Shown here: positions 1 through 64,000 of the stretch, piece by piece
Numbering within the stretch: the stretch's first letter is position 1
Layout of the letters: each line of letters begins with the position of its first letter
Assembly: GCA_024403735.1 (NCBI GenBank)
Contig: JAKSRG010000001.1
Span: 1 to 64,000 of the forward strand
Direction: 5' to 3'
Source: Clostridia bacterium
GTDB taxonomy: Bacteria > Bacillota > Clostridia > Saccharofermentanales > Saccharofermentanaceae
DNA length: 64,000 nt
Notes under the pieces: generated by a model
Told to the model about the DNA's origin: nothing
The model's input: the letters and a program-made list of their open reading frames with translations, nothing else
The model's database searches: none
Position numbers and translations under genes: made by a program

Positions 1-262
1 ACACGGGGATAGCTTATTGATACTTGTCTCGTTAGAGACATTGAGTAAGAAGCCCTCACTTCAAGCATGGAATGCTAAGTGGTGGGAGCATGTCACTGAT
101 ACTCAAGAAAAGCCATATAAGCTTTCAATTTCTATTGGTTATGCGGCTCTTGATCTTAAAAATCAGAGTATGAATGACTTTATGAATACAATCGACAAGA
201 AGATGTATGAGAACAAAGCTGCATATTACGAAGCTAGAGGTAATGACAGAAGAAAAAGATAA
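1..262 (+). CDS. GGDEF-domain protein, C-terminal fragment (5' end outside window)
   Basis: The reading frame is open from base 2 and ends at 262. The translated tail looks like the last third of a GGDEF (diguanylate cyclase) domain: the SISIGYA strand, then a DKKMYENKAAYY helix that is typical of the C-terminal end of the fold. The residues at the position of the signature loop read HGDSLLILV, so GGDEF appears to be replaced by HGDSL, which would remove the catalytic Gly and Glu; this is seen directly but only at the very edge. The protein is therefore probably a non-catalytic c-di-GMP-related or sensory domain. A TTG at 17 could be called as a start but lies inside the domain, so the fragment reading is preferred. 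Confidence 0.75.
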   Translation, partial: HGDSLLILVSLETLSKKPSLQAWNAKWWEHVTDTQEKPYKLSISIGYAALDLKNQSMNDFMNTIDKKMYENKAAYYEARGNDRRKR

Positions 263-287
263 TTAACTACAACGATAGTTTTCGAGC

Positions 288-324
288 AAGGCGCATACTA
301 ATACCTAGTAGCGCCTTTGGATTT
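288..324 (+). terminator. Weak hairpin after the GGDEF fragment
   Basis: AAGGCGC pairs with GCGCCTT and the inner TACTA pairs with TAGTA around an ATACC loop, giving about 12 bp with one bulged A. Only a short T-rich tract follows, so termination may be inefficient. Confidence 0.45.
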
Positions 325-456
325 GGTTAGAATTAAATCCACAAAAGTGTTGAATTCAATAAATTACTAGAATGCTATATTGGTCATATCAATCACAGTT
401 GTATTCTTAATATTTGAATTCATTAGACATAGTAGAGCTAGCAAAAAGTAAACGTA

Positions 457-485
457 TTACTTTGTTAGTTTTTCAGTAGTATAAT
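457..485 (+). promoter_or_regulatory. Candidate sigma-A promoter for the DUF975/CmpB-like gene
   Basis: TTACTT at 457-462 and a perfect TATAAT at 480-485 are separated by 17 bp, about 44 bp upstream of the ATG at 529. The -35 box is poor, so this rests mainly on the -10 box and spacing. Confidence 0.5.
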
Positions 486-528
486 CTCACAATATATGAT
501 TTATTGATGAACTTGAAGGTTGCTAAGA

Positions 529-2154
529 ATGGGAAAAAGAAAATCTGTTATTAATCTTGAACTTAAGAAGATAGCTAAAGATTCATGGAAGGCGTTTAGG
601 AAGAAGTATTTCATGAATGTATTAGTTGTATTTATTACTGGAATACTTGTTGGAGGCTATGCTCTATCTACAAAGAATGCAACTATTGGTACAACGAATT
701 CAGGTGTGAATGCTGAAGTTAGGGCAGTGGTTGATCGAGCAACAGGTAAATCAAATGCCGAAGTTATTGAGAACCTCGTTAATGAATTAGAATTCATGCA
801 TATAGATACGAGATTAGCGCATACGACGGGACAGAAATATACTAGAGGTGTTGTATCTGTATTTGTTAATCAGATAACATCATCGGGTTCTGTTGGATTT
901 GGTATCTTGAATGGTGTGAATACGCTTGTTTTCAAAGGGAACATCTCGCATTCGGTAGTAATCTTTGTACTCGCAATAGTACTATTCCTATTTAATATTT
1001 TTGTTAGAAACTTAATCCTTGTCGGTAAATGTAGATATTTTCTAGAACATAGAAAATATGGAGATACAAAAGCAGATAAATTACTATTTGTTTATAAATA
1101 TGGAAAAATCTCCAACGTTTCAAGAGTAATGGCTATCAGATATGGTAAGCAGTTTCTTTGGAATTTCACAATCATTGGTGGCTTTATAAAGAATTATGAG
1201 TATTCAATGATCCCTTATATTCTTGCTGAGGATCCAACAATTGAGTGGAAAGAGGCCTTCAGATTATCAAAAGAGCTTACTAGAGGCGAGAAGAAGAGAA
1301 TGTTCGCGATGGATGTTCTTTACTATATTGGCTTCATGCTCTCATCTTTTACATATAATTTCCTTTCAGTATTCCTTTTGAATCCATTGAGAGAATGTTC
1401 ATATGCTGAGATCTATATGACACTTAGAGAAGCAAAGGAGAGTGTTCATAGCTCTAGTAAGATTACTAAGGATAGAATGCTCCAGATTTATAATTATTCT
1501 GAAGGTGTTTACCCAGAAAGTGCATTCCCAACTAAGCCACATAAGCTTAGTGGTTGGATGAAGATTGATTATAATCGTAAGTATTCTTTCACAACGATCA
1601 TATTGTTCTTCTTTACATTTGCATTTGTTGGCTGGGCTTGGGAAGTTTTCTATACACTTCTTAACGATGGTGTCTTGGCAAATAGAGGAACTTTATTTGG
1701 TCCTTGGCTTCCTATCTATGGTGTTGGTGGTTTGATCATAATTGTTTTCCTTAAGCCACTTCGTAAGAACCCACTTGTTATGTTTATTGGTGCATTTGTC
1801 GCTTGTGGAATACTCGAGTATTTTACATCCTGGATGTTGGATGTCTTGTTTGATACAAAATGGTGGGATTACACAGGTTTCTTCTTGAATATAAACGGAA
1901 GAGTTTGTCTTGAAGGTTTATTTGTATTTGGATTAGCAGGTGTATCCTTTACGTATATTTTCGCGCCATTATTAGATAACTTGTATGCACATCTTAGTGC
2001 TCAGAAGAGAAAACCAATATGTATCGTATTGCTAGCTTTATTTGCTGTTGATTTGGGCTGGTCTGCGTTCCATCCTAATAAGGGTTCAGGTGTAACATAC
2101 GAGAAGAGCCAGATTGAAGCGTTCCAAGCTGAGGTTAGTGGAGACAATGTATAA
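529..2154 (+). CDS. DUF975 / ABC_trans_CmpB-like integral membrane protein
   Basis: A protein of about 541 residues. The N-terminal part (roughly 1-300) has a basic cytosolic start, a membrane helix near 25-45, further helices near 145 and 270, and the look of DUF975 family membrane proteins. The C-terminal part (roughly 355-510) has four or five hydrophobic segments with the motifs GWAWEV, NRGTLFGPWLPIYG and CLEGL, which are characteristic of the PF06541 family (putative ABC transporter type IV, CmpB-like). No ATPase gene is adjacent, so a transport role is unproven. The ATG at 529 is chosen over a TTG at 520 because GAAGG lies at suitable spacing. Transcription probably ends at the palindrome at 2211. 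Confidence 0.8.
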   Translation: MGKRKSVINLELKKIAKDSWKAFRKKYFMNVLVVFITGILVGGYALSTKNATIGTTNSGVNAEVRAVVDRATGKSNAEVIENLVNELEFMHIDTRLAHTTGQKYTRGVVSVFVNQITSSGSVGFGILNGVNTLVFKGNISHSVVIFVLAIVLFLFNIFVRNLILVGKCRYFLEHRKYGDTKADKLLFVYKYGKISNVSRVMAIRYGKQFLWNFTIIGGFIKNYEYSMIPYILAEDPTIEWKEAFRLSKELTRGEKKRMFAMDVLYYIGFMLSSFTYNFLSVFLLNPLRECSYAEIYMTLREAKESVHSSSKITKDRMLQIYNYSEGVYPESAFPTKPHKLSGWMKIDYNRKYSFTTIILFFFTFAFVGWAWEVFYTLLNDGVLANRGTLFGPWLPIYGVGGLIIIVFLKPLRKNPLVMFIGAFVACGILEYFTSWMLDVLFDTKWWDYTGFFLNINGRVCLEGLFVFGLAGVSFTYIFAPLLDNLYAHLSAQKRKPICIVLLALFAVDLGWSAFHPNKGSGVTYEKSQIEAFQAEVSGDNV

Positions 2155-2210
2155 GAAAGTCCCAGGTTACTCTTGATAACTCAGTAAATTAATGTATAAT
2201 CTACACGAAC

Positions 2211-2248
2211 AAAGGAGTTCACAAATTTGTGAACTCCTTTATTTTTTT
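2211..2248 (+). terminator. Perfect 30-bp palindrome plus T-tract
   Basis: A loop-less perfect palindrome runs from 2211 to 2240 (AAAGGAGTTCACAAA and its complement), followed by ATTTTTTT. It ends the upstream gene and separates it from the atp operon. It also argues against starting the next gene at 2192, because translation would then run through the hairpin. Confidence 0.85.
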
Positions 2249-2299
2249 GCTCAAAATTATGATAGAATATTTGGGATATGTTCCAAAGGAGATAAGAGT

Positions 2300-2766
2300 T
2301 TGAGTAAGGTTGATTCAACAATTAAGGCTGAGACTAAGAATATAGCAATAGCAGTTCTTATTCTTAGTGCACTTCTTGAAGCTGTTTACTTAATTCTTGG
2401 TCTGTGGAATTACACAGTTCTTCTAGGTAATCTTCTTGGTGGTGCAGCAGGTATTTTGAATTTCTTCCTTATGGGTCTTGGACTTCAGAGCGCTTTGAAG
2501 AAGGATGCTAAGGATGCGAAGACAACTGCTAAATTCTCTTATACATATCGTTACATCATTTTGGGTGTTGTCATTGTAATTGGAATATTCGTTCCAATCT
2601 TTGATATGGTAGCTACAATTGCGTCATTATTCTTCTCATCATTGGGAGTTTATGTTAGATTTTTTGTAACAAAGCGCAATAATAATGTTGCTCCAAGTAT
2701 TACTTCTGATAGTTCAGACGAGACAACAGAAGGAACAGATAATATGACTAAGGAGGTTAGTGAAGA

Positions 2767-2770
<4 letters not shown>
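2300..2770 (+). CDS. ATP synthase subunit I-like membrane protein
   Basis: A protein of about 156 residues with four predicted membrane helices (about 12-30, 38-58, 78-98, 103-120), at the position where bacterial atp operons carry the poorly conserved atpI gene. Members of that family are thought to assist c-ring assembly or Mg2+/Na+ handling; the assignment here rests on topology and position, not on a recognisable motif. A TTG start at 2300 is chosen because AAAGGAGAT lies 6-7 bases upstream; an upstream in-frame start at 2192 would overlap the terminator. The last codon overlaps atpB by ATGA, which indicates translational coupling. Confidence 0.7.
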
Positions 2771-3944
<1,174 letters not shown>

Positions 3945-3969
3945 TTAATTACAAGTACGGTTAGAAGCT

Positions 3970-4470
3970 ATGAATGAATTAGATGTTATATCAGTCAATA
4001 TATGGCAGATAATTATTTCGTTAGCAAACCTTGTAATTTTGTATCTTATCTTTAGAAAGTTCCTTTTTAAGCCTGTTAAAGAAATCGTTGCTAAGCGTAA
4101 CAGCGAAGTAATGGCTGAGTATGACAAGGCTACTAAGGCTACTAATGAAGCTAATGAATTAAAGGCTTCATGGGAAGAGAAGATGCAGACTGCAGACGAT
4201 AAGGCTGATGAGATTATTAAAAATGCCATAGAGAAAGCAGACCATAGAAGCGAAGTTTTGCTTTATGAGTCCAGAGAGAAAGCTGAGTCTATTATCAGAA
4301 AAGCTAAGGCTGAAGCTGAGAGAGACAAGCTTGATGCTCAGGCTACTATTAAGCAGGAAATCGTTGGTGTATCTGCTGCTATTTCTGAAAAGATTATCGG
4401 TCGTGAAATCAACATGGAAGACCATAGAGATTTGATCGATTCCTTCATCGACAATATGGGGGATGAATAA
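3970..4470 (+). CDS. atpF: F-type ATP synthase subunit b
   Basis: Peripheral-stalk subunit of 166 residues. A single membrane helix lies near 12-32, followed by a long, charged, Ala/Glu/Lys-rich helix (about 40-140) with the right-handed coiled-coil character of b subunits, and a C-terminal region that binds delta. The upstream ribosome binding site is weak, so translation may depend on its neighbours. The stop overlaps the atpH start by one base (TAATG). Confidence 0.95.
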   Translation: MNELDVISVNIWQIIISLANLVILYLIFRKFLFKPVKEIVAKRNSEVMAEYDKATKATNEANELKASWEEKMQTADDKADEIIKNAIEKADHRSEVLLYESREKAESIIRKAKAEAERDKLDAQATIKQEIVGVSAAISEKIIGREINMEDHRDLIDSFIDNMGDE

Positions 4471-4997
4471 TGAACGGTAACGCTAAAGAATATGCATTAG
4501 CTATATTTGCTGTTGCTTTGGAAAATGATTCCGTAGAGCAGGTTCATGAAGATTTATTGCTTGTTCGTGATGCTTTGGTAGAAAATCCAGAGTATAAGGA
4601 TTACTTGGTTAATCCAGCTATTCCTAAGTCAGAGAGAATGGCTAATCTTGAATTAGTTTTCTCTGAGCAGGTTTGTGATGATGTTTTTGCTTTTCTTAAT
4701 ATCATCTGTGATCACGGCGATGTTTTCACTTTGGAGCCAGCAATTGAAGAGTTTAATGTTATGTTTGAATCTCATATGAGGATGGCAAAGGCAGTTATTA
4801 CTAGTGCTGTCGAGCTTACTGAAGATGAGAAGACAAAGCTTATTACTAAGCTTCAGGCGGTTACAAAGAAGAACGTTGAAGCAGTATATGTTATCGACAA
4901 GAGCTTAATAGGTGGCGTCACAGTAGATGTTGATGGCAAGTTTTATGATGGTAGTGTTCGTAAGAACCTCAAAAATTTAAAGGAAGTGATATCTTAA
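4470..4997 (+). CDS. atpH: F-type ATP synthase subunit delta
   Basis: A 175-residue OSCP/delta subunit that links the b stalk to the top of the alpha3beta3 head. The N-terminal helical domain begins with [12 protein letters not shown] and contains the family's [10 protein letters not shown] region; the C-terminal part holds [22 protein letters not shown], the conserved GG(V/I)...D..iDgSv.. signature of this family. It overlaps atpF by one base and is one base from atpA, so it is coupled to both. Confidence 0.95.
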
Positions 4998-4998
4998 T

Positions 4999-6498
4999 AT
5001 GAGCAGAAAGCCAGAAGAAATCAGTAATATCCTTAAGGAACAGATTAAGAACTACAAAAACCGCGTTGATATGGGCGAGGTTGGTTCAGTTGTACTCGTA
5101 GGTGACGGTATCGCTAGTGTATATGGTCTTCGTAATTGTATGTCTACAGAGCTCTTGGAGTTCGAAGATGGCAGTGTAGGTCTTGCACAGAACCTAGAGA
5201 GTGAGACAGTATCTGTTGCTATTCTCTCTGATAAGAATGATATTAAAGAGGGAACAAAAGTAAAAAGAACTGGCACTGTATTATCAGTTCCAGTAGGTGA
5301 AGGATTCTTAGGTAGAGTTGTAAATCCTCTTGGTGAACCTATCGATGGTAAGGGTGCAATTCATGTTGCAGGTAGAAAGCCTGTTGAAGCAGAAGCTCCT
5401 GGTATTATTGAGCGTCACAGTGTGGATAGACCTCTTCAGACAGGTATTAAGGCTATCGACTCAATGATCCCAATTGGTCGTGGTCAGCGAGAGCTTATTA
5501 TCGGTGATAGACAGACAGGTAAGACTCAGATTGCTATTGATACAATCATCAATCAGAAGGATGAGAATGTTATCTGTATTTACGTTGCTATTGGACAGAA
5601 GGCAACATCTGTAGTTCAGCTCGTTCAGGATTTGACAAGAGCTGGTGCTATGTCATATACAATCGTAGTTTCAGCTACAGCAGCTGAGAGTGCTCCTATC
5701 CAGTACATTGCTCCATATTCTGGTTGCGCAATGGCTGAGTACTTCAGAGAGCAGGGTAAGGATGTCCTCATTATTTATGATGACCTTTCTAAGCACGCTG
5801 TTGCATATCGTGCACTCTCACTTCTTATTAGAAGACCTCCAGGACGTGAAGCTTATCCTGGTGACGTATTCTATTTGCATTCAAGACTTCTTGAGCGTGC
5901 TGCATGTGTAGATGATGCATTTGGTGGCGGTTCAATTACTGCTCTTCCAATTGTTGAGACACAGGCAGGTGACGTATCTGCATACATTCCTACTAATGTA
6001 ATTTCAATTACAGATGGACAGATCTTCCTTGAGACAGAGCTTTTCCACAGCGGTATTATTCCTGCTGTTAACCCTGGTATTTCTGTAAGCCGAGTTGGTG
6101 GATCTGCTCAGGTTAAGGCTATGAAGAAGGTTGCTGGTGAACTTAAGCTCCTCTATTCACAGTATAGAGAGCTCCAGGAATTCTCACAGTTTGGTAGCGA
6201 TCTTGATGCTGATACTAAGGCAAGACTTCGTCTTGGTGAGAGAATTGTAGAAGTTCTTAAGCAGGGTATTAATACTCCAATTCCAGTAGGTTGTCAGGTT
6301 GGTATTATCTATGCTGTTATTCGTGGATATTTGAATAGCACACCTGTTAATAAGGTTAAGGAATTTGAGCAGAATCTTTATGAGACACTTGAGCATGAGC
6401 ATCCAGATTGGATGAAGAGAATCGTAAATGGTTCTTGGACTAAGGAAGACGAGGACGAGCTTAAGGAAGTTCTCGAGGGTCTTACAAAGAAAAACTAA
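4999..6498 (+). CDS. atpA: F-type ATP synthase subunit alpha
   Basis: Non-catalytic nucleotide-binding subunit of F1, 499 residues, which is the usual length. It shows the N-terminal beta barrel, a Walker A loop GDRQTGKT near residue 170, the Walker B strand [12 protein letters not shown], and the family signature around [14 protein letters not shown]. The start codon lies behind AAAGGAAG located inside the end of atpH. Confidence 0.98.
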
Positions 6499-6519
6499 TA
6501 TTTATCGAAGGACAAAGAA

Positions 6520-7389
6520 ATGGCAAAGGATATCAAGGTATTACGTAAGAAGATAAAGAGCTTTGATTCGACGCTTCATCTAACTGGAGCTATGGGTCTT
6601 GTTGCGTCTTCAAAAATTCGTAAAGCAACTGATGCGATGCTTGAGGGTCGTAAATATCTTGAGATTATCACTAATGTTGTTGATGATCTTATCAAGTGTC
6701 CTGAATGTAAAAAGAGTGTCTATTTTGGTGTAGATAAGAAGACAACTGAGGAAACTGGCGAGAGTGAGAAGATGGCAAAGCTCATCGTTATTGCTGGTGA
6801 CAGAGGTCTTTGTGGTGGATATAACGCTAATGTATTCAGATTGGTTAGAGATATGGATAACATTGACGTAGTTCCAATTGGTAAAAGAGCCTACGATAGA
6901 TACACAACAGATTTGAATGAGACAGATGATGATATGGCTGAGAATAATGTTTTCGAATCATCTGAGTACTATTCATATGATAAAGCTATGGAACTCGCAT
7001 TAGAGTGCATTAAGGAGTTCAGAGAAGGTAAGGTGGATCGAGTTGGAGTTGTTTACAACAAGTATGTATCAATCTTAACTCAGACACCTGAAGTTAAGTG
7101 GTTATTGCCACTTGAGAGACCTGAAAAGGGTGAAGTAAATACTGGTATCTTTGAACCAGAACCAATGACACTTCTTGATGATATTGTTCCACAGTATGTA
7201 GCTGGTGTTCTTTATGCTCTTGTTAAAGAGAGTTTTGCATGTGAAGTAGCTGCTAGAAGAATGGCTATGGACAGCGCAAAGAAGAATGCTACAGAAATGA
7301 TCGAGAATCTCCAGTTGGAATACAACCGTGTAAGACAGGGTAAGATTACTCAGGAAATCACTGAAATCGTTGCCGGAAGTGGCAAGTGA
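6520..7389 (+). CDS. atpG: F-type ATP synthase subunit gamma
   Basis: Central rotor shaft of F1, 289 residues. The N- and C-terminal helices that form the antiparallel coiled coil are visible (KVLRKKIKSFDSTLHLTGAM at the start; ARRMAMDSAKKNATEMI and the following TQEITEIVAG near the end), and the GDRGLCGGYN loop of the Rossmann-like part is intact. It follows atpA by about 20 bases with AAGGA as ribosome binding site. Confidence 0.97.
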   Translation: MAKDIKVLRKKIKSFDSTLHLTGAMGLVASSKIRKATDAMLEGRKYLEIITNVVDDLIKCPECKKSVYFGVDKKTTEETGESEKMAKLIVIAGDRGLCGGYNANVFRLVRDMDNIDVVPIGKRAYDRYTTDLNETDDDMAENNVFESSEYYSYDKAMELALECIKEFREGKVDRVGVVYNKYVSILTQTPEVKWLLPLERPEKGEVNTGIFEPEPMTLLDDIVPQYVAGVLYALVKESFACEVAARRMAMDSAKKNATEMIENLQLEYNRVRQGKITQEITEIVAGSGK

Positions 7390-7398
7390 GGAGAATAA

Positions 7399-8805
<1,407 letters not shown>

Positions 8806-8813
8806 GTTAATAC

Positions 8814-9083
8814 ATGAAGAATTATCATTTGACAGTTATGTCACCAGATGGTGAGATTTTTAACGATGATGTAATAAGCCTTGTTTTACGAGGTGCTGAG
8901 GGTGATTTGGCTATTTTTAGTGGACATATTCCTTTCATTACATCTGTTAGACCTGGTAAATGTGTTATCACCTTAACTAACGAAGAAGAGATTGAAGGTC
9001 ATCTTGAGTCGGGTATTCTTAACGTTAGTAAAGATAGTGTAAGTCTTCTTGTTGGAGATAAAAATCTATTTAAGAAGTCTTAA
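8814..9083 (+). CDS. atpC: F-type ATP synthase subunit epsilon, lacking the C-terminal domain
   Basis: Only 89 residues. The N-terminal beta-sandwich that contacts gamma and the c ring is complete (YHLTVMSPDGEIF start; GDLAIFSGHIPFIT; HLESGILNVSKDSVSLLV), but the two-helix C-terminal domain found in most family members of about 130-140 residues is absent. A terminator begins 23 bases after the stop and no remnant of the missing helices is readable there, so this is not an obvious frameshift. In other species that domain inhibits ATP hydrolysis; its absence implies different regulation. The ribosome binding site is weak. Confidence 0.93.
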   Translation: MKNYHLTVMSPDGEIFNDDVISLVLRGAEGDLAIFSGHIPFITSVRPGKCVITLTNEEEIEGHLESGILNVSKDSVSLLVGDKNLFKKS

Positions 9084-9105
9084 GTAGAATTAAGTTCTGG
9101 ATTAT

Positions 9106-9143
9106 AAAGGTGCCTGTAGTATTACTTGGGCACCTTTTTATTT
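9106..9143 (+). terminator. Terminator of the atp operon
   Basis: AAAGGTGCC (9106-9114) pairs with the GGCACCTTT starting at 9129, followed by a T-rich tract. Confidence 0.9.
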
Positions 9144-9163
9144 TGTGTGAATAGGAGAGTTAT

Positions 9164-9571
9164 ATGGAAGAAAAGATAATTGCTGCTTGTGGTAATGATT
9201 GTTCAGTTTGTCCGAGATATAACAAGGAACCTTATAAGAAGAGTGACAAGGAACTGAATGAAACTGCTATATTATGGCATAAGATTGGTTATCGAGATCA
9301 CGTAGTAACAAATGATGAAATATCCTGTCAGGGCTGTGATGTCAATAATTGGTGTAGATACAATGTCGTGAAGTGTGTGAATAGTAAGGGTATATCTAAT
9401 TGTGGTGAGTGTAATGAGTATCCTTGTGACAATATTAAAGAGTGTTTTGAAGTGACTAAAAGCTTTGAACCTTCTTGCAGAAAAGTATGTAGCGAGAATG
9501 AATATTTGGCATTAAAGAATGCCTTTTTCGAGAAGGAAGCAAATCTCTCGAAATATAAAACTAAAATCTGA
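9164..9571 (+). CDS. DUF3795 family cysteine-rich protein
   Basis: A 135-residue small cytosolic protein starting with AACGNDCSVCPRY, followed by CQGCD, WCRYNVVKC, NCGECNEYPC. The spacing of these Cys pairs is characteristic of DUF3795, common in anaerobes and thought to bind zinc or another metal. Function is unknown. AGGAGAG precedes the ATG. It stands alone between the atp terminator and a VOC gene. Confidence 0.85.
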   Translation: MEEKIIAACGNDCSVCPRYNKEPYKKSDKELNETAILWHKIGYRDHVVTNDEISCQGCDVNNWCRYNVVKCVNSKGISNCGECNEYPCDNIKECFEVTKSFEPSCRKVCSENEYLALKNAFFEKEANLSKYKTKI

Positions 9572-9661
9572 TATATATGTGTTCTAACAATAATATGAAT
9601 AGCTCCGATTGTGATAATCGCGAATTAATGATTGACGGGTAATCCGTATGAGGAGGTTATT

Positions 9662-10087
9662 ATGATTAAAGGTTTAGGACATTGCGCTTTTACTGTTAAG
9701 GACATGGAGAAGACTATTGCATTCTATGAGAATTCACTAGGCTTCAAGAAGGCTTTCGATATTCCAAATGAGAAGGGTGAGCCATGGATTGTTTATATGT
9801 ATGCTGGTGGAACACAGTTTGTTGAGCTCTTCTACGGTGCTACAAATGATATTCCATATAGCGATTTGAACGCAGGTTTCTTCCACCTCTGCATTGAAGT
9901 TGATGATATTCAGGATGCATGGAAGAGAATCGTTGAGACTGGAGCACCTCAGGACGATGCACCAAAACAGGGTGGCGACGGTAACTGGCAGTGCTGGACA
10001 CATGATCCAGACGGAGTTAAGCTCGAGCTTATGCAGATTGGTGAGACAAGTCTTCAGATGGAATTCATCAAGTCACTCAATAAATAA
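9662..10087 (+). CDS. VOC-superfamily protein (glyoxalase I-like)
   Basis: A 141-residue protein with two beta-alpha-beta-beta-beta modules. The four metal-ligand positions of the glyoxalase/VOC fold are filled: H7, E55, H75 and E122, so a divalent-metal enzyme is likely. Whether it is a lactoylglutathione lyase cannot be told; many clostridia lack glutathione, so another substrate is possible. The ATG at 9662 behind GAGGAGG is preferred over an in-frame TTG thirty bases upstream. Confidence 0.85.
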   Translation: MIKGLGHCAFTVKDMEKTIAFYENSLGFKKAFDIPNEKGEPWIVYMYAGGTQFVELFYGATNDIPYSDLNAGFFHLCIEVDDIQDAWKRIVETGAPQDDAPKQGGDGNWQCWTHDPDGVKLELMQIGETSLQMEFIKSLNK

Positions 10088-10101
10088 TTGAAATATAATA
10101 G

Positions 10102-10127
10102 AGCTGGTGCCTAGCATCAGCTTTTTG
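10102..10127 (+). terminator. Terminator after the VOC gene
   Basis: AGCTGGTGC and GCATCAGCT form a 9-bp stem with a CTA loop, followed by TTTTTG. Confidence 0.85.
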
Positions 10128-10165
10128 TTTGAAATATCGCATGTGATTTTTATTAGGCTATGAAG

Positions 10166-10196
10166 TTATCGAAAACACGCTATTTGTTTTCGATAA
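10166..10196. repeat. Perfect 12-bp inverted repeat upstream of pfp
   Basis: TTATCGAAAACA (10166-10177) and TGTTTTCGATAA (10185-10196) flank a 7-base spacer, about 90 bp upstream of pfp and downstream of the VOC terminator. No T-tract follows, so an operator is more likely than a terminator. The same 12-mer recurs in two other intergenic regions (about 43028 and 60926). Confidence 0.6.
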
Positions 10197-10287
10197 GTTC
10201 ACATAAAAAAGCCTCAGATTGTTTACTTTTAATGCAAAATCCATTAGTATAATTAACTGATATTATTTTAATAAAGGAGTATCACTT

Positions 10288-11946
10288 ATGAATCTTTCAC
10301 CACTTCAGAAAGCAAGATATGAGTATCAGCCAAAGCTTCCTGGCATGCTCAGAAATGGTATCGCAGATATCTGCGTAAAGGAAGGCGCTGCTACATCATC
10401 TGTAGCTGATCAGGAGAAGATCGCTGCACTCTTCCCAAATACATATGGTAAGCCAGAGGTTACATTTGAAAAGGGTTCTAACACATCAGCTGCTAAGAAG
10501 CAGGTTGTAGGTGTTATCCTCTCAGGTGGTCAGGCTCCAGGCGGACACAACGTTATCAGTGGTCTTTATGACGCACTTAAGGCTACAAATCCAGAGAACC
10601 AGCTTCTCGGTTTCAAGGGCGGCCCAGACGGACTTCTCAAGAATGATTATGTAGTATTTGATGACAAGTTCATCGATTCTTACAGAAACACAGGTGGTTT
10701 TGATATCATCGGTTCTGGTAGAACAAAGCTCGAGACAGAAGAGCAGTTCAACATCGTAGCAGAGAATGCTAAGAAGAACGGCCTTACAGCAGTTGTTATC
10801 ATTGGTGGTGACGACTCAAATACAAACGCTGCTACTCTCGCTGAGTACATGGCAGCTAAGAACACAGGTATCCAGGTAATTGGTTGTCCTAAGACAATCG
10901 ACGGTGACCTTAAGAATGAAGATATCGAAGCTTCATTCGGTTTTGATACAGCTACAAAGACATATTCAGAGCTTATCGGTAACATCGAAAGAGATGCTAA
11001 CTCAGCTAAGAAGTACTGGCACTTCATCAAGGTTATGGGTCGTTCAGCTTCACACGTAGCTCTTGAGTGCGCTCTTGAGACACAGCCAAACATCTGCCTC
11101 ATCGGTGAGGAAGTTGCAGCTAAGAAGATGTCACTTGCTCAGATCACAAATTACATTGCAGACGCTGTTGAGAAGCGTGGTAACAATGGTAACAACTTCG
11201 GTGTTGCTATTATCCCAGAAGGTATCGTAGAGTTCGTACCTGAGTTCTCTAAGCTTATCGCTGAGATCAACGAGCTTCTTGCAGGTAGCAAGACTGAAGA
11301 GTTCAACGCTCTTCCAGACTGGGCAGCTAAGTATGACTACATCAAGGCTGGTCTTACAGCTGAGTCATTTGCAGTATTTGATATCCTTCCACAGTTCGTA
11401 CAGCAGCAGCTCTTCCTCGAGAGAGATCCACACGGTAACGTACAGGTATCACTCATCGAGTCTGAGAAGCTCTTCTCTGAGATGGTTAAGACAGAGCTTG
11501 CTAAGAGAAAAGCAGCTGGTACATACAAGGGTAAATTCGGTGCTCAGCATCACTTCTTCGGTTATGAAGGAAGATGTGCATTCCCTTCTAACTTCGATGC
11601 AGACTACTGCTACTCTCTTGGTTACAACGCATTCATGCTTATCCAGTATGGTTACACAGGATACCTTTCAAAGGTTTCTAACATCTCTAAGCCAGCTGAT
11701 GAGTGGATTGCAGGTGGTATGCCAATCACAAAGATGATGAACATGGAGCGTCGTAACGGTGCTGATAAGCCAGTTATCCGTAAGGCTCTCGTTGAGCTCG
11801 ATGGTAAGCCATTCAAGTTCTTTGAGGCTAACAGAGAGACATGGGCAGTTGAGACATGCTTCACATTCCCAGGTGCTATCCAGTACTATGGTCCATCTGA
11901 GGTTTGTGATATCACAACTAAGACTCTTGCTCTTGAGCACGAGTAA
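10288..11946 (+). CDS. pfp: Diphosphate--fructose-6-phosphate 1-phosphotransferase
   Basis: PPi-dependent phosphofructokinase that reversibly phosphorylates fructose 6-phosphate in glycolysis. At 552 residues it belongs to the long (plant beta-subunit-like) clade. The phosphoryl-donor loop reads GGDDS (173-177); Asp in place of the Gly of ATP-dependent enzymes blocks ATP. K202 in PKTIDGD (201-207) is the PPi-specific lysine, D205 is the catalytic base, and MGRSASH (250-256) binds sugar phosphate. AAAGGAG precedes the ATG and TATAAT lies at 10248-10253. C-ending codons (AAC, ATC, TTC) are commoner than in neighbouring genes, suggesting high expression. Confidence 0.97.
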
Positions 11947-11980
11947 TTAGATTTCTCAATTGAGATTAACTAGTTAATTC

Positions 11981-12018
11981 AAAGGGGACAGACGACATCG
12001 TCGTTTGTCCCTTTTTCT
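11981..12018 (+). terminator. Terminator of pfp
   Basis: AAAGGGGACAGACGA pairs with TCGTTTGTCCCTTT (one G-U), followed by a T-rich tract. Confidence 0.9.
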
Positions 12019-12075
12019 TTGTCACATACAATGTGTTAATCTATAGTGTAGAAATATACTAAATGGAGAAGATAT

Positions 12076-12612
12076 ATGTTTCTTTATCATTACTATGACA
12101 AGAAGGTTGGACCATTTCGAAAACTAACTGATTTGTCAGCAGAAGATGCCAAGGAAGTTTTAGCTAAGATTAAGGTTAATAAACCTGATTCTATGGCTGC
12201 ACAAAGAGACTTATCTTATGTAGATAAGCGTCTTAACTGCGAACGGATTTTAAGAGAGGAATTTGATAAAAAGGGTGGTAAACGCGAGTTGAATTCTCCT
12301 CATTACATGACTTTAGAACATAGTCCATGGCTAAACACCTGGTTTGAAGATTGTGGTGTGATTAGGATTCCGGTTGAGGAATTCGATTTAAGAACGTTAT
12401 CTTTTACCTACGCCGATTCCATGCCAGCCTTCAGTCCAAGAGTTAATGATGGTAAAGAGTACAGACATAGACTTTACACTTATGAGGAGATTCTTCGAAT
12501 AATCGAAAAATATGATTTGCCTCAGAATTGGAATGATGATGGTAAATATGGTCCAGAACGCTATATCGAGGTCCAGATTTGGACTGATGATGTGATTAAG
12601 AAATATCTCTAG
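12076..12612 (+). CDS. Conserved-looking hypothetical protein (function unknown)
   Basis: A 178-residue soluble, charged protein without signal peptide, membrane segment or known catalytic motif. It begins MFLYHYYDKKVGPF and has many Trp/Tyr/His residues in the second half (HYMTLEHSPWLNTWFEDCG). Not recognised with certainty. GGAGAAG precedes the ATG. It ends 17 bases before the radical SAM gene, so the two are probably co-transcribed and may act together. Confidence 0.7.
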   Translation: MFLYHYYDKKVGPFRKLTDLSAEDAKEVLAKIKVNKPDSMAAQRDLSYVDKRLNCERILREEFDKKGGKRELNSPHYMTLEHSPWLNTWFEDCGVIRIPVEEFDLRTLSFTYADSMPAFSPRVNDGKEYRHRLYTYEEILRIIEKYDLPQNWNDDGKYGPERYIEVQIWTDDVIKKYL

Positions 12613-12629
12613 GGGAAAGGGGATTTCTA

Positions 12630-14138
12630 ATGTTTTATCTTGTTGGAATTAATGCAAAATATATCCATACTAATCCTGCTGTTTATTACCTTAAGGCATA
12701 TTCTGAACTTAATGGTGGTAAAGGGAATGTTTCAATCGCTGAATATACAATTAATAATCCAGTTTCTGATATCATTTCGGATCTTTATAAACGTAAGCCT
12801 TCACAAATTGCTTTCTCATGTTATATCTGGAACTATCGCATGGTTAAGGAAGTAGCTAGTGACATTCATAAACTTCTCCCTGATACAGATATTTGGCTTG
12901 GTGGCCCAGAGGTTTCGTATAACTGTGAGAAGGTTGTTTCTGAACTTCCATTTGTTAAGGGAATTATGATTGGAGAAGGTGAGATTACTTTCTCTGAATT
13001 AGTTAATCATTACTATAATGACGGACTTACACTTAGTGAGATAAATGGTTTGTTCTTACCAGCAAACACGCCCTCACACACAGGTGTTCGTGAATTAATA
13101 GATTTTGATAGGGTTCCATTTCCTTATAATGATCTGAGTGTTTTCGAAAACAAAATCATATATTATGAATCATCTCGTGGTTGTCCATTCAGATGTTCAT
13201 ACTGCTTGTCATCAATTGATAAGAGACTACGAATTCGTTCAATTGAATTGGTTAGAAAAGAACTCCAAGTTTTTCTTGATGGTAAGGTTATGCAGGTTAA
13301 GTTTGTTGATAGAACTTTTAACTGTGATAAGAAGCATGCAATGGCAGTATGGGAATACTTGAGAGACAATGATAACGGTGTAACGAATTTCCATTTTGAG
13401 ATTGCTGCAGACATAATGGATGATGAAGAGATTGAACTTCTTAATACACTAAGACCAGGCCTTGTTCAGCTAGAAATTGGTGTTCAGTCTACTAATTGTG
13501 AGACACTTGAAGCAATTAATCGAAAGACTGATTTTGCTAAGATAACTGATGTTGTTAATAAACTTAAGAAGGCAGGGAATATCCATATTCATCTTGATCT
13601 TATTGCAGGTCTTCCACATGAGGATTTGGCTAGTTTTAAGAATTCATTTGATGATGTTTATTCGCTTCATCCAGATCAGTTGCAATTAGGCTTTCTTAAG
13701 GTGCTTCATGGTACATCTATCGAAGATAGTGTTGAGGAATATGGAATTGTTGCTAAGCAGGAACCTCCATATGAAGTCCTTATGACCAAATATATTACTT
13801 ATGACGATGTAATCCTTTTGAAAAGAGTAGAGGAGATGGTTGAGCTGTACTATAATTCTAACCAGTTTCCGAATACTATTGCTGAACTTGAGAAGTTATA
13901 TAAGTCTATGTTTAGCTTATATGAGGATTTGGCGAAGTTTTATGAAGATCATAATTATTTCACGAACTATCCAGCTAGAAGTCAGCGCTATAAGATTTTC
14001 CTTAACTTCATTCACGAGCACTATTCTGAGTTGACTGAAGTATTTAGAGAAACACTTATAAAGGATTATCTACTCCGTGAAAGTGGAAGAAAAGCACAGT
14101 CTTTTGAGAGAGAATTCAGGGATTATATGCCTGAGTAA
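12630..14138 (+). CDS. B12-binding radical SAM protein (DUF4080-type)
   Basis: A 502-residue protein. The first 130 residues resemble a cobalamin-binding Rossmann domain (IAFSCYIWNYRMVKEVA, IWLGGPEVSYN, IMIGEGE). The radical SAM core follows, with the [4Fe-4S] motif C185-x3-C189-x2-C192 in SSRGCPFRCSYC, a GG-like patch and LVQLEIGVQSTN. The C-terminal ~140 residues match the helical DUF4080 region. Such proteins are predicted radical methyltransferases or related enzymes; the substrate is unknown. It has a GGGAAAGGGG site and follows the unknown gene at 12076. Confidence 0.88.
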   Translation: MFYLVGINAKYIHTNPAVYYLKAYSELNGGKGNVSIAEYTINNPVSDIISDLYKRKPSQIAFSCYIWNYRMVKEVASDIHKLLPDTDIWLGGPEVSYNCEKVVSELPFVKGIMIGEGEITFSELVNHYYNDGLTLSEINGLFLPANTPSHTGVRELIDFDRVPFPYNDLSVFENKIIYYESSRGCPFRCSYCLSSIDKRLRIRSIELVRKELQVFLDGKVMQVKFVDRTFNCDKKHAMAVWEYLRDNDNGVTNFHFEIAADIMDDEEIELLNTLRPGLVQLEIGVQSTNCETLEAINRKTDFAKITDVVNKLKKAGNIHIHLDLIAGLPHEDLASFKNSFDDVYSLHPDQLQLGFLKVLHGTSIEDSVEEYGIVAKQEPPYEVLMTKYITYDDVILLKRVEEMVELYYNSNQFPNTIAELEKLYKSMFSLYEDLAKFYEDHNYFTNYPARSQRYKIFLNFIHEHYSELTEVFRETLIKDYLLRESGRKAQSFEREFRDYMPE

Positions 14139-14215
14139 ATCTTTGTGCTAAGAGAAGAAGTGTTTTTCAACAATATTTATTCTAACTTAATTAACATTTT
14201 TGCTTACTTGTAAGT

Positions 14216-14244
14216 TTGCATATCCTAAATTTTATATTTATAAT
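14216..14244 (+). promoter_or_regulatory. Strong promoter of the structured RNA/cysS region
   Basis: TTGCAT (14216-14221), exactly 17 bp, then TATAAT (14239-14244). The expected start point is near 14250, at the 5' edge of the folded RNA. Confidence 0.75.
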
Positions 14245-14248
14245 GTAA

Positions 14249-14414
14249 ACATCCTGGGATGGATGGGCTCTTGTTGAACCTTCACGACTTAATTTGGAAT
14301 CCGGGTCAGTTAATGTAGATCATGCCTGCTTCGACTGGACGATTGAACCTAATTGCAGGATACCGCCCTGGCTATTGCTAGGTGTCAAAGGGGTTTGTTC
14401 ATCTTAGGTTTTTT
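14249..14414 (+). ncRNA. Structured RNA upstream of cysS: candidate 6S RNA or cysS leader
   Basis: The 305-base gap before cysS holds a foldable RNA starting at the promoter above. By hand: ACA-CCTGG (14249-14257) pairs with CTAGG-TGT (14378-14385); GGGC (14265-14268) pairs with GCCC (14365-14368); a long arm pairs 14291-14307 with 14333-14354; between them is a large asymmetric bubble. A closed end, central bubble and long arm is the architecture of 6S RNA. Alternatively AACCTAA (14346-14352) can pair with TTAGGTT (14404-14410), just before a T-run, to form a terminator hairpin that disrupts the arm, as expected of an attenuator for cysS 30 bases downstream. No canonical T-box sequence is present. 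Identity is not settled. Confidence 0.5.
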
Positions 14415-14443
14415 ATGCTTATAAAGTTTTTAGGAGAGTATAT

Positions 14444-15856
14444 ATGAAGCTTTTTAACACTTTGACAAGATACAAGGAAGACTTTAAACCAATGGTTGAA
14501 GGACACGTTAAGATGTATGCTTGTGGTCCTACAGTTTATAATTACTTCCATCTTGGTAATGCCAGACCATTTGTAACATTTGATACTTTGAGAAGATACT
14601 TAGAGTACAGAGGTTATGAAGTTGAGTTCTGTCAGAACTTCACTGATATCGACGATAAGATGATTAAAAGAGCTAACGACGAGGGCATCACAATCGGTGA
14701 GCTCGCTGACAGATTTATCGGTGAGTATTACGTTGATGCTGATGGCCTTAATGTAAAGAGACCTACATATCAGCCACGTGCTACAGAGTCAATGGATGCT
14801 ATCCTTGCACTTGTACAGGCACTTATGGATAAGGGTATTGCATATATTATCGAGGGTGATGGCGTTTATTATGATGTAACTAAGTTTGAGGGTTACGGTA
14901 AGCTTTCACACTACAATCTTGATGAGCTCGTTGCTGGTGGCGGTGAGCGTAAGGCGTCTTACGAAGGTAAGAAGAACCCTGGTGACTTTGCTATTTGGAA
15001 GTTTAAGAAGGAAGGCGAGCCTTATTGGGATTCTCCATGGGGTGAAGGTCGTCCTGGTTGGCATATTGAGTGTTCAGCAATGATTAAGAAGCACTTGGGC
15101 GATACAATCGATATTCACGGTGGTGGACAGGATTTGATCTTCCCACATCACGAGAATGAGATTGCTCAGTCAGAGGCTGCTAATGGATGCACATTCGCTA
15201 ATTACTGGGTACATAATGCATTTGTAAATGTTGATGGTGAGAAGATGAGTAAGTCTCTCGGTAACTTCTTCACAATCAGAGATATCGTTGAGCATTTCCC
15301 ATATCCAGTAATTCGTTTCTTTATTCTTTCAGGTCACTACAGAATGCCAATTAATTTCTCTGATGAGCTTTTGCGTTCTGCTCAGAATGGTCTCACAAGA
15401 ATTACTACATGTATCAATAACCTTAAGTTCATTCTTGATTCAAATCCTGCTAGCACAACTAATGCTACAGCAGATGAGCAGGAACTTATTGATGCTGTAA
15501 ATAAGGCTGGCGAAGACTTCATTACTTGCATGGATGATGACCTTAACACAGCAGATGCAATTACAGCAATCTTCAATCTTGTACGTGCTGCTAATGCTGC
15601 TGTTACTAAGAATGTTCCAGCTACAGCGTTGAAGCTTGCTTATGATAAGCTCATTGAACTCACAGATGTACTTGGTATTGATACAACTGTTGAGGAAGAT
15701 GGTATTCCACAGGAAGTTATGGATATGGTTAATCAGCGAGTAGAAGCTAAGAAGGCTAAGAATTATGCTCTTGCTGATGAATTGAGAAATAAGGTTCTTG
15801 AGATGGGCTATACAATCAAAGATACAGCTAATGGCCCACAGGTTGAGAAAGCATGA
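14444..15856 (+). CDS. cysS: Cysteine--tRNA ligase
   Basis: Class I aminoacyl-tRNA synthetase of 470 residues that charges tRNA-Cys. The HIGH-type motif reads HLGN (36-39), the KMSKS loop is EKMSKSLGN near residue 265, and zinc ligands include C27 (CGPTVYN) and the GWHIECSAM and HHENE segments. The C-terminal anticodon-binding DALR-like helices are present. AGGAG precedes the ATG; the gene lies downstream of a structured RNA and overlaps mrnC by four bases (ATGA). Confidence 0.98.
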   Translation: MKLFNTLTRYKEDFKPMVEGHVKMYACGPTVYNYFHLGNARPFVTFDTLRRYLEYRGYEVEFCQNFTDIDDKMIKRANDEGITIGELADRFIGEYYVDADGLNVKRPTYQPRATESMDAILALVQALMDKGIAYIIEGDGVYYDVTKFEGYGKLSHYNLDELVAGGGERKASYEGKKNPGDFAIWKFKKEGEPYWDSPWGEGRPGWHIECSAMIKKHLGDTIDIHGGGQDLIFPHHENEIAQSEAANGCTFANYWVHNAFVNVDGEKMSKSLGNFFTIRDIVEHFPYPVIRFFILSGHYRMPINFSDELLRSAQNGLTRITTCINNLKFILDSNPASTTNATADEQELIDAVNKAGEDFITCMDDDLNTADAITAIFNLVRAANAAVTKNVPATALKLAYDKLIELTDVLGIDTTVEEDGIPQEVMDMVNQRVEAKKAKNYALADELRNKVLEMGYTIKDTANGPQVEKA

Positions 15857-16257
15857 TAATTCCATATATTGCTGGTGATTTAAGAGAAGTTCAGCCATCT
15901 GTTCTTGCATATGTAGGTGATGCTGTATATGAACTATATGCGAGATGTTGGGTATCTGAACATTGTGCGAAGAAATCTGGTGCGATGCATAAGAGAGCTA
16001 TTAAGTATGTTAGTGCTGAGTCTCAGGCTATGGTTATCAGAGCTCTTATGCCAGAATTGACTGATACAGAAGAGACATATTTTAGAAGAGGTAAGAATTC
16101 TAATCCTTCTAGTATGTCCAAGAATGCTAGCCCAGCTGATTATATGTATGCTACAGGATTTGAGACACTTATTGGTTTTCTATTCCTTGATAATCAGGAG
16201 GCTAGATTGGAATATATCATAAGCCGAGCATTCGCAATTATTGACGAGAATAATTAA
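15853..16257 (+). CDS. mrnC: Mini-ribonuclease 3
   Basis: A 134-residue RNase III catalytic domain without a double-stranded RNA-binding domain, which in Bacillus matures 23S rRNA ends. The catalytic Asp/Glu region is YVGDAVYEL (D23, E27), and the second carboxylate helix is ATGFETLIGFLFL. Location directly after cysS and before rlmB is the standard Firmicutes arrangement. It starts inside cysS (ATGA overlap). Confidence 0.95.
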   Translation: MIIPYIAGDLREVQPSVLAYVGDAVYELYARCWVSEHCAKKSGAMHKRAIKYVSAESQAMVIRALMPELTDTEETYFRRGKNSNPSSMSKNASPADYMYATGFETLIGFLFLDNQEARLEYIISRAFAIIDENN

Positions 16258-16266
16258 GAGGTAGTT

Positions 16267-17214
16267 ATGAGTTATAACAACAAATCATTTGGTAAATCAA
16301 ACCGTTCAGGCAATCGTCCTGATGATAATGGCGGTAATCGTAATGGTAGATTTGGTAATGGCAAAGGTGGTGCTCGTAAGGCTAGACCTTATGCTGGTTC
16401 AAAGTTTGCTGATAATAATGATTCTGTTGTATCTGATAACGAGAATATTGTAGCTCCTAATAATGAGCCTTCTCCAGATAGATTAGAAGGTAAGAACCCA
16501 GTTATGGAAGCTCTACGAGCTGGTCGTGAGATTAATAAGCTTTGGATTCTTGATCCAGCTGACGGTAAGCCACTTGAGGCTCATCTTCAGGCAATCTTGG
16601 CAATCGCTAAGGAACGTAAGATTGTAGTTATAAGAAGTCAGCGTGCAGCTATGGATAGAATGAGCCAGACACATAACCATCAGGGTGTAATTGCTTCTGT
16701 TGCTAGTCATGAATATGCTGAGCTATCTGACATTATTGCTAAGTGTAGAGATGAAGGTAGGCAGCCATTACTAGTTGCTCTTGATGAACTCAAGGATGCA
16801 TATAATCTTGGATCTATCCTTCGTATCTCTGATGCTGCTGGTGTAGATGGTGTAATTATTCCTAAGCATCGTTCAATTGGATTGGATTCTGTTGTAGCTA
16901 AGGCTTCTGCTGGTGCTATCGAGTATGTTCCTGTTGCTAGAGTAACTAATCTTTCACAGACATTGAGAGAACTCAAAGATGATGGCTTCTGGGTTTGTGG
17001 AACTGACGCTGATGCAACAGTAGATTATGATAAAGCAGACTATTCAGGTGCGATGGTAATTGTAATCGGTAGTGAAGGTGAAGGTATGAGATCAACAGTA
17101 AAGAATTGTTGCGATTTCCTTATCTCAATTCCAATGGTAGGACATGTTAATAGTCTTAATGCCGCAGTTGCTGCTGGAGTGGTTGTTTTCGAGGCAGTCA
17201 AGAAAAGAAAGTAA
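16267..17214 (+). CDS. rlmB: 23S rRNA (guanosine-2'-O-)-methyltransferase RlmB-type (TrmH/SpoU family)
   Basis: A 315-residue SPOUT methyltransferase. Residues 1-75 are a low-complexity Asn/Gly/Arg/Ser-rich extension, probably disordered and RNA-binding. A substrate-binding domain (about 77-150) begins EGKNPVMEALRAG. The trefoil-knot domain holds the three SpoU motifs: DAYNLGSILRISDAAG, VIGSEGEGM and ISIPMVGHVNSLNAAVA. It modifies G2251-equivalent 23S rRNA in known family members. AGAGGTAG precedes the ATG. Confidence 0.93.
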   Translation: MSYNNKSFGKSNRSGNRPDDNGGNRNGRFGNGKGGARKARPYAGSKFADNNDSVVSDNENIVAPNNEPSPDRLEGKNPVMEALRAGREINKLWILDPADGKPLEAHLQAILAIAKERKIVVIRSQRAAMDRMSQTHNHQGVIASVASHEYAELSDIIAKCRDEGRQPLLVALDELKDAYNLGSILRISDAAGVDGVIIPKHRSIGLDSVVAKASAGAIEYVPVARVTNLSQTLRELKDDGFWVCGTDADATVDYDKADYSGAMVIVIGSEGEGMRSTVKNCCDFLISIPMVGHVNSLNAAVAAGVVVFEAVKKRK

Positions 17215-17231
17215 TTGAAGGGATTATGTAG

Positions 17232-18554
17232 ATGACAAAACTCATTCGTAAAGTATTATCACTTGTTTTGATACTGTCAGTGATGATGGGTTTTGTTGGT
17301 TGCGCTTTTTTTGATAGAATTCACGCTACTATGGATCCTAAGGCTGATTTTATCTCTGCTCAGGAGATTGTTAGACTTCTTGTTACAGCGATTGATGATC
17401 CTAATCAGCTCGCTGATTCATATGCTTCAATTCCAGAAGAACAGAGAAATGATATTTCCTATTCAAACTATTTTGAATACATCACAATTCTTCGTAGTTT
17501 CTCAGACGGTAACGGTAAGATTAAAAGCTTTAGATTCCTTGATGATGAGGAGAATAGTAAGCACTTAGATTCAATCTACAATAAGCTTGCTAGTAATATT
17601 GATGTAGATGATTACTATACAGTTTTCTCTCAATATGGAGATGTTAGAACTGTAGAGTTCGAGTATAGTAGTGAGACAGATTATCCTGTTTATATGTATT
17701 TGGATGTTGTTGATGGATATGCTTATCTCTCACATGATTTGGTGTCTCAGTTAATCTCAACTTATAACTATATGCAGCAGTATTTCAATCTTCTTGAAGA
17801 CGAGAAGGCTGACGGTATTTCAGCGCTTTTGAGTGCAGGAAATGTTCCTGTTAAATATGCTGATGAAGTTCTTTTGGCACGAGCTAATTACATCATCGAT
17901 TTCTATAAGTTCAGAGTTAAGAATAATGCTGATCAGTTTATTCTTGTTGCAGCTAATCCATTCTATGTTGAATACAATATTCCAGAGGTTTTCTCATCTG
18001 ATGGCAATGATATTTATGAGCGTAATATTTACGCATTTAGAAATACAGACGGAGTGATTAGTATTACGGATGTTTTCGAGCAGGAGACAGACGTTAACGT
18101 TGTAACAGTAGATGTATCTGATACTAAGTATTTGAGATGTGGTCTTGAGTACGATTATTCTGCGATTGTTAGAATTTGTGGTAAGAAGCCTAACAGCATG
18201 TATCTCAAGGATGATGTTGTTAGCGTGGTTTACGATAAGGAAGGTAATCCAATTGAGAAGAAGTTGCTTCTCGTATCTTATAACGGAATGAACCTCACTT
18301 TTATAGTGAATTATACAAGTGATGAGAACTGGATTGGTGAGCTATCTTCAATTAGACTATATGGTAGCCATAGCGATTATTCAGTATGTGGTATCCATGT
18401 AGGAGATCCTGAGATTAGTATCATCAAAACATTCCCAATGATCACATTCGGAGAGTATGATATTCCACTTAATCTTGGTAATGTAACTTATAATCTTTCA
18501 ATTGAAGTAAGCGACTCAGTAATCAAGGATATTTATATCTCAAAGGTCGATTAA
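17232..18554 (+). CDS. Secreted lipoprotein of unknown function
   Basis: A 440-residue protein with a lipoprotein signal peptide: basic MTKLIRK, a hydrophobic stretch and lipobox GFVGC with the modified Cys at about residue 26. The rest is soluble, acidic and Tyr-rich, with no recognised domain; the second half is rich in beta-type segments. It follows rlmB by 17 bases as the last gene of the cysS run. Its stop codon shares the sequence TTAA with the stop of the convergent phosphatase gene. Confidence 0.8.
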   Translation: MTKLIRKVLSLVLILSVMMGFVGCAFFDRIHATMDPKADFISAQEIVRLLVTAIDDPNQLADSYASIPEEQRNDISYSNYFEYITILRSFSDGNGKIKSFRFLDDEENSKHLDSIYNKLASNIDVDDYYTVFSQYGDVRTVEFEYSSETDYPVYMYLDVVDGYAYLSHDLVSQLISTYNYMQQYFNLLEDEKADGISALLSAGNVPVKYADEVLLARANYIIDFYKFRVKNNADQFILVAANPFYVEYNIPEVFSSDGNDIYERNIYAFRNTDGVISITDVFEQETDVNVVTVDVSDTKYLRCGLEYDYSAIVRICGKKPNSMYLKDDVVSVVYDKEGNPIEKKLLLVSYNGMNLTFIVNYTSDENWIGELSSIRLYGSHSDYSVCGIHVGDPEISIIKTFPMITFGEYDIPLNLGNVTYNLSIEVSDSVIKDIYISKVD

Positions 18555-19288
18555 CAAATCTTTGACTTAAGTCTAGTAAGTTCCTCAGATGTAAGACCGT
18601 TGTCTAAAAGATAGCCCTCTATATCACCATTATGCTTTTCATCGATATAGTTAAGGAAAATAACCATATTTTCAGCATCACTTCTTAATGTATGCTTGAG
18701 GCAATCTTCACGCTTTTCGATGAGTGGATCGAGGATAGGTCTCATATATGAATATGAAATCTCATAGTTCTTGATGATATTCTCGCGACTAGCACCAGCA
18801 AGAAGGTAAAGAGTAGCAGCGATAACGCCTGTTCTATCTTTTCCGTGTGCACAGTGGAATAATGTAATTCCTTCGTTATTTACGATTAGTCTTAATACTT
18901 GGCAGATCTCTTTTATGAGCTGCTCGAAAACAAGCACGTAGAAATCACCGAGTTTCTTAGTTCTGAGCATATTCATGGTAGGGTCGTCTTCTGCATCTGG
19001 ATCACCAAGGAATAGAGGTGCATTTGAAAACTTCACACCAGGGAAATCAATAAACTTATTGCCCCAATGTTCAACTTCTGCAGCTGAACGTAAATCGATT
19101 ACCTGAGTAACACCATAATCTCTAATAGCAGTAGCTTGCTCAGTAGTAAGGAAAGAAGGGGAATCGGCACGAATTACTACTCCGTCTTTAAAAACCTTAC
19201 CATCAGCTAAAGGCATACCGCCAAGTTCTCTGGCATTAAGTAGTCCATCAAAGTTGATATGTTGTGATTTAGGATTATATTCGCTCAT
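18551..19288 (-). CDS. Protein-tyrosine phosphatase (Y_phosphatase3 / IphP-like)
   Basis: A 245-residue phosphatase. The P-loop HCAHGKDRTG carries the nucleophile C146 and R152; D151 sits inside the loop as in the lipid/Tyr phosphatases of this family. The N-terminal NARELGG and VIRADSPSFLT and the VIDLRS segment are family hallmarks. No signal peptide, so cytosolic. The ATG at 19288 behind GCGAGG is preferred over upstream in-frame codons that overlap a TATAAT-like box at 19312-19320. The gene overlaps the end of the convergent lipoprotein gene by four bases, with no terminator between them. Confidence 0.9.
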   Translation of the reverse strand: MSEYNPKSQHINFDGLLNARELGGMPLADGKVFKDGVVIRADSPSFLTTEQATAIRDYGVTQVIDLRSAAEVEHWGNKFIDFPGVKFSNAPLFLGDPDAEDDPTMNMLRTKKLGDFYVLVFEQLIKEICQVLRLIVNNEGITLFHCAHGKDRTGVIAATLYLLAGASRENIIKNYEISYSYMRPILDPLIEKREDCLKHTLRSDAENMVIFLNYIDEKHNGDIEGYLLDNGLTSEELTRLKSKIC

Positions 19289-19352
19289 AAGATTACCTCG
19301 CTTCCATGACATATTATACACAAAAATAGTTCAGTAAAAAGTGAAAATACTG

Positions 19353-19381
19353 TTGACAGAATAGAACACGTGTATTATTAT
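19353..19381 (+). promoter_or_regulatory. Promoter of tRNA-Arg
   Basis: Perfect TTGACA at 19353-19358, 17-bp spacer, TATTAT at 19376-19381, about 33 bp before the mature tRNA. Confidence 0.85.
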
Positions 19382-19413
19382 ACTTGAGTTGTTAGCGCAA
19401 CAGACTTAAATAT

Positions 19414-19490
19414 GCGCCCGTAGCTCAACTGGATAGAGTGTCTGACTACGGATCAGAAGGTTGTGGATTCGATCTCTGCCGGGCGCGCCA
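19414..19490 (+). tRNA. tRNA-Arg (anticodon ACG)
   Basis: A 77-base cloverleaf. The acceptor stem GCGCCCG/CGGGCGC is perfect, the D arm is GCTC...GAGT, the anticodon stem TCTGA/TCAGA encloses CTACGGA with anticodon ACG (reads CGU, and by inosine CGC/CGA), and the T arm contains the GGATTCGATCTC region. The discriminator is G and CCA is encoded. It has its own promoter and terminator. Confidence 0.97.
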
Positions 19491-19494
19491 TAGC

Positions 19495-19526
19495 GAAGCT
19501 GTTACTTAGGTAACAGCTTCTTTTTT
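19495..19526 (+). terminator. Terminator of tRNA-Arg
   Basis: GAAGCTGTTAC and GTAACAGCTTC form an 11-bp perfect stem with a TTAG loop, then TTTTTT. Confidence 0.95.
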
Positions 19527-19553
19527 GTTTTATAGCAAATATCTGATTAAATG

Positions 19554-19583
19554 TTGCAATTTAAGGGTCTACTGTGCTACAAT
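19554..19583 (+). promoter_or_regulatory. Promoter of tig
   Basis: TTGCAA at 19554-19559, 18-bp spacer, TACAAT at 19578-19583, followed by an AT-rich leader to the ATG at 19650. Confidence 0.6.
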
Positions 19584-19649
19584 TTTTCGGCTAATGCTAT
19601 TTAGGTTTAGTTATTAATATTTTTATATTTATATATGGAGGACGTCGAT

Positions 19650-20957
19650 ATGGCATCTACAGTTGAGAAGTTAGAGAAGAGCGTTGTAGCTATTTCTCTT
19701 GAGGCTACTAGAGAAGAGTTCGAGGCTGGAATGAAGAAGTCTTATGAGAAGAATAAGAAGAAGTTCCAGATCCCTGGTTTCAGAAAGGGTAAGGTTCCTT
19801 ACCAGATGGTAATTAAGTACTACGGTGAGGGTGTTCTTTATGATGATGCAATTGATGCAATTGCTAACGAGCAGTATGTAGCTGCTGTTAAGGAGCACGA
19901 CCTTAAGGTTGTTTCACGTCCTGACTTAGAGATTCAGGAGATCAACGAGAATGGTATGAAGTACACAATCAAGGTAACAGTTCAGCCAGACGTTAAGCTC
20001 GGTGCTTACGAGGGTGTTGAGGTTCCTTACTCAAAGCGTGAAGTTACAGACGAGACAGTTAACAAGGAAATCGAGTCTATGGCTAAGAGAAACGCTTCAA
20101 TGGTTGAGGTTACAGATCGTCCAGTTAAGGATGGTGATACAACAGTTATCGACTTCGAAGGCTTTAAGGATGGCGTTGCATTTGAAGGTGGTAAGGGTGA
20201 GAATTACACACTCGTTATCGGTTCTAAGTCATTTATCCCTGGTTTCGAAGAGCAGATCATCGGTCACAACATCGATGAGGAGTTCACAATCGATGTAACA
20301 TTCCCAGAGGATTATCACTCAGAGGATCTTAAGGGTGCTGCAGCATCATTTAAGGTAAAGCTCCACACAATCAAGGAAGAGAAGCTTCCTGAGATTGACG
20401 ACGAGTTCGTTAAGGATGTTTCTGAGTTCGATACACTTGATGAGCTTAAGGCAGACATCAAGGCTAAGCAGGAAGAACGTGCTGAGAAGGATGCTAAGAA
20501 CATGTTCGAGAATGAAGTTGTTCGTGTTGTATCTGAGAACGCTGAAGTTGAAATCCCAGATTGCATGGTAGATACAGAAGTTGAGCAGATGGTTCAGCAG
20601 CAGGCTCAGGGCATGCAGCAGCAGGGTATCGACCTTAACATGTATCTCTCATATGTTGGCCAGTCACTTGAGGAGTTCAAGGAGTCAATGAAGCCAATGG
20701 CACAGGTTCGTGTTAAGAGCAACCTCGTTATCGATGCTATCAGCAACGAGCTCAAGATCGAAGCTACAGATGATGATTTCAAGGCTGAGATGGAGACAAT
20801 CGCTAAGGCTTACGGTATGAACGTTGAGGACGTTGAGAAGGCAATTGGTGGTACAAGTGCTTATTTAAGAGAGTCAATCGTAGCTCGTAAGACAGTTGAG
20901 TACCTCGCTGAGAAGGCTGTTAAGGTAGCTCCTAAGACAGAGGAAGCAGCTGAGTAA
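19650..20957 (+). CDS. tig: Trigger factor (ribosome-associated chaperone / prolyl isomerase)
   Basis: A 435-residue protein. The ribosome-binding N-terminal domain carries the signature FQIPGFRKGKVP near residues 37-48. A FKBP-type PPIase domain lies near 150-240 (GDTTVIDFEGFKDG, IPGFEEQIIGH), and the C-terminal helical chaperone arms follow, ending in an Ala/Glu/Lys-rich tail. The ATG at 19650, 8 bases behind GGAGG, is preferred to an upstream ATG at 19635, which overlaps that ribosome binding site. Codon use leans to C-ending codons, consistent with strong expression. It has its own terminator, so it is not in one transcript with clpX. Confidence 0.97.
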   Translation: MASTVEKLEKSVVAISLEATREEFEAGMKKSYEKNKKKFQIPGFRKGKVPYQMVIKYYGEGVLYDDAIDAIANEQYVAAVKEHDLKVVSRPDLEIQEINENGMKYTIKVTVQPDVKLGAYEGVEVPYSKREVTDETVNKEIESMAKRNASMVEVTDRPVKDGDTTVIDFEGFKDGVAFEGGKGENYTLVIGSKSFIPGFEEQIIGHNIDEEFTIDVTFPEDYHSEDLKGAAASFKVKLHTIKEEKLPEIDDEFVKDVSEFDTLDELKADIKAKQEERAEKDAKNMFENEVVRVVSENAEVEIPDCMVDTEVEQMVQQQAQGMQQQGIDLNMYLSYVGQSLEEFKESMKPMAQVRVKSNLVIDAISNELKIEATDDDFKAEMETIAKAYGMNVEDVEKAIGGTSAYLRESIVARKTVEYLAEKAVKVAPKTEEAAE

Positions 20958-20980
20958 AATTTCAGATTTGTTAAAAATTT

Positions 20981-21017
20981 AAGGCTGTTGCGTAATATTG
21001 GCGCAACAGCCTTTTTT
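20981..21017 (+). terminator. Terminator of tig
   Basis: AAGGCTGTTGCG pairs with CGCAACAGCCTT, followed by TTTT. Confidence 0.95.
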
Positions 21018-21061
21018 GTATGTTAAAATACTCGTATTAATATTTTGGTATGGAGAGAAAT

Positions 21062-22375
21062 ATGTCTAATAATTATGATGATGATTCAAATGACGTTCTG
21101 AAGTGTTCCTTCTGTGGCAAGTCAGAATATCAGGTTCCACGTCTATTTTCAGGTGTTAATTGCTATATCTGTATTGATTGTATTAACACTGCTCATTCAA
21201 TTATTACTGAGGAAGCTAAACTACAAAAAAAGAAGAAAACACAGAAATCACGCCCTAATAAGCTAATTACTCCACATGCAATCAAGGAAAAGCTTGATGA
21301 ATATGTAATTGGTCAGGATGACGCAAAGATTTCTTTGTCTGTTGCTGTATATAACCACTACAAGAGAGTTTACTACGGTATGGATTATGATGATGGTATC
21401 GAGATTGCTAAGAGTAATATCTTGATGCTTGGTCCTACTGGTTCAGGTAAGACTTATCTTGCTCAGACACTTGCTAGAATTCTTGATGTTCCATTTGCAG
21501 TAGCTGATGCAACAACTCTTACAGAAGCTGGTTACGTAGGTGAAGATGTTGAGAATATCCTTTTGAAACTTATCGTAGCAGCTGATTATGATATTGATCG
21601 AGCTCAGATGGGTATCGTTTATATCGATGAAATTGATAAGATTGCTAAGAAGTCAGAGAATGTTTCTATCACACGTGATGTTAGTGGTGAAGGCGTTCAG
21701 CAGGCACTCCTTAAGATTTTGGAGAGTACTGTTGCTTCAGTTCCTCCTAAGGGTGGACGTAAGCATCCAAATGAAGAATGTATCCAGATTGATACAACAA
21801 ATATTCTCTTTATTTGTGGTGGTGCTTTTGACGGTTTGGAATCAATTATCGCAGATAGAACAAGTAAGAAGCACTATGGTTTTGGTGCACCAGTTTCTTC
21901 TATTAAGGAAGCATATTCTGGTGAGGATTTTGATAAGGTAGTTCCTCAGGATTTGATGAAGTTCGGTATTATTCCTGAATTCCTCGGTCGTGTACCTGTA
22001 ACTGTAGCTCTTGATAAGCTCGATGAAGAAGCTCTTGTTGCTATTCTTATGGAGCCTAAGAATGCTTTGTATAAGCAGTATCGTAAGATGTTCTCTATGG
22101 ATGGTGTAGAACTCGAGTTTACTGACGAGGCTGCTAAGGCAATCGCAAAGAAGGCTATTGAGCAGAAGACTGGTGCGCGTGGTCTTAGAACTATTACTGA
22201 GGCAATCATGCGCAACGTTATGTATGACATTCCTTCAGAGAAGGATGTATTGAAGTGCATTATTGATGAGAGTTGTGTCAACGATTCTAAGGAACCAACT
22301 CTTGTTTATAAGAAAAAAAAGAATTCTCAGTCAGAAGATTCTGATAAGTCTTCAGATGGAGAACTCGGAGCATAA
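21062..22375 (+). CDS. clpX: ATP-dependent Clp protease ATP-binding subunit ClpX
   Basis: AAA+ unfoldase of 437 residues that delivers substrates to ClpP. The N-terminal zinc-binding domain has C15, C18, C34 and C37. Walker A is GPTGSGKT, the pore loop is GYVGED, Walker B is [10 protein letters not shown], and the sensor-2 region GARGLR is intact. The ClpP-docking loop (IGF in most species) reads YGF here (KHYGFGAP). The ATG at 21062 behind GGAGAG is chosen over one at 21050. clpP, usually between tig and clpX, is absent from this locus. It is followed by a ROK kinase gene 17 bases downstream. Confidence 0.97.
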
Positions 22376-22392
22376 TTTAAAGGAGAGTTGTT

Positions 22393-23370
22393 ATGGCTAA
22401 GACAGAGAAGTATTCAATTTGTTTAGACATTGGCGGAACTAAGATTCTTGGTTGCATTTTCGATGCAAAGAAAGAGATTGTTTTCAGAATTAAGAAGAAG
22501 ACTAAGTCTGGTGGCGATTCTTCACAGAATGTAGAAGAAGTTATCATCAGCGTAGTTGACGAGCTTCTCGAGAAGTCTGGCATAAGCATTAAAGATGTTA
22601 AGGCCATAGCAGCAGGTGCCCCTGGTGTTATTAACCAGGATGAAGGTATCGTACTTACATCTCCTAATCTTCCTTGGAGAGATTATGATATTAAGACCCC
22701 TATCCAGGATAGATATGGTGTTCCATTCTACATTGGTAATGACGTAAATGTTGGTGTTCTTGGTGAGTATGAATATGGTTCGGCTAAGGGATATTCAAAT
22801 GTAGTTGGTCTCTTCGTAGGAACAGGTATGGGCGGTGGCCTTATCCTTGATAATAAGCTCTACACAGGACATTTATTTAAGGGTGCTGAGTTTGGTCACA
22901 TGATCCTCAATGAGGAAGGTCCACGTTGTAACTGCGGACAGAGAGGATGTCTTGAAGCTTTCTCAAGTAAGCAGGGTATTTCAGATTATGTTCGTCAGCA
23001 GGTTGCTAGAGGACGTTCAACAATGATGGCTGATGCAGTTAAGGATGGCGTATTCAAGAGCAAGATCCTTAAGAATTCTCTTGCTGAGAAGGATGCAGTA
23101 GCAATGGAAGCTGTAGATAGAGCTTGTCACTATTTGGCAATTGCTTCTGGTAATCTTGTTAATACATTTAGCCCAGAAGTAGTAATTTACGGCGGTGGCG
23201 TAATCGAGGCTGTAGGTGATATTTTCTTAGAGAAGATCTTAGCTGAAGTTGATAAGTATTGTATGCCATCAATCAGAAAGACCGTTGAGTTCAAGAAGGC
23301 TGGTCTTGGTGATGATTCAATTTTGTATGGCGCATTATCAATGATTGAGAATGGTAAAAAAACTAAGTAA
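22393..23370 (+). CDS. glcK: ROK-family kinase, probable glucokinase
   Basis: A 325-residue sugar kinase. The N-terminal phosphate loop is CLDIGGTKILG, the catalytic Asp lies in YIGNDVNVG, the ATP-binding glycine patch is GLFVGTGMGGGLI, and the ROK zinc motif appears as CNCGQRGCLEAFSS. No N-terminal HTH, so it is a kinase and not a NagC-type repressor. Glucose is the likely substrate (ADP/ATP donor not decided). AAAGGAGAG precedes the ATG. It probably shares a transcript with clpX; a terminator follows. Confidence 0.9.
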   Translation: MAKTEKYSICLDIGGTKILGCIFDAKKEIVFRIKKKTKSGGDSSQNVEEVIISVVDELLEKSGISIKDVKAIAAGAPGVINQDEGIVLTSPNLPWRDYDIKTPIQDRYGVPFYIGNDVNVGVLGEYEYGSAKGYSNVVGLFVGTGMGGGLILDNKLYTGHLFKGAEFGHMILNEEGPRCNCGQRGCLEAFSSKQGISDYVRQQVARGRSTMMADAVKDGVFKSKILKNSLAEKDAVAMEAVDRACHYLAIASGNLVNTFSPEVVIYGGGVIEAVGDIFLEKILAEVDKYCMPSIRKTVEFKKAGLGDDSILYGALSMIENGKKTK

Positions 23371-23397
23371 TCTCATCTAGTAATTTGAGCATTTGTA

Positions 23398-23431
23398 CAA
23401 GGCAGAACGAATTGGTTCTGCCTTGATTTTT
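23398..23431 (+). terminator. Terminator of clpX-glcK
   Basis: CAAGGCAGAAC pairs with GTTCTGCCTTG across a short loop, followed by ATTTTTA. Confidence 0.95.
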
Positions 23432-23489
23432 ATTTGAAAAAAAGCGATAATATGTTGTTATATTTTATGTATTATGAAGGAGTATTCCT

Positions 23490-26147
23490 ATGAGAACAGA
23501 TGGAATAAGTAAGTCTTTTGATCCAAACGAGGCAGAGCCTAGATTGTATTCAAATTGGATGAGTAAGGGATATTTTGGTGCAAAGGTTAATCCTGACAAG
23601 AAGCCTTTCTGCGTCGTAATGCCTCCACCAAACATTACAGGTCAGCTCCACATGGGTCATGCATTGGACAATACTTTGCAGGATATCCTTATTAGATATA
23701 AGAGAATGAAGGGATTCGAGACACTTTGGGTTCCTGGTACTGATCATGCTTCAATCGCTACAGAGGCTAAGATTGTTGAGGCTATGCGTAAGGAAGGTTT
23801 GACAAAGGACGACTTAGGTCGTGAAAAGTTCCTTGAGCGCGCATGGGCTTGGAAAGAGCAGTATGGCGGAAGAATTGTTGAGCAGCTTAAGAAGCTCGGT
23901 TCTTCATGCGATTGGTCAAGAGAGCGCTTCACAATGGATGATGGCTGTACAGATGCTGTTAAGGAAGTATTCGTTAAGTACTATAACGAAGGTCTTATCT
24001 ATCGTGGTGAGAGAATTATCAACTGGTGTCCACATTGCTGTACTTCAATTTCTAATGCTGAGGTTGAGTATGAGGATCAAGCTGGTAACTTCTGGCACTT
24101 GAGATATCCTCTTGAGGATGGTTCAGGCTTTGTTGAGCTCGCTACAACAAGACCAGAGACACTCCTTGGTGATACAGCTGTTGCTGTTAACCCTAAGGAT
24201 GAGAGATATAAGGATATTGTTGGTAAGAACTTAATTCTCCCACTTGTTGGTCGTAAGATCCCTGTAGTTGCTGATAACTATGTAGATATTGAATTCGGTA
24301 CTGGTGTAGTTAAGATTACTCCAGCTCACGATCCTAACGACTTCGAAGTAGGACTTAGACATAATCTTCCTGTTATCAACGTAATGACAGATGATGCTAA
24401 GATTATTGAGGATTATCCTAAGTATGCTGGTATGGACCGTTTTGAGGCTCGTAAGGCTATTGTTAAGGATCTCGAAGAAGGTGGATACCTTATTAAGGTT
24501 GAGCCACATAATCACAATGTAGGTACATGTTATCGTTGTGGTACAACAATTGAGCCACGTGTATCACTCCAGTGGTTCGTTAAGATGCAGAAGCTCGCTG
24601 AGGCACCAATCGAGGCTGTAAAGACAGGTAAGACTAAGTTCGTTCCTGAGAGATTTGATAAGAACTACTTTAACTGGATGGAAGATATCCGTGATTGGTG
24701 TGTATCACGTCAGCTCTGGTGGGGTCATCAGATTCCAGCTTTCTACTGCGATGATTGTGGAGAGATTGTAGTAACTAAGGACAGCAGCGCTGTATGTCCT
24801 AAGTGTGGTAAGCCAATGCGTCAGGATCCAGATACTCTTGATACTTGGTTCTCATCAGCACTTTGGCCATTCTCAACACTTGGTTGGCCTGAAAACACAG
24901 AAGAACTCAAGTACTTCTATCCAACAAATACACTTGTTACTGGCTACGATATCATCACATTCTGGGTATCTAGAATGATGGTTGCTGGTATGGCACATAT
25001 GAATGAAGTGCCATTTGATACAGTACTTATTCATGGTCTTGTAAGAGATGCTCAGGGTAGAAAGATGAGTAAGTCTCTTGGTAATGGTATTGACCCACTT
25101 GAGGTTATTGCTGAGTCTGGTGCAGATTCACTTCGTTTCGCACTTGTAACAGGTAATGCTCCTGGTAATGACCAGAGATTCCAGCAGGATAAGATTGATA
25201 TGGGTAGAAACTTCTCCAACAAGGTTTGGAACGCTATGAAGTTTGTACTTATGAACTGCGAAGATGATCTCTCATTTGAGGGTGTAGACGAATCTAAGTT
25301 TACACTTGAAGATAAGTGGATCCTTAATAAGCTCAATACACTTATCGCTGAAGCTACAACAAATATTGAGAACTATGACTACGGTGTAGCTCTTGCTAAG
25401 ATTGTTGACTTCATTTGGGAGTGCTATTGCGACTGGTACATTGAGATTGCTAAGAGCCGTCTCTTCGATAAGGAGTGTCCAACAAGACTTGAGGCTCAGT
25501 ACCTCCTTAACAAGATCCTTGGTACATCAATGCAGCTCTTACATCCATTTATGCCATTCATTACAGAAGAAGTATTCTCTAATCTTGTAATCGATGGTAA
25601 GGCTGAGTCAATTATGATTTCTGATTGGCCAGTAGTTAATGAGAAGTATTCATTTGATGCTGAAGAGAAGCAGATGGAAACTCTTATGGATGCTATTAGA
25701 TCTATCAGAAATATCCGTTCTGAGATGGGTGTTGTTCCATCACGTAAGGCTAATATCATTGTTGTTACAGAGAATAATGCTATTGCTGATATGTTCGTTA
25801 ATGGTAAGGCATTCCTCCAGAGACTTGCATCAGTTGATGGTCTTGAGACACAGAATGATAAGACAGGTATTCCTGCTACAGCTGTTGCTTGTGTTTTCCA
25901 TGGTGGTGAAGTTTATATCCCACTTGGTGATCTTATCGATATCGATAAGGAGATTGAGCGTCTCAATAAGGAGAAGGAGAATCTCCAGAAGGAGCTCGAT
26001 AGAGTTGCAGGTAAGCTTTCAAATGAGTCATTCGTAAGTAAGGCTCCTGAGAAGGTTATCAATGCCGAGAAGGAGAAGCAGGCTAAGTATCTTGAGATGT
26101 ACAAGGGTGTTGAAGAGCGTATCGCAATGCTTAGTGCAGAACTTTAA
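23490..26147 (+). CDS. valS: Valine--tRNA ligase
   Basis: Class I synthetase of 885 residues. The HIGH motif is HMGH (54-57) in PPPNITGQLHMGH, the editing domain (about 190-340) contains TTRPETLLGDTAV and the GTGVVKITPAHDPND segment, KMSKS is RKMSKSLGNGID near residue 524, and two Cys pairs in the central part (CDDCGE, CPKCGK) form a zinc site. A C-terminal Glu/Lys coiled coil (about 815-885) is present. No T-box or other leader is visible in the short upstream gap. AAGGAG precedes the ATG. Confidence 0.98.
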   Translation: MRTDGISKSFDPNEAEPRLYSNWMSKGYFGAKVNPDKKPFCVVMPPPNITGQLHMGHALDNTLQDILIRYKRMKGFETLWVPGTDHASIATEAKIVEAMRKEGLTKDDLGREKFLERAWAWKEQYGGRIVEQLKKLGSSCDWSRERFTMDDGCTDAVKEVFVKYYNEGLIYRGERIINWCPHCCTSISNAEVEYEDQAGNFWHLRYPLEDGSGFVELATTRPETLLGDTAVAVNPKDERYKDIVGKNLILPLVGRKIPVVADNYVDIEFGTGVVKITPAHDPNDFEVGLRHNLPVINVMTDDAKIIEDYPKYAGMDRFEARKAIVKDLEEGGYLIKVEPHNHNVGTCYRCGTTIEPRVSLQWFVKMQKLAEAPIEAVKTGKTKFVPERFDKNYFNWMEDIRDWCVSRQLWWGHQIPAFYCDDCGEIVVTKDSSAVCPKCGKPMRQDPDTLDTWFSSALWPFSTLGWPENTEELKYFYPTNTLVTGYDIITFWVSRMMVAGMAHMNEVPFDTVLIHGLVRDAQGRKMSKSLGNGIDPLEVIAESGADSLRFALVTGNAPGNDQRFQQDKIDMGRNFSNKVWNAMKFVLMNCEDDLSFEGVDESKFTLEDKWILNKLNTLIAEATTNIENYDYGVALAKIVDFIWECYCDWYIEIAKSRLFDKECPTRLEAQYLLNKILGTSMQLLHPFMPFITEEVFSNLVIDGKAESIMISDWPVVNEKYSFDAEEKQMETLMDAIRSIRNIRSEMGVVPSRKANIIVVTENNAIADMFVNGKAFLQRLASVDGLETQNDKTGIPATAVACVFHGGEVYIPLGDLIDIDKEIERLNKEKENLQKELDRVAGKLSNESFVSKAPEKVINAEKEKQAKYLEMYKGVEERIAMLSAEL

Positions 26148-26173
26148 TTGGTTTGACAATATAGGAGATAATT

Positions 26174-26839
26174 ATGAGTACAATTAATGAGGAAAAAGTT
26201 AATTCTCTTCCAAAAGAAGGTGTTCATTGCTTTGCTGCTAATGGTAAGCAGATTATGAATAGAAGAATCATTACAATTCCATTGATGGTTGTTTCTGCTT
26301 TTCTTGCTTGTTATTTCTTGTTTATTGCTAAAACAATGAATATTCCATTTGCTGTTATTGCATGCTTAGTGTTTATCATTTCACTTCTTGTATTTATACA
26401 GTCATTCCTTATTGCTAAGTTTAGAATTGCTGTTGACTACAAAGAGAAGAAAATTGTGTTGAGATATAGATATAGTCTTATCACAATTCCATTCGAGAAT
26501 TTCGATGCTCGTGAAGGTGAGCCAGATAAGGCAGAAGCTCTTATTGATAACTCTGCTCTTGGTAGCAAAGATAAGGTTTATTATCTTGTTCTTGATAACG
26601 TTCTTGATGACGCATGCTATCAGACAACAACAAAGGATCTCGCTTCTAGAGAAGACTTCTTTAAGCTTCAGACAGAGGTTTTTGCTATTGCTGAGGCATA
26701 TGGTGCTAGAAACCTTGAGAATGCTATTAAGCCTGAAACAATGCACATGTCTTCAGGTAAGGCTGAGACAACAGATGATGATATTGATGATATCGTTAAT
26801 GCTGTTATGAAAGAAGAAGCAGAGAAGAAGAAATCTTGA
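26174..26839 (+). CDS. Two-helix membrane protein of unknown function
   Basis: A 221-residue protein. An N-terminal cytosolic segment of about 35 residues is followed by two close membrane helices (about 36-54 and 58-79), then a cytosolic domain with beta-rich PH-like character (VDYKEKKIVLRYRYSLITIPFENFD) and an acidic, Lys-rich tail. It follows valS by 26 bases behind AGGAGA, so it may ride on the valS transcript. No family recognised. Confidence 0.75.
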   Translation: MSTINEEKVNSLPKEGVHCFAANGKQIMNRRIITIPLMVVSAFLACYFLFIAKTMNIPFAVIACLVFIISLLVFIQSFLIAKFRIAVDYKEKKIVLRYRYSLITIPFENFDAREGEPDKAEALIDNSALGSKDKVYYLVLDNVLDDACYQTTTKDLASREDFFKLQTEVFAIAEAYGARNLENAIKPETMHMSSGKAETTDDDIDDIVNAVMKEEAEKKKS

Positions 26840-26862
26840 TTTGTTTTTCGCTAGAATTATTG

Positions 26863-26896
26863 AGCCACAGGTCTTTTATTAGACTTGTGGCTTTTT
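26863..26896 (+). terminator. Terminator of valS operon
   Basis: AGCCACAGGTCT pairs with AGACTTGTGGCT, followed by TTTTTC. Confidence 0.93.
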
Positions 26897-26994
26897 CTTT
26901 GGGTAATAAAAATCAAATGATAATCGAATTATAAATAAATCGTAAAACATCTAGGTTTTATTGCGTCAAAAGTGATTTTACACGTGATATTTTG

Positions 26995-27023
26995 TTGACT
27001 AAATTAAGCCTAATAAGTATTAT
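26995..27023 (+). promoter_or_regulatory. Promoter of fba
   Basis: TTGACT (26995-27000), 17-bp spacer, TATTAT (27018-27023). A GTG-N6-CAC repeat lies just upstream near 26971, which could be an operator. The rest of this 249-base gap is AT-rich and otherwise featureless. Confidence 0.75.
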
Positions 27024-27088
27024 TTTAATGTAACTAATTCTGCAAATTATTATGCTGATTAGAATTTAAATTTTAAGGAGTTATTGAT

Positions 27089-28057
27089 ATGCCATTAGTA
27101 ACAACAACAGAAATGTTTAAGAAGGCATACAACGGTGGTTACGCTGTTGGTGCATTTAACGTAAACAACATGGAAATCGTTCAGGGTATCACAGAGGCTG
27201 CAGGTGAACTTAACAGCCCAGTTATCCTCCAGGTTTCAAAGGGTGCTAGAGCTTATGCAAATCACACATACCTTGTAAAGCTCGTTGAGGCTGCTGTAGC
27301 TGAGAACCCACAGATCCCTATCGCTCTTCACCTTGACCACGGTGATTCATTCGAACTTTGTAAGTCATGTATCGATGGTGGTTTCACATCTGTAATGATC
27401 GACGCTTCTTCAAAGTCATTTGAGGATAACATCGCTCTTACAAAGCAGGTTGTAGAGTACGCTCACGCTCACGGTGTAGTAGTTGAGGCTGAGCTTGGTA
27501 CACTCGCTGGTATCGAGGATGAGGTTTGTGTAGAGGCTGGTAACGAAGCTTACACACGTCCAGAGGAAGTAGAAGAGTTCGTAGCTAGAACAGGTTGTGA
27601 CTCTCTTGCTATCGCTATCGGTACATCACACGGTGCTTACAAGTTTACAGCTGCTCAGTGCACACGTAACGAGGAAGGTATCCTTGTACCACCTCCACTC
27701 CGTTTCGACGTTCTCGAAGAGATCGTTAAGAAGCTCCCAGGCTTCCCAATCGTTCTCCACGGTTCATCATCTGTACCACAGGAGTTCGTAAAGATGGTTA
27801 ACGCTTACGGCGGTAACATGCCAGATGCAGTTGGTATCCCAGAGTCACAGCTCCGTGAGGCTGCTAAGCTTGCTGTATGTAAGATTAACATCGACTCAGA
27901 TATCCGTCTTGCTATGACAGGTAACATCAGAAAGTACTTTGCTGAGAACCCATCACACTTCGATCCACGTCAGTACCTCAAGCCAGCTCGTCAGGCTGTT
28001 AAGGAAATGGTTGCTCACAAGATCGTTAACGTTCTTGGTTCTGACAACAAGATCTAA
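27089..28057 (+). CDS. fba: Fructose-bisphosphate aldolase, class II
   Basis: A 322-residue zinc-dependent aldolase that cleaves fructose 1,6-bisphosphate. The zinc ligands and catalytic acid are visible in LHLDHGDSFE, VEAELGTLAG, GTSHGAYKF and VLHGSSSVP; the length and TSHG pattern fit the class IIB/Fba-type of Firmicutes. Codon use is strongly C-ending (AAC, ATC, CAC), as in pfp. It is monocistronic, with its own promoter and terminator and AAGGAG before the ATG. Confidence 0.97.
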   Translation: MPLVTTTEMFKKAYNGGYAVGAFNVNNMEIVQGITEAAGELNSPVILQVSKGARAYANHTYLVKLVEAAVAENPQIPIALHLDHGDSFELCKSCIDGGFTSVMIDASSKSFEDNIALTKQVVEYAHAHGVVVEAELGTLAGIEDEVCVEAGNEAYTRPEEVEEFVARTGCDSLAIAIGTSHGAYKFTAAQCTRNEEGILVPPPLRFDVLEEIVKKLPGFPIVLHGSSSVPQEFVKMVNAYGGNMPDAVGIPESQLREAAKLAVCKINIDSDIRLAMTGNIRKYFAENPSHFDPRQYLKPARQAVKEMVAHKIVNVLGSDNKI

Positions 28058-28084
28058 TTTGAATTTTTGAATTTAGTTAGTAAT

Positions 28085-28119
28085 AGGTCGCTTTAAGCTT
28101 AGCTTAGGGCGACCTTTTT
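28085..28119 (+). terminator. Terminator of fba
   Basis: AGGTCGC pairs with GCGACCT around an inner AAGCTT-rich loop, followed by TTTTT. Confidence 0.88.
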
Positions 28120-28187
28120 ATATGCAAAACTTGAACTTTTCTATAAATATAGTAAACTACCAATACATTATTAATTTGAGGTGCAAA

Positions 28188-28730
28188 GTGGATAATCTTG
28201 ATGATGAGATAAGACTTCAAGTCAGAACAAAATCAGATAGACCTGTAATGAATACTTCGGACACACCGGAGTATATGACTTTGGCTACTCATTTTAAAGA
28301 TGGAAAAGAATCTTTAGGCTATGAATCTATTCAGTTTACTGAGGGTGGTGCAGACCACTTAGAGCCTTTTGAAGATGAGGCTTTGCTCAGAGGTGAGGTT
28401 AAGCCTGTAGTTGTTAGAAGGAATAATGTTCCACCAGTTACTACTAATCAGATGACTAAAGCATCTCCTAATGGTGCTACAGTTACTATTCCAACAAATA
28501 GTGCTAGTGTAGCTACTGCTGATGGTAGAACTGTTTTGCCATATCAGGATATCCAGGGTGTTTTCGCGAGCATCGATACACTTAATCCTAAAATAGAAAA
28601 GCAGGAACGTTATACAACAGTTCCTGCCTCTATAGCTTTGTTTTATAATCCTTGGATTTTAATACTTATCTCAATGTTATTAGTATTCTTAATAATCCTC
28701 GAATTCGTAGGATGTATCTACGTCTTTTAA
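28188..28730 (+). CDS. Tail-anchored membrane protein of unknown function
   Basis: About 180 residues. The first 150 are hydrophilic and low in structure (polar, Thr/Asn/Pro-rich linker), and the last 25 form one membrane helix ending at the C terminus (LILISMLLVFLIILEFVGCIYVF), so the soluble part would face the cytosol. No domain recognised. A GTG start at 28188 behind GAGGTG is chosen; an upstream in-frame ATG at 28122 would lie within the tail of the fba terminator region. Its stop overlaps that of the convergent GH3 gene at TTAA. Confidence 0.65.
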   Translation: MDNLDDEIRLQVRTKSDRPVMNTSDTPEYMTLATHFKDGKESLGYESIQFTEGGADHLEPFEDEALLRGEVKPVVVRRNNVPPVTTNQMTKASPNGATVTIPTNSASVATADGRTVLPYQDIQGVFASIDTLNPKIEKQERYTTVPASIALFYNPWILILISMLLVFLIILEFVGCIYVF

Positions 28731-30646
28731 GATACTGCAGAATATCCAACAGGTAACCATGGATTTCCAGCATCAATATCTGCTTCTGTCTTGTAGTAAG
28801 GCATTGGAAGAGTACCAGTATATTCGCACTTACCTGTGAGAGCATTTACGATAGCAGTTCCGCCTTCTGAACCAGGAAGGTAACACATGATTACTGAATC
28901 CCAATCGTTAATATAATCTTCGATGATTACATTTCGTCCTGCGATGAGAAGTGTAATAGTAGGGAGACCTGACTCTTTAGCAAGTGCAATAGCTTCGTCG
29001 TTTCCGAGAAGTTCGCATGGTCCAGTAATAGACAAGTCTTCAACGTCTCCAATCCATTCAGCATATGGTGTTTCACCTAAGCAGAGAAGAACTACATCAC
29101 AAGAAGAAATCTCATCAGGATCAGTAACAATTTCAATTCCATATTCATCTGCAATGTTGTCGAGTGCTTTCTTAATAGTTGTAGCCTGTGGGCAAACTCT
29201 CATTCCAAAATCCTGATCAGAAAGACCACACCATACATAAGTCCAGCCGCCTAACATTGCGCCTGTATCATCTGCAGCAGGACCAGCAAGGAAAACTTTT
29301 GAACCTGGTTCAATTGTGAGGCCACCATCTGCTTTGAGGGGTACTAACGATTCTTCAGCAAGCTTTGTAGCAACTTCTTTTGAGTACTCAGAAGCGAAGT
29401 CATATGAAGGATTTGTATTCTCGAAGAAAGGATCTTCTAGAAGTCCACAGTCCATTTTAACTTTTATAATTCTTGTAACAGCATCATCAATTCTTTCCAT
29501 TGAGATAGAACCTTCGTTAGCTGCTTCAACGATGTACTGCTTGCAGATCTCATAGTGATCAGCTTCCATGAGCATATCAATACCAGAATTGATTGACAAA
29601 ATTACGTTGTCTTTTAGAGTTGCACCTGAACAGTTCTCAATTGAGTCCCAGTCAGAGATGATGAACCCATCAAATCCCATTTCATTCTTAAGTAGGTAAA
29701 TGTAATCGCCGTACTCGTGCATCTTGATGCCGTTCAATGAAGAGTGTGAGATCATGATTACAGGAACTCCAGAATCGATAAGAGCTTGGTAAATAGCGAG
29801 GTTCTCAGCGATAACTTCATCGCTAACCTGAGCATCACCACGGTCGATCAATCTGTATGTATTGCCAGAATATTCACCCGTACCATATAAAGCGTAACCA
29901 TCACAGATAAAGTGCTTAGCACAAGGTACAACACCTTCTGCCATAAGACCTTCTGAATAAGCTACAGCAAGTGGAGTGATGATTGAAGGCTCTGATGAGT
30001 AGCTCTCATATGTACGACCCCATCTAGGATCCTGAGCAGCAGCAACGCAAGGTGAGAAGTTGAATATCATTTGAGTGTGCATGATATCGCTACCAACGCA
30101 TACACCCATCTCATAAGTAAGGTCAATGTCATTAGCGGCACCGATATTGATGTTATGAGGGAAGATAACACAGTTAGAAGCGAAGTTAACGCCGTGAACT
30201 GAATCGTTTCCGTAAATCATTGGAATTCCATTATCAGCTGCGAGTGCCTGCTCCTGGTAGTTGTTAATAATCTTTGCCCATTTATCGTAACTATACTGAG
30301 GAATATCATCGTAATGGGAAAGAATTGAACCATAGCAGTTAGTTGCCATGTCTGCAGAAGATAGGTTGTAGATAGCTGGTTCAACCATCTGGTTGGCTTT
30401 CTGCTCGATTGTCATTGAAGCTACAATCTCTTCAGCAGTCATGCCGTCATACCAATAACCTTCTTGCACTGGTTCAGTTGTTTCTACTACTGCTGCTGTT
30501 GTTTCATCTGCGACAGTTGTCTCGAAAGCTGGCATTGTAATAGTAGAAGAAGCTTCTGTTGTTTCTTCTGTCGTTGTAGCACAAGACGAAATGGAAAGAA
30601 CAAAGCTAAATGCTAAAAGCATAGAAATGAATTTAGACTTTTTCAT
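28727..30646 (-). CDS. Glycoside hydrolase family 3 lipoprotein (beta-glucosidase/xylosidase-like)
   Basis: A 639-residue exported enzyme. The signal peptide ends in lipobox SISSC, followed by a Thr/Glu-rich linker to about residue 60. The GH3 N-terminal barrel contains the KHFICDG element and the nucleophile D332 in IISDWDS; the C-terminal alpha/beta sandwich begins near 455 (VFLAGPAADDTGAMLGGW). It should release glucose, xylose or similar from beta-glycans at the cell surface; substrate not deducible. The ATG at 30646 behind AGGGG is preferred over codons further upstream because it begins a clean MKKSKF signal peptide. Confidence 0.92.
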   Translation of the reverse strand: MKKSKFISMLLAFSFVLSISSCATTTEETTEASSTITMPAFETTVADETTAAVVETTEPVQEGYWYDGMTAEEIVASMTIEQKANQMVEPAIYNLSSADMATNCYGSILSHYDDIPQYSYDKWAKIINNYQEQALAADNGIPMIYGNDSVHGVNFASNCVIFPHNINIGAANDIDLTYEMGVCVGSDIMHTQMIFNFSPCVAAAQDPRWGRTYESYSSEPSIITPLAVAYSEGLMAEGVVPCAKHFICDGYALYGTGEYSGNTYRLIDRGDAQVSDEVIAENLAIYQALIDSGVPVIMISHSSLNGIKMHEYGDYIYLLKNEMGFDGFIISDWDSIENCSGATLKDNVILSINSGIDMLMEADHYEICKQYIVEAANEGSISMERIDDAVTRIIKVKMDCGLLEDPFFENTNPSYDFASEYSKEVATKLAEESLVPLKADGGLTIEPGSKVFLAGPAADDTGAMLGGWTYVWCGLSDQDFGMRVCPQATTIKKALDNIADEYGIEIVTDPDEISSCDVVLLCLGETPYAEWIGDVEDLSITGPCELLGNDEAIALAKESGLPTITLLIAGRNVIIEDYINDWDSVIMCYLPGSEGGTAIVNALTGKCEYTGTLPMPYYKTEADIDAGNPWLPVGYSAVS

Positions 30647-30774
30647 AAGTTGTACCCCTAATAATAATTTGCAATACCATATTAACAATAGGCTCAAATA
30701 ATGAGAATAGGATTATTTCATTTTTTGTACTGATAAATTATACTTTAGTGAGAATTGGTAATAGGAGAACTGTT

Positions 30775-31194
30775 ATGAGAATACTTCTTATAGATGGACA
30801 GGGCGGTAAATTAGGTAAAGAATTAGTTGAACTTATTATTACTAGATTTCCTCAGGTTGAGTTGACTGCTGTAGGTACTAATACTATTGCTACAACATCA
30901 ATGATAAAGGGTGGTGCTAAGAATGCTGCAACTGGAGAAAATGCAGTAATAGTAGGATGCCGTAAAACTGATATTATTGTAGGTCCAATTGGTATTGTTA
31001 TAGCTGATTCTATGCTAGGTGAGATTACACCTAAAATGGCTGTGGCTGTAGGTCAGAGCGATGCTACAAAAATCCTTATTCCATCATTCAAATGCAACAA
31101 TATTGTAGCTGGTGTAAGTAAGGCTACGATGTCTGATCTCATTGACGATGCGATGAGTAAAATTGAGGCAATTATCTCTGGTAATTGTTTATAA
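30775..31194 (+). CDS. DUF3842 family protein
   Basis: A 139-residue protein starting MRILLIDGQGGKLGKELV, a nucleotide-binding-like GxGGxxG loop, followed by AVGTNTIATTSMIKGGAKNAATGENA and a VGPIGIVIADSMLGEITP segment. This is the DUF3842 family, seen in clostridia and without known function; the Rossmann-like start suggests dinucleotide or nucleotide binding. The ATG at 30775 behind AGGAGAA is preferred to an upstream GTG. No terminator was seen downstream. Confidence 0.85.
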   Translation: MRILLIDGQGGKLGKELVELIITRFPQVELTAVGTNTIATTSMIKGGAKNAATGENAVIVGCRKTDIIVGPIGIVIADSMLGEITPKMAVAVGQSDATKILIPSFKCNNIVAGVSKATMSDLIDDAMSKIEAIISGNCL

Positions 31195-31327
31195 TTGAAT
31201 TACAACCAAAATCACTCATTACTGTAATATTAATGACATTATCGAATGTTAGAATTCTATCATCTTAAATTATATGTAACGTGTAACTGTGAAATGGTGC
31301 GCGTTGGTATGAATGAGAGGGAGAAAG

Positions 31328-34300
31328 ATGGAATTCTCATATTCTAATGATTGCTTTTTACCATACGATACTTTTGACAGCATCTTCGAAGAACGAGTGA
31401 TGCCTGAATTTGGTTTGGTTAAAACTCCATATACAAGAGAATTAAGTACTTGGAAGTTCTTCCTTGCTAAGTCTGAGAATGAAATCCCAATGGGATTTGA
31501 TGAGATATATTTTGATGATAGTGATTGGGCATTGATTAATGTTCCATCAACATGGCAGACAGAAGGTTACAGTTTGCCACAGAACTTGTTATATGATTTT
31601 CCTGCGGTTCTCGAACAGGATAAAGAGAGACGTGAGACAAGTATCAGTAACAAGTTGTATATGAATTCAACTAATTCTGAGGATGATGAAGTAGGTATTT
31701 ATCGTACAACAGTTGTATTCTCTGAAGAAGATGTTGATAGAGCTATTTACCTCGAGGCTTCAGGTATTTCAGGAAGCTTTGAAGTATATATGAATGGTAA
31801 GAATATCACTAAGTCTCATGCTGTACTTGTTAATAAGAAGCTATTAATCTCTCCAGATGCAATGGTAGGTGTGAATTCACTTGTAATCATTGTTAATCGT
31901 TTTGATAGAGATAATAAGGGCTTAATAATCAAAGAGAATGCTAACTTTGGTTTTAGCGGTATCTATAGACCAATCTCTCTTACATTTGAACCACTTCTTG
32001 AGATGAGTAATCTACATATTAAGTGTAGATTTATTCCTAATGCGTATGTTAATCAATTAGCATTAGATAATACTGGTTCAGAGCGTAAGAGTGTAGCTAA
32101 GGTATCACGTGGTGATTACATGGTATTCACTAATGTGAAGATTACTAATCACACTGATTATATGATGCCATTTACAGTTAAGACTTCAATTCTTGAAGCT
32201 AGAGGAGAGTATGATCCATATAATCTTCCTTATGCTAAATTGAATATAGAAAAAGAGATCGAAGGTGCAGTTGATGCACATGGTTCTGGAGTATTCGAAG
32301 GTCAGGCTATTGCTGTTAATGTTGCTCAGTGGTCTGATGCTACTCCTGTTCAGTACGATTTGGTTCTCGAATTACTTGATAGTGAAGGACGAACAATCTG
32401 TACTAAGAAGAGACGTTTTGGTTTTAGAACTGTAGATCTTATTCTCGATAAGATTAATATTAATGAGCGTCGTGTTCCATTAATGCTTACTAAGTACTAT
32501 GAGTTCGATCCAAAGAATGGTATTGCTGTTCCACTTAATAGAATGAGACAGGATATTGTTCTTATGAAGCGCTGCGGAATTAACGGAATCATTGTTCAGG
32601 CATTCCCAGCTAATGACATGCTTTTAAATCTTTGCGATCAGTACGGTATCTATGTATTTGCCCTTGCTGATAGAAGATATATTAAAGAGTACGTTGATAT
32701 TCATATGATACATCCTAGTATCATTGCATGGGGTTTCCCAGAATATCACTATGATGAAGCTAAGTGTAAAGAAGCTAAGGCTGCTTGTCTTGAAATTGAT
32801 GATACAAGACCTTGGTATGCTGAGGCTGACTATAAAAATGTAGTATCAGATATTATTCCTTTCCCAAGTGAAGCAGGAAAAGTATTTGGTCCATGGCAGG
32901 ATCTCTGTCTTGATAGAGAGAATATTTTCTCTAAGAATAAGTCTGGAAAGAGTTTATTTAATTCTGTACCAGGTCGTATGCATTTTGATGACGATGACGC
33001 TGATTATAAGTGGATTCATCAGGCTGACCTTGAAGGTGGTAAGAAGCGTGATGACAGTAGTATCGGTCAGGGTATTGTTGATAGTGACAGAAATCCACAT
33101 CCTATATATTTCGATATTAAGAAGCAGTGTGAGATTATTAGTATCTTCCCAGATCCTAATAATCCAACAGCATTTACAATGCGTAATGTTCATCCATTTG
33201 CTTTCTCTGACGAGATGATTCTCGAATGGAAGCTTATGTTAGGTGGTAATGTTCTTATGTTTGGTAATGGTCTCATTTCTGAGATTGAGCCATATGGAAC
33301 TAGGTCGCTTAAGTTTAATCTCGATATTGGTAAGTATCTTGTAGATGGTTGGGCTAAGGATAATACATCTTACATTGAGATGTACAATAACGCTTTGTCA
33401 CATGAGCTTATTTTCGATATCAGCCTTAAATTAGCTAAGGATAGCTTCTATTCAAGAGAAGGTCAGGAAGTTGCATTCTATCAGGAAATACTAGCTGATG
33501 AAGTTGCTTCTCCTGTTGTTACTGAAACTAAGACACTTGGTTCACTTAATGCTTTCTCTGTTAAGAAGTTATTGGATGACAATAACGGACTTCCAATCCT
33601 TCCAATGTCAGCTTCTGAAGATGAGACTTCTGAGGATCGTACTAATGAAGAAGAGGCAACTCCTGAGAATACAGATAGTGAACAGTCAAATATTGTTCTA
33701 GCTGGTGAAGGTGAGATATCTGCTACTGAGATCATGGAAGATGAGAAGATTAAGGAAGAAGAGATGGCTGTCTATGGTCTTCCACAGGGCATCATCGTTG
33801 ATAAGGATAATATCTATATTGGTATTGATCGTAAAACAGGCGCTGTTAACCATATTAGAATTGGTGAATTTGAATTCCTTAAGGGTGGCTTCTTACCAAG
33901 CTTCTATCGTTGTCCTTCTAATGTAGATAGAACAGATAAGAGTTTTATATTGTCTAAGACAATCTTCTCTAAGGAGAGCGATTATGAAAGCATCCAGGAT
34001 TCTCTTGAATTCGTAGGTTGTAATTACGGTAGTAGCAATGGAATTTTCTCTCTTGTTACTAGATATAAGTCATTCGCAATGAAGGGTGAAGTTCTTCTTT
34101 ATTATGAGATCAAAGATGCGAAGAAGCTTTCAGTTACACTCGCATTCACACCTAAGTACGACATGATTAGATATGGTTTGCGTGTACCAGTATCTAAGGA
34201 TGATGTTACATGTAAATGGTATGGTAGAGGTCCAGGAGAATCCTATTTTGATCGTAAGAATGCGACAAGATTTGGCATATTCCAGGCGAAGGTAGATGAG

Positions 34301-34627
34301 ATTTATCATCCATACGCTAGACCGGCAGAGAATAGTTCACATACTGATACTTCAGCATTAGTTCTATCTAATTCTGAAGGTGGAAGTATAAAGATTATAA
34401 GAGAAGAGAATAAGAAGTTTGAATTTACTGTTTTGCCTTATTCACCAGAGCAGATGAATGAATTCTTACATCAGGAGCAACTTATGCAGAATGAATACTG
34501 CGAACTCTTCTTGGATTTCTGCTCCAAAGAAATTGAAAGAACAAAATCAAATGTTTCTATGCAACCACTAAAGAAAAACATTTCTTATAAAGAAACATTT
34601 GAGTTCCTAATTAATTCTTCTAATTAA
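31328..34627 (+). CDS. GH2/LacZ-like protein with degenerate active site
   Basis: About 1099 residues with the domain order of large beta-galactosidases: N-terminal jelly roll (FDDSDWALINVPSTWQ; VGIYRTTVVF), Ig-like domain, shortened TIM barrel, and C-terminal Bgal_small_N domain (KWYGRGPGESYFDRK near 964). The catalytic signatures are lost: SHYP becomes QAFPAN, WSLGNE becomes WGFPE (E472 may remain), and the CEYxHAMGNS nucleophile segment is replaced by an unrelated polar stretch before IVDSDRNPHP. An acidic Glu/Ser/Thr linker (about 758-815) interrupts the C-terminal half. No signal peptide. It may be a carbohydrate-binding pseudoenzyme; this is inference. Start chosen behind GAGGGAG. Confidence 0.85.
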   Translation: MEFSYSNDCFLPYDTFDSIFEERVMPEFGLVKTPYTRELSTWKFFLAKSENEIPMGFDEIYFDDSDWALINVPSTWQTEGYSLPQNLLYDFPAVLEQDKERRETSISNKLYMNSTNSEDDEVGIYRTTVVFSEEDVDRAIYLEASGISGSFEVYMNGKNITKSHAVLVNKKLLISPDAMVGVNSLVIIVNRFDRDNKGLIIKENANFGFSGIYRPISLTFEPLLEMSNLHIKCRFIPNAYVNQLALDNTGSERKSVAKVSRGDYMVFTNVKITNHTDYMMPFTVKTSILEARGEYDPYNLPYAKLNIEKEIEGAVDAHGSGVFEGQAIAVNVAQWSDATPVQYDLVLELLDSEGRTICTKKRRFGFRTVDLILDKININERRVPLMLTKYYEFDPKNGIAVPLNRMRQDIVLMKRCGINGIIVQAFPANDMLLNLCDQYGIYVFALADRRYIKEYVDIHMIHPSIIAWGFPEYHYDEAKCKEAKAACLEIDDTRPWYAEADYKNVVSDIIPFPSEAGKVFGPWQDLCLDRENIFSKNKSGKSLFNSVPGRMHFDDDDADYKWIHQADLEGGKKRDDSSIGQGIVDSDRNPHPIYFDIKKQCEIISIFPDPNNPTAFTMRNVHPFAFSDEMILEWKLMLGGNVLMFGNGLISEIEPYGTRSLKFNLDIGKYLVDGWAKDNTSYIEMYNNALSHELIFDISLKLAKDSFYSREGQEVAFYQEILADEVASPVVTETKTLGSLNAFSVKKLLDDNNGLPILPMSASEDETSEDRTNEEEATPENTDSEQSNIVLAGEGEISATEIMEDEKIKEEEMAVYGLPQGIIVDKDNIYIGIDRKTGAVNHIRIGEFEFLKGGFLPSFYRCPSNVDRTDKSFILSKTIFSKESDYESIQDSLEFVGCNYGSSNGIFSLVTRYKSFAMKGEVLLYYEIKDAKKLSVTLAFTPKYDMIRYGLRVPVSKDDVTCKWYGRGPGESYFDRKNATRFGIFQAKVDEIYHPYARPAENSSHTDTSALVLSNSEGGSIKIIREENKKFEFTVLPYSPEQMNEFLHQEQLMQNEYCELFLDFCSKEIERTKSNVSMQPLKKNISYKETFEFLINSSN

Positions 34628-34632
34628 CTATG

Positions 34633-34670
34633 AGAAAAAGCTGTTCCATATGGGATGGCTTTTTTTCATG
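34633..34670 (+). terminator. Terminator of the GH2-like gene
   Basis: AAAAAGC pairs with GCTTTTT with an inner TTCC/GGGA pairing, followed by a T-tract. Confidence 0.75.
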
Positions 34671-34817
34671 CTCAAAATTAGTAATATGATGACCCCAAAC
34701 TTTAAAAGTATTAATAAACTTTGATTCGTTTACTAACTGTTAATTATTTGGAGTCATATGTTTATTATTTTATCGATAGAATAATTATACTAGTAATTAT
34801 GTGATGGGGTAATTTTG

Positions 34818-36734
34818 ATGAGGAGAAAGGTTGCTATATTTGCTAATGGTTGGAGCGATGAACAGATACTTAATGCTATGAGTAGTATTAAGGAATGCGC
34901 TAATGAGAATGATATTGAATTGCAGTTGTTCGTAGAATATGCATCCATTAGTGATTTGCCTGAGTTTGCTCAAGGATATTTAAATATTCTCAATCTTCCT
35001 AATCTTGAAGATTATGATGGTGTTTTCTTATTTGGTAATACGCTTAACAATCGTGGTGAACTTGATATTCTTGTTGAAAAAATCAAGAAAGCAAATGTTC
35101 CAGCTGTATGTCTTGAGTATCAAGTAGATGGAATAGATTGTTTCTGTACTGATAATTATACTGGTATGCGCGAATTATGTGAGCATATTGTTAACGAGCA
35201 TCATGTTAAGAAGGTAGCTTTTGTTTCAGGTGATGACAATAACTTAGAGAATATAGAGCGAAGAAAAGCTCTTGAAGATGTACTAGAAGAGCATGGATTA
35301 TCTCTTGATCCTGAAGATGTAGTTCAGGGTGGATGGAGTTATCACGAAGTGCATTTGAACGTCCCTAAATACGTTGAGAAACGCGGTTTACCTGATGCTT
35401 TTGTATGTGCTAATGATATTATGGCAATGGGTACAATTCTCATTTTAGGTTTACATGGCTATTGTGTGCCTGACGATGTACTAGTAACAGGATTTGATAA
35501 TACAACTGATGCCAAGGCATTTAATCCTATTATTACGTCTGTTGATCGTGATTGTAAGGATTTAAGTTACGATGCTATGCAGCGTCTTGTTGATGTTATG
35601 AATGGAGCTCCTGTTAACGGACTTTCTTTGTATAAATCAAAAATGTCTTTAGGCGAGAGTTGTGGCTGCACTATGTCACGAGGAGATAAGCGCAATTATG
35701 CTAACCTAAGAAATAACGCTTTCTCACTTCCTGTAAAGAAAACAATCTTCGATTGGCATCTAGCTTCTATCGATGAACTTACTCATGACGAAGTTAATTC
35801 ATTAGAAGCTGTGAATAATGGTTTCAGATATTTGTTTAGAAATATAAATAAGCCTGATTATAATGCTTATGAAGGATATTCATTCTGTATATGCCTTGAT
35901 GAGTCTTTCTTGGATACAATCTTTAATCAGGGTACTGGTCGCTTCATTGGATATGGAGATAAAATGTGTGTTATTTATTGTATGGATAACCGCAAGTCCT
36001 TAGATATACAGTATATAGATAAATCTTATATCTTCCCAAAATTTGAAGAAACTCATGATGGACCATCAACATATGTTATTGCTCCTATTCATGATAAGAG
36101 CCTTACAATTGGTTATGCAGTATTTAAAGATAGTCTTCGATTAATTGATATGACATTCTTAACTGAGTGGCTTAAGCATATCGCTAAGATGTTATTACGT
36201 GCTAGAGTTAATATCCGTATGGAGATAATGCATCAGAAACTTCAGGAAATCTCTTATATTGATGAACTATCAGGACTTCTTAATCGAAAGGGTTATGAGA
36301 AGAAAGCAATTCCATTCTTGGAGCAGATTAGAGTTGATGGTAAAACTGGTATCCTTATGGTAGTTGATATCAATAGGATGAAGGATATTAATGATCGCTA
36401 TGGTCATCTTCAGGGTGATACAGCAATAAGAATTGTATCTAAAGCTATTAAGTCTATTATTCCTAAAGAATGGTATGCAGTAAGATACGGTGGTGATGAG
36501 TTCGTTATTCTAGGCGAGAAGGTGTTCGTAGATAACGGTGATATCATTATGAAGCAATTGTGCGACGAGGTTAAGAGAATAGCAAATGAGATGATGATAT
36601 CTTTTGAACTCACTGTCAGCGTTGGTTCTGTAATAATTACGCCTAACGAGTCGATTGTATTAGATGAATACTTTAAGTATGCTGATAATGCTATGTACGA
36701 GATGAAAAAGAAACAGCACAATGAAGTTGAATAA
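34818..36734 (+). CDS. LacI-type sensor domain fused to GGDEF (diguanylate cyclase)
   Basis: A 638-residue cytosolic signalling protein. Residues 1-275 are a LacI/GalR-type periplasmic-binding fold (KKVAFVSGDDNNLENIERRKAL; PDAFVCANDIMAMGTI; VTGFDNTTDAK) without the DNA-binding HTH. A middle region (about 310-465) resembles a GAF-like sensory domain, and a short helix leads to a GGDEF domain with intact GGDEF at 558-562. The RxxD inhibitory site upstream of it is absent (PKEWYAVR). It likely makes c-di-GMP in response to a sugar or similar ligand. The ATG at 34818 is chosen; the ribosome binding site is weak (GGGG). Confidence 0.9.
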   Translation: MRRKVAIFANGWSDEQILNAMSSIKECANENDIELQLFVEYASISDLPEFAQGYLNILNLPNLEDYDGVFLFGNTLNNRGELDILVEKIKKANVPAVCLEYQVDGIDCFCTDNYTGMRELCEHIVNEHHVKKVAFVSGDDNNLENIERRKALEDVLEEHGLSLDPEDVVQGGWSYHEVHLNVPKYVEKRGLPDAFVCANDIMAMGTILILGLHGYCVPDDVLVTGFDNTTDAKAFNPIITSVDRDCKDLSYDAMQRLVDVMNGAPVNGLSLYKSKMSLGESCGCTMSRGDKRNYANLRNNAFSLPVKKTIFDWHLASIDELTHDEVNSLEAVNNGFRYLFRNINKPDYNAYEGYSFCICLDESFLDTIFNQGTGRFIGYGDKMCVIYCMDNRKSLDIQYIDKSYIFPKFEETHDGPSTYVIAPIHDKSLTIGYAVFKDSLRLIDMTFLTEWLKHIAKMLLRARVNIRMEIMHQKLQEISYIDELSGLLNRKGYEKKAIPFLEQIRVDGKTGILMVVDINRMKDINDRYGHLQGDTAIRIVSKAIKSIIPKEWYAVRYGGDEFVILGEKVFVDNGDIIMKQLCDEVKRIANEMMISFELTVSVGSVIITPNESIVLDEYFKYADNAMYEMKKKQHNEVE

Positions 36735-36790
36735 TCTAATTCTATTAAGTATTGGCTCTTGTTGGGGTCAGCATAAAAATTAGAAACAAG

Positions 36791-36821
36791 AAAAAAGGAA
36801 CTGCCTCGGCAGTTCCTTTTG
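36791..36821. terminator. Bidirectional terminator between convergent genes
   Basis: AAAAGGAACTGCC and GGCAGTTCCTTTT form a stem with A- and T-tracts on both sides, serving the GGDEF gene on + and the pseudouridine synthase operon on -. Confidence 0.9.
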
Positions 36822-36823
36822 TT

Positions 36824-37555
36824 TTACTTCTTAGTAAGCGAGAATAGAATTTGTTTCTCTTTGTTTGTTAATTCACGATATTCACCAGGCTGCATATCTC
36901 CTAATTCGATATTCATAAATCTAATACGCTTGAGTTTAACAACCTTATAGCCTAGATACTCGCACATGCGTCTAATTTGGCGATTTAAGCCCTGTGTGAG
37001 AATAATGTTGAATTTCCTTTGACCGAGCTTTCTGACCTTGCAAGGGAGCGTTACGCGGTCTAGAATAGGTAATCCATTAGACATTCTGTTTATGAATTCA
37101 TCATCAATAGGTTTATCTACTGAAACAACATATTCTTTCTCGTGTCCATGCTCAGCTCTTAAAAGCTTATTAACTATATCTCCGTCATTAGTTAATAGGA
37201 TAAGTCCAGATGAATTCTTATCTAGGCGACCAATAGGGAAGATGCGTTCCTCGAAGCCTAGGAAATCTACAATATTATCAACATCACGAGTATCAGTTGT
37301 ACAAGTAATTCCTAATGGCTTATTAAGAGCGATGTAAATGTGATCATCGTTAGGGACAACAGGTTCATTATTAACTAATACTGTCTGACCCTCGAGTACA
37401 CGACTTCCATTCTCAGCAATAACACCATCGATAGTAACAGCACCAGCTTCAATAAGCTTATCAGCCTCTCGTCTTGAGCAATAACCAGACTGAGCAATGT
37501 ACTTATTAATTCTTACTCCATCTTGTGTGTTATTAGAATTATCCATCAATACCAT
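36824..37555 (-). CDS. Pseudouridine synthase, RsuA/RluB/RluF group
   Basis: A 243-residue RNA-modifying enzyme. An S4 RNA-binding domain (about 14-70: RINKYIAQSGYCSRREADKLI) precedes the catalytic domain with GRLDKNSSGL, where Asp is the catalytic residue, and the QGLNRQIRRMCEYLGYKV motif. RluF-like (23S rRNA) is most likely from overall pattern, but RluB is not excluded. Two ATGs compete (37555 with AGGAG 10 bases away, and 37546 overlapping the kinase stop as TGATG). It is the last gene of the two-component operon, coupled by overlap to the kinase. Confidence 0.88.
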   Translation of the reverse strand: MVLMDNSNNTQDGVRINKYIAQSGYCSRREADKLIEAGAVTIDGVIAENGSRVLEGQTVLVNNEPVVPNDDHIYIALNKPLGITCTTDTRDVDNIVDFLGFEERIFPIGRLDKNSSGLILLTNDGDIVNKLLRAEHGHEKEYVVSVDKPIDDEFINRMSNGLPILDRVTLPCKVRKLGQRKFNIILTQGLNRQIRRMCEYLGYKVVKLKRIRFMNIELGDMQPGEYRELTNKEKQILFSLTKK

Positions 37556-39351
37556 GCAGCCTGTGCTCCTACTCTCTTAAGAGTGAATGTGAATGTAGTA
37601 CCTTCGCCATATACACTCTGAACAGTAATATCTTCACCCATATAAGTGAGAAGCTCTTTAGCAATAGCAAGACCAAGTCCAGTACCTTTCTTACCACGAG
37701 CTCTGTCAGCCTTGAAGAATCTATCGAAAATGTGATTGATATCGTATTCGTGAATACCTTGTCCTGTATCGATAACTGAAACAAGTACCTTATCTGTATC
37801 CTCGTGATATTCAGCTGCAATTGTGATAGAACCACCAGCTGATGTGTACTTCTTAGCATTATCCATGAGGATAACAATAATCTGTTCTACACGATCTGGA
37901 TTACCCATTACAGTAGGGAGTTCACCAGTATTGAATGATACTTTGAAGTTAAGTCCAGCGTCCTTCATTACTGGCATGAACTTAGTCTCGATATCCATAA
38001 GAAGCTCGTTAAGATCAAATGGGAATGTCTTAAACGCGAGTGTTCTGGACTGGAGCTTAGAAAGCTCAAGCATGTCGTCGATAAGACGAGAGAGACGAAG
38101 TGTCTCATGAAGGATAATACCGTAGTAACGCTGCTTATCTTCCTCTTTCTTAACCATACCATCAGAGAGTGGCTCAATAAGTCCACGAAGTGTCTGAAGT
38201 GGTGTACGAAGTTCATGAGAAATGTTAGCAACGTAATCTTTACGAGTTCTCTCGAGCTTGAGTTCTTCGGAAATATCTCTGAAGAAGCCAGTAGCGCCAA
38301 TACAAGTTACATTATCAATATCGAACTTAGGGAAGATGGCGATATGATAAGCGTAGTCAGGACCTTCGATAGTTTTATCAATCGCTTCAGTATCGCTAAT
38401 ACAAAGCTCGAAATCATTCCATACTTCATCAAAAGGGATGAGCTGAAGTCTTTCAGTAAAGAGGTTCTTTTTCTGAACCTTACTAAAGATTGTTGATACT
38501 GCCTTATTTGTAAATATTGGGCGATTTTCAGCATCTACTACCACAATACCTTCTGTGATTACATCGAAAACATCCTTAAGTCTATTACGCTCGATTGTAA
38601 GATCTGAAATAGACTTAGAAAGCTGGTCTGCGAGGTAATTGAAAGAAGATGAAATCTCGCCAATTTCGCCTTTGTACTCTTCCTGAATTCTAGCTGTGAA
38701 ATCACCAGATGCATAAATTCTAGCTGTCTCACTAATCTTGTTAATTGGTTCAACAATTCTTCTTGTAACAAGATAAACAGGGATTAGCATTACAAATGCT
38801 GCGAACATTGTTGAGATAAGAAGTACATTAACGAACTGAAGAACAGTTGTATTACTTTCTGTAGTAGAAGATACGGATACAACATAAAAGCTAGTTGTAC
38901 CGTCAATAATTACAGGTCTTTGTATTACAAGAATTTGGTCAATGCTAGAGTTACCTTCAAGAATTTTATATCCATTCTCTGTCTCAGATTTTGAGAGCAT
39001 GTTCTTTTGAACATAATCAATAATCGAGCCAAGATACTTTGCATCTTCTGGGCTAGGATTAGAAGGCTGATAAATAATATGACCGTCAATACTGAAAATG
39101 AAAATATCTCTACTTGTAATAGATGTACTAGAGAAGAGGGCATCCATTAATGCTTCATCTTCAATTAATTCAGGGGAATTAGTAAATAGGCTAGCCAAAG
39201 AATCAGCCTGTGACATAGCCTGTTCAGACTGGATACTAAATGTTGCAGACTTACCTGCGAGAGTAAATGCAAGAGTTGTAAAAGCAGCCGAAGCAAACAA
39301 AGCTATCAAGAGAAGTATGATAGTTCTTCTTAGCAAAATACTCTTGTTCAT
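37546..39351 (-). CDS. Sensor histidine kinase (PhoR/ResE-like)
   Basis: A 601-residue membrane kinase. TM1 at about 8-30, an extracellular sensory region of roughly 130 residues, TM2 near 165-190, HAMP (RRIVEPINKISETARIYASGDF), a PAS domain (VFDVITEGIVVVDAENRPIFTNKA), HisKA with the phosphorylated H379 in SHELRTPLQ, and an HATPase domain with N box (DNAKKYT), G1 (DTGQG) and G2 (GTGLGLAIA). It is two bases downstream of its response regulator, so they form a pair. Confidence 0.95.
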   Translation of the reverse strand: MNKSILLRRTIILLLIALFASAAFTTLAFTLAGKSATFSIQSEQAMSQADSLASLFTNSPELIEDEALMDALFSSTSITSRDIFIFSIDGHIIYQPSNPSPEDAKYLGSIIDYVQKNMLSKSETENGYKILEGNSSIDQILVIQRPVIIDGTTSFYVVSVSSTTESNTTVLQFVNVLLISTMFAAFVMLIPVYLVTRRIVEPINKISETARIYASGDFTARIQEEYKGEIGEISSSFNYLADQLSKSISDLTIERNRLKDVFDVITEGIVVVDAENRPIFTNKAVSTIFSKVQKKNLFTERLQLIPFDEVWNDFELCISDTEAIDKTIEGPDYAYHIAIFPKFDIDNVTCIGATGFFRDISEELKLERTRKDYVANISHELRTPLQTLRGLIEPLSDGMVKKEEDKQRYYGIILHETLRLSRLIDDMLELSKLQSRTLAFKTFPFDLNELLMDIETKFMPVMKDAGLNFKVSFNTGELPTVMGNPDRVEQIIVILMDNAKKYTSAGGSITIAAEYHEDTDKVLVSVIDTGQGIHEYDINHIFDRFFKADRARGKKGTGLGLAIAKELLTYMGEDITVQSVYGEGTTFTFTLKRVGAQAAWY

Positions 39352-39353
39352 TA

Positions 39354-40043
39354 TCAGTTAACCTCGAACTTATATCCAACACTATAAACAGTCTGGATGC
39401 TCCAAGGAGCACCTTCGAGTGATACTTTCTGTCTAATTCTCTTAATGTGTGTATCTACAGTTCTTGGATCACCAGAGAAGTCATAACCCCAAATAATTGA
39501 GAGGATCTGGTCACGACCCATAACCTGACCAGCATGAGAAGCGAGGAGATGCAAAATCTCAACTTCCTTTGGTGTACAAGGAATAATTTCACCCTTGACC
39601 TTGATCTGATAATTATCAAGATTAATCTCAAGCCCCTCGTAGCGAAGGATATTTGATACTTCTGTAGAAGTTTCTGCACTTCTTCTAAGAACTGCCTTAA
39701 TACGTGCAATAACCTCACGAGGTGAGAATGGCTTAACAATATAATCGTCAGCACCAATCTCGAGACCTACAACTTTATCGATTTCTTCACCCTTAGCTGA
39801 GAGAATGATAATTGGTGTAGTGAGAGTTTTACGAACTTCACGGCATACTTCAATACCTGTAAGTTCAGGCATCATTACGTCGAGTAAGATAAGGTCTGGC
39901 TTGTTCTCGTAAACCATATTCAAGGCTTCACGTCCGTCATAAGCATCGGAATGTGTGAAGTGCTCACTGTCAAAATAAAGGCTTAATGATTCGTGTACAA
40001 CTGGATCATCATCGCAAATTAAAATGTGTGGTGTCTGTGACAT
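39354..40043 (-). CDS. OmpR/PhoB-family response regulator
   Basis: A 229-residue regulator. The receiver domain has the acidic pocket D11-D13, phospho-acceptor D55 (LLDVMMPE) and K104 (DYIVKPFSP). The C-terminal winged helix contains GDPRTVDTHIKRIRQKV. First gene of the regulator-kinase-pseudouridine synthase operon, reading away from a lipoprotein gene across a 220-base gap that holds possible operators. AGGAGAT precedes the start. Confidence 0.95.
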   Translation of the reverse strand: MSQTPHILICDDDPVVHESLSLYFDSEHFTHSDAYDGREALNMVYENKPDLILLDVMMPELTGIEVCREVRKTLTTPIIILSAKGEEIDKVVGLEIGADDYIVKPFSPREVIARIKAVLRRSAETSTEVSNILRYEGLEINLDNYQIKVKGEIIPCTPKEVEILHLLASHAGQVMGRDQILSIIWGYDFSGDPRTVDTHIKRIRQKVSLEGAPWSIQTVYSVGYKFEVN

Positions 40044-40109
40044 ACATATATCTCCTAAATAACTAATCTACGCAAAATAATAATTTTCCATTAATGATTA
40101 TAACTTAAA

Positions 40110-40168
40110 TGTGAAATAAATCACTTAAAAAATGTGAGATTTTTTGGTTTTTAGTGAAATTTTGTCAC
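40110..40168. promoter_or_regulatory. Two CRP/FNR-type palindromes in the divergent gap
   Basis: TGTGA-N6-TCACT at 40110-40125 closely matches the CRP-family consensus TGTGA-N6-TCACA. A second, imperfect one with a 7-base spacer, AGTGA-N7-TCACA, spans 40153-40169. They lie between the response regulator and the lipoprotein genes. No crp/fnr-type gene is in the window, so the binder is unknown. Confidence 0.45.
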
Positions 40169-40227
40169 AATTTATACACAAACCAGATGTTTGAGCATAA
40201 TTATTTTTAAAATAAATAGATTTTTGG

Positions 40228-40233
40228 TATAAT
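40228..40233 (+). promoter_or_regulatory. -10 box of the lipoprotein operon
   Basis: A perfect TATAAT preceded by TTTGG, with no good -35 box, which suits an activator-dependent promoter. It lies 60 bp downstream of the second CRP-like palindrome and 30 bp before the start codon. Confidence 0.55.
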
Positions 40234-40264
40234 CTATTTGTTTGTGAAGAAGGAGTTATGGATA

Positions 40265-41539
40265 ATGGGTAGATTTAATAAGAGATTTTTGGCTTTGGGC
40301 TTGACTGTAATTATGCTTATGTCAATGCTATGTTCCTGTGATGAAGTCAAGAAGAGAAAGAAAACAGCAGATGAAGTTGTTATTGAAGAGACAGAGCAAT
40401 TCTGTGAAGCGATGATGACTGCTAACGCTGAAGTTATTGAATCGCTTGCACTAGATGATTTTGAAGATGAATCTTGTTCTAAAGTATTGAAGTATTACTA
40501 CAACAATCCAGCATGGTCTAATAATCAGAGAAATATTGCTGATGTAATTCTTGAAAGTCTTACATATCGTGTTGATAAGAATTCTGTATTGGCATCTTAT
40601 GAGAACAAGAGAGGTACAATTGATGTGTACTTTACACACGTTGATTATGAGACTTGTCTAGCTGAAAATCAGCACTCAAGTGAGAGTGATTTTGATGACA
40701 TTCTCAAGACCTACAAGAAGACAACATATGTGAAGGTCACTTTCGACTATGTATATGAGAAGCATGATTGGTTAATCGACGACTACGAAAAAGTATTTAT
40801 TGACGTGTTCACTTGGAAAGATTATGAATATGAGTTCGTATATGACTTTTTGTCACATATTAACAAGATTGAAGTAATCCCTAGCACAATTAATACAGGC
40901 GATGGTTATGATTACCTTAATGTAAGTGATTTCGATATTGGTATTGATACAACTAATAATTTCGGCGAATGGGAAGATTGCATGATGTATCTCTACAAAG
41001 ATGGTGTAGAGATTGAAGATGCTCCTGTATATTACTATCATGGTGGCGATTATGATTATTACACAACATATTCAGCTGATTATGCGTTAGGTCAGAAGTA
41101 CTATCCAACTGGTAATTACGAAGCTAAATTCTTCGATGATTTGGGTAATGAAGTAACATCAATTTCATTTACTATTGAGTACGATAGTTCTCAGAAGGTT
41201 ATTAATAAGCCTGCTGATACAAAGGATTTTAAGTATGGTAATTCACCATATCTCGAGGAAGTAAGTTATGCTTACTGGTATAAGAGAGATACTAGCAAGG
41301 ATTTCGAATTAGATTTGTTCTTGTATTCTGATTTTGATGGTGAGTTCGAATACTATTACGAGATCGGTGATTCTGAAGGGGATAACATCTACTATACATC
41401 TGATTACGTTGAAGCTTATTCATCAAATCAGTGTTTGGAGATTACTGGTGATGCAGATTATCTGCCTGATGATATAGATGATATTACTATTTACGTTTAT
41501 GACGACGAGAATAGATTGATTGTTAAAGCATATTTTTAA
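40265..41539 (+). CDS. Lipoprotein of a local paralogous family (copy 1)
   Basis: A 424-residue exported protein: basic MGRFNKR, hydrophobic core, lipobox around SMLCSC. The N-terminal half (about 30-200) resembles the next gene: both carry LxYxVDKxSV followed by a Lys-rich turn and V.Y..xxD(Y/F)E, and both end that module with D(V/I)F.W.D. The C-terminal part is an acidic, Tyr-rich beta-type region. No known family recognised. The ATG at 40265 behind AAGGAG is chosen. Confidence 0.78.
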   Translation: MGRFNKRFLALGLTVIMLMSMLCSCDEVKKRKKTADEVVIEETEQFCEAMMTANAEVIESLALDDFEDESCSKVLKYYYNNPAWSNNQRNIADVILESLTYRVDKNSVLASYENKRGTIDVYFTHVDYETCLAENQHSSESDFDDILKTYKKTTYVKVTFDYVYEKHDWLIDDYEKVFIDVFTWKDYEYEFVYDFLSHINKIEVIPSTINTGDGYDYLNVSDFDIGIDTTNNFGEWEDCMMYLYKDGVEIEDAPVYYYHGGDYDYYTTYSADYALGQKYYPTGNYEAKFFDDLGNEVTSISFTIEYDSSQKVINKPADTKDFKYGNSPYLEEVSYAYWYKRDTSKDFELDLFLYSDFDGEFEYYYEIGDSEGDNIYYTSDYVEAYSSNQCLEITGDADYLPDDIDDITIYVYDDENRLIVKAYF

Positions 41540-41551
41540 TGGAGGTTATTT

Positions 41552-42934
41552 ATGAAGAAGGTTTTAGCAACAGTTTTGACAGCTGCAATGGTTTTCTCTA
41601 TTGCTGGTTGTTCCAACATTTCAAAGAAATCTAGTGGCGATGTTGATGAAGATGCAATTCTTGAAGTAGCTGAAGAGTTCAGTGCAACTGTTAAGAGCGG
41701 TAAGACAAAGGCATTCACAAAGGTTTTGATTGATAGTGAGGACGAGGATGTTCTCGATATCTTTGATCAGTTGACAACTGCTTCTTACACTAGTGGTGAC
41801 ACAAAGGAAGCATACGAAGCAATCTATGCAACTCTTGATTACAAGGTTGATAAGAAGTCTGTTGAAACAAAGAAGAAGGGTTCAACTGTTGAAGTAACAT
41901 ATACAGTTAAGGATTTCGAAGCAGTTGATTTGGATGATTGTGAAGACGTTGATGATTTTATCGATGAGCTTGACGATCAGGATGAGATGGAAGTTACTGT
42001 TGTTCTCGAGATTAAGGAAGACGACGGTGAGTACCTTGTAGCAAATGCAGAAGATGCACTCACAGACATTTTTATGTGGTCTGATTTCAGTGTTGATTTT
42101 GATGAGGTTGTTGTAATCGAGACAACAGAGACTACAGAAGAAACTGAGCCAGTAGCTACAGAGACTGAGCCAGTATCAGTAGATATGGGTCGCGAGATTA
42201 CTAGCCCATATGCTGAGTACATTGAAGATGAAGCTTTCTATTTCGATGGTGACTACTATTATGTAGGTTCTACTCTTACTAACTGCGCAGTAGTTGAGTG
42301 CGATCTTATCGTTAGTGAAGAAGCATTTAACGCAATTGATTGGGAGAACGAAGTTCGCTTCGAACTCTATCGTGGTAATGAGTTGATGGATGAGTATTCA
42401 GTTAATATGATTACTGATGATGATGATAATGGTGAGACTATTTACGTTATTCAGGCTGTTTCTGATATTAACTTTGTACCTGCATTGTCAGATCCAGACT
42501 ATTTCTACATTACAGAAGGTGAGTACACATTCTTCTTCTATGATGCAAATAATGATCTTATTGCTGTAGACGATATCTATCTTGAGTATGTAGATTACGG
42601 TTATGATTTCTCAGTAGAGTTTGGTGATTCACCTGAGTTGGATTATGCTAAGTTCGTTGATTTCTACTACATTGGAACAAATGCTATTGTACTTGATATC
42701 TATTTGAACGATGCATCTCATGTTTCTGATTACTATGTTGTTCTTTCAAAGGATGGCGAGGAAGTTTATAGATCAGATGTTCTTACTGATTCTGGCGCTT
42801 ATCTTGTATCTATTATTTATGCTTCAGATGCTGGCCTTGATGAATTTGAGATTGGTGACTATCAGTTGGATCAGTACGATAGCAACGATAAGCTCATGGT
42901 ATCAACAACATTGTATGTTACTGATTATGAATAA
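41552..42934 (+). CDS. Lipoprotein of a local paralogous family (copy 2)
   Basis: A 460-residue exported protein with lipobox SIAGC at about residue 20. Module 1 (30-180) is paralogous to copy 1. A Thr/Glu-rich linker follows at about 190-210 (ETTETTEETEPVATETEP), then acidic, beta-rich repeats rich in Asp and Tyr, which may bind Ca2+ or a cell-wall ligand (inference). It is 12 bases after copy 1 behind GGAGG, and a terminator closes the pair. Confidence 0.78.
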   Translation: MKKVLATVLTAAMVFSIAGCSNISKKSSGDVDEDAILEVAEEFSATVKSGKTKAFTKVLIDSEDEDVLDIFDQLTTASYTSGDTKEAYEAIYATLDYKVDKKSVETKKKGSTVEVTYTVKDFEAVDLDDCEDVDDFIDELDDQDEMEVTVVLEIKEDDGEYLVANAEDALTDIFMWSDFSVDFDEVVVIETTETTEETEPVATETEPVSVDMGREITSPYAEYIEDEAFYFDGDYYYVGSTLTNCAVVECDLIVSEEAFNAIDWENEVRFELYRGNELMDEYSVNMITDDDDNGETIYVIQAVSDINFVPALSDPDYFYITEGEYTFFFYDANNDLIAVDDIYLEYVDYGYDFSVEFGDSPELDYAKFVDFYYIGTNAIVLDIYLNDASHVSDYYVVLSKDGEEVYRSDVLTDSGAYLVSIIYASDAGLDEFEIGDYQLDQYDSNDKLMVSTTLYVTDYE

Positions 42935-42959
42935 TATTCATTATTAATTTGAACTATTT

Positions 42960-42992
42960 GGGGTATGCCTTAGTGCATACCCCATTTTTTTT
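42960..42992 (+). terminator. Terminator of the lipoprotein pair
   Basis: GGGGTATGC and GCATACCCC form a 9-bp stem, followed by ATTTTTTTT. Confidence 0.95.
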
Positions 42993-43106
42993 GCTCGAAA
43001 TAGATGTTTTCAATTTGAGTAGCCTGTTTTCGATAACATATAGATTTTTATTCTTAAATTATTTATTATTAATAAGTTAAGGTATGTGTATATGTACGGA
43101 GGATAT

Positions 43107-44000
43107 ATGGATAGAAATAGTGTTGTTAAGAAATCTATATGTGCATTACTTGTGGTTTTAGTTGTTATGGCTATGACTGGATGTAATGATTTTATGATTT
43201 CACTTAATACAAGAAGAGCGAATAAGTGTGTTATGGACTTTATTGAAGCTACAGATGCTGGGCTTCTTAATGCGCTTAATTCATATTCTAGAGAAGAGAT
43301 TGAGGCTAAGTCATTTATTGATGAGCAGCAAGAGTTATATGTAAATAACGGTAATTGCGAGTTCGAGATAATAGATATCTATTTGGATGATGAAGAGAGT
43401 ATGGATGTAGCTATATGTGAGTTATCTGTAACAGCTAAGAATTCCAAGAAAGTTCTTAAGGATTTACCTTCAGCTACATATAGTGACTATAATCGTAAGC
43501 TTAAGAAAGCAAAGACTAAGACAGAAACATTTGAACTTAAGATGACTAGTGACAATGGTGAATGGAAGTTCGATGATTTAACTCCTTTGTACGAGAAGTT
43601 ATATAAGCCATATGAGGATATGATTGTCCTTGATGATATGGGAATTGCTATTAATCCGGGTACTGAATACTATAAGGAAAAGTTTGTATCTGTACTTTGG
43701 TATGATCCATTGTCAGCGGTTCCTCTTACTACTACAAGCGTAACATCTCCTGTGGCTATTCAGTGTGGTTTCTATTTTGATAGACCAATTACTGATACTT
43801 TGGTAGCAAAGTTATATGATGAATCTGGTAAGGCAATCGCTTCAAAGGAAATAACACTTGAAGTTAATGTTCTTGTAATTTGCGATTTCTCACTTGAGTC
43901 TGTTGGTGTTTCTAAGTTTAGTGCTGGTTCATACGATATTAAGCTTTTCTATGGAGATGAAGAGATTTGTAGCACAAGTGAATCATTAACAGTTAAGTAA
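43107..44000 (+). CDS. Lipoprotein, third member of the cluster
   Basis: A 297-residue exported protein with lipobox AMTGC. An N-terminal helical/beta module (about 40-160) is similar in layout to the two upstream lipoproteins, but sequence likeness is weak. The second half (about 195-297) looks like an Ig-like strand-rich domain (CGFYFDRPITDTLVAKLYDESGKAI). The ATG at 43107 behind GGAGG is preferred. The promoter region contains a TGTTTTCGATAA element at about 43028. First gene of a run that continues to 50299. Confidence 0.72.
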   Translation: MDRNSVVKKSICALLVVLVVMAMTGCNDFMISLNTRRANKCVMDFIEATDAGLLNALNSYSREEIEAKSFIDEQQELYVNNGNCEFEIIDIYLDDEESMDVAICELSVTAKNSKKVLKDLPSATYSDYNRKLKKAKTKTETFELKMTSDNGEWKFDDLTPLYEKLYKPYEDMIVLDDMGIAINPGTEYYKEKFVSVLWYDPLSAVPLTTTSVTSPVAIQCGFYFDRPITDTLVAKLYDESGKAIASKEITLEVNVLVICDFSLESVGVSKFSAGSYDIKLFYGDEEICSTSESLTVK

Positions 44001-44014
44001 CGGAGGGTATTCAT

Positions 44015-44908
44015 TTGTTTATTGCAGATAATTGGAAAGATTTTGAATTGATGTATGCAGGTGATGGTGAAAAGTATGAACGTTGGGGTAATGTTCTATT
44101 ACAAAGACCTGATCCACAGTCTGTATGGCCTAAATTAACAGAATGGCCCAAGCCACATGCGCTTTATAACAGAAGTCAGACTGGCGGTGGTTCATGGACT
44201 AGAATTAAGCCTATGCCAGCTAACTGGACTATCTCATACAATTCATTAGGTAAAGAGTTGAACTTCATTATTGAGCCAACTTCTTTTAAGCATACTGGCT
44301 TGTTCCCTGAGCAGGCTTCTAACTGGGATTATTGTGGCAACATCATCGAGAATGCAAAGAAAGCAGGAAAGAAGGATATTAAAATCCTTAATCTCTTTGC
44401 ATATACAGGTGGCGCTACTATTGCTTGTGCAGCACATGGTGCTGATGAGACAGTACATGTTGATGCTTCAAAAGGAATGATCTCAAGAGCTAAGGAAAAT
44501 GTGATTAAGTCTAAGCTACAGGACTCATATATTAGATTTATCGCTGAAGACTGTATGAGCTTCGTTGATAGAGAGATCCGTCGTGGTCGTAAGTACGATG
44601 GTATTATCATGGACCCACCAGCATATGGTCGTGGACCAAAGGGTGAACTATGGAAACTTGAAGAGGCTTTATATGATCTCGTTATCAAGTGTGAGCAGCT
44701 CCTATCAGATGATCCACTTTTCTATATCATTAGTTCATATACAGCAGGAATTACTGCTCAGGCTAGTGGAGATGTATTAACACTTGGTGTATGTAATAAG
44801 CACGGTGGTACAGTAGACGCACAGGAACTTTGTCTTCCAATATCTAATATGGGCATTTATCTCCCATGTGGTTCAACAGCAAGATGGACAACAGGTAAGT
44901 ATTCATGA
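44015..44908 (+). CDS. RlmI/RlmK-like class I SAM-dependent methyltransferase
   Basis: A 297-residue methyltransferase. The SAM loop is LNLFAYTGGATIACAAHGA, the acidic strand is VHVDASKGM, and the catalytic motif is IIMDPPAYGRG (DPPxY). This pattern is typical of 23S rRNA cytosine methyltransferases of the RlmI/YccW group, but the N-terminal PUA-like domain is short or missing, so the target is uncertain. A TTG start at 44015 sits 6 bases behind GGAGGG. Overlaps the next gene by ATGA. Confidence 0.85.
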   Translation: MFIADNWKDFELMYAGDGEKYERWGNVLLQRPDPQSVWPKLTEWPKPHALYNRSQTGGGSWTRIKPMPANWTISYNSLGKELNFIIEPTSFKHTGLFPEQASNWDYCGNIIENAKKAGKKDIKILNLFAYTGGATIACAAHGADETVHVDASKGMISRAKENVIKSKLQDSYIRFIAEDCMSFVDREIRRGRKYDGIIMDPPAYGRGPKGELWKLEEALYDLVIKCEQLLSDDPLFYIISSYTAGITAQASGDVLTLGVCNKHGGTVDAQELCLPISNMGIYLPCGSTARWTTGKYS

Positions 44909-45606
44909 GTAGGATTACGTATGAAGACATAAAGATTATTCATGAGGATAATCATGTACTGGTAGCTATTAAGCCCGCTGGAGTACTATCTCAGGCTGAT
45001 GGTTCAGATGCTCCAGATATGCTGACACTTCTTAAGGAGTACATTAAGGTTACTTATAATAAGCCAGGCGCTGTTTATTTGGGCCTTCTTCATAGATTAG
45101 ATAGACCAGTCTCTGGTGTTATGGTCTTCGCGAAAACAAGCAAGTGCGCTAGTAGAATTAGCGAACAGATTAGAAAGCGCGAAGTAAATAAGCGCTACAG
45201 AGCTGTTGTTGAAGGTGACTTTAAGAATAAAGAGGGTGTTTTGCATCACTATGCTCTTAAAGATGAACGAACAAACAACACGAAGATTTTCGAACCAGGC
45301 AAAGCTCCTAAGGATGCTAAGGAAGTTAAGCTTGAGTATAAGGTTATCTCAACTTGTGATTATAACGGTAAGAAGATATCTTTAATTGATATCAAACTTC
45401 ACACAGGAAGATCCCATCAGATTAGAACACAGATGAAGCATGTTGGTCATCCGCTTCTTGGGGATGCTAGATATGGCACAGGATTATATAAGGGTGATAT
45501 TGCTTTGATGTCTTATCTAATTGGATACAAGCACCCAACTTCAGGTGAATATGAAGAATACACTCTAGATGCTTCTTCTGAGATGCCTTGGAAGCTCTTT
45601 AATTAG
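44905..45606 (+). CDS. RluA-family pseudouridine synthase
   Basis: A 233-residue single-domain enzyme. The catalytic motif is GLLHRLDRPVSGV with the active-site Asp, followed by the RYRAVVEG strand and the LHTGRSHQIRTQMKHVGHPLLGDARYG region. No S4 domain, which fits YlyB/RluC-like short forms. Overlap with the methyltransferase suggests the two modify the same kind of RNA (inference). Confidence 0.92.
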   Translation: MSRITYEDIKIIHEDNHVLVAIKPAGVLSQADGSDAPDMLTLLKEYIKVTYNKPGAVYLGLLHRLDRPVSGVMVFAKTSKCASRISEQIRKREVNKRYRAVVEGDFKNKEGVLHHYALKDERTNNTKIFEPGKAPKDAKEVKLEYKVISTCDYNGKKISLIDIKLHTGRSHQIRTQMKHVGHPLLGDARYGTGLYKGDIALMSYLIGYKHPTSGEYEEYTLDASSEMPWKLFN

Positions 45607-45614
45607 GTGATTAT

Positions 45615-46049
45615 ATGGAGAAGAAACCATTCTATTATGTGAAGAAGAGAACACTTCTTCTTATTGCAGGTATCGTGTGGTTTATAGCTGGATTTAACGT
45701 AGCTAGACTAGGAATAATCTCTTATGGATTAATAGATATCAAGTGGTATTACTACGTTTTATCTGTAGTAGTATTCGGACTTTTTGGAACTATGTTCTTT
45801 ATGATGTCTCGAAAACACACTAAACGTATTAAGTCATACGATGAATATAAGCCGTTCTGGAATTTCTTTGATATCAAGGCATATATAATCATGGTCATCA
45901 TGATGAGCGGTGGAATTGGGCTACGCGTAGCAGGAGTTTTTCCAGATGTATTTGTTGCATTCTTTTATACAGGTCTAGGATTAGCATTGACGCTCGCAGG
46001 TGTATTGTTCATATATAACTTTATTACTTATAAGAAAACTGCTGATTAA
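45615..46049 (+). CDS. Small multi-pass membrane protein
   Basis: A 144-residue protein with four predicted membrane helices (about 13-35, 44-64, 87-105, 113-137) and short basic loops. No family recognised. It starts 9 bases after the pseudouridine synthase gene, consistent with one transcript. Confidence 0.75.
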   Translation: MEKKPFYYVKKRTLLLIAGIVWFIAGFNVARLGIISYGLIDIKWYYYVLSVVVFGLFGTMFFMMSRKHTKRIKSYDEYKPFWNFFDIKAYIIMVIMMSGGIGLRVAGVFPDVFVAFFYTGLGLALTLAGVLFIYNFITYKKTAD

Positions 46050-46064
46050 TCGGAGGATGGATAG

Positions 46065-46655
46065 ATGAAGCTTAGAAGTTTATTAGCTAGTGTATTAGTC
46101 ATTTCTGTATTGATGTCATTAACATCATGTCATATGGAAAGTAACACTGCTAAGAAGTATAGAGACGCATTAAATGCAATTGGATTTATAGAAGAAGAGA
46201 ATGTTACCAAATGGGGTAACTACGATGTTGATGGTAGCTATCACACATTTACAGATAAGGACGAGATTGAAGAATTAGTTGGTTATACTAATGCTGATAA
46301 GATTGTTAGTGATTTCGAGGCAAGAGAATATAGAGATGGCAACATGCTATATGTAAGTGTTATCGATTTTAAGGATACTGATTCAGCAAGATTAGACTTT
46401 CAGTCATCCGTAATTCTATTCGAACAGAATAGTCCAGGAATTGCTACTATCACAGATAATACTTATGTTATGAGATCAACAACAGAGATTGCTTATAACT
46501 ATCTTGATGTTATTTACGATGTAGAACTTAATGGTACGACAGTTTTATACATTATGTATGTAGTTACTGATCCAAACTCAAAAGCAGCTTCTGATGTAGT
46601 ATTGCTATATCAGCAGTTGAATAGAGAAATTCCAGTATGTAATTATTCAATGTAA
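46065..46655 (+). CDS. Small lipoprotein of unknown function
   Basis: A 196-residue exported protein with lipobox SLTSC at about residue 23. The soluble part resembles neither of the upstream pair clearly; it has a helix (YRDALNAIGFIEEENV) and several strands. CGGAGGA precedes the ATG. Confidence 0.75.
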   Translation: MKLRSLLASVLVISVLMSLTSCHMESNTAKKYRDALNAIGFIEEENVTKWGNYDVDGSYHTFTDKDEIEELVGYTNADKIVSDFEAREYRDGNMLYVSVIDFKDTDSARLDFQSSVILFEQNSPGIATITDNTYVMRSTTEIAYNYLDVIYDVELNGTTVLYIMYVVTDPNSKAASDVVLLYQQLNREIPVCNYSM

Positions 46656-46667
46656 AGAGAAGAGTAT

Positions 46668-48698
46668 ATGGATATTAGTAGAACAAGTAGAGCATTACCT
46701 CTTAAGAATATTAAGATAACTGATGATTTCTGGACTAATGAATTTGAATTAGTTCGTAATGAAGTAATTCCATATCAGTGGAATGCACTTAATGATAATG
46801 TACCTGGCGCGGCTCCTAGTTATTGTATGCGTAACTTCAAAGTCGCAGGTAATATGAACAAGGCCAAAGAAGAATTAGGTTCTTCATATGTTCCACCAAA
46901 GTATACATATAGAGGTTTTGAAGCAATACCTGAAGATCTTGAGCATCCTGACGAGGATAAGTTTTATGGATTTGTTTTTCAGGATACAGACTTCTCAAAG
47001 TGGATTGAAGCTGTTGGTTACTCACTTGTTCAGCATCCTGATAAGCATTTGGAAGAGACAGCAGATAAGGCAATAGATATTGTATGTGCTGCACAGCAGG
47101 ATGATGGTTATCTAGATACTTACTACATCATTAATGGCCGCGATAAGGAGTTTACAAATCTTCGTGATCACCATGAGCTATATTGTCTTGGTCATTTAAT
47201 TGAGGGTGCGGTTGCCTATTATGAAGCTACTGGCAAGAATAAGCTGTTGAATGCTGCAAGAAGATTTGCAGATTATGTATATGATAAGTTTGGCTACGAA
47301 GAAGGAAAGTGCAAGGGTTATCCAGGCCATGAGATAGCTGAGATGGCATTAGTTCGTCTTTACGAGGTTACTTCGGAGGATAAGTATCTTGAACTATCTA
47401 AGTTCTTTATAGAAGAAAGAGGTAAGAGACCTTACTATTTCGATAGTGAAGAACATTCAGAGATGAAGATCCGTGGCCATGAAGATGAGGAAAGATATTC
47501 CTATCAGCAGGCTCATAAGCCTGTACGAGCTCAGGATGAGGCTGTAGGTCATTCTGTTAGAGCAGTATATCTGTATTCTGGTATGGCTGATGTAGCACGT
47601 CTAAGTGGTGATAGCGAGTTGTATGATGTTTGTAAGAGAATATGGGATAACATTGTATCCAAGAAAATGTATATTACTGGTGGAATTGGTGCCACACATT
47701 TAGGTGAGTCGTTTTCATTTAATTATGATCTTCCTAACGACACTAATTATGCAGAGACATGTGCTTCAATAGGTATGGCTTTCTTTGCTAGAAGAATGCT
47801 CGAGATTGAGCCTAAGTCTATGTATGCTGATGTCCTTGAGAGAGAAGTATATAACGGCATACTAAGTGGAATGGCATTAGATGGTAAGAGTTTCTTCTAC
47901 GTAAATCCACTTGAAGTTAATCCAGAAGCATGTAAGAAGGATGAGCGTAAATATCACATAAAACCAGTAAGACAGAAGTGGTTTGGTTGTGCTTGCTGTC
48001 CTCCTAATTTAGCTCGTTTTCTAAGTTCTATTGGTAGCTATGCATATACAGAAAATGAAGATACTTTGTTTATGCATTTATATGTAGGAGGAGAGATTAG
48101 TAAGACACTTAATAGTGGTATTGCTAAAGTAGTTGTTGAATCCTCTTTACCATGGAATGGAAAGGTTAGCGTTAAGGTTCAGTCTGATAGTAGTTTTACT
48201 CTTGCACTTAGAATTCCTAGCTGGTGCGACGGTAAATATAGCCTTGATGGATTTGATGGCGATATTACTACAAAGGATGGATATATCTATCTTACAAAGG
48301 ATTGGAAGATTGATGATGAAATATCTTTGGAGTTCCCAATGGATGTTAAGGTGATTAGATCAAATCTTAATGTGAGAGAGAATATCGGAAAAGTAGCTGT
48401 AGCACGAGGTCCAGTTATTTATTGTATTGAAGAGATAGATAATGGTAAGGATTTGTATTTGACTGGTATAAGTAGTAAATCTGAGCCAATTATTGAGGAT
48501 TGCAGTATCAATGGTGCTTATGCTAAGAAGATTACTATTGATGGTGTAAGAATTAATAAAAAGGAAGAAACTGAATTATACTCTTGTGACTTAGATTGTG
48601 TTTATAAGACAACTAAGCTTTCGTTTATCCCATATTATATGTGGGCTAATCGAGGAGAAAATGAGATGCAGGTCTGGACAAGACTGATGCCTCTATAA
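46668..48698 (+). CDS. Glycoside hydrolase family 127 (beta-L-arabinofuranosidase-like)
   Basis: A 676-residue cytosolic enzyme (no signal peptide) of the former DUF1680 family. The (alpha/alpha)6 barrel carries the zinc/nucleophile residues known from Bifidobacterium HypBA1: E363 and C365 in NYAETCAS, and the Cys pair C443-C444 in GCACCPPN, one of which is the nucleophile. The C-terminal beta-sandwich follows (LTKDWKIDDEISLEFPMDVKVI). It should release L-arabinofuranose from plant-derived oligosaccharides inside the cell. It sits within a mixed operon without a transporter gene next to it. Confidence 0.93.
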   Translation: MDISRTSRALPLKNIKITDDFWTNEFELVRNEVIPYQWNALNDNVPGAAPSYCMRNFKVAGNMNKAKEELGSSYVPPKYTYRGFEAIPEDLEHPDEDKFYGFVFQDTDFSKWIEAVGYSLVQHPDKHLEETADKAIDIVCAAQQDDGYLDTYYIINGRDKEFTNLRDHHELYCLGHLIEGAVAYYEATGKNKLLNAARRFADYVYDKFGYEEGKCKGYPGHEIAEMALVRLYEVTSEDKYLELSKFFIEERGKRPYYFDSEEHSEMKIRGHEDEERYSYQQAHKPVRAQDEAVGHSVRAVYLYSGMADVARLSGDSELYDVCKRIWDNIVSKKMYITGGIGATHLGESFSFNYDLPNDTNYAETCASIGMAFFARRMLEIEPKSMYADVLEREVYNGILSGMALDGKSFFYVNPLEVNPEACKKDERKYHIKPVRQKWFGCACCPPNLARFLSSIGSYAYTENEDTLFMHLYVGGEISKTLNSGIAKVVVESSLPWNGKVSVKVQSDSSFTLALRIPSWCDGKYSLDGFDGDITTKDGYIYLTKDWKIDDEISLEFPMDVKVIRSNLNVRENIGKVAVARGPVIYCIEEIDNGKDLYLTGISSKSEPIIEDCSINGAYAKKITIDGVRINKKEETELYSCDLDCVYKTTKLSFIPYYMWANRGENEMQVWTRLMPL

Positions 48699-48725
48699 AT
48701 ATATGAATTATAGGGAGAAAACTGA

Positions 48726-49673
48726 ATGAGAGCAGTTGTATTTATAGTAACTTGGCTAATACTTATGGGTGTATACGCTATTATAAGAAAGAATATGAAG
48801 TCTTCTATAGCACCTCAGGGTAATAAGCCATATAAACCATCACCATATAAGAACATGTCTGCTGCTGATGCAGAGCATCATTATGAGGTGAAAAAGCTAG
48901 TTTTTCAGATTTTGATGTATGTAGCTACATTCCTTACAGTTGGGCTAACAATTACATTAAAAGTAATGAGTGACAGTAGTTTAAGAGCACTTCTTGCACT
49001 TTGTGTATTTCCAATAATAGCGGGTATGTTGGTATTCACATATCTTCATTTCTACTATACAGCACGCTATGCATATGTTGTTTTAGAAAATGACTGCGAT
49101 ATATATAAAGCAGACGAGATGTTTCGAATTAGATTAGAAAGTAAGATTTATCCAAAAAAGAGAAATTACAGAGCATCAGCATTTCTTCAAAGAGCACTAT
49201 GCCATCTTCTTATGGATAAGTTTAGTTTTGAGACTGACTGTGATTATTATTTAATTGAAGCACAAAAGCTTATACCAAAGCTCTCAAAATCAACGACATT
49301 TATTAATATTAGACTACTTAAGGCATCTCGTAAGGGTGATCTTCAGGATGTTAAGAGTTGTATGCAATTCATAGTTAATGCATCAAGAGGCGGAAAGATT
49401 AAAACATTTGACGGTATTTATGAAGAAGCTGAGATTCACGAAGCATATCTTGAGAAGAACTACACTAAAATGTTTGAATTAATTGATAAGCATATGAAAC
49501 GTGGAGACTGTCAGCTCGCATATTTATATATGTATTACTATACGGCTAAAGCGGAGTTTGAGCTTGGCCACTATGAAAGTGCAAAATCTTACGCATCATT
49601 TGTATATGCGCATGGTCCTGAAACATACTATGCAAAAGAATTGTATATGTATGAGCAGAATAGAAACTCTTAA
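48726..49673 (+). CDS. Membrane protein with TPR-like C-terminal region
   Basis: A 315-residue protein. Helix 1 at 3-20, a cytosolic linker, and two more membrane helices at about 60-80 and 88-110. The C-terminal 170 residues are helical pairs resembling TPR repeats (NYRASAFLQRALCHLLMDK; LAYLYMYYYTAKAEFELGHYESAKSYA). Function unknown. GGGAG precedes the ATG. Confidence 0.72.
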   Translation: MRAVVFIVTWLILMGVYAIIRKNMKSSIAPQGNKPYKPSPYKNMSAADAEHHYEVKKLVFQILMYVATFLTVGLTITLKVMSDSSLRALLALCVFPIIAGMLVFTYLHFYYTARYAYVVLENDCDIYKADEMFRIRLESKIYPKKRNYRASAFLQRALCHLLMDKFSFETDCDYYLIEAQKLIPKLSKSTTFINIRLLKASRKGDLQDVKSCMQFIVNASRGGKIKTFDGIYEEAEIHEAYLEKNYTKMFELIDKHMKRGDCQLAYLYMYYYTAKAEFELGHYESAKSYASFVYAHGPETYYAKELYMYEQNRNS

Positions 49674-49711
49674 ACTGTTATAATGGATTCAAAAAGACTA
49701 AGGAGAGATTT

Positions 49712-50299
49712 ATGGCTGATTTTACAATTTCACCAGAAGAGATGGAAGCAAATAAGAAGCGTATCATTGAACTTCTAACTAGTACTAATCGTCCTGGTAT
49801 GGATAGACTTATTAAGTGGATTGAAGGAACAGATTTCTTTACTGCTCCAGCTTCAACTAAGTATCATCTACATTGTAAGGGTGGATTAGCTAAGCATTCA
49901 CTTAATGTATATGAGAGATTGAAGGCAAAGGTAGATGGTGGTCTTCTTGAACTTAAGCCTGAGACAATCATCATTACAACACTTCTTCATGATTTGTGTA
50001 AGGCTAACTTCTATGTTGTTCAGAAGCGTAATCGTAAGATTGATGGCGCTTGGCAGGAAGTTGAAGAGTGGGGAGTAGAAGATAAGCTTCCAGTAGGTCA
50101 TGGTGAGAAGTCTTGTTATCTTATTCAGAGCTGTATCAGATTAACTTCTGAAGAATATGCAATGATTAGACTACATATGGGTAGAGAAACAGATAAGAAT
50201 AATGATCCATTCTCACAGTGCGCAGCTATTTTCCCAGGCGTTGCAGCTATTCATACTGCTGATCTTGAGAGTGCTTTTATTATCGAAGCAAGAATGTAA
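49712..50299 (+). CDS. HD-domain protein, probable metal-dependent phosphohydrolase
   Basis: A 195-residue protein. The HD pair is LLHDLCKANFYV with an earlier His (GGLAKHSLNVYE) and a later His/Asp (VGHGEKSCYL; IHTADLE), the pattern of metal-dependent phosphohydrolases acting on nucleotides or nucleic-acid ends. Last gene of the run, closed by a strong terminator. Confidence 0.82.
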   Translation: MADFTISPEEMEANKKRIIELLTSTNRPGMDRLIKWIEGTDFFTAPASTKYHLHCKGGLAKHSLNVYERLKAKVDGGLLELKPETIIITTLLHDLCKANFYVVQKRNRKIDGAWQEVEEWGVEDKLPVGHGEKSCYLIQSCIRLTSEEYAMIRLHMGRETDKNNDPFSQCAAIFPGVAAIHTADLESAFIIEARM

Positions 50300-50325
50300 G
50301 TTTAGAATTACAATTTAAAGCTAAT

Positions 50326-50364
50326 AAAAAGGCTTATTGCATATAATTTGCAATAAGCCTTTTT
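50326..50364. terminator. Bidirectional terminator
   Basis: AAAAAGGCTTATTGCA and TGCAATAAGCCTTTTT form a 16-bp perfect stem with a 7-base loop and A/T tracts on both sides. Confidence 0.96.
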
Positions 50365-50384
50365 ACGTATATAAACAAGGATTT

Positions 50385-52019
50385 TTAACTAGCTTCTTCT
50401 TTAGCAAGATCAATTGCTGTATCTAGTTCAAGAGGCTTGCTCCAAACAAAGCCCTGAACGAAATCACAATGATCAGCATTGAGGATATCAACCTGAGTTT
50501 CGTTCTCAACACCTTCTGAGATAACTTCACAACCCATCTGGTGTCCGAGTGAAATAACTGTATTAACGAATTCACGTCTCTTAGAATTCTTCTCGATATC
50601 ATCAACGAGGCTCTTATCAATCTTGAGGAGATTGATTGGCATCTTAGCGAGATTAGAGAGGGAAGAATAACCAGTTCCGAAATCGTCAAGTGCAACCTTA
50701 ACTCCCATAGCGCGAAGTTCCTTGATATTCTGGATTGCAATATCAACTGAATCAACGAGACAATACTCAGTAATCTCTATCTCGAGGTTCTTAGCAGGGA
50801 AATTATTCTGTTCGATGATAGTCTTAACTTTGTTAACAAATCCATTGTTACCAATATTCTTAGCTGAAATGTTAATTGATACAACAAAGTCAACACCTTC
50901 GCGATTAACGATATCCTTGAAATCATTCATTGCTCTGTTAAGAACGAAATCATCAATACTGAGAATAAGCTCACCATTCTCTGCGATTGGAATGAACTCA
51001 CCAGGACTAACGAATACTCCATCTGAACGCTTCATTCTAAGGAGTGCTTCAAAACCACGAAGCTTCTTATTATGTATAGAATACTGTGGCTGATAAACAA
51101 GATAGAAGAAACCACTCTCAAGTGCTTCTTTGATAAGCTTCTCAACTTCAACCTGTCTATTAAGTGTCTGATGCATTTCCTTGCTGAAGAATGAGATACG
51201 ACCTTTGTGCTCACGAAGTGCCTTGTACATAGCAATATCAGCATACTTGAGAAGATCTTCATAATTCTCTGCGTCCTTAGGGAAGGATGAGATACCAGCA
51301 TATGAAGTAAGATAGCAGTCAATAGTTGAACCTTCCATAGGAACTGTAATCTTCTCACCAAGTTTGGTGAGTAGGCTTTCTGCTACTTTACCTGGTTCAA
51401 GATCACCATTCAAAACAATTACGAATTCATCGCCACCAATTCTTGAGCATGTACCTTTGTTCTGCATCTCCTGCTTCATTCTTGAGGCAAGTGTCATCAT
51501 AACGAAGTCACCACAAATATGACCGTAGTTATCGTTAATGAATTTGAAGTTACCAAGATCTACATAGATGATGTGGAATGGCTCCTGAGCAATAATCTTC
51601 TTATCAAGTTGCTGGAAAAGACCACGTCTATTTGTAAGACCAGTAAGCATATCAGTGATAGCATCCTTCTCGCGATATTCGAACTGCTTTGTAAGGAAGA
51701 ATAATGCGAAAAGATAGATAATCATATTACATACACCTGGAAGAGGTGATAGAACATGTCTAATGATAATATTTGAAGTCATCATTATTAGTGATATAGT
51801 CATCAATACAGTAGAAACGATATACCCTTTCTTACTGTCTTTGCGAATCATTAATAGGCAGATAGCGAATTGAACCGCCATAAGAACTCCGTTAAAAGGA
51901 GCGACAGGTAATGTTCTGTCGAAATATCCCATCCAAAAATGACAAGATAAATATAAAAAAGCCATAAAGACGAAGAATATATTAATCTTCGTCTTGTAAT
52001 TAAGTTTTCCGCTATTCAT
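50385..52019 (-). CDS. Membrane GGDEF-EAL protein (c-di-GMP turnover)
   Basis: A 544-residue protein. About five membrane helices in the first 110 residues (no clear sensory domain), then GGDEF with intact GGDEF at 195-199, then EAL with E324 in FEALLRMK, EITEYCLV, ALDDFGTGYSSL, KIDKSLV and ISEGVEN. All metal and catalytic residues of EAL that can be recognised are present, so c-di-GMP hydrolysis is plausible; the cyclase domain also looks intact, so the net direction is open. The ATG at 52019 behind GGGGAG is preferred over an upstream start. Confidence 0.93.
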   Translation of the reverse strand: MNSGKLNYKTKINIFFVFMAFLYLSCHFWMGYFDRTLPVAPFNGVLMAVQFAICLLMIRKDSKKGYIVSTVLMTISLIMMTSNIIIRHVLSPLPGVCNMIIYLFALFFLTKQFEYREKDAITDMLTGLTNRRGLFQQLDKKIIAQEPFHIIYVDLGNFKFINDNYGHICGDFVMMTLASRMKQEMQNKGTCSRIGGDEFVIVLNGDLEPGKVAESLLTKLGEKITVPMEGSTIDCYLTSYAGISSFPKDAENYEDLLKYADIAMYKALREHKGRISFFSKEMHQTLNRQVEVEKLIKEALESGFFYLVYQPQYSIHNKKLRGFEALLRMKRSDGVFVSPGEFIPIAENGELILSIDDFVLNRAMNDFKDIVNREGVDFVVSINISAKNIGNNGFVNKVKTIIEQNNFPAKNLEIEITEYCLVDSVDIAIQNIKELRAMGVKVALDDFGTGYSSLSNLAKMPINLLKIDKSLVDDIEKNSKRREFVNTVISLGHQMGCEVISEGVENETQVDILNADHCDFVQGFVWSKPLELDTAIDLAKEEAS

Positions 52020-52258
52020 AATAATCTCCCCAATATCATATACCAAAGGCATAGCCCAAATATCTAATAATATTTATGTTTCAATTTTACGCTTATTTCC
52101 ATAATAAATCCTTGGAAAAGTAAGAATAAATTATAAACATTTGATAGCGTTTAACCGCAGAAAATGACTGAAAATAGCCAATTTGTGAGAAATTGTAAAG
52201 AAATTGTTTCGTATAGTTAGATTGTGTTCAATCTTTTTTGTAGGAGATTACTCATTTG

Positions 52259-52287
52259 TTGACTTTTATGACTATAACTAATATACT
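52259..52287 (+). promoter_or_regulatory. Promoter of the TrmB-like regulator and lysA
   Basis: TTGACT (52259-52264), 17-bp spacer, TATACT (52282-52287). The rest of the 305-base divergent gap (52020-52324) is AT-rich; a GATTG-TGTT-CAATC hairpin plus T-run at about 52221-52240 is the only other visible structure. Confidence 0.75.
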
Positions 52288-52324
52288 TTGAGTGTTCCTA
52301 AAAAGAACCACCAAGGGAGAGATT

Positions 52325-53014
52325 ATGGATTATATTGATCAACTAACAGAATTTGGATTAACAAGGCAAGAAGCAACAATATATGTTGAGTTGATAAGAC
52401 ATGGTTCAATGACTGGATATGAGGTTTCTAAGGAGACAGGAATATCTAAGTCAAATGTATATGCTGCACTTAAGGGATTAACTTCAAAAGGTGCTGCAGT
52501 ATGCGAGGAACGAGAGGCTACAAAATATCTTCCTATTGATGTAAAGGTGTTTTGTGATAATCATCTCAGGTATTTGGATGAGATTAAGGATAGTCTTATT
52601 TGTAATCAACCTAAGAAGGTTGAAGTTGCTGATGGTTACATTACTATTCAGACATATAGGAATATTATTAATAAGTTTCATGAGATGCTCGCTAGTTGCG
52701 ACAAAAGACTATATTTGATGGCTGAAGCTGATGTTGTCAGCATGTTTTCGAATGAGTTAGCAACATTGGCCTCTGAAGGTAAGAAGATAGTTGTTCTATC
52801 TGATAAAAAAGTAGATATAAATAATATTACTTTCTATAAAGTAGAGAGCATTGATAAACATATAAGATTTATTGTTGATTCTGATTACGTATTAACTGGA
52901 TCAATTAAAGGTGATGTAGATGATACTTGTCTATATTCAGGTCAGGAAACACTAGTAAATCTTGTTAAAGAGACAATTAAGAATAAGATGCTTTTGGCAG
53001 ATAAAGAGGTTTAA
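52325..53014 (+). CDS. TrmB-family transcriptional regulator
   Basis: A 229-residue regulator. A winged helix at 1-65 (LTEFGLTRQEATIYVELIRHG; TGISKSNVYAALKGLTSKGA) has the TrmB pattern, and the C-terminal 140 residues form a PLD-like effector domain (MFSNELATLASEGKKIVVLSDKKV; SDYVLTGSIKG). TrmB proteins in archaea bind sugars; here the gene sits 16 bases before lysA, so lysine or diaminopimelate control is possible (inference). The ATG at 52325 behind GGGAGAG is chosen. Confidence 0.85.
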   Translation: MDYIDQLTEFGLTRQEATIYVELIRHGSMTGYEVSKETGISKSNVYAALKGLTSKGAAVCEEREATKYLPIDVKVFCDNHLRYLDEIKDSLICNQPKKVEVADGYITIQTYRNIINKFHEMLASCDKRLYLMAEADVVSMFSNELATLASEGKKIVVLSDKKVDINNITFYKVESIDKHIRFIVDSDYVLTGSIKGDVDDTCLYSGQETLVNLVKETIKNKMLLADKEV

Positions 53015-53030
53015 TTGGAGGTATTAATAT

Positions 53031-54299
53031 ATGAAGAAGACACCATTTGTTACTAAGGAAATGATTGAGGAAATTACTAAGAAGTATCCAACTCCTTTTC
53101 ATATTTATGATGAAGCAGGAATCAGAGCTAACGCTAAGGCTATGAAAGAAGCATTCAGCTGGAACAAAGGCTTTAAGGAGTTCTTTGCTGTTAAGGCTCT
53201 TCCAAATCCAAAGATTTTGGAAATCTTCAAGGATTATGGTTTTGGTTGTGACTGTGCTTCAGCAAATGAGATTACACTTGCACTTGCTGCTGGTATGAAG
53301 CAGGGCGATATTATGTTCTCATCTAATGAGACACCAGCTAAGGAATATGACTATGCCTATAAGTCAGGAGCAATCATTAACCTTGATGATATTACACATA
53401 TTGAATTTTTGGAGGGTATTATCGGTAAGCTTCCAGAGACTATGTCGATTAGATATAACCCAGGTGGAGTGTTCACACTTAGTAATGGAATTATGGATAA
53501 TCCGGGTGATGCTAAGTATGGTTTTACTACTCCACAGGTATATGAGGGTGTTAAGATGCTTATGGATAGAGGAGTTAAGAACCTTGGTATTCATGCATTC
53601 CTCGCTAGTAATACAGTAACTAATGAGTACTATCCACAGCTTGCTAAGGAACTTTTTGAACTTGCTGTTGATGTTGCTAAGAAGACAGGAATTCATATCT
53701 CATTCATTAACCTTTCTGGTGGTATTGGTATTGCTTATCGTCCTGATCAGACACCTAATGATATTTATGCGATTGGTGATGGTGTTCGTAAGGTTTATGA
53801 AGAAGTTCTCGTACCAGAAGGAATGGATGATGTATCAATCTATACTGAGTCAGGTCGATTTATGACTGGTCCATATGGCCACCTTGTAACTACTGCAATT
53901 CATGAGAAGCATACACATAAGGAGTATATTGGTGTTGATGCTTGTGCAGTTAACCTTATGCGTCCTGCTATGTATGGTGCATATCACCACATAACAGTTC
54001 TTGGTAAGGAAGATGCACCTCTTGATCATACATATGATGTAGTAGGTTCTCTTTGTGAGAACAATGATAAGTTTGCAATTGATCGTGAGCTTCCAAAGAT
54101 TGATAGAGGTGACTATATTGTTATTCACGATACTGGTGCTCATGGTTTTGCAATGGGTTATAACTACAACGGTAAGATGAAGAGTGCTGAGCTCCTCTTG
54201 AAGGAAGATGGTTCTGTCGAGCTTATTAGAAGAGCAGAAGAGCCTAAGGACTATTTTGCAACTTTGGACTGCACACCATATTTTAAAGATCTTGTATAA
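53031..54299 (+). CDS. lysA: Diaminopimelate decarboxylase
   Basis: Fold-type III PLP enzyme of 422 residues, last step of lysine synthesis. The PLP-lysine is K55 in FFAVKALPNP. NLSGGIGIAYRPDQ and YTESGRFMTGPYG bind the cofactor phosphate, and the substrate-binding region VVGSLCENNDKFA contains the conserved Cys-Glu. Related ornithine/arginine decarboxylases are less likely because of this segment. GGAGG precedes the ATG. Confidence 0.9.
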   Translation: MKKTPFVTKEMIEEITKKYPTPFHIYDEAGIRANAKAMKEAFSWNKGFKEFFAVKALPNPKILEIFKDYGFGCDCASANEITLALAAGMKQGDIMFSSNETPAKEYDYAYKSGAIINLDDITHIEFLEGIIGKLPETMSIRYNPGGVFTLSNGIMDNPGDAKYGFTTPQVYEGVKMLMDRGVKNLGIHAFLASNTVTNEYYPQLAKELFELAVDVAKKTGIHISFINLSGGIGIAYRPDQTPNDIYAIGDGVRKVYEEVLVPEGMDDVSIYTESGRFMTGPYGHLVTTAIHEKHTHKEYIGVDACAVNLMRPAMYGAYHHITVLGKEDAPLDHTYDVVGSLCENNDKFAIDRELPKIDRGDYIVIHDTGAHGFAMGYNYNGKMKSAELLLKEDGSVELIRRAEEPKDYFATLDCTPYFKDLV

Positions 54300-54326
54300 G
54301 ACCTAATCGAAAACATAATATGATAA

Positions 54327-54361
54327 TGCCTCAAAGAGTTAACTCTTTGGGGCATTTTTTG
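54327..54361 (+). terminator. Terminator of lysA
   Basis: TGCCTCAAAGAG pairs with CTCTTTGGGGCA (one G-U), then a T-tract. An ATCGAAAACAT element lies just before it at about 54305. Confidence 0.92.
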
Positions 54362-54477
54362 TGCGTATCAAATTAATGCAAAAATGCTTTATTTATTCGG
54401 ACTAATACTAAGTTTCGAATGTTAGATTATTTGTGGGATTGTGAATATAGGAATTATTTGGAATATGGGAGAAAACT

Positions 54478-56820
54478 ATGAACAAGAGGAAGTTAATCGC
54501 ATTAACTTTGGCTTCGAGTATGTTATTTTCAGCATCTTTAGGAATTGCTGGATGTAGTAAATCAACTGAGACTAAAGTAATTAAGAATAGTATTGAAGAA
54601 ATCAGTGCAGATGAGTTGTGGTTAAATTATTCAAAAAGCGATCTTAATATATTTGATGATGGTCTATATTTAAGTTCATCTATAAGTACAGAATTAGTTA
54701 AAGTAGATGGTGGATATGCAACTCATGCTTCTGCTACTCCATTAACTTACGACCAGATACATTATCGCTATGTGCTGCTGTTGGATGATGATTGTAATCT
54801 TATAGATAAGATTGAGATAGATAATAGCGTTTTGGGTGTACCTGAAGATGGTTATGTTGAATTGCTTGGATTAACCTCTGAAAATGGTGATCCTGTAGCT
54901 CTCGTTAGAGTTGAAATGTATGATGCAGAGACATATGAATATATTGATGAGCACTATCAATTTAATGTTAAAACTAAAGAGATTAAGTCTATAGATTACT
55001 TGTATTCGGATGGATATGTTTCATCTTTAGGTGGCCTTAGTAATGGATATGTATATTCTGTATGCGAGCAGCATACCGGAGACGGTGCTCAGTTTTGGAT
55101 TAACTTTGGTAAAGATGGACAACTCATTCAGTCAATAGATTTAACGAGTATGCTTGGTGAAACGGGATTATCAGAGTGCTACATCAATACAGAAATTGGA
55201 GATATAGTTAAGTTTGATATTTATGGAGAAAACAATAACTATTTGTTTACTGTAAATACTGATGATTGGTCTACCGATAAAAGCGTAACAACATTTATCA
55301 ATATTGATGAAGATAGTCATTATAGAAAGTTCATTGGTGAAGATGGTATTGGTTATTTGGTAAAGGAAGATGGTATTTACTATGCTGATAATGATAAAGA
55401 GATAGTACTACCTTTTGATGCATCTTATGCTAATAGATATTCTTTATATGGTGCTTCTCTTGTAGAAGCTGATGGTAATAGATTTATTCTTGTTACTAAT
55501 GATTACACAGATGAATTGGTTAAAACATCAATTCATGTTTTCGATTTAGCAGATAGTAATCCGAATGTAGGCAAAACAATTATTACCGTAGGATATATGG
55601 AAGAATTAGATATCAATACTGCAGAAGTAATATCTGAATATAATCAGTCTAGTGACTTGTACTATGTAAAAACAATGTGTTATCAACCAGATATGACAGA
55701 TGTTTATTCTGTGAGTATGAGTTCAGATGAATATAACAAAGCTAGTCTCGAAAAAAGTAGAGACATGTCAGATGAATTGGTTATGGATCTTTTAAGCGGT
55801 GAAGGTCCAGATATTATCTTGAATACATTCGAATACCCACAACTAAATAATGAAACATACCTTATTGATATGTCTTCGTTTGTTGATGAAGAACTTAAAG
55901 ATATTGAGCTGTTCGATAATGTAATTGAGGCGAGCAAGACAGATAGTAAGCTATATCAAGTACCGTTAACATTCTACGTTGAAGGTATTTTTGCGCAGGC
56001 TGACGACGTAAAGGGAGAATGTGGTTTCACATTTGATGAATATATTGAGTACGTGGATACGGTTTGTAATGGTAGTAATCCAATAGGTCTATACTCTTCA
56101 AGATTGGATGTCATGACAAGAATTCTTTCTTCTATGTCAAATGAGTTCTATGACGAAGATGGAAATGTAGATTTTAATAATGAAGCTTTCTATAGTGTTG
56201 TAAAGTACTGTAAGGAGAATGTACCTGAGAACTATTGGAACTTTGGTAATTCAAGTGTTGGATATGGTTATACTGGTAATGACAACCAACTTATGGATTT
56301 GTATAACATAGATACTTATCTAACTACAATTGGATTTAATCCCAATCTGACTTTGTATGGTATACCTTCGTTTGATGGAAGAGGTCCTTCAATTGGAGTT
56401 ACTTCTTCAGTAGCAATATCTGCTGCTGTTTGTGATGTGGATGGTGCGAAAGACTTTGTTAAGAAACTTTTGTGTAGTCCTTCTAGTAGTTCATGGACTA
56501 ATTCTATATCTGTAGATGTTACTCGAGATATTAGTGCTCTTTGTGTGGATAGGAGTAATAAAAACTATGATGCATGGGCGCAATGGGATTCTGATGAAAT
56601 GTTACATTTAGATGGAATGTATAGATATGAATATGAAATCATTGATGATTACATTGATGTCATTAGTACAGCATCTACAATAAAGTCTTTTGATCCAAAT
56701 ATTTTGATTATTATATCTGAGGAGATTCCTGCATATTTTGCTGATCAAAAATCAATAGAAGATGTTGCGGGTATTATTACAAAAAGAGCTCAGACAGTAG
56801 TTGATGAGAGAAATACTTGA
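54478..56820 (+). CDS. Large lipoprotein with solute-binding-protein-like C-terminal half
   Basis: A 780-residue exported lipoprotein (lipobox GIAGC at about residue 26). Residues 45-370 have repeated strand-turn blocks typical of a beta-propeller-like fold (DDDCNLIDKIEI; FGKDGQLIQSIDL; NNNYLFTVNTDDW). Residues 380-780 match a type-1 extracellular solute-binding protein layout (EYNQSSDLYYVKTM; SGEGPDIILNTFEYP; YQVPLTFYVEGIFA). No permease or ATPase gene is adjacent, so transport by a partner elsewhere or a purely sensing role are both open. No strong ribosome binding site; GGGAG precedes the ATG. Confidence 0.78.
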   Translation: MNKRKLIALTLASSMLFSASLGIAGCSKSTETKVIKNSIEEISADELWLNYSKSDLNIFDDGLYLSSSISTELVKVDGGYATHASATPLTYDQIHYRYVLLLDDDCNLIDKIEIDNSVLGVPEDGYVELLGLTSENGDPVALVRVEMYDAETYEYIDEHYQFNVKTKEIKSIDYLYSDGYVSSLGGLSNGYVYSVCEQHTGDGAQFWINFGKDGQLIQSIDLTSMLGETGLSECYINTEIGDIVKFDIYGENNNYLFTVNTDDWSTDKSVTTFINIDEDSHYRKFIGEDGIGYLVKEDGIYYADNDKEIVLPFDASYANRYSLYGASLVEADGNRFILVTNDYTDELVKTSIHVFDLADSNPNVGKTIITVGYMEELDINTAEVISEYNQSSDLYYVKTMCYQPDMTDVYSVSMSSDEYNKASLEKSRDMSDELVMDLLSGEGPDIILNTFEYPQLNNETYLIDMSSFVDEELKDIELFDNVIEASKTDSKLYQVPLTFYVEGIFAQADDVKGECGFTFDEYIEYVDTVCNGSNPIGLYSSRLDVMTRILSSMSNEFYDEDGNVDFNNEAFYSVVKYCKENVPENYWNFGNSSVGYGYTGNDNQLMDLYNIDTYLTTIGFNPNLTLYGIPSFDGRGPSIGVTSSVAISAAVCDVDGAKDFVKKLLCSPSSSSWTNSISVDVTRDISALCVDRSNKNYDAWAQWDSDEMLHLDGMYRYEYEIIDDYIDVISTASTIKSFDPNILIIISEEIPAYFADQKSIEDVAGIITKRAQTVVDERNT

Positions 56821-56908
56821 TAGGTTTGAATAAATTTGTTCGTTTGTGATTATTCTTAGCTTATTTGTTATAAAATATAAACAGTCTGATTATAGATGGG
56901 AGATTTAT

Positions 56909-57856
56909 ATGAAATTAACAAACGAGCAACTAAAAGGTATATATTTTGGCGCCTATTTTTTTGAAGAGACAGCTGATGGTTATTTGAAGGCTAATCAGTA
57001 TTCAAAAGCACAGATGGCTTATTTTGATACAGCACTTGAGATGTGGAAGGAACGATGTGATGCATCAACTGCTAAGACACTCGAGTTTGTTACTGAAGCT
57101 ACAGAAGTTTCCTTTGATTACAAGCTTATCTGGTTTTGTTCAAAAGATTCATTTGACTTATATGTTGATGAAGAACTCGCAGCAATTACAAAACTTGATG
57201 ATATCGGTGAAGAAGGAAAGATTGTTTTCAATATGAAGGCAGGTAAAAAGAAGGTAACTATTTATCTTCCTTGTGATGCTACTGCTATTATCAAGAATTT
57301 TGAGATTAATGATAGTTATGAGACTGTAACTAAAGGACCTAAGGTTCTTTGGCTTGGTGATTCTATTACTCAGGGCTATGGTCCACTTAGATCATCTCAG
57401 TCTTATGTAAGTGTAGCTAATAGAATTCTTGATTACGATATTATCAATCAGGGTATTGGTGGATATGTTTATGACAAGAAGTCTCTTATGAAGATGGAAG
57501 GTTATAATCCAGAAAAGATTATTGTTGCTATGGGAACAAATCAGTACGGTACAGAGTCAATGATAGATATTGAAGAATATTATGAAACATTGACAGGCAT
57601 CTATGGAAATACTCCAATCCTCTGCGTAACTCCACTTTGGAGAGGTGATCATTTGGAGGAGATTGATAAGCTTATAAGATTCTGTGAAGAACTTAAGAAG
57701 ATTGTTGCTAAGTATCCAAATATCCAAGTTGTTGAAGGCTTTAAGCTTGTTCCACACTTTGAAGAATACTTTCTTGATAATCTCCATCCAAATAAGCTTG
57801 GCACAGAAGTTTATGGTAGAAATCTTGTAAGAGAGATTGAAAGATTAGGTTTCTAA
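56909..57856 (+). CDS. SGNH/GDSL-family hydrolase
   Basis: A 315-residue cytosolic enzyme. An N-terminal beta-sandwich (about 1-140) resembles the domain of carbohydrate esterases of the CE2 type, followed by the SGNH fold with block I GDSIT (S152), block II QGIGG, block III GTNQYG, and the D290-x2-H293 pair in LDNLHPN. It is likely a deacetylase of sugar esters. The ATG at 56909 behind GGGAG is chosen. One base separates it from the next gene. Confidence 0.87.
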   Translation: MKLTNEQLKGIYFGAYFFEETADGYLKANQYSKAQMAYFDTALEMWKERCDASTAKTLEFVTEATEVSFDYKLIWFCSKDSFDLYVDEELAAITKLDDIGEEGKIVFNMKAGKKKVTIYLPCDATAIIKNFEINDSYETVTKGPKVLWLGDSITQGYGPLRSSQSYVSVANRILDYDIINQGIGGYVYDKKSLMKMEGYNPEKIIVAMGTNQYGTESMIDIEEYYETLTGIYGNTPILCVTPLWRGDHLEEIDKLIRFCEELKKIVAKYPNIQVVEGFKLVPHFEEYFLDNLHPNKLGTEVYGRNLVREIERLGF

Positions 57857-57857
57857 A

Positions 57858-58172
57858 ATGAAAAAAGTCAAGATTACAGTTATCAGAATGGCTTGTTATA
57901 AAGACCTTATCGAGAAGTACGAAAATCCAATTGAACATGCGTGTGATATGGAAGAAGGTAAAGTCTTTATTGCGAATGGCTGGGAGAAACCCGTTGGTTT
58001 TTGTGATAGTGCTTGGGATACATTATCTCCGTTTGTTATGGCTTTATCTCACGGAGCTGAGAATTTTTATGATGGCTGGATGAAAAATAAGAAATCTGCG
58101 ATGCTCTCATGTAATGATGGTTTTAGGCCTGTAAGCTTTCTGGTTGAAGCTATGGATGAAGATGCTGAATAA
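57858..58172 (+). CDS. TIGR04076 family protein
   Basis: A 104-residue small protein beginning KVKITVIRMACYKDL, with CDMEEGKVFIANGWEKPVGFCDSAWDTL and a conserved Cys/Trp pattern, matching the TIGR04076 family of unknown function. It starts one base after the SGNH gene and is presumably co-translated. Confidence 0.82.
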   Translation: MKKVKITVIRMACYKDLIEKYENPIEHACDMEEGKVFIANGWEKPVGFCDSAWDTLSPFVMALSHGAENFYDGWMKNKKSAMLSCNDGFRPVSFLVEAMDEDAE

Positions 58173-58198
58173 TCTTTGAAATATGTATGAGGTAAACG

Positions 58199-58816
58199 AT
58201 GACTGAACAAGAAAAAATGTTAGCAGGAAAAATATATGACCCATCAGATAAGACGTTAGCAGAACTACGAGCAAAGGGTCATAGATTGTCTAAAATGTAT
58301 AATGATACATTTGATACCGATGAGGAAGAACGAGACAGAATAATTCACGAACTTATTCCTAATATGGGAGAAGGTTGTTATTTGCAAGGTCCTATCTATT
58401 TTGATTATGGATGTTTTACAACATTTGGAAGAGGTTGCTACGCTAACTTCAATCTTACTGTATTAGACACTTGTCCAGTTACTATTGGTGATTCGGTATT
58501 CTTTGGTCCTAATTGTATGATCGCTACTCCAATGCATCCGCTAAGATGGCAGGAAAGAAATATGAAACAAAAGGCTGATGGGACCTGGTACGATGACGAA
58601 TATGGAAAGCCTATTACTATTGGTTCTAATTGTTGGATTGCTAGTAATGTTGTTATTTGTGCCGGTGTATCAATTGGCGAAGGTTGTGTTATTGGAGCTG
58701 GTAGCGTAGTAACAAGGGATATTCCTATGAATTCAGTAGCTGCTGGTAATCCATGTAAAGTGATTAGACAGATAACAGAAGAAGATTCGATTAAATTAAA
58801 GAAAGAATTATGGTAA
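58199..58816 (+). CDS. Sugar O-acetyltransferase (maltose/galactoside acetyltransferase type)
   Basis: A 205-residue left-handed beta-helix enzyme. The N-terminal Mac domain is MTEQEKMLAGKIYDPSD, the catalytic His is H113 in ATPMHPL, and hexapeptide repeats follow (IGSNCWIASNVVICAGVSIGEGCVIGAGSVV). It transfers acetyl groups from acetyl-CoA to sugars. An esterase is encoded two genes upstream, which suggests an acetylation/deacetylation pair (inference). Confidence 0.92.
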   Translation: MTEQEKMLAGKIYDPSDKTLAELRAKGHRLSKMYNDTFDTDEEERDRIIHELIPNMGEGCYLQGPIYFDYGCFTTFGRGCYANFNLTVLDTCPVTIGDSVFFGPNCMIATPMHPLRWQERNMKQKADGTWYDDEYGKPITIGSNCWIASNVVICAGVSIGEGCVIGAGSVVTRDIPMNSVAAGNPCKVIRQITEEDSIKLKKELW

Positions 58817-58850
58817 ATCTTGATTTGAAGATTGTGTAAGGAGAATAGAT

Positions 58851-60335
58851 ATGTGGCCATTTGGTAAGAAAAAGAATAAGCAGGAAGAGAATGATAATCC
58901 TACACAGGAGCGTTCAGAAGAGCTTCCAAAGGAACCTATTAAAGCACCTGTTACTGAAATAAAGAAAAGTACTAGTAGTTCTGCATTCTGTATGGGTGTA
59001 GAAGGTAAGTTTTTACTTGGTAAAGAACTTCTTTACGCAGGTACAATAAAGGGAACTGTAAATGTAGGAGATGAAATCTGCATTGTTAATCCTGGTGATT
59101 ATGAAATCTCATTTGATGATGTAATCACTTTTGATACACCAAATGTAGTTAAAGCAAAGATCGCAAAGATTGAAGTTGGTAGTGAAAAATCCAGTGTAGA
59201 AAGCGTTACTGATAGTAAGGCTAGTATTGTTTTCGATGAGGACATGGAGTATTACATTCGAACAGGAACAGTTTTCTGCTCTAGTGGAAGTAAAGGCGAT
59301 ATTATTCGTCAGGCATATTGTGATGGCCTTGGAAATGGTCTTATTGGCTTTGCTCACATGAATGTTTCTGATGGCGTATATGCGCGAATGTCATTAAACG
59401 ATATGGCTGAAGTTGCTAGAATGTTTTTGGGTCTCATATCTAGAGATCCTGCTTTTCAGTCTCCTGAAATGAAAGACGAGATTACTTCCAAAATCGGTAA
59501 ACTCGGAACAAATATGTCTAAATGCATTGTCAATGAGGATGTTATTTATACTCTATATAGCAAGAGAACAGGTGAACCAAAGTTGTTTACTCGCTGTTTT
59601 GATGGTCCAAATAATACGATTAGAATTGATCCACCATTCATTTGCATTTTTACTGAACAGACATATAAAAGTGTTAGTAATGCCTATAAGGATGACACTG
59701 CATATGAATTAAGAAAAATAGAGAATGGCAAGGATAGAAACGGCATTAAGAAATTCTTGGATGCAACATTCTATTTAAATGGTGCAACAGGTCTTTGTGT
59801 TAACTACATTGGTCTAACAATTGCTGCTGGCAATATTATTCCACCTCCAAACTATGATGGTGTACCAGCAATTCAGATTCCTGTAACTAATCCTATGGTT
59901 GAGTCATTGATCCTTCTTGTCGGTCAGTTCGAAAAGGTAGAGACTGAAGCAGAGAAGAAAGAATATAGTGCTTATAGCAATATGATGTTCAGAGAATTGG
60001 CAAAAGCCCGATTTATCGCTCCAATTAAGATTGAAGGAGATGTTGAGCATAAGGATAATATTGAGGCTGTATTCAAAGAGAATACTACGATTTCTTTTGT
60101 TGTAATGGATGGTAAGTATGGTAGACCAGCATTAAAAGTATTTACTGATTGGCAGAAAATGGTTGAGGCAGGCTTTAAGCCAGAAGATGGTTGGTCAGGA
60201 AATGTTATGAGATTAGATCAAATACTTGATGCTCAGGATTGTGTTATCAATGCAACTAGTTCAATGTATCCAACATCTGGTATTTATATTGGTAGAGAGA
60301 TGTTTGATACTCAGATTAAACAGTACATTGAATAA
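58851..60335 (+). CDS. Fusion of an EF-Tu domain 2-like barrel and an SseB-like domain
   Basis: A 494-residue cytosolic protein. A basic/amphipathic N-terminus (MWPFGKKKNK) and a charged linker to about 35 precede a beta-barrel at about 42-120 that matches translation-factor domain 2 (FCMGVEGKFLLGKELLYAGTIKGTVNVGDEICIVNPG). A middle region of unclear fold (about 130-340) is followed by an SseB-type domain at about 345-494 (IPVTNPMVESLILLVGQFEK; FVVMDGKYGRPALKVFTDWQKM). No GTPase motif is present. The next gene is an L7/L12-like protein, 22 bases downstream. Function unknown; a role around ribosome or translation-factor binding is inferred. Confidence 0.75.
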   Translation: MWPFGKKKNKQEENDNPTQERSEELPKEPIKAPVTEIKKSTSSSAFCMGVEGKFLLGKELLYAGTIKGTVNVGDEICIVNPGDYEISFDDVITFDTPNVVKAKIAKIEVGSEKSSVESVTDSKASIVFDEDMEYYIRTGTVFCSSGSKGDIIRQAYCDGLGNGLIGFAHMNVSDGVYARMSLNDMAEVARMFLGLISRDPAFQSPEMKDEITSKIGKLGTNMSKCIVNEDVIYTLYSKRTGEPKLFTRCFDGPNNTIRIDPPFICIFTEQTYKSVSNAYKDDTAYELRKIENGKDRNGIKKFLDATFYLNGATGLCVNYIGLTIAAGNIIPPPNYDGVPAIQIPVTNPMVESLILLVGQFEKVETEAEKKEYSAYSNMMFRELAKARFIAPIKIEGDVEHKDNIEAVFKENTTISFVVMDGKYGRPALKVFTDWQKMVEAGFKPEDGWSGNVMRLDQILDAQDCVINATSSMYPTSGIYIGREMFDTQIKQYIE

Positions 60336-60356
60336 AATGGGTTAGTTGAGGTTGTT

Positions 60357-60794
60357 ATGGGATTTTTCGATTTATTTAGAAAGAAAAAGACAGATGATGA
60401 ACGTGACTTGGAAGAAGCAACAAGAAAGAGTAAGTCTGAACAGATAAGTACTCCTGTTCCTTCTATGTCACTTGAAGATACAAAACAAGTTGTTATTAAG
60501 ATGCTTGCTGAAAATAGTAAGATTCAGGCAATTAAATTTGTTAAAGATAATACTGGTGTTGGTCTTAAAGAAGCAAAGGATTTTGTAGAGAGTATTGAGA
60601 GAACATGTGTAATCGATTATCAGTCTGTTCAGCAACCTCAGAATTCACAGTTCGCTAACTATATTTCTCCTGATTTGGAGCAGAAAGTAAGAAGTCTCTT
60701 AGCACAAGGACAAAAGATGGAGGCTATTAAGCTTGTTAAGGCTTCTACTGATTTAGGATTAAAAGAATGCAAGGAATATGTAGAAAGTCTTTGA
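60357..60794 (+). CDS. Protein with two L7/L12 C-terminal-type domains
   Basis: A 145-residue protein. The amphipathic N-terminus MGFFDLFRKKK could bind membrane. Two copies of a ribosomal protein L7/L12 C-terminal-like motif follow at about 43-81 and 108-145 (KIQAIKFVKDNTGVGLKEAKDFVES; KMEAIKLVKASTDLGLKECKEYVESL), each with the conserved Lys and Gly residues that, in L7/L12, contact translation GTPases. It lacks the L7/L12 dimerization domain. It is the partner of the preceding gene; a terminator follows. Confidence 0.85.
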   Translation: MGFFDLFRKKKTDDERDLEEATRKSKSEQISTPVPSMSLEDTKQVVIKMLAENSKIQAIKFVKDNTGVGLKEAKDFVESIERTCVIDYQSVQQPQNSQFANYISPDLEQKVRSLLAQGQKMEAIKLVKASTDLGLKECKEYVESL

Positions 60795-60881
60795 ATAAAT
60801 AATTAATTATTTCTGTTTTGATGTTCTGATTTATACAATTTTCATTTTTGCTTTAATAATAGTATTTATATCAACAGTAGC

Positions 60882-60925
60882 AAAGGTGCTAACTATTCAA
60901 TTTGTTGAATAGTTGGTGCCTTTTT
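60882..60925 (+). terminator. Terminator after the L7/L12-like gene
   Basis: AAAGGTGCTAACTATTCAA pairs with TTGAATAGTTGGTGCCTTT (19 bp, one G-U), then TT and a TGTTTTCGATAA element. Confidence 0.93.
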
Positions 60926-60958
60926 GTTTTCGATAAATTCGACAGGAGTGAATAAATT

Positions 60959-61285
60959 ATGGCTATGAGAATTGAAGAACATCCAATCCTTGGTGTACAG
61001 GAGAAGGGTAGATTAGTTAAGTTTACATTTGATGGAAAAGAATATGAAGGACATGAAGGTGAGCCAATTGCAGCTGCTCTTAAGGCGTCAGGAGTAATGA
61101 TTCACCGATATACAAAGAAGGAACACAGACCTCGTGGTATTTTCTGTGCGATTGGAAGATGTACAGACTGCGTAATGATTGTTAATGGAAAACCTAATGT
61201 AAGAACTTGTGTAACTCCTCTCGAGGAGGGTATGGAAGTTAAGACTCAGTATGGTGTTAGTGATAAACCATTTGATCAGCAGTAA
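60959..61285 (+). CDS. [2Fe-2S] ferredoxin-like subunit (HcnA-like)
   Basis: A 108-residue protein. A ferredoxin-type fold with C63-x4-C68-x2-C71 in FCAIGRCTDCVM and C84 in VRTCVTP binds one [2Fe-2S] cluster. This layout matches the small subunit of HcnABC / opine, sarcosine and hydroxyproline dehydrogenases. First gene of a four-gene run; AGGAG precedes the ATG. Confidence 0.88.
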   Translation: MAMRIEEHPILGVQEKGRLVKFTFDGKEYEGHEGEPIAAALKASGVMIHRYTKKEHRPRGIFCAIGRCTDCVMIVNGKPNVRTCVTPLEEGMEVKTQYGVSDKPFDQQ

Positions 61286-61317
61286 GATTTTTGAATTGTA
61301 CGATAGGAGCTAAAGAT

Positions 61318-62898
61318 ATGAAAAGATATGACTTGATTATAGTAGGTGCTGGTCCTTCAGGACTTTCTGCAGCAATAGAAGCTGCTAAAAGAGGATTAAA
61401 GGTTGTTGTTTTCGATGAGAATGAAAAGCCAGGTGGACAGCTCTTTAAGCAGATTCATAAATTTTTTGGTTCAAAGGAACATAAGGCAAAGATAAGAGGT
61501 TTTAAGATTGGTGAAGACCTTCTTAAGGAAGCTGACAGTGTAGGTGTCGAAGTAGTACTTAATGCTACAGTTTGTGGTATGTACCAAGATAGAGAAGTTA
61601 CAGTTCGTATTGGAGATGGAATTCATCACTATAAAGGAGATGCTATCATTATTGCTACTGGTGCAGCGGAGAATATGGTAACTTTCCCTGGTTGGACTTT
61701 GCCAGGTGTAATTGGTGCTGGTGCTGCTCAGACAATGATGAACCTTCACGGAGTTAAGCCAGGTAGTAAAATTTTGATGCTTGGTTCAGGTAACGTAGGT
61801 CTAGTAGTTTCATTCCAACTTTTGCAGTGTGGCTGCGAAGTTGTAGCTCTTGTAGATGCCGCTCCTAGAGTTGGTGGTTATGGCGTGCATGCAGCTAAGG
61901 TTGCTAGAACTGGTGTTCCATTCTATCTTTCACATACAATTGTTGAAGCTGAGGGTGAAGATCACGTAACTGGTGTAACGATTGCTGAAGTTGATTCATC
62001 ATTTAAGTTCATTCCAGGTACTGAAAAGCACTTTGATGTTGATACTATCTGCCTTGCTGTTGGACTTTCACCAATGAGCCAATTACTTAAAATGGCTGGT
62101 TGTAAGATGGAGGATAATCCTAAGCGTGGTGGTCAGGTACCTATCTGTGATGAATATGGTAGAACATCTATTCCAGGAGTTTTCGTTGCAGGTGACGTAT
62201 CTGGTATCGAAGAAGCTTCATCAGCTATGATTGAAGGTCGTATGGCAGGTATTGCAGCTGCAGAGTATTTAGGATTTATTGAAAAAGAAGAACTAGATAC
62301 TAACCTTGAGGAACTCGATAGTGCGCTTGATGGTCTTCGTCAGGGTATGTTCGCTCCTAAGAATAGAGGAAAGATTCCAGAGAAGACAGATGAAGGTATT
62401 GATATCTCAATGAGTCTTCTCAAAAAAGGATATGTAGGTGACGATGAGATTGAGAGATTCCCTGGTGTTACAAGAAAAGCTGGTATCCATCCAGTAATAG
62501 AATGTACACAGAATATTCCATGTAATCCATGTCAAGATTCATGTCCTAAGAAGTGTATCAAGATTGGTCCAAATATCACTGCACTTCCTGCTATTAATGA
62601 AGATAACAAGTGCATCGGTTGTGGAATGTGTGTTGCTTCATGTTCAGGTCAGGCAATTTTCCTTGTAGATGAGACATACGAAGAAGGATATGCAAGTATT
62701 ACTCTTCCTTATGAATTTCTTCCACTTCCAGTAGCAGGCCAGAAGGGTATTGCACTTGGACGTGATGGTAAGAAGGTATGTGAAGCAGAAGTAATTAGTG
62801 TTAAGTCTGCTCCTGCTTTTGATAAGACACATTTGCTTACAATGAAGGTTCCTTCTGAATATGTTATGAAGGCAAGATTCTTCAAGGCAGAAGTTTGA
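61318..62898 (+). CDS. FAD/NAD-dependent oxidoreductase with ferredoxin-like C-terminus (HcnB-like)
   Basis: A 526-residue flavoprotein. FAD-binding VGAGPSG (9-15) and a second NAD(P)-type loop near 155 (MLGSGNVG) are visible. Unlike HcnB itself, the C-terminal part carries Cys-rich motifs C402-x2-C405-x3-C409-x3-C413 and C432-x2-C435-x2-C438-x3-C442, which look like two [4Fe-4S] sites and would extend an electron wire to an external acceptor. The ATG at 61318 behind TAGGAG is chosen; an upstream TTG is out of range of a ribosome binding site. Confidence 0.88.
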   Translation: MKRYDLIIVGAGPSGLSAAIEAAKRGLKVVVFDENEKPGGQLFKQIHKFFGSKEHKAKIRGFKIGEDLLKEADSVGVEVVLNATVCGMYQDREVTVRIGDGIHHYKGDAIIIATGAAENMVTFPGWTLPGVIGAGAAQTMMNLHGVKPGSKILMLGSGNVGLVVSFQLLQCGCEVVALVDAAPRVGGYGVHAAKVARTGVPFYLSHTIVEAEGEDHVTGVTIAEVDSSFKFIPGTEKHFDVDTICLAVGLSPMSQLLKMAGCKMEDNPKRGGQVPICDEYGRTSIPGVFVAGDVSGIEEASSAMIEGRMAGIAAAEYLGFIEKEELDTNLEELDSALDGLRQGMFAPKNRGKIPEKTDEGIDISMSLLKKGYVGDDEIERFPGVTRKAGIHPVIECTQNIPCNPCQDSCPKKCIKIGPNITALPAINEDNKCIGCGMCVASCSGQAIFLVDETYEEGYASITLPYEFLPLPVAGQKGIALGRDGKKVCEAEVISVKSAPAFDKTHLLTMKVPSEYVMKARFFKAEV

Positions 62899-62913
62899 TA
62901 GGAGGATAAGAAT

Positions 62914-63237
62914 ATGCATTCAGTAAATGATAGATCAAGAGATATTGGAGAATTTGTTCCTCAGCCAGATGACGATATGCTCATCTGCAGATGCGAAGAA
63001 ATAACAAAAGGCGAAATTCGTAAAGCAGTTCACGATGGCATGTGGACACTTACAGAGATTAGAAGATATTTAAGAACTGGTATGGGTCTTTGTCAGGGAC
63101 AGACTTGCTCAAAACTTGTTAAAGGTATCGTGGCAAGAGAACTTGGTGTATCTCCTGCTGAACTAGAGCCAGCTACAAGTAGAGCTCCTATGAGACCAAC
63201 TGAGATGAGAATCTTGGCTAATGAAGTAGAAGATTAA
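62914..63237 (+). CDS. BFD-like [2Fe-2S] protein
   Basis: A 107-residue protein with the fer2_BFD pattern: C25-x-C27 in LICRCEEI and C60-x4-C65 in GLCQGQTC, binding one [2Fe-2S] cluster. It belongs with the dehydrogenase subunits on either side. AGGAGG precedes the ATG. Confidence 0.88.
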   Translation: MHSVNDRSRDIGEFVPQPDDDMLICRCEEITKGEIRKAVHDGMWTLTEIRRYLRTGMGLCQGQTCSKLVKGIVARELGVSPAELEPATSRAPMRPTEMRILANEVED

Positions 63238-63252
63238 GGGAGGAACAGTAAT

Positions 63253-64000
63253 ATGAGTAACAAAGCAGACGTAGTAATCGTTGGTGGTGGTATTATTGGC
63301 TGTTCCATCGCATATTATTTGGCAAAGAAAGAAAAGAGTGTAATCGTACTTGAAGGCAGTGATCATATAGGTGATGGTGGTTCTTCAAGAAACGGTGGAG
63401 GTGTTAGACAGTCTGGACGTGATCCACGTGAACTTCCTCTTGTAATGTATGGAATTAAGCATTTATGGCCAAAGCTCTCAGAAGAACTCGAGGTTGACTG
63501 TGAGTATCATCAGGATGGTAACTTAAGACTTGGAAAGACAGAGAAGCATCGTCAGATTCTTGAAGGTCTCACAGAAAGAGCTAAAAAAGTTGGTCTTGAT
63601 GTAAGAATGATTGATGGAGATGAAGTTCGAAAGATTAATCCTTATCTTTCAGAAGAAGTAACATGTGCGAGTTGGTGCCCAACTGATGGACATGCTAACC
63701 CACTTACAACAACTCTTGGCTATTACAAAATGGCAAGAAGAATGGGTGTAAGATTTATTACTGGTGAGAAGGCTATTGAACTTAAGAAAGTAAAGGGTAA
63801 GCTTTCAAAGGTTGTTACTGAGAATAATGTTTATGAAGGTGATACAATTGTAGTTGCTGCAGGATATCACAGTCGTGAACTTGTATCTACAGTGGGCATT
63901 GATATTCCTATGGTTCAGAATATGATTGAGTGTCTTGTAACTGAAGCAGAGCCTCATATGTTCGATCAGATGCTTGGTACTGCTGAGGCTGATTTCTATG
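63253..64000 (+). CDS. FAD-dependent oxidoreductase, DAO family (5' part; cut by window end)
   Basis: The first 249 residues of a D-amino-acid/sarcosine oxidase-type flavoprotein. FAD-binding VVIVGGGIIGCSIAYYLAK, SSRNGGGVRQSGRD (typical of sarcosine oxidase and hydroxyproline dehydrogenase catalytic subunits), and DGHANPLTTTLGYYKMARRMG are seen. The frame stays open to base 64000. It is the presumed catalytic (HcnC/OoxB-like) subunit; substrate candidates are hydroxyproline, proline, sarcosine, opines or D-amino acids. GGGAGG precedes the ATG. Confidence 0.88.
   Translation, partial: MSNKADVVIVGGGIIGCSIAYYLAKKEKSVIVLEGSDHIGDGGSSRNGGGVRQSGRDPRELPLVMYGIKHLWPKLSEELEVDCEYHQDGNLRLGKTEKHRQILEGLTERAKKVGLDVRMIDGDEVRKINPYLSEEVTCASWCPTDGHANPLTTTLGYYKMARRMGVRFITGEKAIELKKVKGKLSKVVTENNVYEGDTIVVAAGYHSRELVSTVGIDIPMVQNMIECLVTEAEPHMFDQMLGTAEADFY

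Follow-up and report, generated by a model that had tools for sequence, protein, structure and literature searches.

Helices 4 and 5 of the ribosomal protein L7/L12 bind the GTPase domain of EF-Tu at its helix D (Kothe et al. 2004; Wieden et al. 2001; as cited in the passages of PMC6110070 and PMC4739770 on this contact). SseB has been related by profile comparison to the Tic22 peptide-binding chaperones and is itself a predicted chaperone (PMC9503650). Both are among the closest described relatives of two adjacent genes, A and B, found in the window analyzed here, a 64,000-nucleotide stretch of a Clostridia bacterium of the family Saccharofermentanaceae. In the original prediction, made from the sequence alone, both genes were read as carriers of translation-machinery modules, and their products as an interacting pair that senses or sequesters translation factors. 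The modules are largely borne out by the present analysis and the pairing is not: genes A and B are members of two separate uncharacterized families.

The locus and its transcript

Both open reading frames are intact, lie on the forward strand where the original prediction had placed them, and are separated by 21 bp. The features of the locus are as follows.

56846..57856, + strand: GDSL esterase gene, first of the block upstream of gene A (56846..58816)
57858..58172, + strand: upstream gene for a 104-aa protein, without Pfam match
58199..58816, + strand: upstream hexapeptide acetyltransferase gene, packed with short gaps
58851..60335, + strand: gene A (494 aa), composed of leader peptide, EF-Tu domain-2 barrel, helical/alpha-beta middle domain and SseB domain
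58851..58976, + strand: WPFGKKKNK peptide and disordered linker, residues 1–42 (pLDDT < 50)
58986..59291, + strand: EF-Tu domain-2-like barrel, about residues 46–147 (family profile, Pfam, AlphaFold model, Foldseek)
59295..59870, + strand: conserved middle domain, about residues 149–340, with motifs TGEP and FYLNGA (family alignment, AlphaFold model)
59871..60332, + strand: SseB domain region, residues 341–494, Pfam match 374–437 (Pfam, AlphaFold model)
60357..60794, + strand: gene B, 145 aa (leader peptide and two L7/L12-type, putatively EF-Tu-binding, alpha-hairpins)
60357..60389, + strand: N-terminal peptide MGFFDLFRKKK of gene B, conserved in two gene-B orthologs
60480..60602, + strand: hairpin unit 1, about residues 42–82 (Pfam, single-sequence model, contact residues)
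60669..60791, + strand: hairpin unit 2, about residues 105–145 (Pfam, single-sequence model, contact residues)
60882..60923, + strand: strong terminator-like hairpin of the intrinsic type, 3′ of gene B, with 19 pairs and a T tail

Since the acetyltransferase gene and gene A are only 34 bp apart, the three upstream genes, which are of unrelated types, probably share one transcript with genes A and B, and this transcript appears to end at the hairpin 60882–60923. No functional tie of the upstream genes to A or B is evident. Counterparts of the downstream oxidoreductase genes (genome G045) and of the 104-aa gene (G049) lie in other surroundings, where the pair is absent. Arrival of A and B as an inserted cassette was considered and set aside, as these surroundings offer no empty site for comparison.

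Gene A: an EF-Tu domain-2 barrel fused to SseB

Four homologs of gene A occur within the order, with 29–30% identity. A profile built from gene A and these relatives, run against the PDB, picks up almost exclusively EF-Tu domain 2, in about 50 different sequences (best E 2.3e-5). With a 29-member family profile, every PDB match below E = 10 is a translation GTPase (best 4.2e-5), which places the barrel closest to EF-Tu itself. Pfam GTP_EFTU_D2 is matched individually by eight of the 29 members (best 5.5e-5). The window protein has no such match of its own at E 0.1, so that its assignment is based on the family profile and the structure model. The AlphaFold model (pLDDT 85.7, pTM 0.81) shows strands at 46–143, and its top Foldseek matches in the PDB are EF-Tu chains, with a probability of 1.00 over about 106 columns, a length that fits the barrel in an output giving no residue range. 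A profile of only the barrel of the family also scores 25.0 bits against EF-Tu domain 2 of the same genome. Judged by profile and by model, the barrel is real and of the EF-Tu domain-2 type. It is also free of a GTPase domain, as originally proposed: Pfam matches no GTPase domain with a P-loop, and the leader, barrel, middle domain and SseB region together take up the protein. EF-Tu domain 3 is likewise absent.

Within the family, the window protein forms a long branch, and its barrel contains an 11-residue insertion (59100–59132, about residues 84–94) absent from the other 28 members. A different arrangement occurs at locus L026 (1225–1965, minus strand; contig C2 of genome G409, near 21452–21757), where EF-Tu domains 2 and 3 of a 247-aa frame (Pfam E 9.9e-7 and 6.9e-20, respectively) are preceded by a transmembrane-type segment at the N-terminus. 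No GTPase domain is found in this frame or in the genes preceding it, and its product is apparently a membrane-anchored GTPase-less EF-Tu.

The proposed fusion to an SseB-like domain is confirmed by Pfam PF07179, which scores 25.9 bits against a curated cut-off of 21 and is the sole match above cut-off for the window protein alone; 28 of the 29 family members match it at E 0.1. Beyond the barrel, the 29-row alignment displays strong conservation (TGEP, FYLNGACG, PVTNPDLxRW, TDW and DCxIN). The middle domain has no Pfam match, and its identification as a second SseB copy was rejected, as a profile comparison of residues 149–340 with 341–494 gave nothing. SseB-type relatives in Lachnospiraceae and other groups lack the barrel but possess both SseB and the middle domain, which implies that the barrel was either gained by a pre-existing protein of the SseB type or, conversely, lost. 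In three of 11 congener loci (L006, L008, L009), an SseB gene adjoins an htpG-type gene bearing the HtpG signature RELLQNAVDA, with a gap of 60 bp in L008; this adjacency is weakly suggestive of a chaperone context.

The N-terminal peptides of the two proteins, WPFGKKKNK and GFFDLFRKKK, had been noted as possible membrane anchors. Their presence is confirmed, and attachment through them is plausible. A short leader with hydrophobic residues followed by lysines is found by a strict pattern in 20 of the 29 gene-A family members, and in one relative (L005/L051) four hydrophobic helices of transmembrane hydropathy take its place. For these reasons the gene-A leader is predicted to touch the membrane, and likely does; against this, no stretch of the gene-A protein reaches transmembrane hydropathy. 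The four-helix relative (L005/L051/L067, contig C230 of genome G074) lies beside apparent ABC exporter and HlyD-type genes.

The barrel-SseB fusion is conserved in about 30 Bacillota proteins, a family so far without a name. A profile scan of one genome per species across 84,980 species returned 38 loci, of which about 29 combine barrel and SseB, in Lachnospiraceae, other Clostridia and Erysipelothrix; a scan of genome contigs with the single gene-A sequence found nothing, an alignment being needed as query. No whole-protein family for gene A exists in Pfam or NCBIfam, and text searches, which cover few subscription papers, returned no paper on a barrel-SseB protein. Outside close relatives, no conserved neighborhood of gene A was found. 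Phage or plasmid origin was discarded, gene A being unmatched in phages, plasmids and viral contigs.

Gene B: two L7/L12-type hairpins

Gene B had been described as a duplicated L7/L12 C-terminal domain (CTD). The duplication holds, with two stretches matching PF00542 (E 7.5e-17), but a full domain does not: the best stretch covers positions 2–39 of 67, and the latter half of the CTD fold is missing. What remains corresponds to helices 4 and 5, which form the hairpin. In two orthologs of gene B, coverage stops at positions 37 and 47. The single-sequence model contains two three-helix units and no strands, with block pLDDT of about 78–91 within the units and a pTM of 0.35 that leaves their relative placement undefined; Foldseek gives no match to this model below E 2.

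Of the E. coli L7/L12 residues, both copies retain K65, I69, K70 and K84, together with a hydrophobic residue at position 66, while R73 is replaced by lysine, as in the bL12 of the same genome. The K65/K70/R73/K84-type residues recur in the four ortholog copies, with R or K at position 73. By alignment, the GTPase-contact residues of gene B are kept or conservatively changed. The ribosomal copy is a different gene, a normal bL12 being encoded elsewhere in the genome (L003). Pfam finds no L7/L12 dimerization domain in gene B, in line with the original description, and the bL12 equivalog TIGR00855 gives 50.4, short of its cut-off of 84.4. It is reasonable to suppose that gene B alone may hold or sense a translation GTPase.

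Hairpins of this type occur in further proteins of other genomes. Four non-ribosomal proteins (L079, L080, L083, L077) bear a single hairpin on a transmembrane-type segment; the one at L077 (2780–3568, genome G045) has 263 aa, with segments of strong hydrophobicity at its N-terminus and the L12-type hairpin at its C-terminus. A gene-B-like leader precedes the hairpins of L074 and L075 (double) and the hairpin of L076 (single). Within the window's own genome, the hairpin protein at C57/L004 has neither leader nor transmembrane-type segment; at this locus (139–1671), a VWA-domain gene lies near the protein, which ends in a single L12-type hairpin.

Linkage and alternative explanations

According to the pair proposal, the barrel of A contacts the L7/L12-like motifs of B, and the two proteins, located at the membrane, sense translation factors or sequester them. 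This proposal draws on the 21-bp gap ahead of one terminator, the similarity of the leaders and the presence of translation-machinery modules in both proteins. The comparative evidence runs the other way. Among open reading frames in flanks of up to 8 kb (shorter at contig ends), no convincing hairpin gene was found near any of the 29 gene-A relatives (0/29). Full-length gene-B orthologs are present in congeners G047 and G049 (47% and 39% identity by blastp), where they are surrounded by unrelated genes with no gene A beside them (0/2), and neither genome gave a match to gene A; no further full-length gene B was found in 391 class-level genomes. In order-level searches, a double-hairpin protein and gene A co-occur in the window's genome only. 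This linkage sample comprises two gene-B orthologs and some short contigs, and the genome of one gene-A relative (G074) is 73% complete. Mimicry of the ribosomal contact predicts no binding of A to B, since L7/L12 hairpins bind the GTPase domain and A has none. Linkage of A and B is found in the window's genome only, and the two are separate families and not an obligate pair. An interacting pair is accordingly improbable, although the 21-bp adjacency in this one genome could reflect recent functional coupling.

The function of the barrel may also be read in other ways. If, as in EF-Tu, it bound aminoacyl-tRNA by the acceptor end, gene A would be a tRNA- or aminoacyl-handling protein, and part of the EF-Tu pocket framework is indeed kept across the family (F218 in 26 of 29 members, D216 in 23 of 29, plus glycines, mapped on EF-Tu). 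Against this, the columns aligned to EF-Tu N273 and R288, which we take to be contacts to the aminoacyl (amino) group and to the tRNA 5′ end, vary among the 29 members, the window protein having K and T there in a distant alignment whose numbering is shifted by one residue in that stretch. Because these columns are not conserved, a tRNA-binding role is not favored by the sequences and appears very improbable. It is somewhat easier to imagine, though still doubtful, that the barrel has a generic translation-barrel fold and serves as structural spacer or oligomerization module unconnected to translation. Some barrels of the superfamily belong to proteins other than GTPases (Peptidase_U32_C gives a weak score to a related EF-Tu-like protein), and several EF-Tu contact residues are not retained; the family profile, as seen above, retrieves translation GTPases only, which argues against a generic fold.

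A proposed mechanism

The preferred reading, to which we assign a probability of roughly 45%, is that A and B are independent, probably membrane-peripheral accessory proteins, A being a barrel-docked SseB chaperone or adaptor and B a GTPase tether, probably co-transcribed in this genome. It starts from observations: the domain content, the leaders, the truncation of B to the hairpin, the retained contact residues and the lack of linkage elsewhere. Short amphipathic lysine-rich leaders would hold both proteins to the inner face of the membrane. The barrel of A would act as a docking module, its likeliest site being the surface normally met by domain 2 of a translation GTPase, and docking would position the peptide-binding, chaperone-like SseB-type region there. 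Gene B would offer two alpha-hairpins of the L7/L12 (and EF-Ts) type, and so keep EF-Tu or another translational GTPase tethered to the membrane and away from the stalk of the ribosome. A shared transcript is probable in the window's genome, obligate pairing is not.

A broader and rather unlikely extension is that in Bacillota, membrane-attached proteins of the gene-B type hold elongation factors by a bare EF-Tu-binding hairpin, and that the parallel gene-A family brings an SseB chaperone to sites of translation by means of a GTPase-less EF-Tu barrel. If true, translation would thereby be coupled locally to the membrane in a way so far undescribed. Genes A and B open the way to simple tests of whether translation factors are held at bacterial membranes off the ribosome.

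Comparison with known systems

Gene A resembles EF-Tu domain 2 (Pfam GTP_EFTU_D2, PF03144) in the sequence and predicted fold of its barrel. It differs from EF-Tu in the absence of the GTPase domain and of domain 3, in several unconserved tRNA contacts and in the fused SseB domain. With the SseB family (PF07179), it shares a C-terminal region above cut-off, and SseB-only relatives share its middle domain; the barrel-SseB fusion is not described in the literature searched. To our knowledge, E. coli SseB has no EF-Tu barrel.

The likeness of gene B to the bL12 CTD (PF00542) lies in the alpha-hairpin with its GTPase-contact residues, whereas gene B consists of the hairpin alone, in two copies, without dimerization domain or second CTD half and with a membrane-type leader. 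The hairpin also matches the NCBIfam hypothetical protein family PRK06771 (NF005269; E 4.9e-13), against which gene B scores 49.6, under the cut-off of 90 of a 97-position model. By type it is the EF-Tu-binding alpha-hairpin common to L7/L12 and EF-Ts, although gene B has no Pfam match to EF-Ts, whose N-terminal domain is the point of comparison. Known as an ancient peptide within larger domains, this hairpin can, in gene B, stand alone in a membrane-type protein.
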